NCBI GenBank assembly: GCA_001941075.1
Contig: MSHH01000062.1
Location: 1 to 41,168 of the forward strand
Source of the DNA: Oscillospiraceae bacterium Zagget6
GTDB lineage: Bacteria > Bacillota > Clostridia > Oscillospirales > Oscillospiraceae
Length of the DNA stretch: 41,168 bases
Direction: 5' to 3'
Positions within the stretch are counted from its first letter, which is position 1; each line of letters opens with the position of its first letter. Positions 1-41,168 of this stretch are shown here, one piece after another. A program made the position numbers and the translations under genes. The notes under the pieces were generated by a model that was not told the origin of the DNA, searched no databases, and was given only the letters and a program-made list of their open reading frames with translations.

Positions 1-1
1 C

Positions 2-319
2 ACGATCCTCCGGAAAAGCATCGCTATCATCGTATTCCTGTTTCTGTTCGCGTGGATGGCGCATCAGGCGGGTGCGGAAACCTTTGTAGATGGACTTCTG
101 CTGGTGTACGGCTACATGATTGTGTTGGCAGCGTTTGACACCTGCTTTCTCGACTGGGTGCTGTTTGCCAACATCAAACGGGTGCGCCTGCCGGGGACAG
201 AGCATATGGACAGAGAGTATCATCAGAAATGGTTCCATGTGAAGGTTATGCTGCCCATGGTGCCTGTTTTTGCCGTGGGAGGTGTCATCATTTCCCTGAT
301 GGTGACGGGGATTTGGTAA
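2..319 (+). CDS. Partial integral membrane protein (5' end outside window)
   Basis: The reading frame is open from the window edge, so the start lies upstream; an internal ATG at 56 is unlikely to be the true start because the frame upstream encodes a hydrophobic helix. About three membrane segments are visible. A central F-x-D-W-x-L motif (FLDWVLF) is followed by a polar, His-rich stretch and a last hydrophobic helix. The same layout occurs in the protein at 4246-4743 (FFDWYLL, then His-rich, then a terminal helix), so I infer that the two are paralogues. It stops 24 bases before the MBL-fold gene and is probably in the same operon. I do not recognise a function. Confidence 0.75.
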   Translation, partial: TILRKSIAIIVFLFLFAWMAHQAGAETFVDGLLLVYGYMIVLAAFDTCFLDWVLFANIKRVRLPGTEHMDREYHQKWFHVKVMLPMVPVFAVGGVIISLMVTGIW

Positions 320-343
320 AGCGATGGGAAAGAGGGATGAAAA

Positions 344-1231
344 ATGTCAAAATCGGCATCAGAATTTCAAGAAAAAGCTATGGCACTGCTCTATCGGGGC
401 AAGGAAATTTTCAAGCCCCTGAACACGGGATGGATTGACAGTCACGTTGCCTGCGTCCGGGAGTTTGTGGCAAACATCTTTTTTTACACGAAAAACGGCA
501 CCACGATTATGATTGATGCGGGCTATAACTATGACCGGCTTGAAGAAAAGATGAGCTGGCTGGGCATCGACCCAGCCGCTGTCCGTCATATCCTTATCAC
601 CCATCAGGATACCGACCATGTGGGCGCGGTGGAGGCGGACAGCCCTGGTCTGTTTCAGGATGCCACGCTCTATATCGGGGAGGAGGAAAACCGCTACCTA
701 ACCGGCGAAAAACGACGCAGAGTGTACTACGGATTTTATAAGCTGCCCCAGGTGCATATCGAAAACTCGAAGGTGCTTTTGCAGGATGGTCAGGTATTTT
801 CTATTGGAGATATTCAGATCGAGTGTTTCCTGGTGCCTGGTCATACCTGGGGGCACATGGTTTACCTCGTAGACGGAGCGTATCTGTTTACTGGGGATAC
901 GTTATGGTTTGGCCCGGACGGGGGTCGCAGCTTCATCAACGTGCTGGCCGAGGACAACAAGCTGGCATTCCGATCTCTGGAAGTGCTGGAGGAAAGGCTC
1001 CGCAGCGGGAATCTCCGTCCTAAAATCATCACCGGTCATACCGGCTGGACAGACGATCTGGATTTTGCTTTTGCCCACCGGGACAAGGTGTGCAATGCAT
1101 GGTTCCGACAGAAGCCTCATGATTCGTCGGCTCCCTATGATGCCTATGACGAATCGGATGATACTGAGGAAAAGGCGAGAAATAACCAGCGACAAAAGCA
1201 GAAGCGGGAAAACCACAATGAGAACATATAA
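344..1231 (+). CDS. MBL-fold metallo-hydrolase
   Basis: This is a 295-residue metallo-beta-lactamase-fold protein. The metal-binding signature reads THQDTDHVG in place of the usual T-H-x-H-x-D-H-x-G, so the second histidine is aspartate. Later metal motifs are present: GHTWGH, then FTGDTLW, and a C-terminal GHTGW. Members act as hydrolases (thioesterase, lactonase, glyoxalase-type and others) on a di-metal centre; the substrate cannot be read from sequence. There is no signal peptide, so it is cytoplasmic. The ATG at 344 has an AGAGGGA Shine-Dalgarno. The tail after about residue 255 is charged and low-complexity and overlaps the next gene by 14 bases, implying translational coupling. Confidence 0.88.
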   Translation: MSKSASEFQEKAMALLYRGKEIFKPLNTGWIDSHVACVREFVANIFFYTKNGTTIMIDAGYNYDRLEEKMSWLGIDPAAVRHILITHQDTDHVGAVEADSPGLFQDATLYIGEEENRYLTGEKRRRVYYGFYKLPQVHIENSKVLLQDGQVFSIGDIQIECFLVPGHTWGHMVYLVDGAYLFTGDTLWFGPDGGRSFINVLAEDNKLAFRSLEVLEERLRSGNLRPKIITGHTGWTDDLDFAFAHRDKVCNAWFRQKPHDSSAPYDAYDESDDTEEKARNNQRQKQKRENHNENI

Positions 1232-1892
1232 AAAGATTACTATCGCCCTTCTTTGCGGACTGCTGGGCTGTGTGTGCTTTGGCGTTGGGGATTGGCTTAT
1301 GATCTACGGCGACACGGCCTATTCCGGGACAATTTCCTGGCTGACGGCAGGGGCGGCGCACATCGCTCCCTGGCGCAATAATCTGGCTATGGCACTGGCC
1401 TTCCCCGGTATCATCCTGTATGGGATCGCACTGTTTGCGATTGGGGAACTGATCACTGGAGAAGGGCGGCAAAAAGTTTACCACTATCTGACCTCATTCG
1501 GCTTGACCCCGTGGCTGTGCCTGCATCTGTTTTACATCATGATTCTATATGGTTTCGCCTGGATGAGCGGGAACGGGTACGCCTCCGCTGCCCTTCCGGT
1601 TTCAGAGGCAGTCTTTTCCCATTTTTCCTGGCTCGTGTTGGTGAGTGAAGCGCTGATGCTGCCGCCCTACCTCTATTGGGGCTGGCTGGTATTGCGTGGA
1701 CAAAGCGTCCTGCCCCGGCAGGTGGTTCTGTCCAATCCGCTGATTTTCTATCTTGTGTTGAAGCTGCTAACCCTGCTTATGCCGGACAGTGCGTTTCGTC
1801 TGGCTTTTACCAACGGCCTGATGAGTGAGAGCATGGTTTTATGGTTCGGGAGTATATTGATATGGCTGTATCTGCACCGAAACAGCAAATAA
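1218..1892 (+). CDS. Multi-pass membrane protein, DUF6796-like
   Basis: This 224-residue protein is mostly hydrophobic, with about six predicted membrane helices. An N-terminal helix is followed by a G-D-W-L-M-I-Y-G-D motif of the kind I associate with the DUF6796 family; that assignment is from memory and moderate. The open frame extends upstream to 909, but that part lies inside the MBL gene in another frame. The ATG at 1218 begins a typical basic-then-hydrophobic N-terminus, so I choose it. It overlaps the preceding stop. Function unknown. Confidence 0.8.
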   Translation: MRTYKKITIALLCGLLGCVCFGVGDWLMIYGDTAYSGTISWLTAGAAHIAPWRNNLAMALAFPGIILYGIALFAIGELITGEGRQKVYHYLTSFGLTPWLCLHLFYIMILYGFAWMSGNGYASAALPVSEAVFSHFSWLVLVSEALMLPPYLYWGWLVLRGQSVLPRQVVLSNPLIFYLVLKLLTLLMPDSAFRLAFTNGLMSESMVLWFGSILIWLYLHRNSK

Positions 1893-1927
1893 CTTATAGC
1901 GTGGGTCAATCACGGGGAGGGCGAAAC

Positions 1928-1972
1928 ATGAGTTTCTTTCAAAATACCTGCAAGGAAGGAGCATCAGCATGA
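1928..1972 (+). CDS. Possible 14-residue upstream ORF
   Basis: A short ORF (ATG at 1928, TGA at 1970-1972) has its own purine-rich ribosome site (GGGGAGGG at about 1914-1921). Its stop overlaps the ATG of the next gene in an ATGA arrangement. The AAGGAAGGA that serves the next gene lies inside it. It could be a translational-coupling leader or chance; the peptide has no recognisable feature. Confidence 0.25.
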   Translation: MSFFQNTCKEGASA

Positions 1973-2634
1973 AATACACAGGGCAATACTGGATTATGAT
2001 TGCTCCCTTTATGAAAAGGCTGTTGGCGAAAAAGTATGGGCGAAAGGCCGCAAGAGAATACATAAAGAAAGCAAAGCCCATCTACCGGCAAATGCTGGCC
2101 CAGGCGGAGGACATCGGCGCAAAAAATCCCATGGCGCACAACGTCTATATGTCCTTTGTGTTCATGGCGATTTGGAAAGCGGCTGACGGAGCCATTACGC
2201 CGGACGATATGCGGGGCATGACCAGGGAGCTGTTGGATATGAAAATCGTCCGAACGGTCATGGGCGGCGGCCTGAATGTCAACAAGCCAGGAGATATGGA
2301 CAGGTTGAACGAGAAATTCCACAAATGTGCAAAATGGGCGGAGGGACATCCGGAATATCGGGAGAAAACCTGGGATTTCCATTTTGACGACACACTTCAC
2401 AAGTCTGGCATATACTATCATTTCACGAGATGTCCGTTAAACGATTACGCGAGAACCTACGGTTATCTGGAAATCCTGCCGGTGATGTGCGAGCTGGATC
2501 ACCTGCTGGCAGGGCTGTACCACGCAAGGCTCTATCGTGAGCAGACACTGGCAAGCGATGGGACTGTTTGCGACTACTGGTTTGTAGGAGACCAAGAGCG
2601 GGATTATTCTGCGGAAGGAGAAAAAATGCCATGA
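1969..2634 (+). CDS. L-2-amino-thiazoline-4-carboxylate hydrolase family protein (copy 1)
   Basis: This 221-residue soluble protein has the C-terminal signature of the ATC-hydrolase family: an R-C-P turn, then M-C-E-L-D (about residue 173), then a C-D-Y-W motif near the end. The founding member opens the thiazoline ring of ATC on the route to L-cysteine, but most family members have no known substrate, so I call only the family. The N-terminal 90 residues are helical and basic. The ATG at 1969 is preceded by AAGGAAGGA. It overlaps the next ATG by four bases. A diverged paralogue lies at 4769-5416. Confidence 0.75.
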   Translation: MKYTGQYWIMIAPFMKRLLAKKYGRKAAREYIKKAKPIYRQMLAQAEDIGAKNPMAHNVYMSFVFMAIWKAADGAITPDDMRGMTRELLDMKIVRTVMGGGLNVNKPGDMDRLNEKFHKCAKWAEGHPEYREKTWDFHFDDTLHKSGIYYHFTRCPLNDYARTYGYLEILPVMCELDHLLAGLYHARLYREQTLASDGTVCDYWFVGDQERDYSAEGEKMP

Positions 2635-3560
2635 GTATTCGATTTCAAATCGCCAGCGCTCTGGTCAAAGCCAGCGGCATGAAGAAGCTGTTTGCACTTC
2701 CCCAGGAGGAATTGCTGGAAAAGGTACGGAAGCTGAATCGGAAGCGGGATTTCCGGATTCCAAAAAGAAAGCAGTTTCACTACACGGAAAAAACGATTTT
2801 GGGGCAGTATTCCTGCCTGAAAATCGAGACACAGCCCACGCCGTCCAAACGGGCGCTGCTGTTTTTCTTCGGCGGCGGATATATTCTCGGTCCTGACGAT
2901 GGAGATGTAAAGCTGGCAGAAAAATTTGGCAAGGCATCCGGGCGGGATGTGTGGTTCCCTTACTATCCGCTTTGTACGGATCACTGCGTGAAGGAAGCCT
3001 TTGGGATGGTCTATGAAACGTACCGGCAGATGTTGCAGGAATATGCGCCGGAGGATATTGCGGTTATTGGTTTTTCCTCCGGGGCGGCGCTGGCATTGGG
3101 GGTCTGTCTGAATAACAACGCGCAGCCGGAACCGCTGCCCATGCCCAGCCTAATCATCGCCTCGTCTCCGGGCAGTGTTCCGTTTAGCAACGAGGAGCGG
3201 AAATAGATGGCGGAATTGTCCCCGAAAGACATTTTGGTGGATGCTGTTTTTATGACGACGGTGCGGAAAATCATGGAGCATGGCGAACAGGTGCCGGACT
3301 ATATGCTCTCCGGCGTTCAGGGCGATTTTGCAAATTTCCCGATGACGCATTTCTACTATGGGAGCAATGAGGTGTTGTATGTCGAAGCGCCTTATTTTGC
3401 CAAGGCGTATGAAAAATATGGCGCAGCCTGTGCATTTCACATCGGGCAAGGACTGTGTCACTGCTATCCGACCTTTGACTTTTATCCAGAGGGAAAACAG
3501 ACACAGGAGGAAATCATAGGTCTGCTGCAAAATGACAGCAATACAGGTGAACAGGTATGA
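2631..3560 (+). pseudogene. Alpha/beta hydrolase interrupted by an in-frame TAG
   Basis: Two consecutive open frames in the same phase (2631-3206 and 3207-3560) make one hormone-sensitive-lipase-type hydrolase of about 309 residues, split only by TAG at 3204-3206. The first part carries the oxyanion motif F-F-G-G-G-Y and the nucleophile elbow G-F-S-S-G-A. The second part carries the cap/strand region and a C-terminal histidine-containing HIGQGLCH stretch that should supply the catalytic His. Neither half alone has a full triad. The 5' ATG overlaps the preceding TGA and has GGAAGGAG upstream; the 3' end overlaps the methyltransferase start. A nonsense mutation or a sequencing error are the simplest readings. 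Confidence 0.8.
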
Positions 3561-4182
3561 ATAAAAAGCTATGGGACATCTACGCTCCAATTTATGAAAA
3601 GGCCATGCGGGGTGACCGCAAGGCTTATGGCTTGATGTACGAGCGCATCCCCCAGGTCATTCAGGGCATGGACGTGCTGGAGGTTGCCACAGGCCCCGGC
3701 CTACTGGCAAAGCACGTCGCCTATGCCGCAAAGAAAATGATCGCCACAGATTATTCCGATGGTATGATAAGGGAAGCAAAGAAGGGCAGCTATCCGGAGA
3801 ATCTGCGCTTTGAGGTGGTAGACGCAGAACATCTTCCCTATGGAGACGATTCCTTTGACGCGGTGATTATCGCCAATGCCCTGCACATTGTTCCGAACCC
3901 AGAGAAATCAGCAACTATGTGTATCACAACATCATGGGTTTCGATAAGCATGAGTTGATTCTGGAAAGCTTGCGGGTTCTAAAAAAGGGCGGCGTGTTTG
4001 CTATTAACGATTGCATGAAGCCGAAAATATACGGCGATATGGAGGCGTTTGCCCAGAAGCTGCGGGACATGGGCTATCAGGACGTGCGGCTGGTGAATAT
4101 GTCGGAGCTTGTCTTCGGCTCGGAAAGCCGTGCCAATATGATGATGCTGGGGAATTCCCGTATGCTGGTAGGCAGGAAGTAA
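3557..4182 (+). pseudogene. Broken, apparently chimeric SAM-dependent methyltransferase
   Basis: The 5' frame (3557-3958) encodes a class I methyltransferase N-terminus: motif I LEVATGPG, an acidic T-D-Y-S-D loop, and D-S-F-D-A-V-I-I-A-N-A-L-H-I-V-P-N-P-E. After about 3904 the sense continues in another frame to 4182, starting I-S-N-Y-V-Y-H-N-I-M-G and running through R-V-L-K-K-G-G-V-F to a clean C-terminus. Both flanks of the junction encode the same structural element (post-motif II), so this is more than a simple frameshift: two related methyltransferase genes seem to have been joined by a deletion. The 5' frame runs into a short nonsense tail and stops at 3958. Probably non-functional. 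Confidence 0.72.
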
Positions 4183-4245
4183 AAAGCCCACAGGCGTTTT
4201 GCCGTGGCGTGAATTGGAAAACCTTCCACGAAAGAGAAAAATGTC

Positions 4246-4743
4246 ATGAAAATAACGCTTATTTCGACGCTTATGATTATGCTCGGCTATTTTCTCATGC
4301 TGTACGGCGCAGTCGGCTTTATTCAGGACAAACGGCTTTTCTCCTCCGCGCCGAAAGAAAACCTGGCCGTGATTCCGGACAGAAAAGAGAGATTCAAGGG
4401 CGCGCATATCGTGGGCTGGGTGATTGTCGTATTCGCTGTGCTGCTGTTCATCGGTGCATTTGCTCTGGGCATTTGGGACGGTGCAAGAAATGATTTCGGC
4501 TCTCTCAAATACTTCATCCGGTTTCTCGCCATGCTCTATGGGATGGAGATTTACGACATTCTCTTTTTTGACTGGTATCTGCTCTGTCGCTCCAACTTCT
4601 TCCCGCATTTTTATCCGGAGACGAAGGGCATCGTGGGACCGCAGATGTTCGGCTATAACAAGAAGGCGCATATTATACATCTCATCGTGTATATCCCCGC
4701 CTGCGCTTTGCTGGCGCTGGCCTGCGGCGCACTGTTTTCATAA
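4246..4743 (+). CDS. Four-helix membrane protein, paralogue of the window-edge protein
   Basis: This 165-residue hydrophobic protein has about four membrane helices (near residues 7-27, 50-73, 83-108 and 140-163). A basic cytoplasmic or external loop follows helix 1. The F-F-D-W-Y-L-L motif after helix 3, followed by a polar Pro/His-rich stretch and a last helix, matches the layout of the partial protein at 2-319. The ribosome site is weak (AAAGAGAAA), and the ATG at 4246 lies just after a two-codon ATG-TCA-TGA. It is followed closely by the second ATC-hydrolase-family gene. Function unknown. Confidence 0.75.
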   Translation: MKITLISTLMIMLGYFLMLYGAVGFIQDKRLFSSAPKENLAVIPDRKERFKGAHIVGWVIVVFAVLLFIGAFALGIWDGARNDFGSLKYFIRFLAMLYGMEIYDILFFDWYLLCRSNFFPHFYPETKGIVGPQMFGYNKKAHIIHLIVYIPACALLALACGALFS

Positions 4744-4768
4744 AATTAATGAGGTAGGCAAAACAAAA

Positions 4769-5416
4769 ATGAAAAATACAATCTGCGAGAGACTCATGTG
4801 GGCAGCGATGACCCCCACAATGTTCAAGTACATAAATGAAAACTGCGGCGAGGTCGATACCGCTGCTGTCAAGAAAAAAGCCCGCAAGAACTACAAAGCA
4901 ATGGTCGAGAGGACACCCGACATCGGCAGCTTCATGAAAAATACGCTCCGTATTTCGCTGGCCGGAGGTATTGTCTGGCTGGCTGTCTATGACGCAATGG
5001 ACGGAAAAATGAGCCATGAGCAATTCGGAGAAATGGTAAAGGTCACAATGCAGGCTCCGCTGATTCAAAAAGCGTTCGGCAGCAAAAATCCCTTTGATTC
5101 TGAATACCAGAAGAAAAAAGCCGAAAAGGATAAAGTCGCCAATGCCATGAGCGATAGCGAATTTAACTGGATTACGGAGACGATTCCCGGCAGAAACGAG
5201 GATGAATACACGACAATTTATCATCGCTGTGGGCTGTGTGCGCTTGGCAGGCAGGAACACCACGAGGACTTGATTCCGTATATGTGCGAAATGGATTTTA
5301 TCTCCGTTGATCTGATGGGCGGGGTGCTTCACAGAACCGGCACGATCACTGCCGGTGCGGAAATGTGCGATTTTTATGTCTGCAAGAAGGGATCGGAATG
5401 GGATAAGAAAATTTAG
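4769..5416 (+). CDS. L-2-amino-thiazoline-4-carboxylate hydrolase family protein (copy 2)
   Basis: This 215-residue protein shares the family C-terminus with the protein at 1969-2634: Y-H-R-C, then M-C-E-M-D, then M-C-D-F-Y. Outside these motifs the two are strongly diverged. A longer open frame begins upstream at 4424, but it lies inside the membrane-protein gene. The ATG at 4769 with GAGGTAGG nine bases upstream is the sensible start. There is no signal peptide; a moderately hydrophobic helix near residue 65 may be buried. The substrate is unknown, and the family name should not be taken as proof of ATC hydrolysis. Confidence 0.72.
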   Translation: MKNTICERLMWAAMTPTMFKYINENCGEVDTAAVKKKARKNYKAMVERTPDIGSFMKNTLRISLAGGIVWLAVYDAMDGKMSHEQFGEMVKVTMQAPLIQKAFGSKNPFDSEYQKKKAEKDKVANAMSDSEFNWITETIPGRNEDEYTTIYHRCGLCALGRQEHHEDLIPYMCEMDFISVDLMGGVLHRTGTITAGAEMCDFYVCKKGSEWDKKI

Positions 5417-5426
5417 GGAGTAAGCT

Positions 5427-6215
5427 ATGAAAACATATGAATTTGGAGACAAAAACAAACCTGTTATCCTGCTGCTGCCGGGTACCTGCTGCCACTGGAA
5501 AGCTACCTTCAGCGAGGTGATTCCGCTGCTGGAGAGAAGCTTCTATGTGGTCTGCGTTTCTTATGATGGATTTGACGAGACGGAGGGCATGGTTTTTCCG
5601 TCCATGACAGAGGAAACCGAAAAAATAGAGACATACATACAGGAACGATTTGACGGAAAAATCTGCTGTGCCTATGGCTGTTCCCTGGGCGGCTCCTTTG
5701 TAGGTTTGCTGGCGCAGCGGGGAAAAATCCACATCGACCACGGCATTCTCGGCAGCTCGGACTTAGACCAAAGCAGTCCCCTGTCGGCAAGCCTAAAGGC
5801 GCATCTTATAGCGCCCATTCTTCAGGGGATGCTCCAAAAAGGCAAGCTGCCGAACTGGATGAACAGGTGGGTGGAAAAGCGTCCTCCGGAGGAACGCGTC
5901 TATTTTGACAAAATGCTCTCCATGTTCGGCATGGGAACGAAACAGATGGCCTTTGTAAATCGGGAGAGCATTTACAATCAGTTTTATTCCGATTTGGTCA
6001 CGCCTCTTGATGATAAAATCCATGCAGATGGCACAGTCATCCACTGCTTCTACGCCACAAAGATGGGCGAACAATACGAAGCACGCTACCGGCAGCACTT
6101 TGCCGACCCGGATGTGATCCGCCATGATTTGCAGCATGAAGAATTGCTGGTCTGCTATCCGGAGCAATGGGTAAACGAAGTTGAAAACTGTTGCGGTATA
6201 TCGACAGATAAATGA
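5427..6215 (+). CDS. Alpha/beta hydrolase
   Basis: This 262-residue alpha/beta-hydrolase-fold protein has L-L-L-P-G-T near residue 18 (oxyanion region) and a nucleophile elbow G-C-S-L-G-G near residue 89. A likely catalytic histidine lies in the C-terminal H-D-L-Q-H-E-E stretch. A helical cap is predicted between about residues 115 and 195. It is intact, unlike the hydrolase at 2631-3560, and not closely similar to it. GGGAG lies just upstream of the ATG. It is in the same operon, ten bases after the preceding stop. Substrate unknown; esterase, lipase or C-C hydrolase are all possible. Confidence 0.8.
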   Translation: MKTYEFGDKNKPVILLLPGTCCHWKATFSEVIPLLERSFYVVCVSYDGFDETEGMVFPSMTEETEKIETYIQERFDGKICCAYGCSLGGSFVGLLAQRGKIHIDHGILGSSDLDQSSPLSASLKAHLIAPILQGMLQKGKLPNWMNRWVEKRPPEERVYFDKMLSMFGMGTKQMAFVNRESIYNQFYSDLVTPLDDKIHADGTVIHCFYATKMGEQYEARYRQHFADPDVIRHDLQHEELLVCYPEQWVNEVENCCGISTDK

Positions 6216-6241
6216 ATCCACTTGTAGAGATGGAGGAGAGT

Positions 6242-7183
6242 ATGAAAATCCTGATTTATGGGGCAGGAGTCATCGGGTGCGAGCTTGCGCATATGCTTTG
6301 CAAAAAGAATGACATTACCCTTCTGGCTCGTGGGAGGTGGAAAGAGGCCATCGACAACAATGGCCTTGTGATTCGCCATTATGTGCAGCGAAAAACGACG
6401 GTTGACCGCTTAAAAACGATTGATATATTGAAGCCAGGTGACAGGTACGACCTGATTTTCGTCGTCATGCAGGCGTCACAGCTTCCCAATGTGCTTCCGG
6501 TTATCGCAAAGAACACAAGCCACCATATTGTGTTCGTAGGAAACAATATGGCGGCGCAGGAAACCGCTCGGCTGGCGTTGGCGGATTCTCCTGTGAGGAA
6601 AGAGATCGCTTTCGGCTTTCAGGGGACGGCCGGGCGGCGGGAAAACGGAACAGTAATCAGCATCCATGCAGGAGTCGGCATGACGGTGGGCGGGTGTAAT
6701 GCGCCCCTATCGCAAGCATTTCAGGAGAAATTGAATACGGCCTTTGCGAGAACGGGTTGCCGCCTGATCTGGGAGAACCAGATGGATGCCTGGCTGAAAT
6801 GTCATGCCACTTGTGTCCTGCCCATGTGCTACGTCTGCTATATTACAGGCGGTCATCTGTCGAAAGCGACACACAGGTTAAGAAAAGCCATCCTGGATGC
6901 CGATTTGGAAGGCTACCGTGTACTGCAAAAGCTCGGATTTCCCATTCTTCCTGCCGGGGACGAAAAGTGGTTTTCAGGGTCAAAGCGACCCATTATGGCG
7001 GCGATATTCTTTGTCATATATAAAACACCCATCGGCCGGCTTTCGGTCAGCGACCATGCTATGCACGCCGTAAAAGAAATGAAGTATCTTGACGCAGGAT
7101 TTGAAGAACTGCGTAAAAAGGCTGGCGTTCCCACTCCGGCATGGGACAGCCTGCGTACTGATTCCAGAATGGAGGAAAGATAA
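6242..7183 (+). CDS. Ketopantoate reductase family (ApbA/PanE-like) oxidoreductase
   Basis: This 313-residue protein has an N-terminal Rossmann motif G-A-G-V-I-G, then A-R-G-R as the NADP-phosphate-binding turn. The V-V-M-Q-A-S-Q stretch and V-G-N-N-M fit the family's substrate and cofactor region, and an all-helical C-terminal domain follows. The frame opens at 6212, but GGAGGAG immediately before the ATG at 6242 and the Rossmann start at residue 2 decide the start. Position at the end of an accessory operon argues against the biosynthetic PanE role; the family also includes reductases of unknown substrate. The stop overlaps the ATG of the truncated GNAT gene (TAATG). Confidence 0.82.
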   Translation: MKILIYGAGVIGCELAHMLCKKNDITLLARGRWKEAIDNNGLVIRHYVQRKTTVDRLKTIDILKPGDRYDLIFVVMQASQLPNVLPVIAKNTSHHIVFVGNNMAAQETARLALADSPVRKEIAFGFQGTAGRRENGTVISIHAGVGMTVGGCNAPLSQAFQEKLNTAFARTGCRLIWENQMDAWLKCHATCVLPMCYVCYITGGHLSKATHRLRKAILDADLEGYRVLQKLGFPILPAGDEKWFSGSKRPIMAAIFFVIYKTPIGRLSVSDHAMHAVKEMKYLDAGFEELRKKAGVPTPAWDSLRTDSRMEER

Positions 7184-7326
7184 TGAGCACTCGTGAATTG
7201 TTTCGTGTTCGTCCGTATCAAGAAGCAGATCTTGCTGACTGCACCACCTGCCTTTATGAGAGCTTTGGACTTTCTCTAATCGGTGAAAAAGGCGACTTAT
7301 GCGGAGTACCGCGTCGCCCGGTCTGA
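7183..7326 (+). pseudogene. Truncated GNAT acetyltransferase (N-terminus only)
   Basis: The ATG at 7183 begins an F-R-V-R-P-Y-Q-E-A-D sequence typical of the first strand and helix of GNAT acetyltransferases. Homology fades after about 33 codons, and the frame then reads through unrelated DNA to TGA at 7326. The acetyl-CoA-binding core is absent. It was the last gene of the upstream operon before the mobile-element DNA replaced its 3' part at about 7280. Confidence 0.6.
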
Positions 7327-7432
7327 GATACAGGAGTATCAGAAGGCACGGCACAATATAGAGGTATTCTCCGAGATGCAGCAGAAAGAGGAAGAACAGG
7401 AGCGCTGGGAACAACAGGCGCAGAATCGTTAG
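7283..7432 (+). pseudogene. C-terminal remnant of a relaxase/mobilisation protein
   Basis: The + frame from about 7283 to TAG at 7432 encodes a highly charged coiled-coil-like tail (A-T-Y-A-E-Y-R-x-A-R, later rich in E, Q and K). I associate this type of tail with the C-terminus of relaxases of Clostridial mobilisable and conjugative elements. It lacks a start codon context and any catalytic part. A terminator-like hairpin follows directly, as expected at a natural gene end. The family call is from memory and moderate. Confidence 0.45.
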
Positions 7433-7442
7433 AATATTTTAA

Positions 7443-7486
7443 CCGGCGCAGTCGCCCTTAATGGGATTGGCTGCACCGGATTTTTC
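7443..7486 (+). terminator. Rho-independent terminator
   Basis: CCGGCGCAGTC pairs with GGCTGCACCGG (two imperfect pairs) around a short loop, followed by ATTTTTC. It lies ten bases after the relaxase-like stop. Confidence 0.6.
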
Positions 7487-7578
7487 GTTGTCGCAGTATG
7501 CAGGTATCAGCTCTTTTGATGTTTTCCGAAATACTCTAATAAGGTTTTACATACTATTCGGTCTATCTATCGGCCTTC

Positions 7579-7902
7579 TCACATAATTCTCGCATACAAT
7601 CTGTTTTCATTCTTTTTCAGTCCCTGATAGCGGGTTTTCACGCTGCCGCTGTAGCCATCTGCGCTACGGTCCACGCCGCAGGTCCGGCAGACCTTGTCTT
7701 TGAACTTCTCCATCTTTGCAGTCTGGGCTGCGCAGTGAGCCAGCCACTCGTCGTGGGAATCAAAGTCAGCGCTGGTTTCTCCCCAGCCCTTCGCGTCCAG
7801 ATACTCGTCCAGTGCGTCCTGAGACAGTCGGACGACGATGGTGGTCACCTTGTGGCCGCTGTCCAGGAAAGTCCCGGAACAAATTGTTTCCATAGCAAAC
7901 AT
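7579..7902 (-). CDS. Hypothetical 107-residue protein with a CxxC motif
   Basis: The ATG at 7902 has GGGAGGGA upstream and overlaps the stop of the preceding (-) frame as TAATG, so the two are translationally coupled. The protein starts with a beta-rich segment, has an acidic, Trp-containing middle, and ends with a V-C-R-T-C-G motif and a basic C-terminus. I do not recognise the family. Its position with other tiny (-) genes of the mobile element suggests an accessory element gene. Confidence 0.55.
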   Translation of the reverse strand: MFAMETICSGTFLDSGHKVTTIVVRLSQDALDEYLDAKGWGETSADFDSHDEWLAHCAAQTAKMEKFKDKVCRTCGVDRSADGYSGSVKTRYQGLKKNENRLYARIM

Positions 7903-8224
7903 TATTTCGTCTCCCTCCCTGCAATCAGCACTTCCAGCCACCAGCCGCCAGCGGCCAGGAGCAGGATAATTCCGGCGGTTGTATGTCCAACTACAGCCAG
8001 GACGATGCCGCAAACGGCGGCAATCAGGCCCAAGATGGCGGTCAGGCCCAAGATGGTCAGCGCGGATTCCGTGCGCTTCGGCTGGCCTTGCATCCTGTCG
8101 ATGGCTGCATCCAGGGCCGCCACGTCGTTGGGGCCCAGACGTTGTCGGGTTCGTCTTCGTCTACTCAGTCCTCACAGTGGCTTTTCAGGCACTCCAACTG
8201 ATAGATGATGTCTTTTGTGGTCAT
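7902..8224 (-). pseudogene. Small two-helix membrane protein gene, broken at its 5' end
   Basis: The ATG at 8224 has a strong GAGGAGGAGG site and overlaps the upstream stop (ATGA), but the frame ends after 19 codons at TGA. Reading on past the TGA gives an acidic D-E-D-E-P-D-N-V-W-A segment. A one-base shift at the GGGCCCC run is then needed to enter the longer frame (N-D-V-A-A-L-D-A-A-I-D) that ends at 7902 with two hydrophobic helices. Read as one gene it looks natural, so I infer a nonsense plus a frameshift mutation. A GTG at 8123 could restart the membrane part (73 residues). Confidence 0.5.
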
Positions 8225-8415
8225 TGGTCGGCCTCCTCCTCTTCCAGCGGCCAGCGGAACTCCCACTTGTCGCCCTCTTCGTCGTTAAAGCAGTCGCAAC
8301 ACGGCGGCTCATACGTTGCCCGCCCGACGAACTTGCAAGCGCAGCACTCACCGCGCAGTTCCTGCTTGATTTTCTCCAGCAGATTCCACCTCCAAAAAAG
8401 AAAAAATTTCACCAC
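8221..8415 (-). CDS. Small cysteine-rich acidic protein
   Basis: The conserved-looking part begins L-L-E-K-I-K-Q-E-L and carries C-C-A-C and P-C-C-D-C clusters, suggesting a bound zinc, then ends in an acidic E/D-rich tail. The start is uncertain. GTG at 8415 lies inside the operator palindrome and has no ribosome site. A perfect GGAGG at 8389-8393 instead points to CTG at 8382, six bases downstream, as a near-cognate start (53 residues). It is divergent from the ribbon-helix-helix gene and shares its control region. Family not recognised. Confidence 0.45.
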   Translation of the reverse strand: MVKFFLFWRWNLLEKIKQELRGECCACKFVGRATYEPPCCDCFNDEEGDKWEFRWPLEEEEADQ

Positions 8416-8444
8416 TTCACCGTTTACATTTTGGTGAAGTGGTG
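8410..8444. promoter_or_regulatory. Perfect 12-bp inverted repeat, probable operator
   Basis: CACCACTTCACC (8410-8421) and its exact reverse complement (8433-8444) flank an 11-base spacer. The arms surround the -35 box and fill the spacer of the promoter for the ribbon-helix-helix gene just downstream, and they overlap the upstream region of the divergent (-) gene. The layout fits autorepression by that regulator. Confidence 0.7.
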
Positions 8445-8451
8445 CTATACT
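8423..8451 (+). promoter_or_regulatory. Sigma-A promoter of the RHH gene
   Basis: TTTACA (8423-8428), 17 bases, TATACT (8446-8451). The start codon is at 8473 with AGGAGGT in between. Confidence 0.75.
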
Positions 8452-8472
8452 ATCAAATAGGAGGTGACGCTT

Positions 8473-8784
8473 ATGTCCGATGCACGATTTTCTGTTACGA
8501 TGTCAGAAGAACTATATCAAGAGGTAGACCAATTCCGTCATGCTCATAAGTTCAAGACCCAGACAAAAGCTGTGGTTGCACTGGTAGAAAAAGGGCTAAA
8601 TTCTTTGGGGCTGCCGGAGCCGCTGCCAAATGGAAAGGTTTCTATCACAGATGCCCGCAGCACCCTTATGGAGATTCGTTTTTCACAGTTGGATGACCAA
8701 GACAAGGCTTCCGTTTACAGCTTTGCCGGGTATCTGCTGGGGCAAGAGAAGTATAATAAGTCAGATGACGTTGATACACCTTAA
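8473..8784 (+). CDS. Ribbon-helix-helix-type DNA-binding protein
   Basis: The 103-residue product opens R-F-S-V-T-M-S-E-E-L, a beta strand then helix as in Arc/MetJ/CopG regulators. A second helix follows at about residues 30-46 (T-Q-T-K-A-V-V-A-L-V-E-K-G). The C-terminal half is a separate helical segment of unknown role. A GTG at 8464 is in frame, but AGGAGGT seven bases before the ATG at 8473 sets the start. The perfect palindrome over its own promoter suggests it represses itself and possibly the divergent small gene. It sits in the mobile element and could be an antitoxin or element regulator. Confidence 0.7.
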   Translation: MSDARFSVTMSEELYQEVDQFRHAHKFKTQTKAVVALVEKGLNSLGLPEPLPNGKVSITDARSTLMEIRFSQLDDQDKASVYSFAGYLLGQEKYNKSDDVDTP

Positions 8785-8804
8785 AGGGCATATGGGGTAT
8801 TTCA

Positions 8805-9836
8805 ATGGGATTTTTCAATTTTTTTAGAAAGGAAACGCCTCCGCCTTCTGAGGCACCTATTCCAGAGAATGAAAAGAAATTCTATCAGCCGGATTCTTAT
8901 TATGTTCCAGTCACTACATTTGAAGAATGGAAAAAGGTAACTTTTCCATCGAGAAATGGTCTGTATCCCGCCGAAATAATGTTGCTTGAATATTGTGGAG
9001 CATATGGTACATATCCTCTGACCAATCATTCTTATCCGGGCCTGTGGTGGTTTCAGTATGGGATTCGGAACGTTATTGCAATGTTAAAATCGCTTGAGGA
9101 AAGAGGATTCCTATGTTATGCGCCCGCAAAGCAGCACATTTCCAGATTAAAAGTGGCGCAGCTGAAAGAACTTTTGGCGTATTTCAACCTGCCTGTTTCT
9201 GGCAAAAAGGCAGATTTGGTGGAACGCTTGCAAAACAACGTTGCAGACGCAGACCTCGAAGCTGTCGTACCGGACAAAAAATATATGCTTACCCCACTGG
9301 GCGAACAGGAACTTGCAGAGAATGAATATGTGCCGTATATGCACGCCCATAGGCACACAGAAGTTTCTGTTTATGATTTGAATGTCCTCATTCATAAAAA
9401 TCCGTCTGTCCCTTTCCGAAAACTTTTATGGGACGAATACACGCGCTTGTGTTTGGAACATTTTCATGCTGGTGAAAACGGGTCAGGCCGAAATATAATG
9501 CTTGCTATGGCCCGCTTCTTGAAGGAAGAAAGACAACTGGAAGGTGCATTAGAGTTGTTTGCGCAGATAGTTTATATTGATTTGAATCGTGAACCGCTTC
9601 CATTCGCAGACCCTGACCATGTGCTTGCTCCCGCGATTCTTGATGATATTTCACGTATATCAGAACAGATAGGTTGCAAAGGAAACAGGTTAATTGACTA
9701 TATAGAGTGGTGTTTGGGCAAAATTCGACCTGCTTATAAAAATTATACAGAGGCAGAAGCGGCCATCATCATTACCATTTATGTATCAGGGCATAAAGAC
9801 CGCGCTGAACAGCTGATAAGGCAAAAATGGCAATAA
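8805..9836 (+). CDS. SAP-domain protein of unknown function
   Basis: This 343-residue protein has lower GC than its neighbours. A short Pro-rich N-terminus leads to a helical region with L-K-S-L-E-E-R-G-F-L (near residues 94-103). A SAP motif follows (about residues 113-145: L-K-V-A-Q-L-K-E-L-L, then G-x-K-A-D-L-V-E-R-L); SAP motifs usually bind DNA. The C-terminal 180 residues are helical and repeat-like, with no motif I recognise. The ATG at 8805 has only a weak upstream site. The gene ends directly on the broken remnant of another gene (9832-9948), so it was probably inserted there. Confidence 0.7.
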   Translation: MGFFNFFRKETPPPSEAPIPENEKKFYQPDSYYVPVTTFEEWKKVTFPSRNGLYPAEIMLLEYCGAYGTYPLTNHSYPGLWWFQYGIRNVIAMLKSLEERGFLCYAPAKQHISRLKVAQLKELLAYFNLPVSGKKADLVERLQNNVADADLEAVVPDKKYMLTPLGEQELAENEYVPYMHAHRHTEVSVYDLNVLIHKNPSVPFRKLLWDEYTRLCLEHFHAGENGSGRNIMLAMARFLKEERQLEGALELFAQIVYIDLNREPLPFADPDHVLAPAILDDISRISEQIGCKGNRLIDYIEWCLGKIRPAYKNYTEAEAAIIITIYVSGHKDRAEQLIRQKWQ

Positions 9837-9948
9837 TCGCAACGCCAAACAGCTCAACGCCCAGGGGCTGCAAAAGCTGGTGGACATCTCCGATGATATG
9901 GTGACCTCCGGCAAATACGAGAAAAAGCCACTGAACACAGGGGAATAA
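9832..9948 (+). pseudogene. C-terminal remnant of a regulator, possibly an XRE-type antitoxin
   Basis: An open stretch without a start encodes about 38 residues, including L-N-A-Q-G-L-Q-K-L-V-D and D-D-M-V-T-S-G-K-Y. This resembles the C-terminus of HTH/XRE-family proteins in Clostridial elements (from memory). It ends at TAA 9946-9948, 28 bases before the zeta-type toxin, where an antitoxin would be expected. The 5' part has been replaced by the SAP gene. Confidence 0.4.
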
Positions 9949-9976
9949 ATAGCACAGTACGAAGGGAGGTCCCCAC

Positions 9977-10534
9977 ATGAAAACATTTACCATCATTGGC
10001 GGCGTCAACGGCGCGGGAAAAAGCTCGCTGACCGGCGCCCTCAAAGGCCAACTGAAAGACTTGGGTATCATCATTGATGTGGATAAAATCGCCGCGACAA
10101 AGGCAGGCGGGGACAACCTGAAAGGCGGGCGGATCGCGGTGCGGCGCATCCAGGACTGCTTAAATAAGGGCATCTGCTTCACCCAGGAAACGACGCTCAG
10201 CGGCTTCACCACCGCAAAGCGGGCCTCTGCCGCCGGGTACTATATCCGCCTGTTTTATGTGGGCCTGGACAGCCTGGAAGAAAGCCTCCAGCGCATCGAA
10301 AACCGGGTAGCTCACGGCGGCCATGACATCCCAGCCGACACGGTCAGGCGGCGCTTCTCCTCCCGCTGGAGCGCTGTGGGGGACGTGCTGCCCTACTGTG
10401 ACGAGGCGGTGTTCTACGACAACTACAATGGCTTTGTAGAAGTGGCGGAGTACCGCAACGGGGAGCTGTTGCTGAAAGGGGACTATCGCCCGGCCTGGGT
10501 GCTGGAACTGCAAGCATACCTGGCGGGGCAATAA
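9977..10534 (+). CDS. Zeta-toxin family P-loop kinase
   Basis: The 185-residue product has a Walker A motif G-G-V-N-G-A-G-K-S-S at residues 8-17. I-D-V-D-K-I-A and E-T-T-L-S-G follow in the places where zeta toxins bind substrate. Basic R-R-R-F-S-S-R-W supplies the lid arginines. Zeta kinases phosphorylate UDP-GlcNAc-type sugars and block wall synthesis; some chromosomal members have other substrates. No intact epsilon-like antitoxin is adjacent: the upstream frame is only a remnant. GGGAGGT precedes the ATG. It leads the three-gene toxin run zeta - VbhA-like - Fic. Confidence 0.78.
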   Translation: MKTFTIIGGVNGAGKSSLTGALKGQLKDLGIIIDVDKIAATKAGGDNLKGGRIAVRRIQDCLNKGICFTQETTLSGFTTAKRASAAGYYIRLFYVGLDSLEESLQRIENRVAHGGHDIPADTVRRRFSSRWSAVGDVLPYCDEAVFYDNYNGFVEVAEYRNGELLLKGDYRPAWVLELQAYLAGQ

Positions 10535-10558
10535 AATGGCATAAAGGAGGAACAACCT

Positions 10559-10726
10559 ATGACCGAAAGCACCAGACAGGCGCTGCAAAACGCCGCTGCT
10601 TCCTCCGCTATGGAGGGGCTGGCGCTGACAGACGCGCAGATGGAAACTGTGACCGCCATTCTGGAGGGCAGGCTGTCCCTGGCTGACTATCTGCAAGCGC
10701 TGAAAGAGCGCTATCAGGAGGCGTGA
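10559..10726 (+). CDS. VbhA-like antitoxin of the Fic toxin
   Basis: This 55-residue protein carries S-S-A-M-E-G (about residues 15-20), matching the inhibitory S/T-x-x-x-E-G/N motif. In class I Fic inhibitors such as VbhA, that glutamate blocks ATP binding by the partner Fic protein. AAAGGAGG precedes the ATG, and the TGA is one base before the fic ATG, so the two proteins are co-translated. The C-terminal helix (A-D-Y-L-Q-A-L-K-E-R) fits a Fic-wrapping helix. It also sits just behind the zeta-like gene and might have been recruited to control both. Confidence 0.75.
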   Translation: MTESTRQALQNAAASSAMEGLALTDAQMETVTAILEGRLSLADYLQALKERYQEA

Positions 10727-10727
10727 T

Positions 10728-11309
10728 ATGGCCTATTCCATCACAGCCTCAGAGGATAGCTGTTATCCGGGAAACACAGTGCTTGTAAATAAACTGGGGC
10801 TGAAAAATCAGGAGGCACTGGATCAGGCGGAGAAAGTAGCTGTGACCCTCCGCTCGGTGGAGATCGAACAGGCAGAGAACGGCCAGCCCTTCACCTTTGG
10901 TTTTTATTGTGGCCTGCACCGGACGCTGTTTCAGGATTTATACGACTGGGCCGGGACGCTCCGGGCAGTTGACCTCAGCAAAAAGGGAACACACTTCACA
11001 GCGGCGGCCTCGCTGGAACGCTCCGGGACTTTGAAATTCCAGCGGCTTCAGGAGATGAACGAATTTCACGGTCTTTCCCAGTCGGAGTTCGTGAGGGAGA
11101 CAGCGGAATTTTACAACGACCTGAACCTGCTGCATCCCTTCCGGGAGGGAAACGGACGCACACAGCGGCTGTTTTTTACGCTGCTGATTCGCCGGGCCGG
11201 GTATGACATTCGTTTCGCGGACTGTGATATGGATTACCTGATGATTGCCACCATCCAGGCCGCCCACGGGGTCATGGATTATCTCCCTGCGGTATGGCGA
11301 CGACATTAA
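10728..11309 (+). CDS. Fic-domain AMPylating toxin, C-terminus fused to element DNA
   Basis: The 193-residue protein has the complete Fic active-site motif H-P-F-R-E-G-N-G-R-T-Q-R beginning at residue 136, and the upstream T-H-F region that forms the flap. Class I Fic toxins transfer AMP from ATP onto target proteins such as gyrase/topo IV and are held off by their VbhA-type partner, encoded directly upstream. After M-D-Y-L (about 11280) the sequence runs into DNA that encodes an integrase C-terminus in another frame, so the last residues (P-A-V-W-R-R-H) are probably not original. The catalytic domain is intact. Confidence 0.82.
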   Translation: MAYSITASEDSCYPGNTVLVNKLGLKNQEALDQAEKVAVTLRSVEIEQAENGQPFTFGFYCGLHRTLFQDLYDWAGTLRAVDLSKKGTHFTAAASLERSGTLKFQRLQEMNEFHGLSQSEFVRETAEFYNDLNLLHPFREGNGRTQRLFFTLLIRRAGYDIRFADCDMDYLMIATIQAAHGVMDYLPAVWRRH

Positions 11310-11442
11310 GACCGTACAGGACAATCTGGGCCATGCTACGGCCTCTTTCACACTGGATGTTTACGGCCATGTCACCGACGGCATGAAGCAGGACAGCGCC
11401 GACAGGATGGAACGCTTCTTTCGATCCGTTTCCACGAAATAA
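11284..11442 (+). pseudogene. Tyrosine recombinase/integrase C-terminal fragment
   Basis: The frame from about 11284 to 11442 encodes D-I-K-T-V-Q-D-N-L-G-H-A, then T-L-D-V-Y-G-H-V-T: the last catalytic His of the box and the nucleophile Tyr of XerC/phage-type integrases, followed by a normal C-terminal helix. Everything upstream, including the catalytic Arg, is missing. It ends 115 bases before the 3' end of tRNA-Ser(GCT), the usual place for an integrase of a tRNA-targeted element. Confidence 0.75.
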
Positions 11443-11451
11443 AATCTCTAA

Positions 11452-11475
11452 GGGGTATAAAATGGGGTATAAAAT
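11452..11475. repeat. Two tandem 12-bp direct repeats (GGGGTATAAAAT)
   Basis: Exact copies lie at 11452-11463 and 11464-11475, between the integrase stop and the tRNA genes. Short tandem repeats of this type next to an integrase gene are typical arm-binding sites near the end of an integrative element. Confidence 0.7.
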
Positions 11476-11518
11476 TTTATGTCCCTACTTTTTGGCCCGA
11501 AAAAGCCCGATAAACGAG

Positions 11519-11556
11519 AAAAATCCGCTGAACCTGAAACAAGTTCAACGGATTTT
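11519..11556 (-). terminator. Terminator of the tRNA-Ser transcript
   Basis: On the minus strand AAAAATCCG-T-TGAAC pairs with GTTCA-G-CGGATTTTT, giving a 14-bp, nearly perfect stem that ends in a T run. It abuts the encoded CCA of tRNA-Ser(GCT). Confidence 0.75.
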
Positions 11557-11647
11557 TGGCGCAGAAGGAGGGATTTGAACCCTCGCGACGGTCTCCCGCC
11601 CTACACCCTTAGCAGGGGCGCCTCTTCGGCCACTTGAGTACTTCTGC
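11557..11647 (-). tRNA. tRNA-Ser(GCT)
   Basis: This 91-nt class II tRNA on the minus strand starts GCAGAAG, pairing with CTTCTGC at the acceptor. It has GCT in the anticodon loop (CTGCTAA), a long variable arm, GGTTCAAATCC for the T-arm and an encoded CCA. It is read after tRNA-Ser(TGA) from the same promoter. Its 3' end faces the integrase fragment and is the likely attachment target of the element. Confidence 0.95.
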
Positions 11648-11696
11648 AAATGGTAGAATGATAAAAGCAGATGAAGTTTTACGGCGGAGAAAAATC

Positions 11697-11785
11697 TGGC
11701 GGAGAGAGTGGGATTCGAACCCACGGCCCCTTCCAGGGTCACCAGTTTTCAAGACTGGCTCCTTAAACCGCTCGGACATCTCTCC
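11697..11785 (-). tRNA. tRNA-Ser(TGA)
   Basis: This 89-nt class II tRNA on the minus strand starts GGAGAGA, paired at the 3' acceptor. The anticodon loop CTTGAAA gives TGA, with a long variable arm, GGTTCGAATCC T-arm and encoded CCA. It is the first gene of a two-tRNA serine transcript, 49 bases before tRNA-Ser(GCT). Confidence 0.95.
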
Positions 11786-11810
11786 AAATGGTCTTTTCAA
11801 CGCAGGGATT

Positions 11811-11839
11811 ATTATAGCGGACAAGTTCGGGTTTGTCAA
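11811..11839 (-). promoter_or_regulatory. Consensus promoter of the tRNA-Ser operon
   Basis: On the minus strand: TTGACA (11839-11834), exactly 17 bases, TATAAT (11816-11811). Both boxes are perfect consensus, as expected for a stable-RNA promoter; tRNA-Ser(TGA) starts 26 bases after the -10. Confidence 0.9.
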
Positions 11840-11899
11840 TGAAAATTTAAAAATTTCCGAAAGAGTTTTCTGCCCCGCACCCAACCGCGAGAAAATGAG

Positions 11900-11928
11900 T
11901 TGCTTTTTTTGATATTTCGGGCTATACT
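11900..11928 (+). promoter_or_regulatory. Probable promoter of the Ntn hydrolase-HD operon
   Basis: TTGCTT (11900-11905), 17 bases, TATACT (11923-11928). The resulting leader would be about 215 bases before the ATG at 12150. I see only short stems in it (AGGGA/TCCCT near 11976-11992) and no riboswitch that I recognise. The rest of the 11786-12149 gap holds only the tRNA promoter. Confidence 0.6.
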
Positions 11929-12149
11929 CTTTTTGTGGTTTTCGTTCCAAAACGCCGCCTCTGGCCGACTACGGGAGGGAAAATCCCTTTACGGTTTCTA
12001 AAAATGTCTGTTCCACTTCTCTTTTTCCAGATTCCACGAAAAAAGAAGCCGAAAAGTCTCCCGCCCTCCCGGACGTTCTGTGCAAAACCCTGTGGAAACT
12101 GTTCAATTCATCTGTCGTTTCTCTGTTCAAAAAAAGAAAGGTGGTTCTC

Positions 12150-12776
12150 ATGTCCTACATCTGCCTCATCGCCAACCAAAACGGCGTCGCCGCCGCAGGC
12201 GACAGCCGCCTGACCATTCAGCCCGAAGCGCTCCATCTGCACCTGGACCGGGGGCGGAAGGTTTTTTCGGACCAGGACCAAGGCCTGGTCTGGGCCTGCT
12301 GCGGCCTGACCATTTTCGGCGGCGTCAACTATTACCAGCTGGCGGCCCACATTTTGCGGCAAAAGAACCGCAGTCTGGCCAGTCGGCTGAACCAAATCGC
12401 CGGTGTGCTGAGCAAAGCCACCGCCGCCCAGCATCTCCTCAGCCGCAAGCCTTCGGTGTTCACCCTGCTGCTGGGACAGGTGAAGGACGGCGGAGTCACT
12501 GTCTACGTGTTGGACGTGGTCAGCGGCGAGGTGCGCCGCAAGGTCCTCGCCGGGCCGGTGTTCGTTCAGGCCGGGTGGGATCCCAGCCTGCGCCAGAGCA
12601 AGCCCGCCGTCTCCGAGTTTGAAAAGGACACCCTGGGGCAGCTCATCGACCGGGCCAAGAAGCGCTGCCTGTGGGCCATCCGCAAGGACGGCGAGCTGGC
12701 CCAGCAGGACAAAAAGCACGGCCAGACCGTCGGCGGCAGCGTGCGGGTGGCCTACGTCGCCGTTTCGCGGTCATGA
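12150..12776 (+). CDS. HslV/proteasome-like Ntn hydrolase with putative N-terminal Ser
   Basis: The 208-residue protein aligns by eye with HslV and proteasome beta subunits. After removal of Met it begins with Ser, followed by strand residues (Y-I-C-L-I-A) and A-A-A-G-D-S-R-x-T, in which Asp is residue 17 of the mature chain, exactly as Asp17 of HslV. R-K-V-F then supplies a Lys at mature position 36, near HslV Lys33. N-terminal Thr is usual; N-terminal Ser is used by some bacterial HslV/CodW enzymes. The start at 12150 (AAAGGTGG upstream) is therefore functionally important. There is no HslU-like ATPase nearby. The stop overlaps the HD-hydrolase ATG. Family call by motif, moderate. Confidence 0.6.
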   Translation: MSYICLIANQNGVAAAGDSRLTIQPEALHLHLDRGRKVFSDQDQGLVWACCGLTIFGGVNYYQLAAHILRQKNRSLASRLNQIAGVLSKATAAQHLLSRKPSVFTLLLGQVKDGGVTVYVLDVVSGEVRRKVLAGPVFVQAGWDPSLRQSKPAVSEFEKDTLGQLIDRAKKRCLWAIRKDGELAQQDKKHGQTVGGSVRVAYVAVSRS

Positions 12777-13228
12777 TCTACACGCCGCTGACGAAAAAGG
12801 CCCTGCTCCTGGCCTGGGACGCCCACCTGGGTCAGTGGGACAAGAGCGGCCTGCCCTACATCTTCCACCCCTATCACCTGGCGGAGCAGATGGAGGACGA
12901 GTTGAGCTGCGCCGCCGCTCTGCTCCACGACGTGGTGGAGGACACCGGCTGGACGTTGGAGGAGCTGGAACTGGAGGGCTTTCCCGCGCCGGTGCTGGAG
13001 GCGCTGGCCCTGCTGACCCATGCGCCGGGTGTCCCCTATCTGGACTATGTCCGCTCTCTCTCCGCCGATCCCGTCGCCAGAGCGGTCAAGGTGGCTGATT
13101 TGCGGCACAACAGCGACCTGTCCCGGCTGGAGGTCGTCACGGAACAGGACAGGAAGCGGGTTGAAAAGTACCAAAAAGCGCTGGCACTGCTGGAAGGATC
13201 CACTTCCGGCGGGGCAACCGCAGAATAA
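12773..13228 (+). CDS. Single-domain SpoT-like HD hydrolase
   Basis: The 151-residue protein carries the (p)ppGpp-hydrolase HD signature: H-P-Y-H-L-A, then A-A-L-L-H-D-V-V-E-D-T, then V-K-V-A-D-L-R-H-N-S-D. The synthetase, TGS and ACT domains of RelA/SpoT are absent, so it resembles small alarmone hydrolases of the MESH1 type. Predicted role: removal of (p)ppGpp or a related pyrophosphorylated nucleotide. Its ATG overlaps the stop of the Ntn hydrolase (ATGA), so they form a two-gene operon that ends at the terminator at 13238. Confidence 0.82.
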   Translation: MIYTPLTKKALLLAWDAHLGQWDKSGLPYIFHPYHLAEQMEDELSCAAALLHDVVEDTGWTLEELELEGFPAPVLEALALLTHAPGVPYLDYVRSLSADPVARAVKVADLRHNSDLSRLEVVTEQDRKRVEKYQKALALLEGSTSGGATAE

Positions 13229-13237
13229 ACAGCAAAG

Positions 13238-13269
13238 GGGTTGTATCCGGTTTGGATACAGCCCTTTTT
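13238..13269 (+). terminator. Rho-independent terminator
   Basis: GGGTTGTATCC (13238-13248) pairs with GGATACAGCCC (13254-13264) with one G-T pair, followed by TTTTT. It ends the Ntn/HD operon. Confidence 0.85.
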
Positions 13270-13464
13270 GCGGCGTGGCGTCCCGCCTCCTGAAAAGCGT
13301 TTCATCCTGTCCCCTTCGGTCACAGAAAGTTCAAAAAGTCTTTCGTCTTTCGTTCTTGCGTTCCAGGTAGGCAGAGGTGTATACTCCTTAGAAATCGAAA
13401 GAAAGGCGCTCCGAACATTCTCCTATTCTGTCTCCTTTGACCATCCCGTTTTGTGGTTCTTTTC

Positions 13465-13493
13465 TTGTAAAAAGCGGCCTCCTGTAGTATACT
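13465..13493 (+). promoter_or_regulatory. dnaE promoter
   Basis: TTGTAA (13465-13470), 17 bases, TATACT (13488-13493); the ATG is at 13532 with GGGAGG between. A second TATACT at about 13379 could be an upstream promoter. These and the terminator account for the 13229-13531 gap. Confidence 0.7.
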
Positions 13494-13531
13494 ATATCTT
13501 AATCATCTCTTATTTCCGGGAGGGCGTCGTC

Positions 13532-16500
13532 ATGGCCTTTGTTCACCTCCATGTGCATACCGAATTTTCCCTGCTGGACGGGGCCTGCCGCATCACCGGG
13601 CTGGTGAAGCGGGTAAAGGAACTGGGCCAGACCGCCGTGGCCATCACCGACCACGGCAATATGTACGGCTGCGTGGACTTCTACAAGGCGTGCAGGGCTG
13701 AGGGCGTCAAGCCCATCATCGGCTGCGAGGTGTACGTGGCTCCCCGCACCCGCTTCGACCGGGTGAAGGAGCTGGACGGCGAGGCCCGCCACCTGGTCCT
13801 CCTGTGCAAGAATGAGGAGGGCTACCGAAACCTGTCCTACATGGTCAGCCAGGCCAACATCGAGGGCTTTTACAACCGCCCCCGCATTGACCTGGACCTG
13901 CTGCGGCAGCACCACGAGGGCCTCATCGCCCTGTCCGCTTGTCTGGCGGGGGAAATTCCCCGGCTGCTGGACCAGGGTCTCTATGACGCGGCCAAAGAAC
14001 ACGCCTTGCTCATGCGGGACATCATGGGGGCGGAAAACTACTACCTGGAGCTTCAGGACCACGGCATCCCCAAGCAGGCGGCGGTCAACGAGGGCATTTT
14101 GCGTCTCCACCGGGAAACCGGTATTCCCCTGGTGGCCTCCAATGACGCCCACTACCTGACCCAGGAGGACAGCCAGGCCCAGGACGTGCTGATGTGCATC
14201 CAGATGGGCAAGACGGTGGAGGACCCCAACCGTCTCCGGTTCGAGACCGACCAGTTCTATATCAAAAGCGAGACGGAGATGGCCGCCCTCTTCCCGGACT
14301 ATCCCGAAGCCTTGGAGAACACCGCCAAAATCGCCGAGCGGTGCAACATGGAGTTCGAGTTCGGCCACTACCACCTGCCCGCCTTCCACTACCCGGAGGG
14401 CTACGACGGGGAGAGTCTGTTCGCCAAGCTGTGCAACGAGGGCTACGCCCGCCGCTACCCCTCCGACCCGCCCGGCTACCGGGAGCGGCTGGACTACGAA
14501 ATGCAGATGATCTCTCAGCTGGGGTTCGTGGACTACTTCCTCATCGTGGCGGACTTTGTGGGCTACGCCAAAAGCCAGGAAATCCCCGTGGGGCCGGGGC
14601 GAGGCAGCGCCGCCGGGTCCATCGTCTCCTACTGCATGGACATCACCGATGTGGACCCCATGAAGTACGGTCTGTACTTCGAGCGGTTTCTGAACCCGGA
14701 GCGGGTCACCATGCCGGACATCGACATGGACTTCTGCTATCGCCGCCGGGGAGAGGTCATCGACTACGTCAACCGGACCTATGGCAACGACCACGTGGCC
14801 CAAATCGTCACCTTCGGCACCATGGCCGCCCGGGGCGTCCTGCGGGACGTGGGCCGGGTGCTGAACTTCCCCTACAACGAGGTGGACCAGCTGGCCAAGC
14901 TGGTGCCCTCCACCCTCCACATCACCCTGGACGACGCCTTGAAGCTGTCCAAGGAGCTGCGGGACAAATACGAAAACGACGAGCGGGTGCGGGAGCTGAT
15001 CGACACCAGCCGGAAAATCGAGGGAATGCCCCGCCACGCCTCCAAACACGCCGCCGGGGTGGTCATCACCCGCCGCCCGGTGTACGATTACGTTCCCCTG
15101 GCCCGGAACGACGAGAGCATCGTCACCCAGTATATCATGACCACGCTGGAGGAGCTGGGCCTGCTGAAGATGGACTTCCTGGGCCTGCGGAACCTGACCA
15201 TTCTGGACGACGCAGAAAAACTCATCCGAAAAAAAGTCCCGGACTTCTCCCTGAAAACCATCCCGGAGGACGACTCGGAGACCTTCCAAATGCTCCAGGA
15301 GGGCCACACCGCCGGCGTGTTCCAGATGGAGTCGGCAGGCATGACCAACGTCTGCGTTCAGATGAAAGCCTCCAGCATCGAGGACCTGACCGCTATCGTG
15401 GCCCTGTACCGCCCCGGCCCCATGGAATCCATTCCCCGGTTCATCGCCAGCAAGCTGGACCCCTCCAAAATCACCTACCGGCACCCCATGCTGGAGCCGA
15501 TTCTGTCCGTCACCTACGGCTGCATCGTCTATCAGGAGCAGGTGATGATGATTTTTCAGCAGCTGGCCGGGTACTCCCTGGGCGGCGCAGACATGGTGCG
15601 CCGGGCCATTTCCAAAAAGAAGGCCAAACAAATCCAGCAGGAGGAACACGCCTTCATCTACGGCGACCCGGCCCGGAACATCAAGGGCTGCGTGGCAAAC
15701 GGCATCCCGGAGGACACTGCCAAGGCCATCTACGGGGAAATTTACGACTTCGCCAACTACGCCTTCAACAAGGCCCACGCGGTCTGCTACGCCATTGTCG
15801 CCTACCAGACGGCTTATTTCAAGTGCCACTACCCCCACGAGTACATGGCCGCCCTGCTGACCAGCGTGCTGGACTCCAGCGCGAAAATCGCCGAGTATAT
15901 CAGCGCCTGCAAGGACATGGGTATCCAGCTGCTGCCCCCGGACATCAACGAATCCGGCGCGGATTTCACCGTCACCGGCGACAACATCCGCTTTGGTCTG
16001 GCGGCGGTGAAGGGCGTGGGCCGGGGCTTCATCGAAAAACTGGTGGAGAACCGCCAGGAGCGAGGTCCCTTCCGGGGGATTCAGGACTTCTGCCAGCGGC
16101 TGTATGACTACGACCTGAACCGCCGGGCGCTGGAGAACCTCATCCGCTGCGGGGCCTTTGACCGGCTGGGCGTCCGCCGGAGCCAGCTCATCCAGGTGAT
16201 GAACCCGGTGATGGACGCTGTCGCCAGCGCCCGGAAGCGCAACCTGGAGGGGCAGTTCGACCTGTTCAGCGGCCTGGGGGAGGATGACGCTCCCCAGGAA
16301 GTGCCGCTGCCCAACGTGCCGGAGTTCAGCCCCTCCGAGCTGATGGCGATGGAGAAGGAGACCACTGGCCTCTACCTCTCCGGCCACCCCATGGACGAGT
16401 ACCGGGACGCCGCCAAACAGAGCGGCGCGGTGCGCATCGGGGCGGTAATGAACGACTTCGCCCAGGAGGGCGGCCCCCAGACCTACCACGACGACCAGCG

Positions 16501-17002
16501 CCTGCGGCTGGCGGGGGTCATCACCACCGTTCGCCGCAAGACCACCCGCAACGACACCCTGATGGCTTACGTCACCCTGGAGGACGACACCAGCTCTATC
16601 GAGCTGCTGTGCTTCGCCCGGGTGCTGGAGGAATCCGGCACCCTCATCCGGGAGGGCGTGGCGGTGGTGGCGGAGGGGCGCATCTCCGTCCGGGACGAAA
16701 AGGCCCCCCAAATGCTGGTGGACCGGGTCTGGTCCCTGCGGGACGGGGCGGCTCCGCCCTCTCAAAGCCGGGAGCGCCGGGTGCAGCCCCGGCGGGGGCG
16801 GCTGTTCGTCCAGGTGCCCTCCATGGACCACCCCAGCGCGGAAAAAATCAAGCAGTACCTCATCATGTTCCCCGGCACAGACCAACTGATCCTGTGCTGC
16901 GCCGACACCAAAAAGCGCTTTGGCATTGCCTGTCAGACCCACGCCTCCCTGGTGCGGGCGCTGGAAAAGCTGGTGGGGCAGGAAAACGTGGTAGTCAAAT
17001 AA
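13532..17002 (+). CDS. dnaE: DNA polymerase III subunit alpha
   Basis: This 1156-residue replicative polymerase of the DnaE type has an N-terminal PHP domain (H-L-H-V-H at residues 5-9 and I-T-D-H-G-N). The palm contains G-P-G-R-G-S-A-A-G-S and the catalytic P-D-I-D-M-D-F (Asp396, Asp398). A C-terminal OB fold lies near residues 985-1030. There is no PolC-type inserted exonuclease. In Firmicutes DnaE works with PolC, extending primers and contributing to the lagging strand. The frame is open far upstream to 13241, but GGGAGG before the ATG at 13532 and the family's M-x-F-V-H-L-H-V start decide it. Highly GC-rich codon use creates a long antisense open frame. Confidence 0.96.
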   Translation: MAFVHLHVHTEFSLLDGACRITGLVKRVKELGQTAVAITDHGNMYGCVDFYKACRAEGVKPIIGCEVYVAPRTRFDRVKELDGEARHLVLLCKNEEGYRNLSYMVSQANIEGFYNRPRIDLDLLRQHHEGLIALSACLAGEIPRLLDQGLYDAAKEHALLMRDIMGAENYYLELQDHGIPKQAAVNEGILRLHRETGIPLVASNDAHYLTQEDSQAQDVLMCIQMGKTVEDPNRLRFETDQFYIKSETEMAALFPDYPEALENTAKIAERCNMEFEFGHYHLPAFHYPEGYDGESLFAKLCNEGYARRYPSDPPGYRERLDYEMQMISQLGFVDYFLIVADFVGYAKSQEIPVGPGRGSAAGSIVSYCMDITDVDPMKYGLYFERFLNPERVTMPDIDMDFCYRRRGEVIDYVNRTYGNDHVAQIVTFGTMAARGVLRDVGRVLNFPYNEVDQLAKLVPSTLHITLDDALKLSKELRDKYENDERVRELIDTSRKIEGMPRHASKHAAGVVITRRPVYDYVPLARNDESIVTQYIMTTLEELGLLKMDFLGLRNLTILDDAEKLIRKKVPDFSLKTIPEDDSETFQMLQEGHTAGVFQMESAGMTNVCVQMKASSIEDLTAIVALYRPGPMESIPRFIASKLDPSKITYRHPMLEPILSVTYGCIVYQEQVMMIFQQLAGYSLGGADMVRRAISKKKAKQIQQEEHAFIYGDPARNIKGCVANGIPEDTAKAIYGEIYDFANYAFNKAHAVCYAIVAYQTAYFKCHYPHEYMAALLTSVLDSSAKIAEYISACKDMGIQLLPPDINESGADFTVTGDNIRFGLAAVKGVGRGFIEKLVENRQERGPFRGIQDFCQRLYDYDLNRRALENLIRCGAFDRLGVRRSQLIQVMNPVMDAVASARKRNLEGQFDLFSGLGEDDAPQEVPLPNVPEFSPSELMAMEKETTGLYLSGHPMDEYRDAAKQSGAVRIGAVMNDFAQEGGPQTYHDDQRLRLAGVITTVRRKTTRNDTLMAYVTLEDDTSSIELLCFARVLEESGTLIREGVAVVAEGRISVRDEKAPQMLVDRVWSLRDGAAPPSQSRERRVQPRRGRLFVQVPSMDHPSAEKIKQYLIMFPGTDQLILCCADTKKRFGIACQTHASLVRALEKLVGQENVVVK

Positions 17003-17054
17003 GCAAATCCCTACGACCCAGGCGGCCCGCGGAGATTCCGGTAAGGAGTTCCAT

Positions 17055-18668
17055 ATGAAACCAGAGACAAAGAAACGGGCAAGACAACAGTTGGACGCGG
17101 CGCGGGAGCATCTGCGTTCCCCCAAAGAGAGCATTTTCAAACGTATTGCACGATTGCTGACCCATCGGCTGCTGCTGACTGTCGTTTTAATCGTGCTGCA
17201 AATCGCGGTACTGCTGGTGATGATCCTCGCCTGCGGACGGTACTTCGTGCATTTTTACGTGATCTGCGTCCTCATCAGTATGCTGGTGGTGCTGTATATC
17301 CTCAACAAGCGAGGACACCCGGACTATAAGATCGCCTGGATGCTCATCATCCTCCCCTTCCCCATCTTCGGCGGGCTGCTCTACCTGTTGCTGGGCGGCA
17401 GCTGGACCTCCAACCGGAGCCTGAAACGCATGGAGCGGCTGGAGATTTTGCGCCACAGCATTCTCAGCGGGGACGAAAGCGCCACCCAGGGCTTCGTCTC
17501 CCAGCACCCGGACGCGGCCAACCAAATGCGCTATATCTACGCCACCAGCAGCTGTCCGCCCTATGTGAACACCGAGACGGAGTACCTGCCCATCGGTGAA
17601 GTTTACTATGCGCGCATGGTGGAGGAGCTGAAAAAGGCCAAACACTATATCTTTTTGCAGTATTTCATCATCAAAGAGGGAGAGATGTGGAACACCGTCC
17701 TCTCCATCCTGGAGGAAAAGGCCGCCCAGGGGGTGGACGTGCGGGTCATTTACGACGACATCGGCTGTCTGTTCACCCTGCCCAAGCGCTACAGCCAAGA
17801 GCTGGAAAAGCGGGGCATCGCCTGCGCCGTGTTCAACCCCTTCCGCCCGGTGGCGTCCCTGCGGCTGAACAACCGGGACCACCGGAAGCTGTGCATCGTG
17901 GACGGCGTGGTGGGCTTCACCGGCGGCATCAACCTCTCTGACGAGTATATCAACCAGTGGGAGCGGTTCGGCCACTGGAAGGACACCGGCATCCTGCTCC
18001 GGGGACAGGCGGTGTGGAGCCTGACGGCCATGTTCCTCTCCTGCTGGGACTACACCAAAAACATTGAAGAACAGCTGGACAACTACCGACCCGACCCTGC
18101 CGTTTTTGGCACCTTCCAGACAGACGGCGTGGTTCAGCCCTATAACTCCAATCCCGGCAACGAATCCGTAGGTGCGGCGGTGTATATGAACCTTATCAAC
18201 CGGGCCAAGCGGTACCTCTATATCACCACGCCCTATCTGGTCATCGATGACGCCATGACCGACTCTCTCTGCGCCGCCGCCCTCTCCGGGGTGGACGTGC
18301 GCATCATCACCCCCCACATCCCCGACAAGCGCTATGTGTTCATGCTGACCCAGGCCCACTATATCCCACTACTGGAGGCGGGGGTCAAAATTTACGAGTA
18401 CACCCCCGGCTTCATCCACGCCAAGACCTTCGCCGTGGACGACGAGTTCGGCGTGGTGGGGACCGTGAACCTGGACTACCGCAGCTTCTACCTTCACTAC
18501 GAGGACGGCGTGTGGATGTACCAGTCCAGCGCCGTGGCCGCCATCCGGGACGATTTTCTGGCTACCCAAGAACTGAGCCAGCAGGTGCAGCTGGAGGAGG
18601 TCACCCGCATGAGCTGGCTCAAGCGGTTCGGGCTGTCTCTGCTGCGGATCATCGCGCCGCTGATGTGA
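17055..18668 (+). CDS. cls: Cardiolipin synthase
   Basis: This 537-residue membrane enzyme joins two phosphatidylglycerol molecules to make cardiolipin. Two or three N-terminal helices (about residues 35-110) contain the usual L-P-F-P-x-F-G-G element. Two phospholipase-D HKD boxes follow: H-R-K-L-C-I-V-D-G starting at residue 276 and H-A-K-T-F-A-V-D-D starting at residue 455, both with the downstream G-G-x-N or G-x-x-N-L-D-x-R-S motif. AAGGAG precedes the ATG at 17055, 52 bases after dnaE, so read-through from dnaE is possible. Confidence 0.93.
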   Translation: MKPETKKRARQQLDAAREHLRSPKESIFKRIARLLTHRLLLTVVLIVLQIAVLLVMILACGRYFVHFYVICVLISMLVVLYILNKRGHPDYKIAWMLIILPFPIFGGLLYLLLGGSWTSNRSLKRMERLEILRHSILSGDESATQGFVSQHPDAANQMRYIYATSSCPPYVNTETEYLPIGEVYYARMVEELKKAKHYIFLQYFIIKEGEMWNTVLSILEEKAAQGVDVRVIYDDIGCLFTLPKRYSQELEKRGIACAVFNPFRPVASLRLNNRDHRKLCIVDGVVGFTGGINLSDEYINQWERFGHWKDTGILLRGQAVWSLTAMFLSCWDYTKNIEEQLDNYRPDPAVFGTFQTDGVVQPYNSNPGNESVGAAVYMNLINRAKRYLYITTPYLVIDDAMTDSLCAAALSGVDVRIITPHIPDKRYVFMLTQAHYIPLLEAGVKIYEYTPGFIHAKTFAVDDEFGVVGTVNLDYRSFYLHYEDGVWMYQSSAVAAIRDDFLATQELSQQVQLEEVTRMSWLKRFGLSLLRIIAPLM

Positions 18669-18714
18669 CAGAACGCCCCAAAAGCAAAATTTTCATGCAG
18701 CAGAGGAAAATCTG

Positions 18715-18723
18715 TGCTATACT
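18715..18723 (+). promoter_or_regulatory. Extended -10 promoter of polA
   Basis: TGCTATACT (TG-N-TATACT) lies 32 bases before the ATG at 18755. No good -35 box is visible at 17 bases, which fits an extended -10 type. Confidence 0.5.
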
Positions 18724-18754
18724 GTTCCCCAACAACACGACGAGGTAAACTTTC

Positions 18755-21415
18755 ATGAAGCTCATGGTTTTAGACGGCAACTCCCTGGCCAACCGCGCCT
18801 TTTACGGCATCAAACTGCTCTCCACCCGGGACGGGCAATACACCAACGCCATTTACGGCTTTCTGACCATCCTGGGCAAGCTGACCGACGAGGACGCCCC
18901 TGACGCCCTCTGCGTCACCTTTGACCGGAAGGCCCCCACCTTCCGCCACAAGGCTTACGCCCAGTACAAGGCCAACCGCCACGGGATGCCCGACGAGCTG
19001 GCGGCCCAAATGCCGGTGCTGAAAGAGGTGCTGGCGGCCATGCACATCCCCTGTTACGAGCTGGACGGCTGGGAGGCCGACGACCTGATCGGCACCATCT
19101 CCCGCGCCTGCGAGGGGGAGGGCTGGGACTGTGCCGTCGTCACCGGCGACAAGGACGCTCTCCAGCTGGTCACCGACCACACTACGGTCAAGCTGGTCAC
19201 CACCCGCATGGGGCGGACGGAGACGCGGGACATCACCCCGGAGGTTTTTTCGGAGGAATACGGATTCCCGCCCAAGCAGCTCATCGACCTGAAGGCCCTG
19301 ATGGGGGATTCCTCGGACAACTATCCCGGCGTCAAGGGCATCGGGGAAAAGACCGCCAAGAGCCTGATTCAAACTTACGGCGGTATCGAGGATATTTACG
19401 CGAAGTTTGACGAAATCCCCCTGAAACCCGCCCAGCGAAAGCGGCTGGACGAGGGCCGGGAGGACGCGAAGCTGTCTTACGATTTGGCGACTATCCGCTG
19501 CGACGCGCCCATCGACTTTGCGCCGGAGGACGCCAAACGCCGCCCCTGCGACAACGACAAGCTCTATAACCTTTTTATGGAGCTGGAATTTTCCAAGCTG
19601 ACCCGCCGCTTTGGGCTGACGCCGCCGGAGGCCCCCACCGAGGCGGAGGAAGAAAAACAGGAGGCCCAAGTGGAGTCGGTCAACGTGCTGACCGAGGCGC
19701 AGTTTGCCGAAATTCTTCCCAAGTGGCAGGCGGCGGACTATGTGGTGGTGCTGCCCAGAGAGGATTTGGACGAGCTCACCGTCAGCTGGGACGAGAGCGC
19801 GACCCGCTCCTGGCTCTGCGACATCCGAAAGAGCCGCTATGAGGGGAACTACTCCGCCCTGCTTCGGGCGCTGTTTTCCGGCGAGGTAAAAAAAGTCGCC
19901 CACCGGGTCAAGGAGCTGTGCGGCCAGCTGCTGGCCCAAAATCTCCCCACCGAGGGCTTTGTGTTCGACACTGCGCTGGGGGCCTACCTGCTGGAGCCTA
20001 CTGCCAACAGTTACGACCTGCCCCGGCTGGCTATGACCTACTTCAAGCGGGACATGGAGGCGGGCGCGGCTGGCAAGGAGTCTGAGGAATTTCAGGGGCT
20101 GCCCGATGAGCTGAAAGCCCAGACCGCCTGGTACGAGGACAACGCCCTCATCGGCGCGCTCTATGAGGCGGAGCGGAAGCAGCTGGAGGACTACGGTCTG
20201 ATGGGGGTGCTGACCGACATTGAGCTGCCCCTCTGTCCGGTGCTGGCAGAGATGGAACAAGCTGGGTTCCTGGTGGACCGGGAAGCGCTGGAGGACTTCG
20301 GCGTCATGCTGGCAAAGGGCATTGAAGAATCCCAGCGGCAGGTCTACCGCTACGCCGGGGTGGAGTTCAACATCAACTCCACCAAGCAGCTGGGGGAGGT
20401 TCTCTTCGAGAAGCTGGAACTGCCCGCCTCCAAAAAGACCCGCCGGGGCTACTCCACCAGCGCCGAGGTGCTGGAAAAGCTGCGGGGGTCCCACCCCATC
20501 ATCGACCAGATTTTGGAGTACCGCCAGCTGGCGAAGCTGAAATCCACCTATGTGGACGGGCTGACAAAAGTGATTGCCGACGACGGGCGCATCCACACCA
20601 GCTTTCAGAACACCGTCACTGCCACCGGGCGGCTGTCCTCCGCCGAACCGAATTTGCAAAACATCCCCGTCCGCACCGAATTGGGGGCGGAAATGCGGAA
20701 AATGTTCATCGCGGGGCCGGGGAACGTGCTGGTGGACGCGGACTACTCCCAAATCGAGCTGCGGCTGCTGGCCCACATCGCCGGAGACGAGACCATGATC
20801 GAGGGGTTCCGCTCCGGTGTGGACATCCACACCGCCACCGCCGCTCAGGTGTTCGGCGTGCCGGTGGAGATGGTGACGAAGCAAATGCGTTCCTCCGCCA
20901 AAGCGGTGAACTTCGGCATCGTCTACGGCATGTCCGCCTTCTCTCTGGCGGAGGACCTGCATGTCACCCGCGCCGAGGCCAAGGCGTATATGGACAAGTA
21001 TTTCGCCACCTATTCCGGCGTCCACGCCTACCAGAAGCAGGTTGTGGAGCAGGCCAAGGCAAACGGCTACGCCTCTACCCTGCTGGGCCGCCGCCGCTGG
21101 CTGCCGGAGCTGAAATCCTCCAACTTCAACCTGCGCAGCTTCGGGGAGCGGGTGGCTATGAACATGCCCATTCAGGGCACCGCCGCCGACATCATCAAGC
21201 TGGCCATGATCCGGGTGCAAAACCGGCTGAAAGCCGAAGGTCTGACGGGCCGGCTGGTGCTCCAGGTCCACGACGAGCTGATCGTGGAGTGCCCCGAAGC
21301 CGAGGCGGAGCAGGTGGCCCGGCTGGTGGAGGAGGAGATGGAGCAGGTGGTCTCTCTCCGGGTGCCGCTGGTGGCCGAGGCCCATGTGGGCCGCAGCTGG
21401 ATGGACGCACATTGA
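18755..21415 (+). CDS. polA: DNA polymerase I
   Basis: This 886-residue family A polymerase has an N-terminal 5' nuclease domain (about 1-290, with E-A-D-D-L-I-G and the helix-hairpin-helix G-V-K-G-I-G-E-K-T-A). A middle domain follows (about 300-480), then the polymerase domain with motif A D-A-D-Y-S-Q-I-E-L-R, motif B R-S-S-A-K-A-V-N-F-G and motif C V-H-D-E-L. The middle domain lacks the D-x-E pair of exonuclease motif I (here V-V-V-L-P-R-E-D), so proofreading should be absent, as in Bacillus PolA. It fills gaps and removes primers. The start has GAGGT upstream. Confidence 0.96.
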   Translation: MKLMVLDGNSLANRAFYGIKLLSTRDGQYTNAIYGFLTILGKLTDEDAPDALCVTFDRKAPTFRHKAYAQYKANRHGMPDELAAQMPVLKEVLAAMHIPCYELDGWEADDLIGTISRACEGEGWDCAVVTGDKDALQLVTDHTTVKLVTTRMGRTETRDITPEVFSEEYGFPPKQLIDLKALMGDSSDNYPGVKGIGEKTAKSLIQTYGGIEDIYAKFDEIPLKPAQRKRLDEGREDAKLSYDLATIRCDAPIDFAPEDAKRRPCDNDKLYNLFMELEFSKLTRRFGLTPPEAPTEAEEEKQEAQVESVNVLTEAQFAEILPKWQAADYVVVLPREDLDELTVSWDESATRSWLCDIRKSRYEGNYSALLRALFSGEVKKVAHRVKELCGQLLAQNLPTEGFVFDTALGAYLLEPTANSYDLPRLAMTYFKRDMEAGAAGKESEEFQGLPDELKAQTAWYEDNALIGALYEAERKQLEDYGLMGVLTDIELPLCPVLAEMEQAGFLVDREALEDFGVMLAKGIEESQRQVYRYAGVEFNINSTKQLGEVLFEKLELPASKKTRRGYSTSAEVLEKLRGSHPIIDQILEYRQLAKLKSTYVDGLTKVIADDGRIHTSFQNTVTATGRLSSAEPNLQNIPVRTELGAEMRKMFIAGPGNVLVDADYSQIELRLLAHIAGDETMIEGFRSGVDIHTATAAQVFGVPVEMVTKQMRSSAKAVNFGIVYGMSAFSLAEDLHVTRAEAKAYMDKYFATYSGVHAYQKQVVEQAKANGYASTLLGRRRWLPELKSSNFNLRSFGERVAMNMPIQGTAADIIKLAMIRVQNRLKAEGLTGRLVLQVHDELIVECPEAEAEQVARLVEEEMEQVVSLRVPLVAEAHVGRSWMDAH

Positions 21416-21434
21416 TGAGATTGGAGCAGTTTTT

Positions 21435-21947
21435 ATGAACTTTGTACCATATAACGCGGAGATCGCCAAGCGGGAGCCGGTGCGCTACCGGCTGGTCCCC
21501 ATGACGACGGAACTGGTGGACCAGGTGGCGGAAATCGAGAAGATGAACTTCTCCCGCCCCTGGACCCGTGACATGCTGCTGGAGGAGCTGGACAACATGC
21601 TCTCCTCCTACATCTGCGCCCTGGGGGAAAACGGCGTGGTGCTGGGCTACGCCGGGCTGACCGTGGTGGCCGGAGAGGGATACATCAACAACATCGCCGT
21701 CCGGCAGGAGTACCGCAAGCAGGGGGTGGCCTCCGCGCTGCTGGAGGTGTTCACCCGCTTCGCAGAGGCTCAGGGTCTGGCGTTTTTGACGCTGGAGCTG
21801 CGGGTTTCCAACGAGGCCGCCAAGCGGCTCTACCTGAAACACGGCTTCGCCCAGGTGGGCCGCCGGAAGGGGTACTATGACGACCCCAAGGAGGACGCCA
21901 TTCTGATGACCCGCACCTTCGGGGACGAGGGGAGGGAACAGCCTTGA
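21435..21947 (+). CDS. rimI: Ribosomal protein S18-alanine N-acetyltransferase
   Basis: This 170-residue GNAT protein has N-N-I-A-V, Q-E-Y-R-K-Q-G-V-A-S-A-L-L (acetyl-CoA loop), L-E-L-R-V-S-N-x-A-A-x-x-L-Y and G-F-x-x-V-G-R-R-x-x-Y-Y, the RimI pattern. It acetylates the N-terminal alanine of S18 in the founding member. The frame is open to 21384; ATG 21435 gives the normal N-terminus with few extra residues, though its ribosome site is weak (GGAG). Its stop overlaps the tsaD TTG start, a common rimI-tsaD arrangement. Confidence 0.88.
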   Translation: MNFVPYNAEIAKREPVRYRLVPMTTELVDQVAEIEKMNFSRPWTRDMLLEELDNMLSSYICALGENGVVLGYAGLTVVAGEGYINNIAVRQEYRKQGVASALLEVFTRFAEAQGLAFLTLELRVSNEAAKRLYLKHGFAQVGRRKGYYDDPKEDAILMTRTFGDEGREQP

Positions 21948-22954
21948 ACATTCTGGCCGTGGAATCCTCCTGCGACGAGACCGCTGTGGCCGTGGTGCGG
22001 GACGGGCGCACCGTCCTCTCTGACGCCATCGCCTCCCAGGTGGATATGCACACCATTTACGGCGGCGTAGTGCCGGAAATCGCCTCCCGGAAGCATTTGG
22101 AGGCCATTTACGGTCTGGCGGACCAGGCGCTGGCCCAGGCGGGCATCACCCGGCAGGACATCGACGCGGTGGCCTGCACCTACGCGCCGGGTCTCATCGG
22201 CGCGGTGCTGGTGGGGGTCAACTTCGCCAAGAGCGTGGCCTACGGGCTGAACGTGCCGCTGATCCCCGTCCACCACATCCGGGGCCACATCGCCGCCAAC
22301 TACCTGACCCACCCCGATTTGGAGCCGCCATTTCTCTGCCTGTGCGTCTCTGGCGGGAACACCCTCATCGTGGACGTGCAGGACTACACCCACATGGAGC
22401 TGCTGGGCGCCACCCGGGACGACGCGGCGGGCGAGTGCTTCGACAAGGTGGCGCGGGTGCTGGGCATCGGCTACCCCGGCGGCGGCCCCATGGACCGGCT
22501 GAGCCAGGGCGGTGACCCGAAAAAGTATCACCTGCCCCGTTCCAAGGTGGACGGCGCACCGCTGGATATGTCCTTTTCCGGCCTGAAAACCGCCGCCCTG
22601 AACCTGATTCACAACGCCCAGCAAAAGGGCGAAGAGCTGGACCTTCCCTCCTTCGCCGCCAGCTTCGCCCAGGCGGTAGCCGACGAGCTGGTGCCCCGCA
22701 CCATGTCCGCTGCTCAGACGCTGGGCTACGGAAAAATCGCCGCTGCGGGCGGCGTGGCCGCCAACTCCACCATCCGCGCCCAACTGGAGCGGGCCTGCCG
22801 GAAGAGCGGCGACACTCTGTATCTGCCCAGGCTCTCCCTCTGCGGGGACAACGGGGCCATGATCGGCTGCCAGGGGTACTACGAATACCTGGCGGGCCAC
22901 ACCGCCGGGATGGAACTGAACGGCTACGCCAACAAAAACGTGGGCGTGGGGTGA
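21944..22954 (+). CDS. tsaD: tRNA N6-adenosine threonylcarbamoyltransferase
   Basis: The 336-residue protein starts N-I-L-A-V-E-S-S-C-D-E-T, the invariant TsaD/Kae1 opening. It has the metal-binding H-H-I-R-G-H (residues 110-115), then C-V-S-G-G-N-T and the S-F-S-G-L-K-T motif. It transfers threonylcarbamoyl to A37 of ANN-decoding tRNAs with TsaB/TsaE (not in this window). The start is TTG at 21944, overlapping the rimI stop as TTGA; GGGAGG lies upstream. Normal length. Confidence 0.95.
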   Translation: MNILAVESSCDETAVAVVRDGRTVLSDAIASQVDMHTIYGGVVPEIASRKHLEAIYGLADQALAQAGITRQDIDAVACTYAPGLIGAVLVGVNFAKSVAYGLNVPLIPVHHIRGHIAANYLTHPDLEPPFLCLCVSGGNTLIVDVQDYTHMELLGATRDDAAGECFDKVARVLGIGYPGGGPMDRLSQGGDPKKYHLPRSKVDGAPLDMSFSGLKTAALNLIHNAQQKGEELDLPSFAASFAQAVADELVPRTMSAAQTLGYGKIAAAGGVAANSTIRAQLERACRKSGDTLYLPRLSLCGDNGAMIGCQGYYEYLAGHTAGMELNGYANKNVGVG

Positions 22955-23016
22955 GCGGTTCTGCGGCGGTTCGGTAAATCGAAACAACTTCGCTGCGCGA
23001 AAAGGAGGCGTTTCCC

Positions 23017-23784
23017 GTGATCTACCTGACTGGCGACATCCACGGTGGGCTGGACATCACAAAGCTGTCCAACCGGCAGTTCCCAAAGGGGAAAACCCTG
23101 ACCCGCTCGGACTACGTCATCGTTTGCGGGGACTTTGGCCTGCCCTTCGCCCTGACGGACATCGCCCCGGAATCAGAGTTTCTCGCCGACAAATACAAAC
23201 GGGCGGACCGCAAGAATTACCTCCACTGGAGCAAATGGCTGTCCGAACGCCCGTACACCGTCCTCTGGCTGGACGGCAACCACGACAACCACCCCTTCTG
23301 GCAGGGCCAGCCGGTGGAGGAGTGGAACGGCGGTCTGGTCAACGTCCACCCGTTGGCGGAGAACGTCCTCCACCTGAAGCGGGGCGAGTATTACACCATC
23401 GACGGCCACACCTTCTGGGTCATGGGCGGCGCGGCCTCCCACGACCGGGAATACCGGGTGGAAGGACTGGATTGGTGGACGGAAGAAATTCCCAGCGGGG
23501 AGGAAATGGCCCACGGCCTGGACACCCTCGCCTCCCACGGCAACCGGGTGGATTACGTTTTGACCCACACCCTGCCCCAGTCGCTGCTGGCCCCGGTCAG
23601 CGGTAAAACCTACATGCCGGACCCGACCTGTGCCTATCTGGACCAGGTTTACGCCGCCACAGCGTTCCGCTATTGGTATTGTGGACACCTGCACATGGAC
23701 GTCAACCACCCGGGCTATCGCGTTCGCGTCCTCTATGACGATGTGATCCCCCTGGAGGCGGACGCCGCCGAGTCCGGGGGATGA
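23017..23784 (+). CDS. Calcineurin-like metallophosphoesterase
   Basis: The 255-residue protein has the complete set of metal motifs: G-D-I-H-G near residue 6, G-D-F-G near 36, G-N-H-D-N near 88, and C-terminal T-H-T-L-P and G-H-L-H. The start is GTG at 23017 with AAAGGAGG upstream. Family members cleave phosphoesters in proteins, nucleotides or nucleic acids; the substrate is not evident. It stands alone after tsaD and may be co-transcribed. Confidence 0.87.
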   Translation: MIYLTGDIHGGLDITKLSNRQFPKGKTLTRSDYVIVCGDFGLPFALTDIAPESEFLADKYKRADRKNYLHWSKWLSERPYTVLWLDGNHDNHPFWQGQPVEEWNGGLVNVHPLAENVLHLKRGEYYTIDGHTFWVMGGAASHDREYRVEGLDWWTEEIPSGEEMAHGLDTLASHGNRVDYVLTHTLPQSLLAPVSGKTYMPDPTCAYLDQVYAATAFRYWYCGHLHMDVNHPGYRVRVLYDDVIPLEADAAESGG

Positions 23785-23826
23785 GGCCCATCACAGCCGT
23801 CAAAGATGAAAAAACGATGAAATTTC

Positions 23827-23854
23827 TTGCAATTCCCCCCTGTTCCGATATAAT
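23827..23854 (+). promoter_or_regulatory. Sigma-A promoter
   Basis: TTGCAA (23827-23832), 16 bases, TATAAT (23849-23854), 42 bases before the ATG of the small membrane protein. Confidence 0.75.
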
Positions 23855-23896
23855 AATCACTGTAACAACGGTTTTATCCCACAAGGAGGGTTTACA

Positions 23897-24151
23897 ATGA
23901 ACTCGCTTCGCGTTTGGTTTCCCCTTTCCAACACCGTCCACTATAAGGACACGGTCAGTTTGGTCATCAGCATCGTTCTTTATCTGATTGTCTGGGTGGT
24001 CGCCCGGTTCCTGCTGGGGGCCGCCGCCTCGCTGCTGAGCATTTTGCCCTTGATTTGGACATTGTACCGTCTGCTGTTGCTGGTGGTGCGGGTGTACTGC
24101 ATTGTGGGCATCGTCTTTGCCGTCCTCAACTATCTGGGGAAATCCTATTGA
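23897..24151 (+). CDS. Small hydrophobic membrane protein
   Basis: The 84-residue protein has two long hydrophobic segments (about residues 20-55 and 58-80) and a short polar N-terminus. AAGGAGG lies eight bases before the ATG, behind a good promoter, so expression is likely. I do not recognise a family. The next gene, 43 bases on, is a GlsB/YeaQ-type stress membrane protein, so a shared envelope or stress role is possible but is inference. Confidence 0.65.
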   Translation: MNSLRVWFPLSNTVHYKDTVSLVISIVLYLIVWVVARFLLGAAASLLSILPLIWTLYRLLLLVVRVYCIVGIVFAVLNYLGKSY

Positions 24152-24194
24152 GGCGGCGTTCCCACGCTTTTCCCGTTGAAGGAGGTTGATTCCT

Positions 24195-24446
24195 ATGTTG
24201 TCTCTCATTTCTCTCATTTGGATGCTGATTTGCGGCGCAGCCATCGGCTGGATCGCCGGGATGATTATGAACCAGCCCGGCTCCATGCTGCGCAACATCG
24301 TGGTTGGCGTTCTCGGCTCCGTCCTGGGGAACTTTCTCTTTTCCCTCATCGGCTTCTACGCCACCGGCTGGATCGCCAGCCTCATCGTCTCACTCATCGG
24401 GTCGTGCGTGCTGCTGATGCTGGTGAACTGGCTGGCCCGCCGGTAA
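24195..24446 (+). CDS. GlsB/YeaQ/YmgE family small membrane protein
   Basis: The 83-residue protein has three hydrophobic helices rich in Gly. G-W-I-A-G near residue 18 and G-x-x-G-S-V-L-G-N-F-L-F near residue 40 are typical of the transglycosylase-associated/GlsB family of stress-induced membrane proteins. AAGGAGGT precedes the ATG at 24195; an in-frame TTG at 24186 overlaps that site and is unlikely. It is probably transcribed from the promoter at 23827. Confidence 0.8.
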   Translation: MLSLISLIWMLICGAAIGWIAGMIMNQPGSMLRNIVVGVLGSVLGNFLFSLIGFYATGWIASLIVSLIGSCVLLMLVNWLARR

Positions 24447-24508
24447 AAGCGCAAGCTGGCGCTCGCAGGTGTACTTATCATTTTCATTTTTTACCATTCT
24501 TCTTTGCA

Positions 24509-24572
24509 GGGACCTCCTATGCCTGGGTGTAGCTGCCAGACCGCTGCCATCCAAACGCAGGAGGCCCTTTTT
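24509..24572 (+). other. Possible structured RNA or large-loop terminator
   Basis: GGGACCTCCT (24509-24518) pairs with AGGAGGCCC (24559-24567), followed by TTTTT. The 40-base interior can form CTGG/CCAG and looks non-random. It may simply end the two small membrane-protein genes, or be a small RNA with its own terminator. No promoter is clear. Confidence 0.35.
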
Positions 24573-24588
24573 GCCGTTTAAGACAGCG

Positions 24589-24624
24589 CAAAAATTGCCC
24601 CCTGTTCCCAGTGGAAACAGGGGG
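24589..24624 (-). terminator. Terminator of ridA
   Basis: On the minus strand CCCCCTGTTT pairs with AACAGGGGG around CCACTGGG, followed by CAATTTTTG. It lies 15 bases after the ridA stop. Confidence 0.8.
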
Positions 24625-24638
24625 TTCGTGGTTCAATC

Positions 24639-25016
24639 TTATTTGCTGGCGATCAGCTCCATCTCCATCTTTGCCCCGGCGGGGAGCTTTGCCACCTGCA
24701 CACAGGAGCGGGCGGGCGGGTTCTCCGGGAACTTGGTGGCGTAAATGGCGTTCATGGCGGCGAAATCGGCCAGGTCGGTGAGGAAAACGGTGGTTTTGAC
24801 CACGTTGGCGAAGGTCATATCGGCGGCGGCCAGCACTGCCTCCAGGTTGGCGAGGACCTGAGTGGCCTGGGCCTCGATGGTGTCCCCAGCCAGCTTGCCG
24901 GTCTCCGGGACCAGCGGCACCTGGCCGGAGGTGAACAGGGTGTCTCCCACCAGAATGGCGTGGGAATAAGGCCCCAGAGCGGCGGGGGCGTTGGGCGCGG
25001 AAATCACTTTGGACAT
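24639..25016 (-). CDS. ridA: RidA family 2-iminobutanoate/2-iminopropanoate deaminase
   Basis: This 125-residue Rid/YjgF/YER057c/UK114 protein carries G-P-Y-S-H-A, F-T-S-G-Q-V-P, V-V-K-T-T-V-F-L and P-A-R-S-C-V-x-V-A-x-L-P. Arg103 and Glu118 are the usual substrate-binding pair. The trimeric enzyme hydrolyses reactive enamine/imine intermediates released by PLP dehydratases. AAAAGGAG precedes the ATG. Its leader contains a strong GC hairpin (25036-25056) directly before the ribosome site. It is divergent from ruvC. Confidence 0.92.
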   Translation of the reverse strand: MSKVISAPNAPAALGPYSHAILVGDTLFTSGQVPLVPETGKLAGDTIEAQATQVLANLEAVLAAADMTFANVVKTTVFLTDLADFAAMNAIYATKFPENPPARSCVQVAKLPAGAKMEMELIASK

Positions 25017-25035
25017 ATTGCAGACTCCTTTTTGC

Positions 25036-25056
25036 GGGGGACCGGGCCGGTCCCCC
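25036..25056 (-). promoter_or_regulatory. 10-bp GC palindrome in the ridA leader
   Basis: GGGGGACCGG and its exact complement flank one central base. It lies between the predicted transcription start (about 25062) and the AAAAGGAG of ridA, so the ridA mRNA would begin with a very stable hairpin. It may protect the 5' end or gate ribosome access. Confidence 0.6.
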
Positions 25057-25068
25057 GATGATGTCTCT

Positions 25069-25097
25069 ACTATACCACACTTTTTTCATTCCGTAAA
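25069..25097 (-). promoter_or_regulatory. ridA promoter
   Basis: On the minus strand: TTTACG (25097-25092), 17 bases, TATAGT (25074-25069) with an extended TG-N before the -10. Confidence 0.7.
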
Positions 25098-25124
25098 CTT
25101 TTCTTTGCTATCTCCGGGGATGTG

Positions 25125-25133
25125 TGTTATACT
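25125..25133 (+). promoter_or_regulatory. ruvCAB promoter (extended -10)
   Basis: TGTTATACT (TG-N-TATACT) lies 29 bases before the ruvC ATG; TTTGCT about 18 bases upstream is a weak -35. I see no LexA/SOS-box palindrome (GAAC-N4-GTTC) here. Confidence 0.65.
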
Positions 25134-25162
25134 AGAACATAGATTTGATAAGGAGGCGCGGT

Positions 25163-25684
25163 ATGGTCATTCTTGGCATCGACCCCGGCGTGGCCACCGT
25201 GGGCTTCGGCGTCATCGACGCGGAACGGGGCCGCAACCGACTCATTCAATACGGCACCATCACCACCCCGGCGGGTCAGCCCCTTTCGGTACGGCTGACC
25301 CAAATTTATGCGGATATGAACGAGCTGATCTCAACCTTCCACCCGGCGGAGATGGCGGTGGAGGAGCTGTTCTTCAACACCAATCTGACCACCGGCATCT
25401 CCGTGGCCCACGGGCGGGGCGTCATTCTGCTGGCGGGGGAGCAGGCGGGTATCCCCATCTACGAGTACACCCCCATGCAGGTGAAACAGTCCGTGGTTGG
25501 CTATGGCAAGGCGGAGAAAAAGCAGGTCATGCTGATGACCCAGCGGCTGCTCCACATGGACAAGATACCCCGCCCCGACGACGCGGCGGACGCGCTGGCC
25601 CTGGCCATCTGCCACAGCCGGGCGGCTACCAGCCTCATCAACGCAGACCGCGCCTTTGACGCGAAAAAGTACGACACCCGATAA
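25163..25684 (+). CDS. ruvC: Crossover junction endodeoxyribonuclease RuvC
   Basis: The 173-residue Holliday-junction resolvase starts V-I-L-G-I-D-P-G with Asp7 of the active site. The second acidic residues lie in E-E-L-F-F and the last in D-D-A-A-D-A-L-A, matching the D-E-D-D RNase-H-like set. It cuts junctions moved by RuvAB, encoded directly downstream. The in-frame TTG at 25145 overlaps the AAGGAGG site, so ATG 25163 is the start. Confidence 0.95.
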   Translation: MVILGIDPGVATVGFGVIDAERGRNRLIQYGTITTPAGQPLSVRLTQIYADMNELISTFHPAEMAVEELFFNTNLTTGISVAHGRGVILLAGEQAGIPIYEYTPMQVKQSVVGYGKAEKKQVMLMTQRLLHMDKIPRPDDAADALALAICHSRAATSLINADRAFDAKKYDTR

Positions 25685-25715
25685 CCTTCGCACCCACATT
25701 GAGGGAGGCAGCGTT

Positions 25716-26324
25716 ATGTTTTACTATCTTTCCGGCACTGTGGCCCACATCGCCCCCTTTTTGGCGGTCATCGACTGCGGCGGGGTGGGCTACGCCTGCA
25801 AAACCACCAACTACACCCTGGGGACCATCCAGAAGGGCGAACAGGCCAAGCTGTTCACCTATCTATCGGTAAAGGAGGATGCGGTAGACCTGTATGGGTT
25901 CTCCACCCAGGAGGAGCTGAACCTGTTTCAGCTGCTGATTTCCGTCTCCGGCGTGGGACCGAAGGCGGCGCTCTCCATCCTCTCCTCCTCCACCCCCTCC
26001 AATCTGGCGCTGAGCATCATCACCGGCGACGTGAAAACCCTGACTGCCGCCCAAGGCGTAGGCAAAAAAATCGCCCAGCGCATTGTGCTGGAGCTGAAGG
26101 ACAAGCTGGCAAAGGAGCAGGGCGTTTCCTTCGAGAACACCTCTCCCCTGCCCAGCGCTTCCGGGACGGTCATCCCGGAGGACAAAGCGGGAGAGGCCGG
26201 GGCTGCCCTGGCCGTGCTGGGCTACAGCCAGAGCGAGATCAACAAGGCGTTGAAGGGCATCGACATGGCCTCCCTGACCCTGGAGGAGGTCATCAAGCAG
26301 GCACTGGCGCGCATGATGCAGTAA
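25716..26324 (+). CDS. ruvA: Holliday junction branch migration protein RuvA
   Basis: The 202-residue protein has an N-terminal OB domain (Y-Y-L-S-G-T-V onward), two helix-hairpin-helix motifs (V-S-G-V-G-P-K-A-A and A-Q-G-V-G-K-K-I-A) and a C-terminal RuvB-binding domain after a flexible linker. The tetramer holds the junction while RuvB pumps DNA. GAGGGAGG precedes the ATG at 25716; the frame opens at 25656 inside ruvC. Second gene of ruvCAB. Confidence 0.95.
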
Positions 26325-26337
26325 AGGCGGTGACAGC

Positions 26338-27402
26338 ATGGCCATCAACAACGAAATGGAGCGCAATTTCGACGAAACCGAGGGATACGGCCAGCCGCTG
26401 GTGACCTCCTCCTTTACCAGCGGGGACGAGAGCGAATACTCCCTGCGGCCCAAAACCCTTTCGGAATACATCGGCCAGCAGAAGGCCAAGGAAAATCTGG
26501 ACGTGTTCATTCAGGCGGCGAAGCTGCGGGGGGAGCCGCTGGACCACGTGCTGCTCTACGGCCCGCCGGGTCTGGGCAAAACCACCCTGGCCGGTATCAT
26601 CGCCAACGAGATGGGGGTCAACATCCGCATCACCTCCGGCCCCGCCATGGAAAAGCCGGGGGACCTGGTGGCGCTGCTGACCAACCTGGCGGAGAACGAC
26701 ATCCTCTTTGTGGACGAGATTCACCGGATGAACCGGACCATCGAGGAGATCCTCTACCCCGCCATGGAGGACTACGCCGTGGACATCATCATCGGCAAAG
26801 GTCCCAGCGCCAACTCCATCCGGCTGACCCTGCCCCGGTTCACCCTCATCGGGGCCACCACCCGTGCCGGTTCCCTGTCCGCCCCTCTGCGGGACCGCTT
26901 TGGCGTCAACCTGCGGCTGGAGCTGTACTCCCCAGAGGAGCTGTGCTTCATCGTCAAGCGTTCCGCCGGTATCCTGGACGTTCCCATCGAGGAGAGCGGC
27001 GCCATGGAGATTGCCCGGCGCAGCCGGGGGACCCCGCGCATCGCCAACCGGATGCTCCGGCGGGTGCGGGACTTCGCCCAGGTGCGGGCAGGCGGCGTCA
27101 TCACCCAAAAGGTGGCCAGCGAAGCGCTGACCGCCCTGGAGGTGGACGACCTGGGCCTGGACAACATCGACCGGCGGATGCTGCGGGCCATCATCGAGTT
27201 CTACAACGGCGGCCCTGTGGGACTGGACACCCTCGCCGCCACCATCAACGAGGACACCGTCACCCTGGAGGATATGTACGAGCCGTATCTGTTGCAGCAG
27301 GGCTTCCTGACCCGCACCCCAAGGGGCCGCTGCGTGACCCAGCGGGCCTATGACCACCTGCACATTCCCTTTGAGGGGCAGCCTCAGCAAAGTCTGTATT
27401 AA
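26338..27402 (+). CDS. ruvB: Holliday junction branch migration ATPase RuvB
   Basis: The 354-residue AAA+ motor has Walker [10 protein letters not shown], Walker B D-E-I-H, sensor G-A-T-T-R and arginine finger region L-R-D-R-F-G, then the winged-helix DNA-binding C-terminus ending P-R-G-R. Length is normal. Thirteen bases after ruvA. A long stem-loop array follows its stop. Confidence 0.96.
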
Positions 27403-27410
27403 TGCGTTCG

Positions 27411-27536
27411 GAACAAAGCCATAAGCATAGAAAGGCACGGCCTTTCATGCCTTTCGGCTTTGTTCAGTGCAAGGTTTTTACGCCGATAAGCGAAAAACCT
27501 TGCACCCTCCGTTAGCACAGCAAGCTGTGCCAACGG
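27411..27536. repeat. Three consecutive stem-loops after ruvB
   Basis: H1: GAACAAAGCC (27411-27420) pairs with 27456-27465, enclosing a second stem GAAAGGCA/TGCCTTTC (27430-27437/27448-27455). H2: a perfect 13-bp stem, 27467-27479 with 27493-27505. H3: 12 bp with one mismatch, 27509-27520 with 27525-27536. They are nearly back to back. H1 may serve as the ruvCAB terminator, but it lacks a clean T tail. Confidence 0.75.
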
Positions 27537-27549
27537 AAATACGCATTGT

Positions 27550-27658
27550 AACAACGGCTGCATTTCAAGAAACCAGCGTTAAACTGCTGGTTTCTTGAAA
27601 TCGCACGGCCTTTGCCGTGCGAATAAACCGCATAGCGGTTTATTTAACAGTCGTTGTT
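27550..27658. repeat. Cloverleaf-like palindromic element
   Basis: An outer stem (27550-27560 with 27648-27658, one mismatch) encloses three perfect hairpins with almost no spacing: 16 bp (27562-27577/27586-27601), 8 bp (27602-27609/27614-27621) and 10 bp (27622-27631/27635-27644). The element contains no convincing ORF. The 11-mer GCACGGCCTTT of the second hairpin also occurs in H1 at 27435, so alternative pairing is possible. Confidence 0.75.
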
Positions 27659-27660
27659 TT

Positions 27661-27746
27661 AAGCGTTTTCTCCCGACATTTGTCCGTTTTCGGCGAAATT
27701 CTGTACATCACTTGTAATTTTTCCGTATTATTTCGAGAAAACGCTT
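27661..27746. promoter_or_regulatory. 12-bp inverted repeat ending in the sigma-gene promoter
   Basis: AAGCGTTTTCTC (27661-27672) and its exact complement (27735-27746) are 62 bases apart. The right arm overlaps the first two bases of the -35 TTGACA. This could be a looping operator or a long stem. Confidence 0.55.
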
Positions 27747-27772
27747 GACAGGCGCAGGAAAAATGTTATACT
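27745..27772 (+). promoter_or_regulatory. Strong sigma-A promoter of the SigH-like gene
   Basis: TTGACA (27745-27750), 16 bases, TATACT (27767-27772) with an extended TG-N. The predicted start (about 27779) is only a few bases before the first ATG at 27782. Confidence 0.85.
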
Positions 27773-27781
27773 TACTAACGA

Positions 27782-28372
27782 ATGGATCGAAACATGAATG
27801 ATTCTACCTTGACAGATGAAACCCTCTGCCGCCGCGCCGCCCAGGGTGACCAGTCAGCGGAAGAGGCCCTGGCCTTGCGCTATACCCGCCTGGTGCGCGC
27901 CTGCGCCCGTCCCCTGTTCCTGATGGGAGGCGATGGCGAGGACCTGACCCAGGAGGGGATGGTCGGCCTGCTCTCCGCCATTCGGAGCTATGCCCCGGAG
28001 CGGGGCGTCAGTTTCCGTGCCTATGCGGAAACCTGTGTCAAAAACAGAATGATTTCTGCCGTTCGGTCCGCTTCAGGAAAACATCATACCCCGTTGAACG
28101 ATTCTATTCCGATCGAGACTCCCCTTTTTGACGAAAATTGCCACTGCACAGCCGCGCTCTCCGCAACCGACCCGGAGGAGATCCTCATCACCCGAGAAAG
28201 CGTTCAGGAGCGGCTGGGGTCTTTGTTCAGCAAACTGTCGGATTTTGAGGCGGAGATACTCAAGCTGTACCTTTCCGGCCTTTCTTATTCGGAGATCGCA
28301 GACCAGGCCAATCGTCCTGTCAAGTCCGTAGACAACGCCATACAGCGTATCCGGCGCAAGCTGGACGCTTAA
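27782..28372 (+). CDS. SigH-like RNA polymerase sigma factor
   Basis: The 196-residue sigma-70-family protein has region 2 with D-L-T-Q-E-G-M-V-G-L and S-F-R-A-Y-A-E-T-C-V-K-N-R-M, then H-T-P-L-N-D-S-I, and region 4 with L-S-Y-S-E-I-A and R-P-V-K-S-V-D-N-A-I-Q-R. The order and wording resemble SigH/Spo0H, which launches sporulation in Bacillus; dpaAB nearby also marks a spore former. No Shine-Dalgarno precedes ATG 27782 or the in-frame ATG 27794, and the promoter leaves almost no leader. Naming it sigH is likely but unproven, since other small sigma factors share these motifs. Confidence 0.78.
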   Translation: MDRNMNDSTLTDETLCRRAAQGDQSAEEALALRYTRLVRACARPLFLMGGDGEDLTQEGMVGLLSAIRSYAPERGVSFRAYAETCVKNRMISAVRSASGKHHTPLNDSIPIETPLFDENCHCTAALSATDPEEILITRESVQERLGSLFSKLSDFEAEILKLYLSGLSYSEIADQANRPVKSVDNAIQRIRRKLDA

Positions 28373-28478
28373 AAGGCGGTCAGGCGGAGGTGTTTCCTTT
28401 CCCAGCGGCGCTCCCAGCACAAGCTGAACGCAAAATATACGCCCACAGTGGCAACTAATCAAAAGAGAGGGTAAAAAA

Positions 28479-28772
28479 ATGTTCGAAGATAAGACCTTGG
28501 TTTGCAAAGAGTGCGGCAACGAGTTCGTGTTCACCGCCGGTGAGCAGGAGTTCTACGCCGAGCACGGCTTCCAGAACGAGCCGCAGCGCTGCAAGAGCTG
28601 CCGCGACGCCCGTAAAGCCAACCTGAACGGTGGCGCTCCCCGCGCCCAGCGCCAGTTCTTTACCGCTGTCTGCGCTCGCTGCGGCGGCGAGGCCCGTGTG
28701 CCGTTTGAGCCTCAGAGTGACCGTCCCGTCTATTGCAGCAGCTGCTTCGCCGAGATCCGTGCGGGCCGCTAA
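28479..28772 (+). CDS. Double zinc-ribbon protein
   Basis: The 97-residue protein has two Cys4 sites: C-K-E-C with C-K-S-C in the N-terminal half (probable zinc-ribbon, zf-trcl type, with F-T-A-G-E-Q-E-F-Y), and C-A-R-C with C-S-S-C in the second half. It is basic in the linker. Role unknown; binding of nucleic acid or protein is plausible. AAGAGAGGG precedes the ATG, and a strong terminator follows, so it is a single-gene unit. I see nothing recognisable in the 106 bases before it. Confidence 0.8.
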   Translation: MFEDKTLVCKECGNEFVFTAGEQEFYAEHGFQNEPQRCKSCRDARKANLNGGAPRAQRQFFTAVCARCGGEARVPFEPQSDRPVYCSSCFAEIRAGR

Positions 28773-28789
28773 TTGAATCATTTGTATCT

Positions 28790-28829
28790 GGCAGGGAGCG
28801 CTGTGTTTGCGGCGCTCCCTGCCTGTTTT
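28790..28829 (+). terminator. Rho-independent terminator
   Basis: A perfect 12-bp stem, GGCAGGGAGCGC (28790-28801) with 28812-28823, followed by TGTTTT, after the zinc-ribbon gene. Confidence 0.9.
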
Positions 28830-28849
28830 CCCCGTGAAAGGAGCGGTAC

Positions 28850-29722
28850 ATGAGCAACAAGCCTCTCATGGAGCGGTACAAACCCTCCAAAAAGTTTTTT
28901 CAACGGCATATCGAACAAATCATGCTGATTTTGGCGGTGTTGCTCGCAACGCTTCCCCACCTGCTCATCGTCTGGGACTGCCAGACCAGGCTGACGACCA
29001 TCAGCGCCGACTCCCTCTATTCCCTTTTTTCCACCAGCGCCTCTGTCGTGGCCGGTCTGTACGGCATTACGCTGACCGGCTATATCTTTTTCCTGGAACA
29101 CATTCAGCGCGACAACCGGGAGGACGAGACCCTTTCCGACCCCATCGAGCTGTTGAAACGAGATTACAACCGGCTGGCGATTTTCATCACGGTGCTGGCC
29201 TTTCTCTCCCTGATGGCCAACGGTTTTCAGCTGCTTTACGGCACGGAGAACACCCTGCTCCCGGAGGGGGTCCACCGGTTCCTCATGGATGAGACCCTTT
29301 GGCTGACATCGGCGACCATTTTCTGTATCATGTGCTTCATCCTGCTGGTAGTCGCGCCGGACAAGATCCAGCGCATCAGCGAACGGTACAAGAAACGCAT
29401 CGACGGCTCCGGCGGAGCAGACGGCGACCTGGAGCAGTTTTTGCAGGATTACGGGGAAATCGAGGAGATTTTGCGGAAGCTGGCCGGGAAAATCGGCAGC
29501 AGCATCCGCCTGAAAGACGCAGTCAACCCCACCGCCCTGCTCAAGGGCATGGACCTGATGGAGGACGCCATCTGGGAGGAACTGAACCTGGTGCGCAGCT
29601 ACCACAGCTACGTTCTCCACTCCTCCGACCAACGGGCTTCCCAGGAAATGTGCGACTTCACCGCCTCGCTGAAAGCGTCCCTGCAAAAAATGCTGGACGA
29701 CGGCGGGAAACAGCAGAAATAG
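28850..29722 (+). CDS. Membrane protein of unknown function
   Basis: The 290-residue protein has a basic N-terminus, then about four membrane helices (near residues 23-43, 60-85, 105-127 and 148-168). A C-terminal cytoplasmic half of about 120 residues is helical and charged, with coiled-coil-like D-Y-G-E-I-E-E-I-L and D-L-M-E-D-A-I-W-E-E. No catalytic motif is visible. GAAAGGAG precedes the ATG at 28850, and a bidirectional terminator follows. Family not recognised; it stands alone between two terminators. Confidence 0.65.
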   Translation: MSNKPLMERYKPSKKFFQRHIEQIMLILAVLLATLPHLLIVWDCQTRLTTISADSLYSLFSTSASVVAGLYGITLTGYIFFLEHIQRDNREDETLSDPIELLKRDYNRLAIFITVLAFLSLMANGFQLLYGTENTLLPEGVHRFLMDETLWLTSATIFCIMCFILLVVAPDKIQRISERYKKRIDGSGGADGDLEQFLQDYGEIEEILRKLAGKIGSSIRLKDAVNPTALLKGMDLMEDAIWEELNLVRSYHSYVLHSSDQRASQEMCDFTASLKASLQKMLDDGGKQQK

Positions 29723-29730
29723 CAAAAACA

Positions 29731-29770
29731 AATGAGCCTGGACAGAGAAACGTCTCCGTTCAGGCTCATT
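29731..29770. terminator. Bidirectional terminator
   Basis: AATGAGCCTG (29731-29740) pairs with 29761-29770, with an inner AGAGA/TCTC stem. It serves the convergent membrane-protein gene (+) and ABC permease (-). Confidence 0.7.
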
Positions 29771-29814
29771 CGTTTGGACATTTATCTTCATTCCTCTCGG
29801 AACGCAGAAGCGAT

Positions 29815-30999
29815 TTATCCGGTGTAGCGCAGGGCGTCGATTGGCTTCTTCTTCGCGGCTTTGTTGGCGGGGTACAGGCCAAATACCAGCCCCACCAGCA
29901 GCGAGAACACCACCGCGACGGCCACCACGTTGCCCGCCAGACCGTAGCTGGTGCCGCCCACCTGGTTGACGATTTGGATGGCCACCCAGGACAGGCCGAT
30001 GCCGATGCAACAGCCCATCAGACTGACCACAAGAGCTTCGATGAGAAACTGGGTCATAATGCTGCCCCGGCTGGCGCCGATGGCCTTGCGGATGCCGATT
30101 TCCCTTGTACGCTCGGTGACGGAGACCAGCATGATGTTCATAATGCCGATACCGCCCACCAGCAGGGAGATGGCGGCGATGCCGCCCAGCAGCAGTGAAA
30201 GCATACTCGTGACGGAACTCATCACGTCCATGATGGTAGACTGGTTGTAGATGGTATAGGCGTCCTCATCGTCGTCGAACCGCTCCAGCAGCATGGCTTC
30301 CAGAGCGCTCTCCGCGTCGTCCAACGTCTCGTCGCTGGTGGCGGAGACGTAGAAGGTGGTAATGCTGGTGGAAACGCTGTTGGACAGCCGAACCAGAGTG
30401 GTATACGGGATGTAGATGTCGTAGCTGGACCCCAGCAACGCAGAACTGTCGTCCTCGTCGTCGTCCGCCAGCACGCCGATGACCTCAAAGGACATCCCGT
30501 CCAGCTTGATGTTCTCCCCTACCACGTCGGTGCTGCCCAAAATGTCCTCTGCGGTGGAGGCGCTGATGACGGCCACATAGGTGTGGTTATTGACATCCAC
30601 GCTTTTCAGCCAGCGGCCATGCTCCAGCTCCAGCCCCTGAATGGACTGATAAGCGGAAGTGGTGCCGTAGACCGTGGCGGTCTCCTCAGTGGAACTGCTG
30701 GAGGCGGTCATGCTGGACTGCCCAATGGCGGCCACCTGGTCAATTTCCGGGTCCTCCGCGATTTCGTTCAGGTCGTCCAGCTTGTAGGGCTTGCCCTTGT
30801 CGTCGGAGATGGTCACGGAGAGCATATTGGTGCCCAAACTGGAGATGGTGTCGGTGACGGAGGTGGTGGTCCCGCTGACCAGCGACACCAGCACCACCAG
30901 CGCGAACACGCCGATGATAATGCCCAGCATGGTCAAAAAGGAGCGCATTTTGTTGGACGTAATGGCCTTCCACGCCATTTTGAAGGACTGGAAAATCAT
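29815..30999 (-). CDS. ABC transporter permease, MacB type
   Basis: The 394-residue protein has helix 1 near residues 20-45 (M-L-G-I-I-I-G-V) and a large extracytoplasmic MacB-core domain (about 46-270) rich in Asp and Ser. Three helices follow (about 275-385), with the conserved R-T-R-E-I-G-I-R-K-A-I-G-A coupling motif. Its start overlaps the ATPase stop by four bases (ATGA). With the adaptor and ATPase it should form a MacAB-like exporter that works mechanically from the membrane on peptides, antibiotics or envelope molecules. Confidence 0.9.
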   Translation of the reverse strand: MIFQSFKMAWKAITSNKMRSFLTMLGIIIGVFALVVLVSLVSGTTTSVTDTISSLGTNMLSVTISDDKGKPYKLDDLNEIAEDPEIDQVAAIGQSSMTASSSSTEETATVYGTTSAYQSIQGLELEHGRWLKSVDVNNHTYVAVISASTAEDILGSTDVVGENIKLDGMSFEVIGVLADDDEDDSSALLGSSYDIYIPYTTLVRLSNSVSTSITTFYVSATSDETLDDAESALEAMLLERFDDDEDAYTIYNQSTIMDVMSSVTSMLSLLLGGIAAISLLVGGIGIMNIMLVSVTERTREIGIRKAIGASRGSIMTQFLIEALVVSLMGCCIGIGLSWVAIQIVNQVGGTSYGLAGNVVAVAVVFSLLVGLVFGLYPANKAAKKKPIDALRYTG

Positions 31000-31667
31000 A
31001 GCGTCACCTCCGTCACATGGCCGTCCAGAATGTGGACGCTGCGGGCGGCTTGCCGGGCGACGGATTCGCTGTGGGTGATGAGGACGATGGTGCTGCCCTG
31101 TCGGTGCAGCTCGTGAAACAGCTCCATGATTTCCTGTCCGGTTTTGGAGTCCAGGTTGCCGGTGGGTTCATCCGCCAGGAACAGAGAGGGTCGGGCGGCG
31201 ATGGCCCGGGCGATGGCCACCCGCTGCTGCTGGCCGCCGGACAGCTCATTGGGCTTGTGGTTGGCCCGCTTGCCCAGCTGCACCATGTCCAGCGCCCGCT
31301 CCACCAGCTCTGCCCGCTGCTTTTTGGGCATCCGCTGGTAGATGAGCGGCAGCTCCACGTTTTCCCATGCGGTCAGATTTCCGATGAGGTTGAAGTTCTG
31401 GAACACAAAGCCGATTTTCTGGTTGCGAATTTTCGCCAGCTGGTTCTCCGAATACTGCTCGATGGGCTGGCCGTCCAGCAGGTAGCGGCCCTCGTCCGCC
31501 ACGTCCAGACAGCCGATGATGTTCATCATAGTGGACTTGCCACTGCCGGAGGGACCGACAATGCTGACAAACTCCCCCTGGCGGATGTGGAGGTTGGCGT
31601 GGTCCAGCGCGAGGACCTCGGTGTCGCCCATGATGTACCGCTTGGTCACGTCTTCTAACACGATCAT
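30996..31667 (-). CDS. ABC transporter ATP-binding protein, MacB/LolD type
   Basis: The 223-residue ATPase has Walker [11 protein letters not shown]-loop F-Q-N-F-N-L, signature L-S-G-G-Q-Q-Q-R and Walker [13 protein letters not shown], the exact MacB/LolD/FtsE-like signature. The frame is open to 31685 (GTG), but AGGGGTGAG lies before the ATG at 31667, which I take as the start. It partners the permease directly downstream. Confidence 0.93.
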
Positions 31668-31681
31668 GGCACACTCACCCC

Positions 31682-33667
31682 TCACTGGCCGCCGCCGCGA
31701 CCACCGCTGGGCATATCGCCGCCGCCACCGCCGCCGCCGGTAAAGTCGCCACCACCACCGCCGCCGCTGGGCATATCCCCGCCGCCGTTCATGGCGCTGA
31801 ACATATCCGCCATGGAGTCGGCGTCGTCAGAGGTGGCGTCGGACTCGGTCACGTTGTAATAGACCGTGTCACCTTCGCTGAGGCCGCTGGTGATCTCCAC
31901 CTGGCTGCTGGTGGAGAGGCCGGTCTCCACCTCCACCTCACCGGAGAGGTTGCCGTCCTCGTCCGCTTCGGTGTAAACGAAGGTGCTGCCGTCCTCTTCC
32001 TGGAGGGCCGCCACGGGGATGAGCACCGCGTTCTCTGTGCTGCCCGTCTGGATAACCACGGACGCGCTCATGCCGCTGAGCATGTTGTCCGTCTTGTCGA
32101 TGGTGATCTCCACGGTGTATTTGGCGTTGCCGCTGGTGGAGGTGGCCTCAGTCCCCACAGAGGTGATGGTGCCGATGAACTCCTCGTCCTCCAGAGCGTC
32201 CAGGGTAACGGTGGCGGTCTGGCCCTCGGACACGCTGAGGATGTCCAGCTCGTCGATGCTGACGGAGATGGTGACCTCGTCCTGCTTGAGGATGGTAAAC
32301 GCCGTCGTGTCGGAGGAGCTGTAAATGCCGGAACTGGAGCCGGAGCCAGAGTTGCTGCTGTCGCTGCTGGAGGTGGTCCCGGAGGAAGCACTGCCGGAGA
32401 TGGAGCCGCTGCTGCCGCTGGAGATGCTGCCGGAGGACATTCCGGTACTGCCGGAAGTGGCGTCGGTGCTGTCGGTGCCGTCGGAGTAACCGTCTGTATC
32501 CTCCGTCTCATCCGCTTCTGTGGCCCCGAAGGTGGCGGCAATGCGCAGCTTGGCCCCGCTGTCCCCCTCGTTGATGATCTGCCAGGTGTAGGACGCGCCG
32601 GAAATGGTGGGCAGCTCGGCAGAAGAGAAGGTGTAGCCCTCATTGGCCGTCAGGACGATGGTGGCGGTGTAGCTGGTCTCCGCCTTAAAGACGCCGGAGG
32701 TACAGTTCCAGGAGATGGTTCCGGTGTAGGAATCGGTCTCGGCGATTTCACTCTGGGGAACGTCGCCGGTAACGGGAATGGTGATCTCCAGCTCGGAGAA
32801 GTCGGTGATGGTTTCCACACTGGTCGTACTGGTAGAGCTGCTGTCCTCTGTGCCGCTGGAATCTGCCTCCGAAGAATCTTCGGAAGCGGCGGAAACCACA
32901 GCATCGGACTCTCCCGAACTGCCGGTGGTAACGGTCAGCAGGGACAGCACCGGTGCAGCGCTGGCGGCGCTGGTGGAATAGACAGACCCGCCGCTGGAGC
33001 TGGAAGAGGAACTACTGCTGGCCGCCGACCCGTCGGAGACATAGACGGCGCTGATGGTGCCGTCACAGGTGGCGGTGATGACCGGATTGTCGTACAGGGC
33101 CTCCAGCGCGGCGATGGTCTCCTCCAACTCCGCCTGCTGGCCCTCCAGCTCCTCGATCTCCAGGTCAGAGAGGTCGTCGTCATCGTCCAACTGGTCCTCG
33201 ATGTCCTCCAGGCTCTCCTCCGCGTCCAGCAGGGCGCTGACGATGGAGGTGGTGTTCAGGGTGGCCAGGGTGTCGCCCTCGGTGACGCTGTCACCGGACT
33301 CCACATAGACCTCATCCACCGTCAGGTCGGAGGGAATGGTCACGTCCTCGGTATCAGTCATGGCCAGGTTGCCGGTGGCGGAAATGGTGCTGCTGAGGGT
33401 TCCGGTCTCCGCCGTGGCGGACTGGACCGTGGAAACCGTCACATCAGCGGACGAGAAAGCATTTCGGCCCATCAGCATCATCAGCAGCGGTCCCCGCAGG
33501 AAAATCATCGCCGCCGCCACCAGCACCACCAGGACAATGGCGACCACCAGCACGATTTTCCACTTTTTCCGCTTCGGCTTGGCCTTGACCGCCACAGCCC
33601 CCTGATAGACCGTTTCGTCTGCTTTCTTCTTGCCCAGCTTGGGCTTGGAAGGTTTGATTTTCGCCAT
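31682..33667 (-). CDS. MacA/HlyD-type efflux adaptor with low-complexity insertions
   Basis: This 661-residue protein is much longer than the usual 350-450. A basic cytoplasmic tail and one helix (about residues 36-60) lead to the lipoyl/barrel-sandwich half (V-Y-V-E-S-G-D-x-V-x-E-G-D), a coiled coil near 145-190, the second half-lipoyl, a beta-barrel and a membrane-proximal domain. Between them lie Ser/Thr/Asp-rich spacers and a beta-sandwich-like insert (about 295-380, with Y-T-G-T-I-S-W and Y-T-A-T-I-V-L-T-A) of the kind seen in Gram-positive surface proteins. The C-terminus is a Gly-rich M-P-S-G-G-type tail. First gene of the (-) operon; AGGAGG precedes the ATG. Confidence 0.85.
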   Translation of the reverse strand: MAKIKPSKPKLGKKKADETVYQGAVAVKAKPKRKKWKIVLVVAIVLVVLVAAAMIFLRGPLLMMLMGRNAFSSADVTVSTVQSATAETGTLSSTISATGNLAMTDTEDVTIPSDLTVDEVYVESGDSVTEGDTLATLNTTSIVSALLDAEESLEDIEDQLDDDDDLSDLEIEELEGQQAELEETIAALEALYDNPVITATCDGTISAVYVSDGSAASSSSSSSSSGGSVYSTSAASAAPVLSLLTVTTGSSGESDAVVSAASEDSSEADSSGTEDSSSTSTTSVETITDFSELEITIPVTGDVPQSEIAETDSYTGTISWNCTSGVFKAETSYTATIVLTANEGYTFSSAELPTISGASYTWQIINEGDSGAKLRIAATFGATEADETEDTDGYSDGTDSTDATSGSTGMSSGSISSGSSGSISGSASSGTTSSSDSSNSGSGSSSGIYSSSDTTAFTILKQDEVTISVSIDELDILSVSEGQTATVTLDALEDEEFIGTITSVGTEATSTSGNAKYTVEITIDKTDNMLSGMSASVVIQTGSTENAVLIPVAALQEEDGSTFVYTEADEDGNLSGEVEVETGLSTSSQVEITSGLSEGDTVYYNVTESDATSDDADSMADMFSAMNGGGDMPSGGGGGGDFTGGGGGGGDMPSGGRGGGQ

Positions 33668-33701
33668 AGTACCATCCTCCTGGAGTAACTTTCATTGTTA
33701 A

Positions 33702-33734
33702 ATGATACAGAAGGCACCTTAAAGCTACCTTAAA
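33702..33734 (-). promoter_or_regulatory. Export-operon promoter with CiaR-like direct repeat
   Basis: On the minus strand TTTAAG-N5-TTTAAG (33734-33718, 11-base period) lies upstream of a -10-like TATCAT (33707-33702), with no good -35. This is the arrangement used by OmpR/PhoB-family activators; the half-site equals the one known for streptococcal CiaR. Confidence 0.55.
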
Positions 33735-33763
33735 ACTCCCGGAAAAAGCCGCTGTGTTCACAG

Positions 33764-33807
33764 TTTGTTCAGGCTTTCGCTTGAACAAAAAGCACTTTCT
33801 GAACAAA
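33764..33807. repeat. TTTGTTCA inverted/direct repeats upstream of dpaA
   Basis: TTTGTTCA (33764-33771) faces its exact complement TGAACAAA (33782-33789), and the latter recurs at 33800-33807, 18 bases on. They lie in the divergent region between the export operon and dpaA and could bind a regulator. Confidence 0.45.
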
Positions 33808-33903
33808 ATATTTACGGAAATTTTACAATCTAAGGAGATGGCCGCACCCTCTCGCCGCTGCCGCATAGGATGGAGTACCACAAACAAGGAAGGTGCTGCG
33901 ATT

Positions 33904-34776
33904 TTGCGACAGGAACTGAATATCTGGGTGGTGGGCGGCGACCTGCGCCAGGTGAAGCTGGCCCAGCTGCTGACTGACGACGGCCACTGGGTCCAGACCT
34001 ATGCCATGGAGCGGCGGCCCGACCCCAACACGCTGCCCGGCTCGGACACCCTGCGGGGCATTGAGCGCGCCCAATGCGTCATTCTGCCCCTGCCGGTGAC
34101 GGTGGACGACGGCGTATTGAACGCTCCCCTCTCCGACCAGAAGATACCCGTCAAAACGGTGCTGGACGCCCTGCGCCCGGAGCAGATCGTCTGCGCGGGG
34201 CGGGTCTCCCCGGAACTGACCGCTTACGCCCGGAGCCGGGGGCTGAACCTCCAGGATTACTTTGCCAGAGAAGAACTGGAGATCAAGAACGCCGTCCCCA
34301 CGGTGGAGGGGGCCATTCAAATCGCCATGGAGGAGCTGCCCACCACCCTGTTTGGGGCGCGGGTGCTGGTCATTGGATTCGGGCGGCTGGGCAAGCTGCT
34401 GGCCCACCGGCTGAAGGGCCTGGGGGCCAGGGTGACGGTCTCCGCCCGGAACTACGCGGATTTGGCCTGGATCGAATCCTACGGCTACTGGTCAGAACAT
34501 ACAGACCAGCTGGACGGCTGGCTGGGGGGCTATCAGCTGGTCATCAACACCGTCCCGGCACGGGTGCTTGATGGGGCCAGGCTCCACGACCTGGACGCGG
34601 GGACGCTGGTCATCGACCTGGCCTCCAAGCCCGGCGGCGTGGACCTGGAGGCCGCTGCCAATCTGGGGGTCAAGGTCATCTGGGCGCTGTCCCTGCCGGG
34701 AAAGGTGGCCCCGGTGACTTCCGGGAAAATCATCCGGGACACCGTTTACCACATCTTGCAGGAGGTGGCGCTGTGA
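33904..34776 (+). CDS. dpaA: Dipicolinate synthase subunit A
   Basis: The 290-residue Rossmann-type protein opens near V-V-G-G-D-L-R-Q, as SpoVFA/DpaA does. It contains I-L-P-L-P-V, N-A-V-P-T-V-E-G-A-I, V-L-V-I-G-F-G-R-L-G-K (nucleotide-binding loop), I-N-T-V-P-A and D-L-A-S-K-P-G-G. With DpaB it oxidises dihydrodipicolinate-derived substrate to dipicolinate in the mother cell for spore heat resistance. The frame is open to 33754. ATG 33838 directly abuts AAGGAG and is too close to it, whereas AAGGAAGG upstream of TTG 33904 and the family N-terminus favour TTG. Confidence 0.9.
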   Translation: MRQELNIWVVGGDLRQVKLAQLLTDDGHWVQTYAMERRPDPNTLPGSDTLRGIERAQCVILPLPVTVDDGVLNAPLSDQKIPVKTVLDALRPEQIVCAGRVSPELTAYARSRGLNLQDYFAREELEIKNAVPTVEGAIQIAMEELPTTLFGARVLVIGFGRLGKLLAHRLKGLGARVTVSARNYADLAWIESYGYWSEHTDQLDGWLGGYQLVINTVPARVLDGARLHDLDAGTLVIDLASKPGGVDLEAAANLGVKVIWALSLPGKVAPVTSGKIIRDTVYHILQEVAL

Positions 34777-35360
34777 GCGGCCAGCAAATTCGGGTGGGCT
34801 TTGGACTGACCGGTTCCTACTGCACCCTTCATAAAGTCCTCCCAGCGCTGGAGGCGGTGAAGGAGCGCTTCGGCGCGGTGACGCCGTTGTTGTCAGAGAA
34901 CTGCGCCGCCACCGACACCCGCTTCGGCAGCGCGGCGGACCTCCTCCGGGAGGTGGAGCGCATCTGCGGCTGTCCGCCCCTTCTGACCATCCCCCAGGCG
35001 GAACCCATCGGCCCCAAAAAGCTGCTGGACGCGCTGGTCATCGCCCCCTGCACGGGGAACACTCTGGGCAAGCTGGCCTGGGGCATCACCGACACCACCA
35101 TCACCATGGCGGCCAAGGCCCACCTCCGCAACGGGCGGCCCCTGATTTTGGCTGTGTCCACCAACGACGGCCTGACCGTCTCCCTGCGGAATCTGGGGGA
35201 GCTGAGCTGCCGGAAAAACGTCTATCTGGTGCCCTTCCGCCAGGACGACCCGGAGGGGAAACCTGCCTCGCTGGTGGCGGAGATGGACCTCATTCCCCAG
35301 ACCGTGGTGGCCGCGCTGGAGGGGCAACAGCTCCAGCCGGTACTGCTGGGCAGCGTGTGA
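34773..35360 (+). CDS. dpaB: Dipicolinate synthase subunit B
   Basis: This 195-residue flavoprotein-like subunit (SpoVFB/DpaB) has G-F-G-L-T-G-S-Y-C-T near the N-terminus, A-P-C-T-G-N-T-L-G-K-L and N-D-G-L in the places typical of the family. The start is GTG at 34773, overlapping the dpaA stop as GTGA, so the subunits are made together. The operon ends at the strong hairpin at 35377. Its presence is direct evidence that the organism makes spores, or descends from spore formers. Confidence 0.93.
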   Translation: MSGQQIRVGFGLTGSYCTLHKVLPALEAVKERFGAVTPLLSENCAATDTRFGSAADLLREVERICGCPPLLTIPQAEPIGPKKLLDALVIAPCTGNTLGKLAWGITDTTITMAAKAHLRNGRPLILAVSTNDGLTVSLRNLGELSCRKNVYLVPFRQDDPEGKPASLVAEMDLIPQTVVAALEGQQLQPVLLGSV

Positions 35361-35376
35361 ACGGGCGACAGCGCAT

Positions 35377-35421
35377 GACAGAAAAAGGCGGCGGCAGGTG
35401 TTGCCGTCGCCTTTTTCTGTC
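35377..35421. terminator. Long bidirectional terminator
   Basis: GACAGAAAAAGGCG (35377-35390) pairs with 35408-35421, and inner bases continue the stem to about 20 bp with one mismatch. A and T runs on the two arms suit both dpaAB (+) and pcrA (-). Confidence 0.85.
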
Positions 35422-35465
35422 TTGTGAATGGGGTATTTCGTTTGCGCGAGCTTGTGTCGGAAGCC

Positions 35466-35547
35466 CCTCCGCCACCGCCGAAAGGCGGCGGCCCTCCTCC
35501 CCTTTCAGGGCAGGGAGCGAAGCGGAAGTGCCGCTTGACGGCGGAGG
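35466..35547. repeat. Branched palindromic intergenic element
   Basis: An outer stem CCTCCGCC/GGCGGAGG (35466-35473/35540-35547) encloses three short hairpins: CCGCC-GAAA-GGCGG (35475-35488), CTCCC/GGGAG, and AGCGG/CCGCT near 35521-35535. It resembles the REP-like palindromes common between genes of gut Clostridia and repeats the plan of the element at 27550. The surrounding 35422-35613 gap holds nothing else. Confidence 0.6.
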
Positions 35548-35613
35548 CAAGAGGGGATAGTGCTTATCGTTTGTTCAGCGTTTTCCTCCAGACGGAATAA
35601 ACCACAAACATCT

Positions 35614-38130
35614 TTACAAGCTTTCCACCTTTTTCATATGCTGAGAGGCAGCCTTGAGCATCAGCTTCTTGTTGCCCACGCCATCGAAGGCGACCTCCAC
35701 CAGGGCGTCGCCGCCCATGGGCAGAATGCTGACGATCATCCCCTTGCCAAAAGCGGAGTGATCCACCATGTCGCCCTTCTTGAACTGGCTCAGCAGATTA
35801 AATGTGGCTTGCACCGCCCGCTGGCCGGTAGGCGTCACCGCATGGCTGACGCTAATGCCGCCGCCCAGAGGCTTGCCGTCGTCCCGGCGGGGACGGCGGG
35901 GACGAGCGCCGTAGCTTCCCCGTCCTCCAGCGCGTCCGGCGTAGCGGGGACGTTCGCCGTTTTCGCTCTGGCTGCTGTCCTTCCAGCGTCCGCCGTACTC
36001 CCGGCTCTCTTCGGTCAGGTTGCGGCCCGATTTCTCGATGTATTCCTCCGGAATTTCCTCCAGGAAACGGGAGGGCTTGTTGCTGGTGGTGTGGCCGAAG
36101 AGCATCCGCTGGCGGGCGCAGGACAGGCACAGAGTCTCTCTGGCCCGGGTCAGCGCCACGTAGCACAGGCGGCGCTCCTCCTCCATCTCCTCGGTGTCGC
36201 CGATGGAGCGCATACCGGGAAACAGCCCGTCCTCCATGCCCACCACGAACACCACCGGGAACTCCAGTCCCTTAGCGGCGTGCATGGTCATGATGACCAC
36301 GGCGTTTTCCTTTTCGTCCACGCTGTCCAGGTCGGTGTAGAGGGCAACCTCGTCCAAAAAGCCCTCCAGCGTGCCGTCAACGGCGTTTTCCAGATAGCCC
36401 TGGATGGAGGATTTCAGCTCGTGGACGTTCTCCACCCGCGTGCGGTTTTCTACGGTCTTTTTGGCCTCCAGCGCGGTCACATAGCCGGTGGCGGCGATGA
36501 CCTCGTCATAGAAGTCGGTCAGCTCCATGGTCTCCGCCTTTTCCCGCAAGCCCTCCATGATGTTCACAAACGCCTGGAGCTTGGGCAGGCTCTTTTGCAG
36601 CATGGGGTAGTCCTCAGCGTGGCTGACCACCTCGTACAGCGGCAGGCCCAGCTGCTGGGCAATGCCTGTGGCGATCTCGATAGTGCGGTTGCCGATGCCC
36701 CGGGCGGGGGTGTTGATGATGCGGCGCAGCCGCAGGTCATCCGCCGGATTGTTGATGACGCAGAGATAGGCCAGCATGTCCTTGACCTCCGCCCGGTCAA
36801 AGAACTTGGTGCCGCCCACCACCTTGTAGGGGATGGCGTTGCGCTTGAAAGCGTACTCAAGCTGGTTGGACTGAACGTTCATCCGGTAGAGGACGGCGAA
36901 GTCCTTCCAGTCCCGGCCTTTGCTGATGCCTGCCAGCACCTGGGCGGCCACGTACTGGGCCTCGTCGTTTTCGTTCATGGCGGTGTAGACCTTGACCTTG
37001 TCGCCGCCCTCGTGCTGGGTCCACAGGTTTTTGCCCTTCCGCCCGGTGTTGTTGCGGATGACGGCGTTGGCGGCCTCCAGGATGTTCTGGGTGGAGCGGT
37101 AGTTCTGCTCCAGCCGGATGACCCGCGCCCCCTTGTACTGGCTCTCAAAGTCCAGAATGTTCTCGATGGTGGCTCCCCGGAACCGGTAGATGGACTGGTC
37201 GTCGTCGCCTACCACGCAGATGTTTTTGCGCTCTCCCGCCAGCAACGCCGCCAGCAGATATTGCAGGTGGTTGGTGTCCTGGTATTCGTCCACCAGCACA
37301 TAGCGGAACTTCCGCTGCCAGTAGTCTCTGGCCTCCTGGCTGGACTGGAGCAGCCGGACGGTCTGAAGGATCAGGTCGTCGAAGTCCAGCGCGTCGGCCT
37401 CCCGGAGGCGCTTTTCGTAGTCCACATAAATCTTGCCGATTTGAATCTGCCGGATGTCACCGGATTTCTGGCTCTCGGCCAGGTAATCCGCCGCCAACTG
37501 CATATTGTCTTTCGCTCTGGAGATATTGCTGAGCACCATCCGGGGCGGGAACATCTTGTCGTCCACGTTCTGGGCCTTCAAAATCTCCTTGATAACCCGG
37601 AGGGAATCATCGGTGTCGTAAATGGTGAAGGCGGTGCGGTAGCCCAGCTTGTCGATGTCCCGCCGCAGGATGCGGACGCAGGCGGAGTGGAAGGTGAACG
37701 CCCAAACGTCCTGACCCTCCGGCCCCAGCATGGCCTCCAGCCGGGATTTCAGCTCCCCCGCCGCCTTGTTGGTGAAGGTGATGGCGATGATGGACCAGGG
37801 GGCCGCCGGGTGCAGCTTGCAGAGCATTTCCGCACGGGAGCGGTCCGCCTCGTTGGGGGCTTGCAGATAATCCTCCAGAAAGGCCACATCCTCCTCCGTC
37901 ACCCAGTCGGGGACTTCGGAGGAGTCGCTGCCCTGGCCGTACTTGATGAGGTTGGCGATGCGGTTGATGAGGACCGTGGTCTTGCCGCTGCCAGCTCCTG
38001 CCAGCAGCAGCAGCGGACCCTGGGTGGTCAGAACGCCCTCCCGCTGTTCCGGGTTCAGCTTTTGGTAGTCCAGCGCGATGACGCTTCGCCGCAGGGCGCA
38101 GAATCGGTTGGAATTGTGTTCGTTCAACAT
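35614..38130 (-). CDS. pcrA: ATP-dependent DNA helicase PcrA/UvrD
   Basis: This 838-residue SF1A helicase has Q-motif L-N-P-E-Q, Walker A G-A-G-S-G-K-T-T, motif Ia T-F-T-N-K-A-A, motif II D-E-Y-Q-D-T, motif III G-D-D-D-Q-S-I-Y-R-F-R-G-A, motif V T-M-H-A-A-K-G-L-E and motif VI V-A-L-T-R-A-R. The C-terminus carries the PcrA Tudor-like module (V-D-H-S-A-F-G-K-G). It acts in nucleotide-excision repair, replication restart and clearing of RecA/RNA polymerase. The frame opens at 38220; GAGGGAAGAG before ATG 38130 sets the start. The N-terminus has about 20 residues before the Q motif, a mild extension. Confidence 0.95.
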   Translation of the reverse strand: MLNEHNSNRFCALRRSVIALDYQKLNPEQREGVLTTQGPLLLLAGAGSGKTTVLINRIANLIKYGQGSDSSEVPDWVTEEDVAFLEDYLQAPNEADRSRAEMLCKLHPAAPWSIIAITFTNKAAGELKSRLEAMLGPEGQDVWAFTFHSACVRILRRDIDKLGYRTAFTIYDTDDSLRVIKEILKAQNVDDKMFPPRMVLSNISRAKDNMQLAADYLAESQKSGDIRQIQIGKIYVDYEKRLREADALDFDDLILQTVRLLQSSQEARDYWQRKFRYVLVDEYQDTNHLQYLLAALLAGERKNICVVGDDDQSIYRFRGATIENILDFESQYKGARVIRLEQNYRSTQNILEAANAVIRNNTGRKGKNLWTQHEGGDKVKVYTAMNENDEAQYVAAQVLAGISKGRDWKDFAVLYRMNVQSNQLEYAFKRNAIPYKVVGGTKFFDRAEVKDMLAYLCVINNPADDLRLRRIINTPARGIGNRTIEIATGIAQQLGLPLYEVVSHAEDYPMLQKSLPKLQAFVNIMEGLREKAETMELTDFYDEVIAATGYVTALEAKKTVENRTRVENVHELKSSIQGYLENAVDGTLEGFLDEVALYTDLDSVDEKENAVVIMTMHAAKGLEFPVVFVVGMEDGLFPGMRSIGDTEEMEEERRLCYVALTRARETLCLSCARQRMLFGHTTSNKPSRFLEEIPEEYIEKSGRNLTEESREYGGRWKDSSQSENGERPRYAGRAGGRGSYGARPRRPRRDDGKPLGGGISVSHAVTPTGQRAVQATFNLLSQFKKGDMVDHSAFGKGMIVSILPMGGDALVEVAFDGVGNKKLMLKAASQHMKKVESL

Positions 38131-38164
38131 TTCTCTTCCCTCTTTTTCCGCCTTTTTTATTTGT

Positions 38165-38193
38165 ATTTTATCACTTTTTTTCTTTTCGGTCAA
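38165..38193 (-). promoter_or_regulatory. pcrA promoter
   Basis: On the minus strand: TTGACC (38193-38188), 17 bases, TAAAAT (38170-38165), in an AT-rich stretch 35 bases before the ATG. Confidence 0.75.
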
Positions 38194-38284
38194 TTCACAA
38201 AGTCCACAGATAACGCACAAAAAAGGCGGGTTGTTTCTGACGGGAAGGGAACTAGTATGCTCTTAAATTATGGAAATTCTTATA

Positions 38285-39568
38285 TCATACCTCCCTTGTG
38301 GAAGCGGTAGCAGCTCTTTTCAGCTCATCAACTGCGTCCTTAAACTGTTTTTTATATAAAGTTAGTTTATCAAGCAAATCTTCATCGCTCGTTATTTTCT
38401 TACAATCGATAGTGAAAGCAATGTCTTTTCCATTACCATCAGTTTTTCCTTTTGCGTTTCCTGTATTTCCTGTTATACTATCAAATATCTGTGAAAACTC
38501 CGCAGCAATCAGCCGCTTTTCTATCTTTAAAGTTGCAGAAATCAGAGTTGGTTGCTTGCCAGCAGCAGTGTCATACCCCTCGCCGCCATTATACTTTCTG
38601 AAGTGGATGAATACCACTTCGTCATCGATGACTACCATTTCAAAACTGTATTCGATTTTGGAAATGTAAATCTTGAAGTCCTTTCCTGCATTACTCACCA
38701 TCAACTGCATAACTTCTGTCCATTTTTCTATGCTGTTCGCCGCAATGATTCGCTCAAAACTGTCTGGATGCTCAGGATTCGACATCAACTCATTAATAGT
38801 GTTAAAAAACGTACTCTGCCTTCCGACAACAGTATACGGGGAAAAACGAGTTGTTTTAACGGACAATCTTGAATTTTTGATTGCAGCAGTCAGTGCATCA
38901 AAAGCAGCGTTCTCCCCAGTAATATATTGAGCCAATGTTCTCTGATCTTCACTGGAGGAGCCCAAATCACTAATCAGGTTTTCAAGGTTTAACAACTTTT
39001 CATTAATTCCTCTGAGGATACCATTTGTATACTCCTCTGTTGGCTCATAAAATGTTGGTCTGTAAAGATTTGTATCTGCGTCGCCCAAGACCATCTTCCT
39101 GACTACTTCTGACACCGCTTTACGTAACTGTGTCTCTTCATTCGCCGATGCCTCTCCGTCGAAAATTTCGACATTATATTGAAAATGATCATCAGCATAA
39201 GGCCGAAGATCAGCTGGAATCGCTTCTTCCCCGATTTTATCGGACCTTAGAAAAAAGACCCTCTTTCCCTGAGAGTGTGCCAAGCCGACCTCATACATAA
39301 CGTTAAGATTAGAAATATCGTACAAATCAACAATACAGCCTTTCGCATTCTTGATATGATTCATTATCTCTTTAATGCGGGATTTATTTCCTTCTGGACC
39401 TAAATCCCCTCTAACGCAGCGGCAACGAATCGTCTCCGATTGGAACTCTTTTTCGATTGGCAAAAATACAGAGTTCCACATTTTATCCGCGTGGGCTCGT
39501 TTCGTCGTACGTTTGTCTCCTATGGGTGTAATGACAAAAATCGTTTTTTCACTCGGTTGTTGTGCCAT
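38285..39568 (-). CDS. TIR/deoxyribosyltransferase-like plus PLD-like protein, candidate defence gene
   Basis: This 427-residue protein has markedly lower GC than its neighbours. The N-terminal domain (about 8-150) begins F-V-I-T-P-I-G-D and contains N-L-N-V-M-Y-E-V-G-L-A-H with Glu93, the pattern of nucleoside-2-deoxyribosyltransferase/TIR-like folds that cleave N-glycosidic bonds (NAD+ in TIR defence proteins). A helical linker (about 160-225) follows. The C-terminal part has strands and turns (R-I-I-A-A-N, then I-Y-I-S-K, then V-V-I-D-D-E-V-V-F-I-H-F) like the inactive PLD-type sensor domains of TrmB-like proteins; no H-x-K is complete. AAGGAGGT precedes the ATG. There is no partner gene beside it. 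Function inferred only. Confidence 0.6.
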   Translation of the reverse strand: MAQQPSEKTIFVITPIGDKRTTKRAHADKMWNSVFLPIEKEFQSETIRCRCVRGDLGPEGNKSRIKEIMNHIKNAKGCIVDLYDISNLNVMYEVGLAHSQGKRVFFLRSDKIGEEAIPADLRPYADDHFQYNVEIFDGEASANEETQLRKAVSEVVRKMVLGDADTNLYRPTFYEPTEEYTNGILRGINEKLLNLENLISDLGSSSEDQRTLAQYITGENAAFDALTAAIKNSRLSVKTTRFSPYTVVGRQSTFFNTINELMSNPEHPDSFERIIAANSIEKWTEVMQLMVSNAGKDFKIYISKIEYSFEMVVIDDEVVFIHFRKYNGGEGYDTAAGKQPTLISATLKIEKRLIAAEFSQIFDSITGNTGNAKGKTDGNGKDIAFTIDCKKITSDEDLLDKLTLYKKQFKDAVDELKRAATASTREV

Positions 39569-39634
39569 GATAAAGTACCTCCTTATTTACGTATACGTTT
39601 CGTCCTTCTTTCACAAATTTTACTAAATTAGAAG

Positions 39635-39723
39635 CAAAAAAGCACAAAGGCGCTGCTGACAGACGGCATATGGAGTTTGATTTATGACTTCCTCCTGGTA
39701 TGCTTGTTTATCAACAGCGCCTT
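39635..39723 (-). terminator. Large hairpin/terminator after the flavoprotein gene
   Basis: AAGGCGCTG (39647-39655) pairs with CAGCGCCTT (39715-39723), and the stem extends inward (TGA/TCA; GCATA..GGAG with CTCC..TATGC). On the minus strand it is followed by GCTTTTTTGC, so it can end the upstream transcript. The 59-base interior is unusually large for a plain terminator. Confidence 0.6.
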
Positions 39724-39738
39724 ATTATGCATTACTTT

Positions 39739-41148
39739 TTACTTGCTCTGAATATACTTATCCATCGCCGCAGCCGCCTTCTTACCCGCGCCCATGGCCA
39801 AAATGACCGTGGCCGCGCCAGTGACGGCGTCGCCTCCGGCGAACACGCCGGTGCGGGTGGTGGAGACATCGTCCTCACCCACCACCAGGCAGCCCCGCCG
39901 GTTGGCCTCCAGGCCGGGGGTAGTGGAGCGAATGAGGGGGTTAGGAGAAGTGCCCAGCGCCATGATGACGGTGTCCACGTCCAGCACGAACTCGCTGCCG
40001 GGGACCTCGATGGGGCGGCGGCGGCCGGAGGCGTCCGGCTCGCCCAGCTCCATGCGGATGCACTTGCAGCCCGCCACGCGGCCGGAGGGCTTGCCGTCCT
40101 CCCGCACACCGCCGATGATCTCCACCGGGTTGCACAGGGTCAGGAACTCGATGCCCTCTTCCTTGGCGTGTTCGATCTCCTCGTTTCGGGCGGGCATTTC
40201 CACCTCGCTGCGGCGGTAGACGATGTAGACGTGTTCCGCGCCCATGCGCTTGGCGCAGCGGCAGGCGTCCATCGCTACGTTACCGCCACCCACCACGGCC
40301 ACCGCCTTGGATTGAATGACCGGGGTATCGTATTCGGGCAGGTAGCCCTTCATCAGGTTGATGCGGGTCAGGTACTCGTTGGCGGAACAAACGCCAGCCA
40401 GCCCCTCGCCGGGGATGTTCATAAACCGGGGCAGGCCCGCGCCGGTGCCGATGAACACGGCCTCGTAGCCCATGTCGTCCATCAGCTCGTCGATGGAGAG
40501 GACCTTTCCCATGACCATGTCGGTCATAATTTCCACGCCCAGCGCCTTGAGCTTGTCCACCTCACCGGCGACGATGGCCTTGGGCAGACGGAACTCCGGG
40601 ATGCCGTAGACCAGCACACCGCCTGCGGTGTGGAACGCCTCAAACACCGTCACCTGATAGCCCTGCTTGGCCAGGTCCGCCGCACAGGTCAGACCGGAGG
40701 GGCCGGAACCCACCACAGCCACCTTGTGGCCGTTGGAGGCGGGTTTTTCCACGTGTTCTTCCACGTTCTCCCGGTGCCAGTCGGCCACGAACCGCTCCAG
40801 GCGGCCAATACCCACCGGCTCGGTCTTGATGCCCCGGACGCACTTGCTCTCGCACTGGCTCTCCTGGGGGCAGACACGCCCGGAAATGGCGGGCAGGGCG
40901 TTGGTGGAGGAAATGACCTGATAGGCCCCCTCCAGGTCGCCGTCTACGATTTTCTTGATAAAGTCGGGAATCTGCACGTTCACCGGGCAGCCGGAGACGC
41001 AGGGCATATTTTTGCAGTGCAGGCAGCGCTCGGCCTCGCCCTGAGCCATCTCCAGCGTGTAGCCGGTGGCTACCTCTTCAAAATTCTTATTGCGGACATC
41101 AGGCTCCTGGGTGGGCATGGGAGTCTTGTTGGGACACATATTAGCCAT
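39739..41148 (-). CDS. gltD: NADPH-dependent glutamate synthase small subunit / NfnB-type flavoprotein
   Basis: This about 469-residue FAD/NADPH and Fe-S protein has an N-terminal cysteine cluster C-L-H-C-x-x-x-P-C-x-x-G-C-P and a second C-P-x-x-x-x-C-x-x-x-C. FAD loop V-V-G-S-G-P-S-G-L and NADPH loop V-V-G-G-G-N-V-A-M-D follow, ending in G-D-A-V-T-G-A. It is either the GltD subunit of glutamate synthase or, as often in Clostridia without a GltB, the NfnB subunit of NADH-ferredoxin:NADP+ oxidoreductase; the upstream neighbour that would decide lies outside the window. GAAAGGA abuts ATG 41160, so ATG 41148 is the more likely start. Confidence 0.88.
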   Translation of the reverse strand: MANMCPNKTPMPTQEPDVRNKNFEEVATGYTLEMAQGEAERCLHCKNMPCVSGCPVNVQIPDFIKKIVDGDLEGAYQVISSTNALPAISGRVCPQESQCESKCVRGIKTEPVGIGRLERFVADWHRENVEEHVEKPASNGHKVAVVGSGPSGLTCAADLAKQGYQVTVFEAFHTAGGVLVYGIPEFRLPKAIVAGEVDKLKALGVEIMTDMVMGKVLSIDELMDDMGYEAVFIGTGAGLPRFMNIPGEGLAGVCSANEYLTRINLMKGYLPEYDTPVIQSKAVAVVGGGNVAMDACRCAKRMGAEHVYIVYRRSEVEMPARNEEIEHAKEEGIEFLTLCNPVEIIGGVREDGKPSGRVAGCKCIRMELGEPDASGRRRPIEVPGSEFVLDVDTVIMALGTSPNPLIRSTTPGLEANRRGCLVVGEDDVSTTRTGVFAGGDAVTGAATVILAMGAGKKAAAAMDKYIQSK

Positions 41149-41168
41149 TGTTATGACCATTCCTTTCC

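Follow-up and report, generated by a model that had tools for sequence, protein, structure and literature searches.

Prokaryotic MITEs such as Correia, QMITE and BrickBuilt are described in the available part of the source (PMC10969869) as short, noncoding and intergenic, with terminal inverted repeats, target duplication and stable secondary structure, and as presumably mobilised by related IS elements. A described process that also acts on inverted repeats is template switching, which homogenises arms and inverts spacers (available part of PMC8604942) and can maintain stems (available part of PMC8794818). Here we describe a hairpin array beside ruvB in Oscillospiraceae bacterium Zagget6, which is a genuine discrete element at about 27400-27656 of the window (the whole stretch of DNA that was analysed, 41,168 nucleotides). 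It shares the structural properties of Correia, QMITE and BrickBuilt, together with a related IS element that would move it. We consider it highly probable that it is a short, noncoding, non-autonomous IS5-family MITE, moved by an IS5-type transposase and composed of a fused pair, whose hairpins are maintained mainly at the level of DNA. Text searches of the literature, with ISfinder and most subscription papers outside their reach, found no description of this repeat family, which is apparently an undescribed and structurally unusual IS5-type MITE of Flavonifractor-like bacteria.

Table 1. Features of the element and its flanks, in window coordinates
Feature	Position	Strand	Basis
Whole element, TAATGCG...CGTTG (consensus right end CATTA)	27400..27656	+	Alignment with 64 other unique copies; left end overlaps ruvB stop codon
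Left target copy, TGTATTA	27395..27401	+	Flanks; empty site of relatives has TGTTTTA or TGTTTTG once
Right target copy, TGTTTTA	27655..27661	+	Flanks and empty site; one base apart from left copy
Cloverleaf A closing stem, 5' side, with 27541-27548; start of left terminal inverted repeat	27400..27407	+	Fold; 98.0% of A2 alignment cells paired in the same helix
Hairpin P1	27411..27465	+	Stem search, fold
Hairpin P2	27467..27505	+	Stem search, fold
Hairpin P3	27508..27537	+	Stem search, fold
Cloverleaf A closing stem, 3' side	27541..27548	+	Fold
Cloverleaf B closing stem, 5' side, with 27648-27658	27550..27560	+	Stem search, fold
Hairpin P4	27562..27601	+	Stem search, fold
Hairpin P5	27602..27621	+	Stem search, fold
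Hairpin P6	27622..27644	+	Stem search, fold
Cloverleaf B closing stem, 3' side, with right terminal inverted repeat	27648..27658	+	Stem search, fold

The preliminary description of this DNA had reported a dense array of stems, and every one of them was found again in the window sequence. There are perfect stems of 13 bp (27467-27479/27493-27505), 16 bp (27562-27577/27586-27601), 10 bp (27622-27631/27635-27644) and 9 bp (27601-27609/27614-27622). Two more are less than perfect, one of 14 bp at 93% (27508-27521/27524-27537) and one of 26 nt (27411-27436/27440-27465). An 11-mer said to be common to two hairpins, GCACGGCCTTT, is indeed present at 27435 and 27603. The fold also bore out the closed branched unit that had been drawn from the last four stems; however, the first three hairpins are closed as well (27400-27407 with 27541-27548), so that there are two cloverleafs and not one. 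The span first given for the array, 27411-27658, was slightly too short on the left, since the element begins within the ruvB stop codon, TAA (27400-27402). Two closed groups with six hairpins in all thus occupy 27400-27658, arranged as back-to-back three-hairpin cloverleafs in which each terminal repeat pairs with an internal partner. The minimum free energy of 27400-27670 was -143.6 kcal/mol on the plus strand and -151.0 kcal/mol on the minus strand (z-scores -16.5 and -17.6, with none of 200 shuffles as low), so folding strength is about equal on both strands. The array had been called noncoding, and among ORFs of at least 100 aa only ruvB and an antisense ORF (26293-27438, ending inside the element) touch the window copy; as expected of a MITE, no such ORF lies within this copy. 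The position directly after ruvB would suit an ordinary ruvB terminator region or a decay product, a reading to which we give practically no credence, as no site for an intrinsic terminator (GC-rich stem plus T-run) was found in 27300-27900 and the same structure with fixed ends recurs at many other places.

Flanking the element, as identified by Pfam, are ruvB (26338-27402) and, at 27782-28372, a gene of sigma-70 type. Six same-genus relatives lack the element at the ruvB site, which reads CAGAGTCTGTTTTAAGCG in G019 and similarly in G022, G026 and G031; in the window the last A of the ruvB stop codon comes from the element. Because the site is empty in these relatives and no other fetched copy has the flanks of the window copy, the neighbourhood looks accidental, and the earlier idea of a cruciform element placed beside a cruciform-processing gene was not upheld. 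In G014 (L182) and G027 (L183) the end of ruvB reads CAGCAG(T/A)CGTTGTTTTAA, resembling the right end of the element, and these tails still encode QQSLF and QQTLF; by eye, they are possible scars of element deletion between CAG repeats. A perfect 12-bp inverted repeat, AAGCGTTTTCTC / GAGAAAACGCTT, was seen at window 27661-27672 and 27735-27746, its right arm extending into the promoter-like TTGACA-16-TATACT (27745-27772) of the sigma gene. In the six relatives with the empty site most of the right arm and promoter is preserved, and less of the left arm; the repeat is a possible operator. Two tRNA genes on the minus strand (11560-11647 and 11700-11785) are the only Rfam matches in the window at gathering score.

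A genome-wide search revealed other copies of the element, the lack of which had been named as a sign of chance decay. In the Zagget6 genome most of the element was matched on five other contigs (C40, C61, C9, C53 and C4), on which the copies run end to end, the one on C4 with a deletion; partial matches were found on C29 and C64, and a weak one on C6. Among relatives, 9 of 59 genomes matched, Zagget6 included, all of the same genus. One pattern searched in GTDB contigs gave 67 loci, in the named genera Flavonifractor, Pseudoflavonifractor and Intestinimonas or labelled Oscillospiraceae, Clostridia, Clostridiales, Eubacteriales or uncultured bacterium. When a copy from a GTDB-hit genome was used as the query, 37 of 300 genomes of the same family matched (23 of 106 genera), and an order-wide draw gave 14 of 295, three of them outside the family; two candidates were scored per genome in these searches, so that copy numbers are lower bounds. 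The element is therefore dispersed in many copies, as a MITE should be. End-to-end hits in a profile search over the first 117 loci numbered 89, of which 65 are unique. Carriage by phage was considered, and one pattern had no exact match in IMG/VR.

The terminal inverted repeats expected of a MITE are present in imperfect form (TAATGYSTRCTGAAYAAA), with TAATGCGTACTGAAC on the left and TAATGTCTGCTGAAT on the right, the right end reading CAGCAGACATTA in the alignment of copies. We found that the insertion target is TANNNTA: of 65 copies, 55 have TA before the left NNN and 56 have TA after the right NNN. NNN is duplicated exactly in 49 of the 64 copies with both flanks, compared with 15.3 expected and a maximum of 24 in 2000 shuffles; the remaining 15, the window copy among them, have one mismatch (7), two (5) or all three (3). 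As TA is common to target and ends, the length of the duplication may be anything from 3 to 7 bp. The seam between the two three-hairpin units is itself target-like (CAT-TGNNNYA-ATG) and resembles the junction of two adjacent copies, which led to the idea of a fused pair; the two-cloverleaf element would then have originated as a dimer. Copies adjoining the right end of another copy were found at L097 (a profile hit) and, by eye, at L037 and L028. A possible tie between the seam and the target of the same copy was considered and dropped, as agreement by eye was isolated. Copies lacking one to three of the cloverleaf A hairpins keep both ends recognisable (L007, L031, L054, L083, L084, L088, L091 and L135), and exact NNN repeats occur also in L083, L135 and L156. 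At only 46 bp, the copy in L156 (910-955) still has both ends and repeats TGA exactly, which may make it the smallest form able to move. L153 (1753-1956) carries a highly divergent copy, some 204 bp long, with six hairpins that by eye differ largely in sequence.

Gene context was assessed with a simple custom gene caller, by which 67 of 74 unique copies could be placed (42 between codirectional, 22 between divergent and 3 between convergent genes; the other 7 lie at locus edges). None of the 67 lies wholly within a predicted gene. TANNNTA sites are AT-rich and promoter-like, and copies therefore lie between genes; 151 further TANNNTA sites inside predicted genes carry no copy. A preference for gene orientation was rejected, as the scarcity of convergent copies (3 of 67) is mirrored by that of unoccupied intergenic TANNNTA sites in convergent gaps (39 codirectional, 30 divergent and 11 convergent, n=80). 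Targeting of promoters was rejected too: -35-like boxes were found at 4 and 8 of 63 copies compared with 0.8 after shuffling, yet at 7 and 7 of the 80 unoccupied sites, so that the target word itself explains the enrichment.

To find an autonomous partner, the ends were sought in eight copy-bearing genomes, which pointed to Pseudoflavonifractor phocaeensis An507 (G063). This genome has two end types, TAATGTCTACTGAATAAC and TAATGTCTACTGAACAAC, about 108 bp from seven contig ends, the pattern that a collapsed multi-copy IS would leave. One of these IS ends was matched in 6 of 250 family genomes. At L160 we found a 1561-bp IS with the ends TAATGATTACTGAAC / TAATGTATCCTGAAT, inserted at TA-CGT-TA (TACGTTA) with CGT duplicated. 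Its 477-aa transposase scores 414.8 bits against a cut-off of 275 for NCBIfam IS5_1 (NF033578) and contains the Pfam domains DDE_Tnp_1_2 and DUF772, as an IS5-type DDE transposase should. A second IS, at L162 (1557 bp), has a shorter frame of 388 aa and TATA on both sides, with no exact NNN. In G061 the IS ends, a transposase start (at a contig end, 97% identical to that of L160 over 100 aa) and 37 matches to the element-end pattern occur together in one genome. Related autonomous elements with the same ends are thus represented by L160, L162 and the ends in G063 and G061. Several IS5-group ends in G061 (L171-L174, L197) differ in ends and leaders, which suggests more than one active lineage. 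The element and the IS also have words in common: a terminal 17-mer, TTATTCAGTAGACATTA, in the G063 IS end and in element copies of other genomes, and an 18-mer, CAAGTGCAAGGTTTTTGC, in the L160 transposase leader and in hairpin P2 of the Zagget6 copy L004, both from copies other than the window copy. The P2 word CAAGTGCAAGGTTTTTG(C), or part of it, likewise recurs in the L160 transposase leader.

Such a transposase was not found in the Zagget6 genome (76% complete), nor in 30 of 31 other same-genus genomes, with fragments in G013. A search of eight copy-rich genomes found nothing in seven, including G063, where the collapsed short contigs could explain the miss. Lone left ends in Zagget6 (contig C60) and G002 were considered as autonomous elements, but no transposase was recognised beside either by eye; the former looks like a remnant and the latter like chance. 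From the terminal repeats, the duplicated TANNNTA target and the IS5-family elements with like ends and target, we infer a non-autonomous IS5-type MITE, which would be mobilised in trans by an IS5-type transposase. The copies, the ends with their target duplication and these IS elements also support the earlier reading of the array as a palindromic mobile repeat. A different kind of mobile element, REP/RAYT-like or IS200/IS605-like, with site-specific or single-strand movement and recognition of hairpins, would account for the hairpins adjoining both ends and for the preferred target. The hallmarks of REP/RAYT systems are a RAYT gene and REP-type hairpins. We judge this reading to be very improbable, given the duplicated target, the terminal inverted repeats and the IS5-type DDE transposase encoded by the IS with like ends.

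We then asked how pairing had been kept among the copies. Folded automatically to a consensus, the full set of 65 copies lost most of its stems, since two subgroups do not align properly; unique copies 250-264 bp long were therefore split into subgroups of 45 and 15 rows, the latter being A3, and 44 of the 45 rows of the former were used as A2 (L032 was too divergent). The structure tested was hand-written, with 98 pairs drawn on one copy. In A2 it forms in 95.3% of cells, compared with 92.5% in column shuffles and at most 44.1% when slid. Both sides have changed in 30 of the 98 pairs against 11.4 expected, and covariation is 0.119 against 0.064, a type of score that related rows inflate; none of 500 shuffles reached either value. 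Compensatory change, whose absence had also been named as a mark of decay, is thus present.

Strong covariation is what would be seen if the element were a structured noncoding or leader RNA, its two cloverleafs selected as RNA and spread as a repeat. The copies are intergenic, with 16 of the 67 placed reading the same way as both neighbours, and at six of seven orthologous sites (all but L035/L041) the element, taken together with 20 bp to its left and right, is better conserved than either 300-bp flank, which could reflect selection on the element; both observations would fit an RNA. An RNA is expected to favour G.T on its own strand. However, the non-Watson-Crick cells were 99 G.T and 82 A.C in A2 but 9 and 19 in A3 (totals 108 and 101), and this lack of a consistent strand bias argues against an RNA-only role. 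Both strands fold equally well, no Rfam family matches the element at gathering score (the matches below threshold are weak, nearly all to miRNA models, and none is near its own gathering score), and the terminal repeats and target duplication are those of a mobile element. An RNA role is therefore improbable in our assessment. Of the readings first offered, the mobile repeat was supported, and the structured RNA and the cruciform beside a processing gene were not.

The seven orthologous sites, at which the insertion and its flanks are common to two or three genomes, also revealed loops that had been inverted, at two of the seven. The P3 loop of L137 is inverted over five bases relative to L142 and L157 (GTCCTGC, GCAGGAC), with few other changes; in the weaker case, the P2 loop of L087 is inverted relative to L096 over only two bases (GAGATC, GATCTC). 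By eye, L060/L106 show one compensated change in P2, and L035/L041 two in P4. Over all copies the excess of inverted loop cores is modest (12 pairs of reverse complements compared with 7 complements, five of which are also reverse complements or short symmetric words, and 4 reversals), and we therefore placed weight on the orthologous sites. Template switching in replication is a likely cause of the loop inversions, and fits with both arm homogenisation and spacer inversion.

Together, these results suggest how the fused-pair IS5-type MITE might arise and persist. A transposase from an IS5-family element elsewhere would recognise TAATG...CATTA and insert the element at TANNNTA, duplicating the target, and two adjacent insertions probably became one unit joined at the target-like seam. 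When an arm mutates, template switching in replication would copy the other arm over it, sometimes flipping the loop. It is conceivable, although we think it rather unlikely, that selection acts on the DNA fold of this fused-pair MITE itself, for instance because it is the shape that the transposase or the replication fork handles; what is inherited would then be the structure and not the sequence, with loop flips as a by-product, and the copies would serve as a natural record of template switching in gut bacteria. Any function of the element beyond mobility would be hypothetical. The repeat family of Flavonifractor-like bacteria thereby gains a concrete parent, and orthologous copies with inverted loops would allow template switching to be measured in natural bacterial genomes. 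The findings also carry a warning: strong covariation is frequently accepted as proving that an RNA is functional, yet here it occurs in a palindrome of mobile DNA that shows no strand bias.

In a typical MITE the two terminal repeats pair together in one long hairpin, whereas here each terminal repeat finds its partner inside the element, and two cloverleafs with a total of six inner hairpins result. The element is like the IS5-family IS (NCBIfam NF033578) in its terminal repeats (TAATG...), the TANNNTA target seen at L160, and words in the end and leader; it differs in having no transposase gene, and in a comparison by common words no likeness was seen beyond the ends and part of P2. Its arm homogenisation and spacer inversion are alike to those of template switching between inverted repeats, as described in the available parts of PMC8604942, PMC8794818 and, for E. 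coli quasipalindromes, PMC7202029. The settings in the accessible text of PMC8604942 and PMC8794818 are yeast coding DNA and RNA genes, whereas the setting here is a bacterial MITE.
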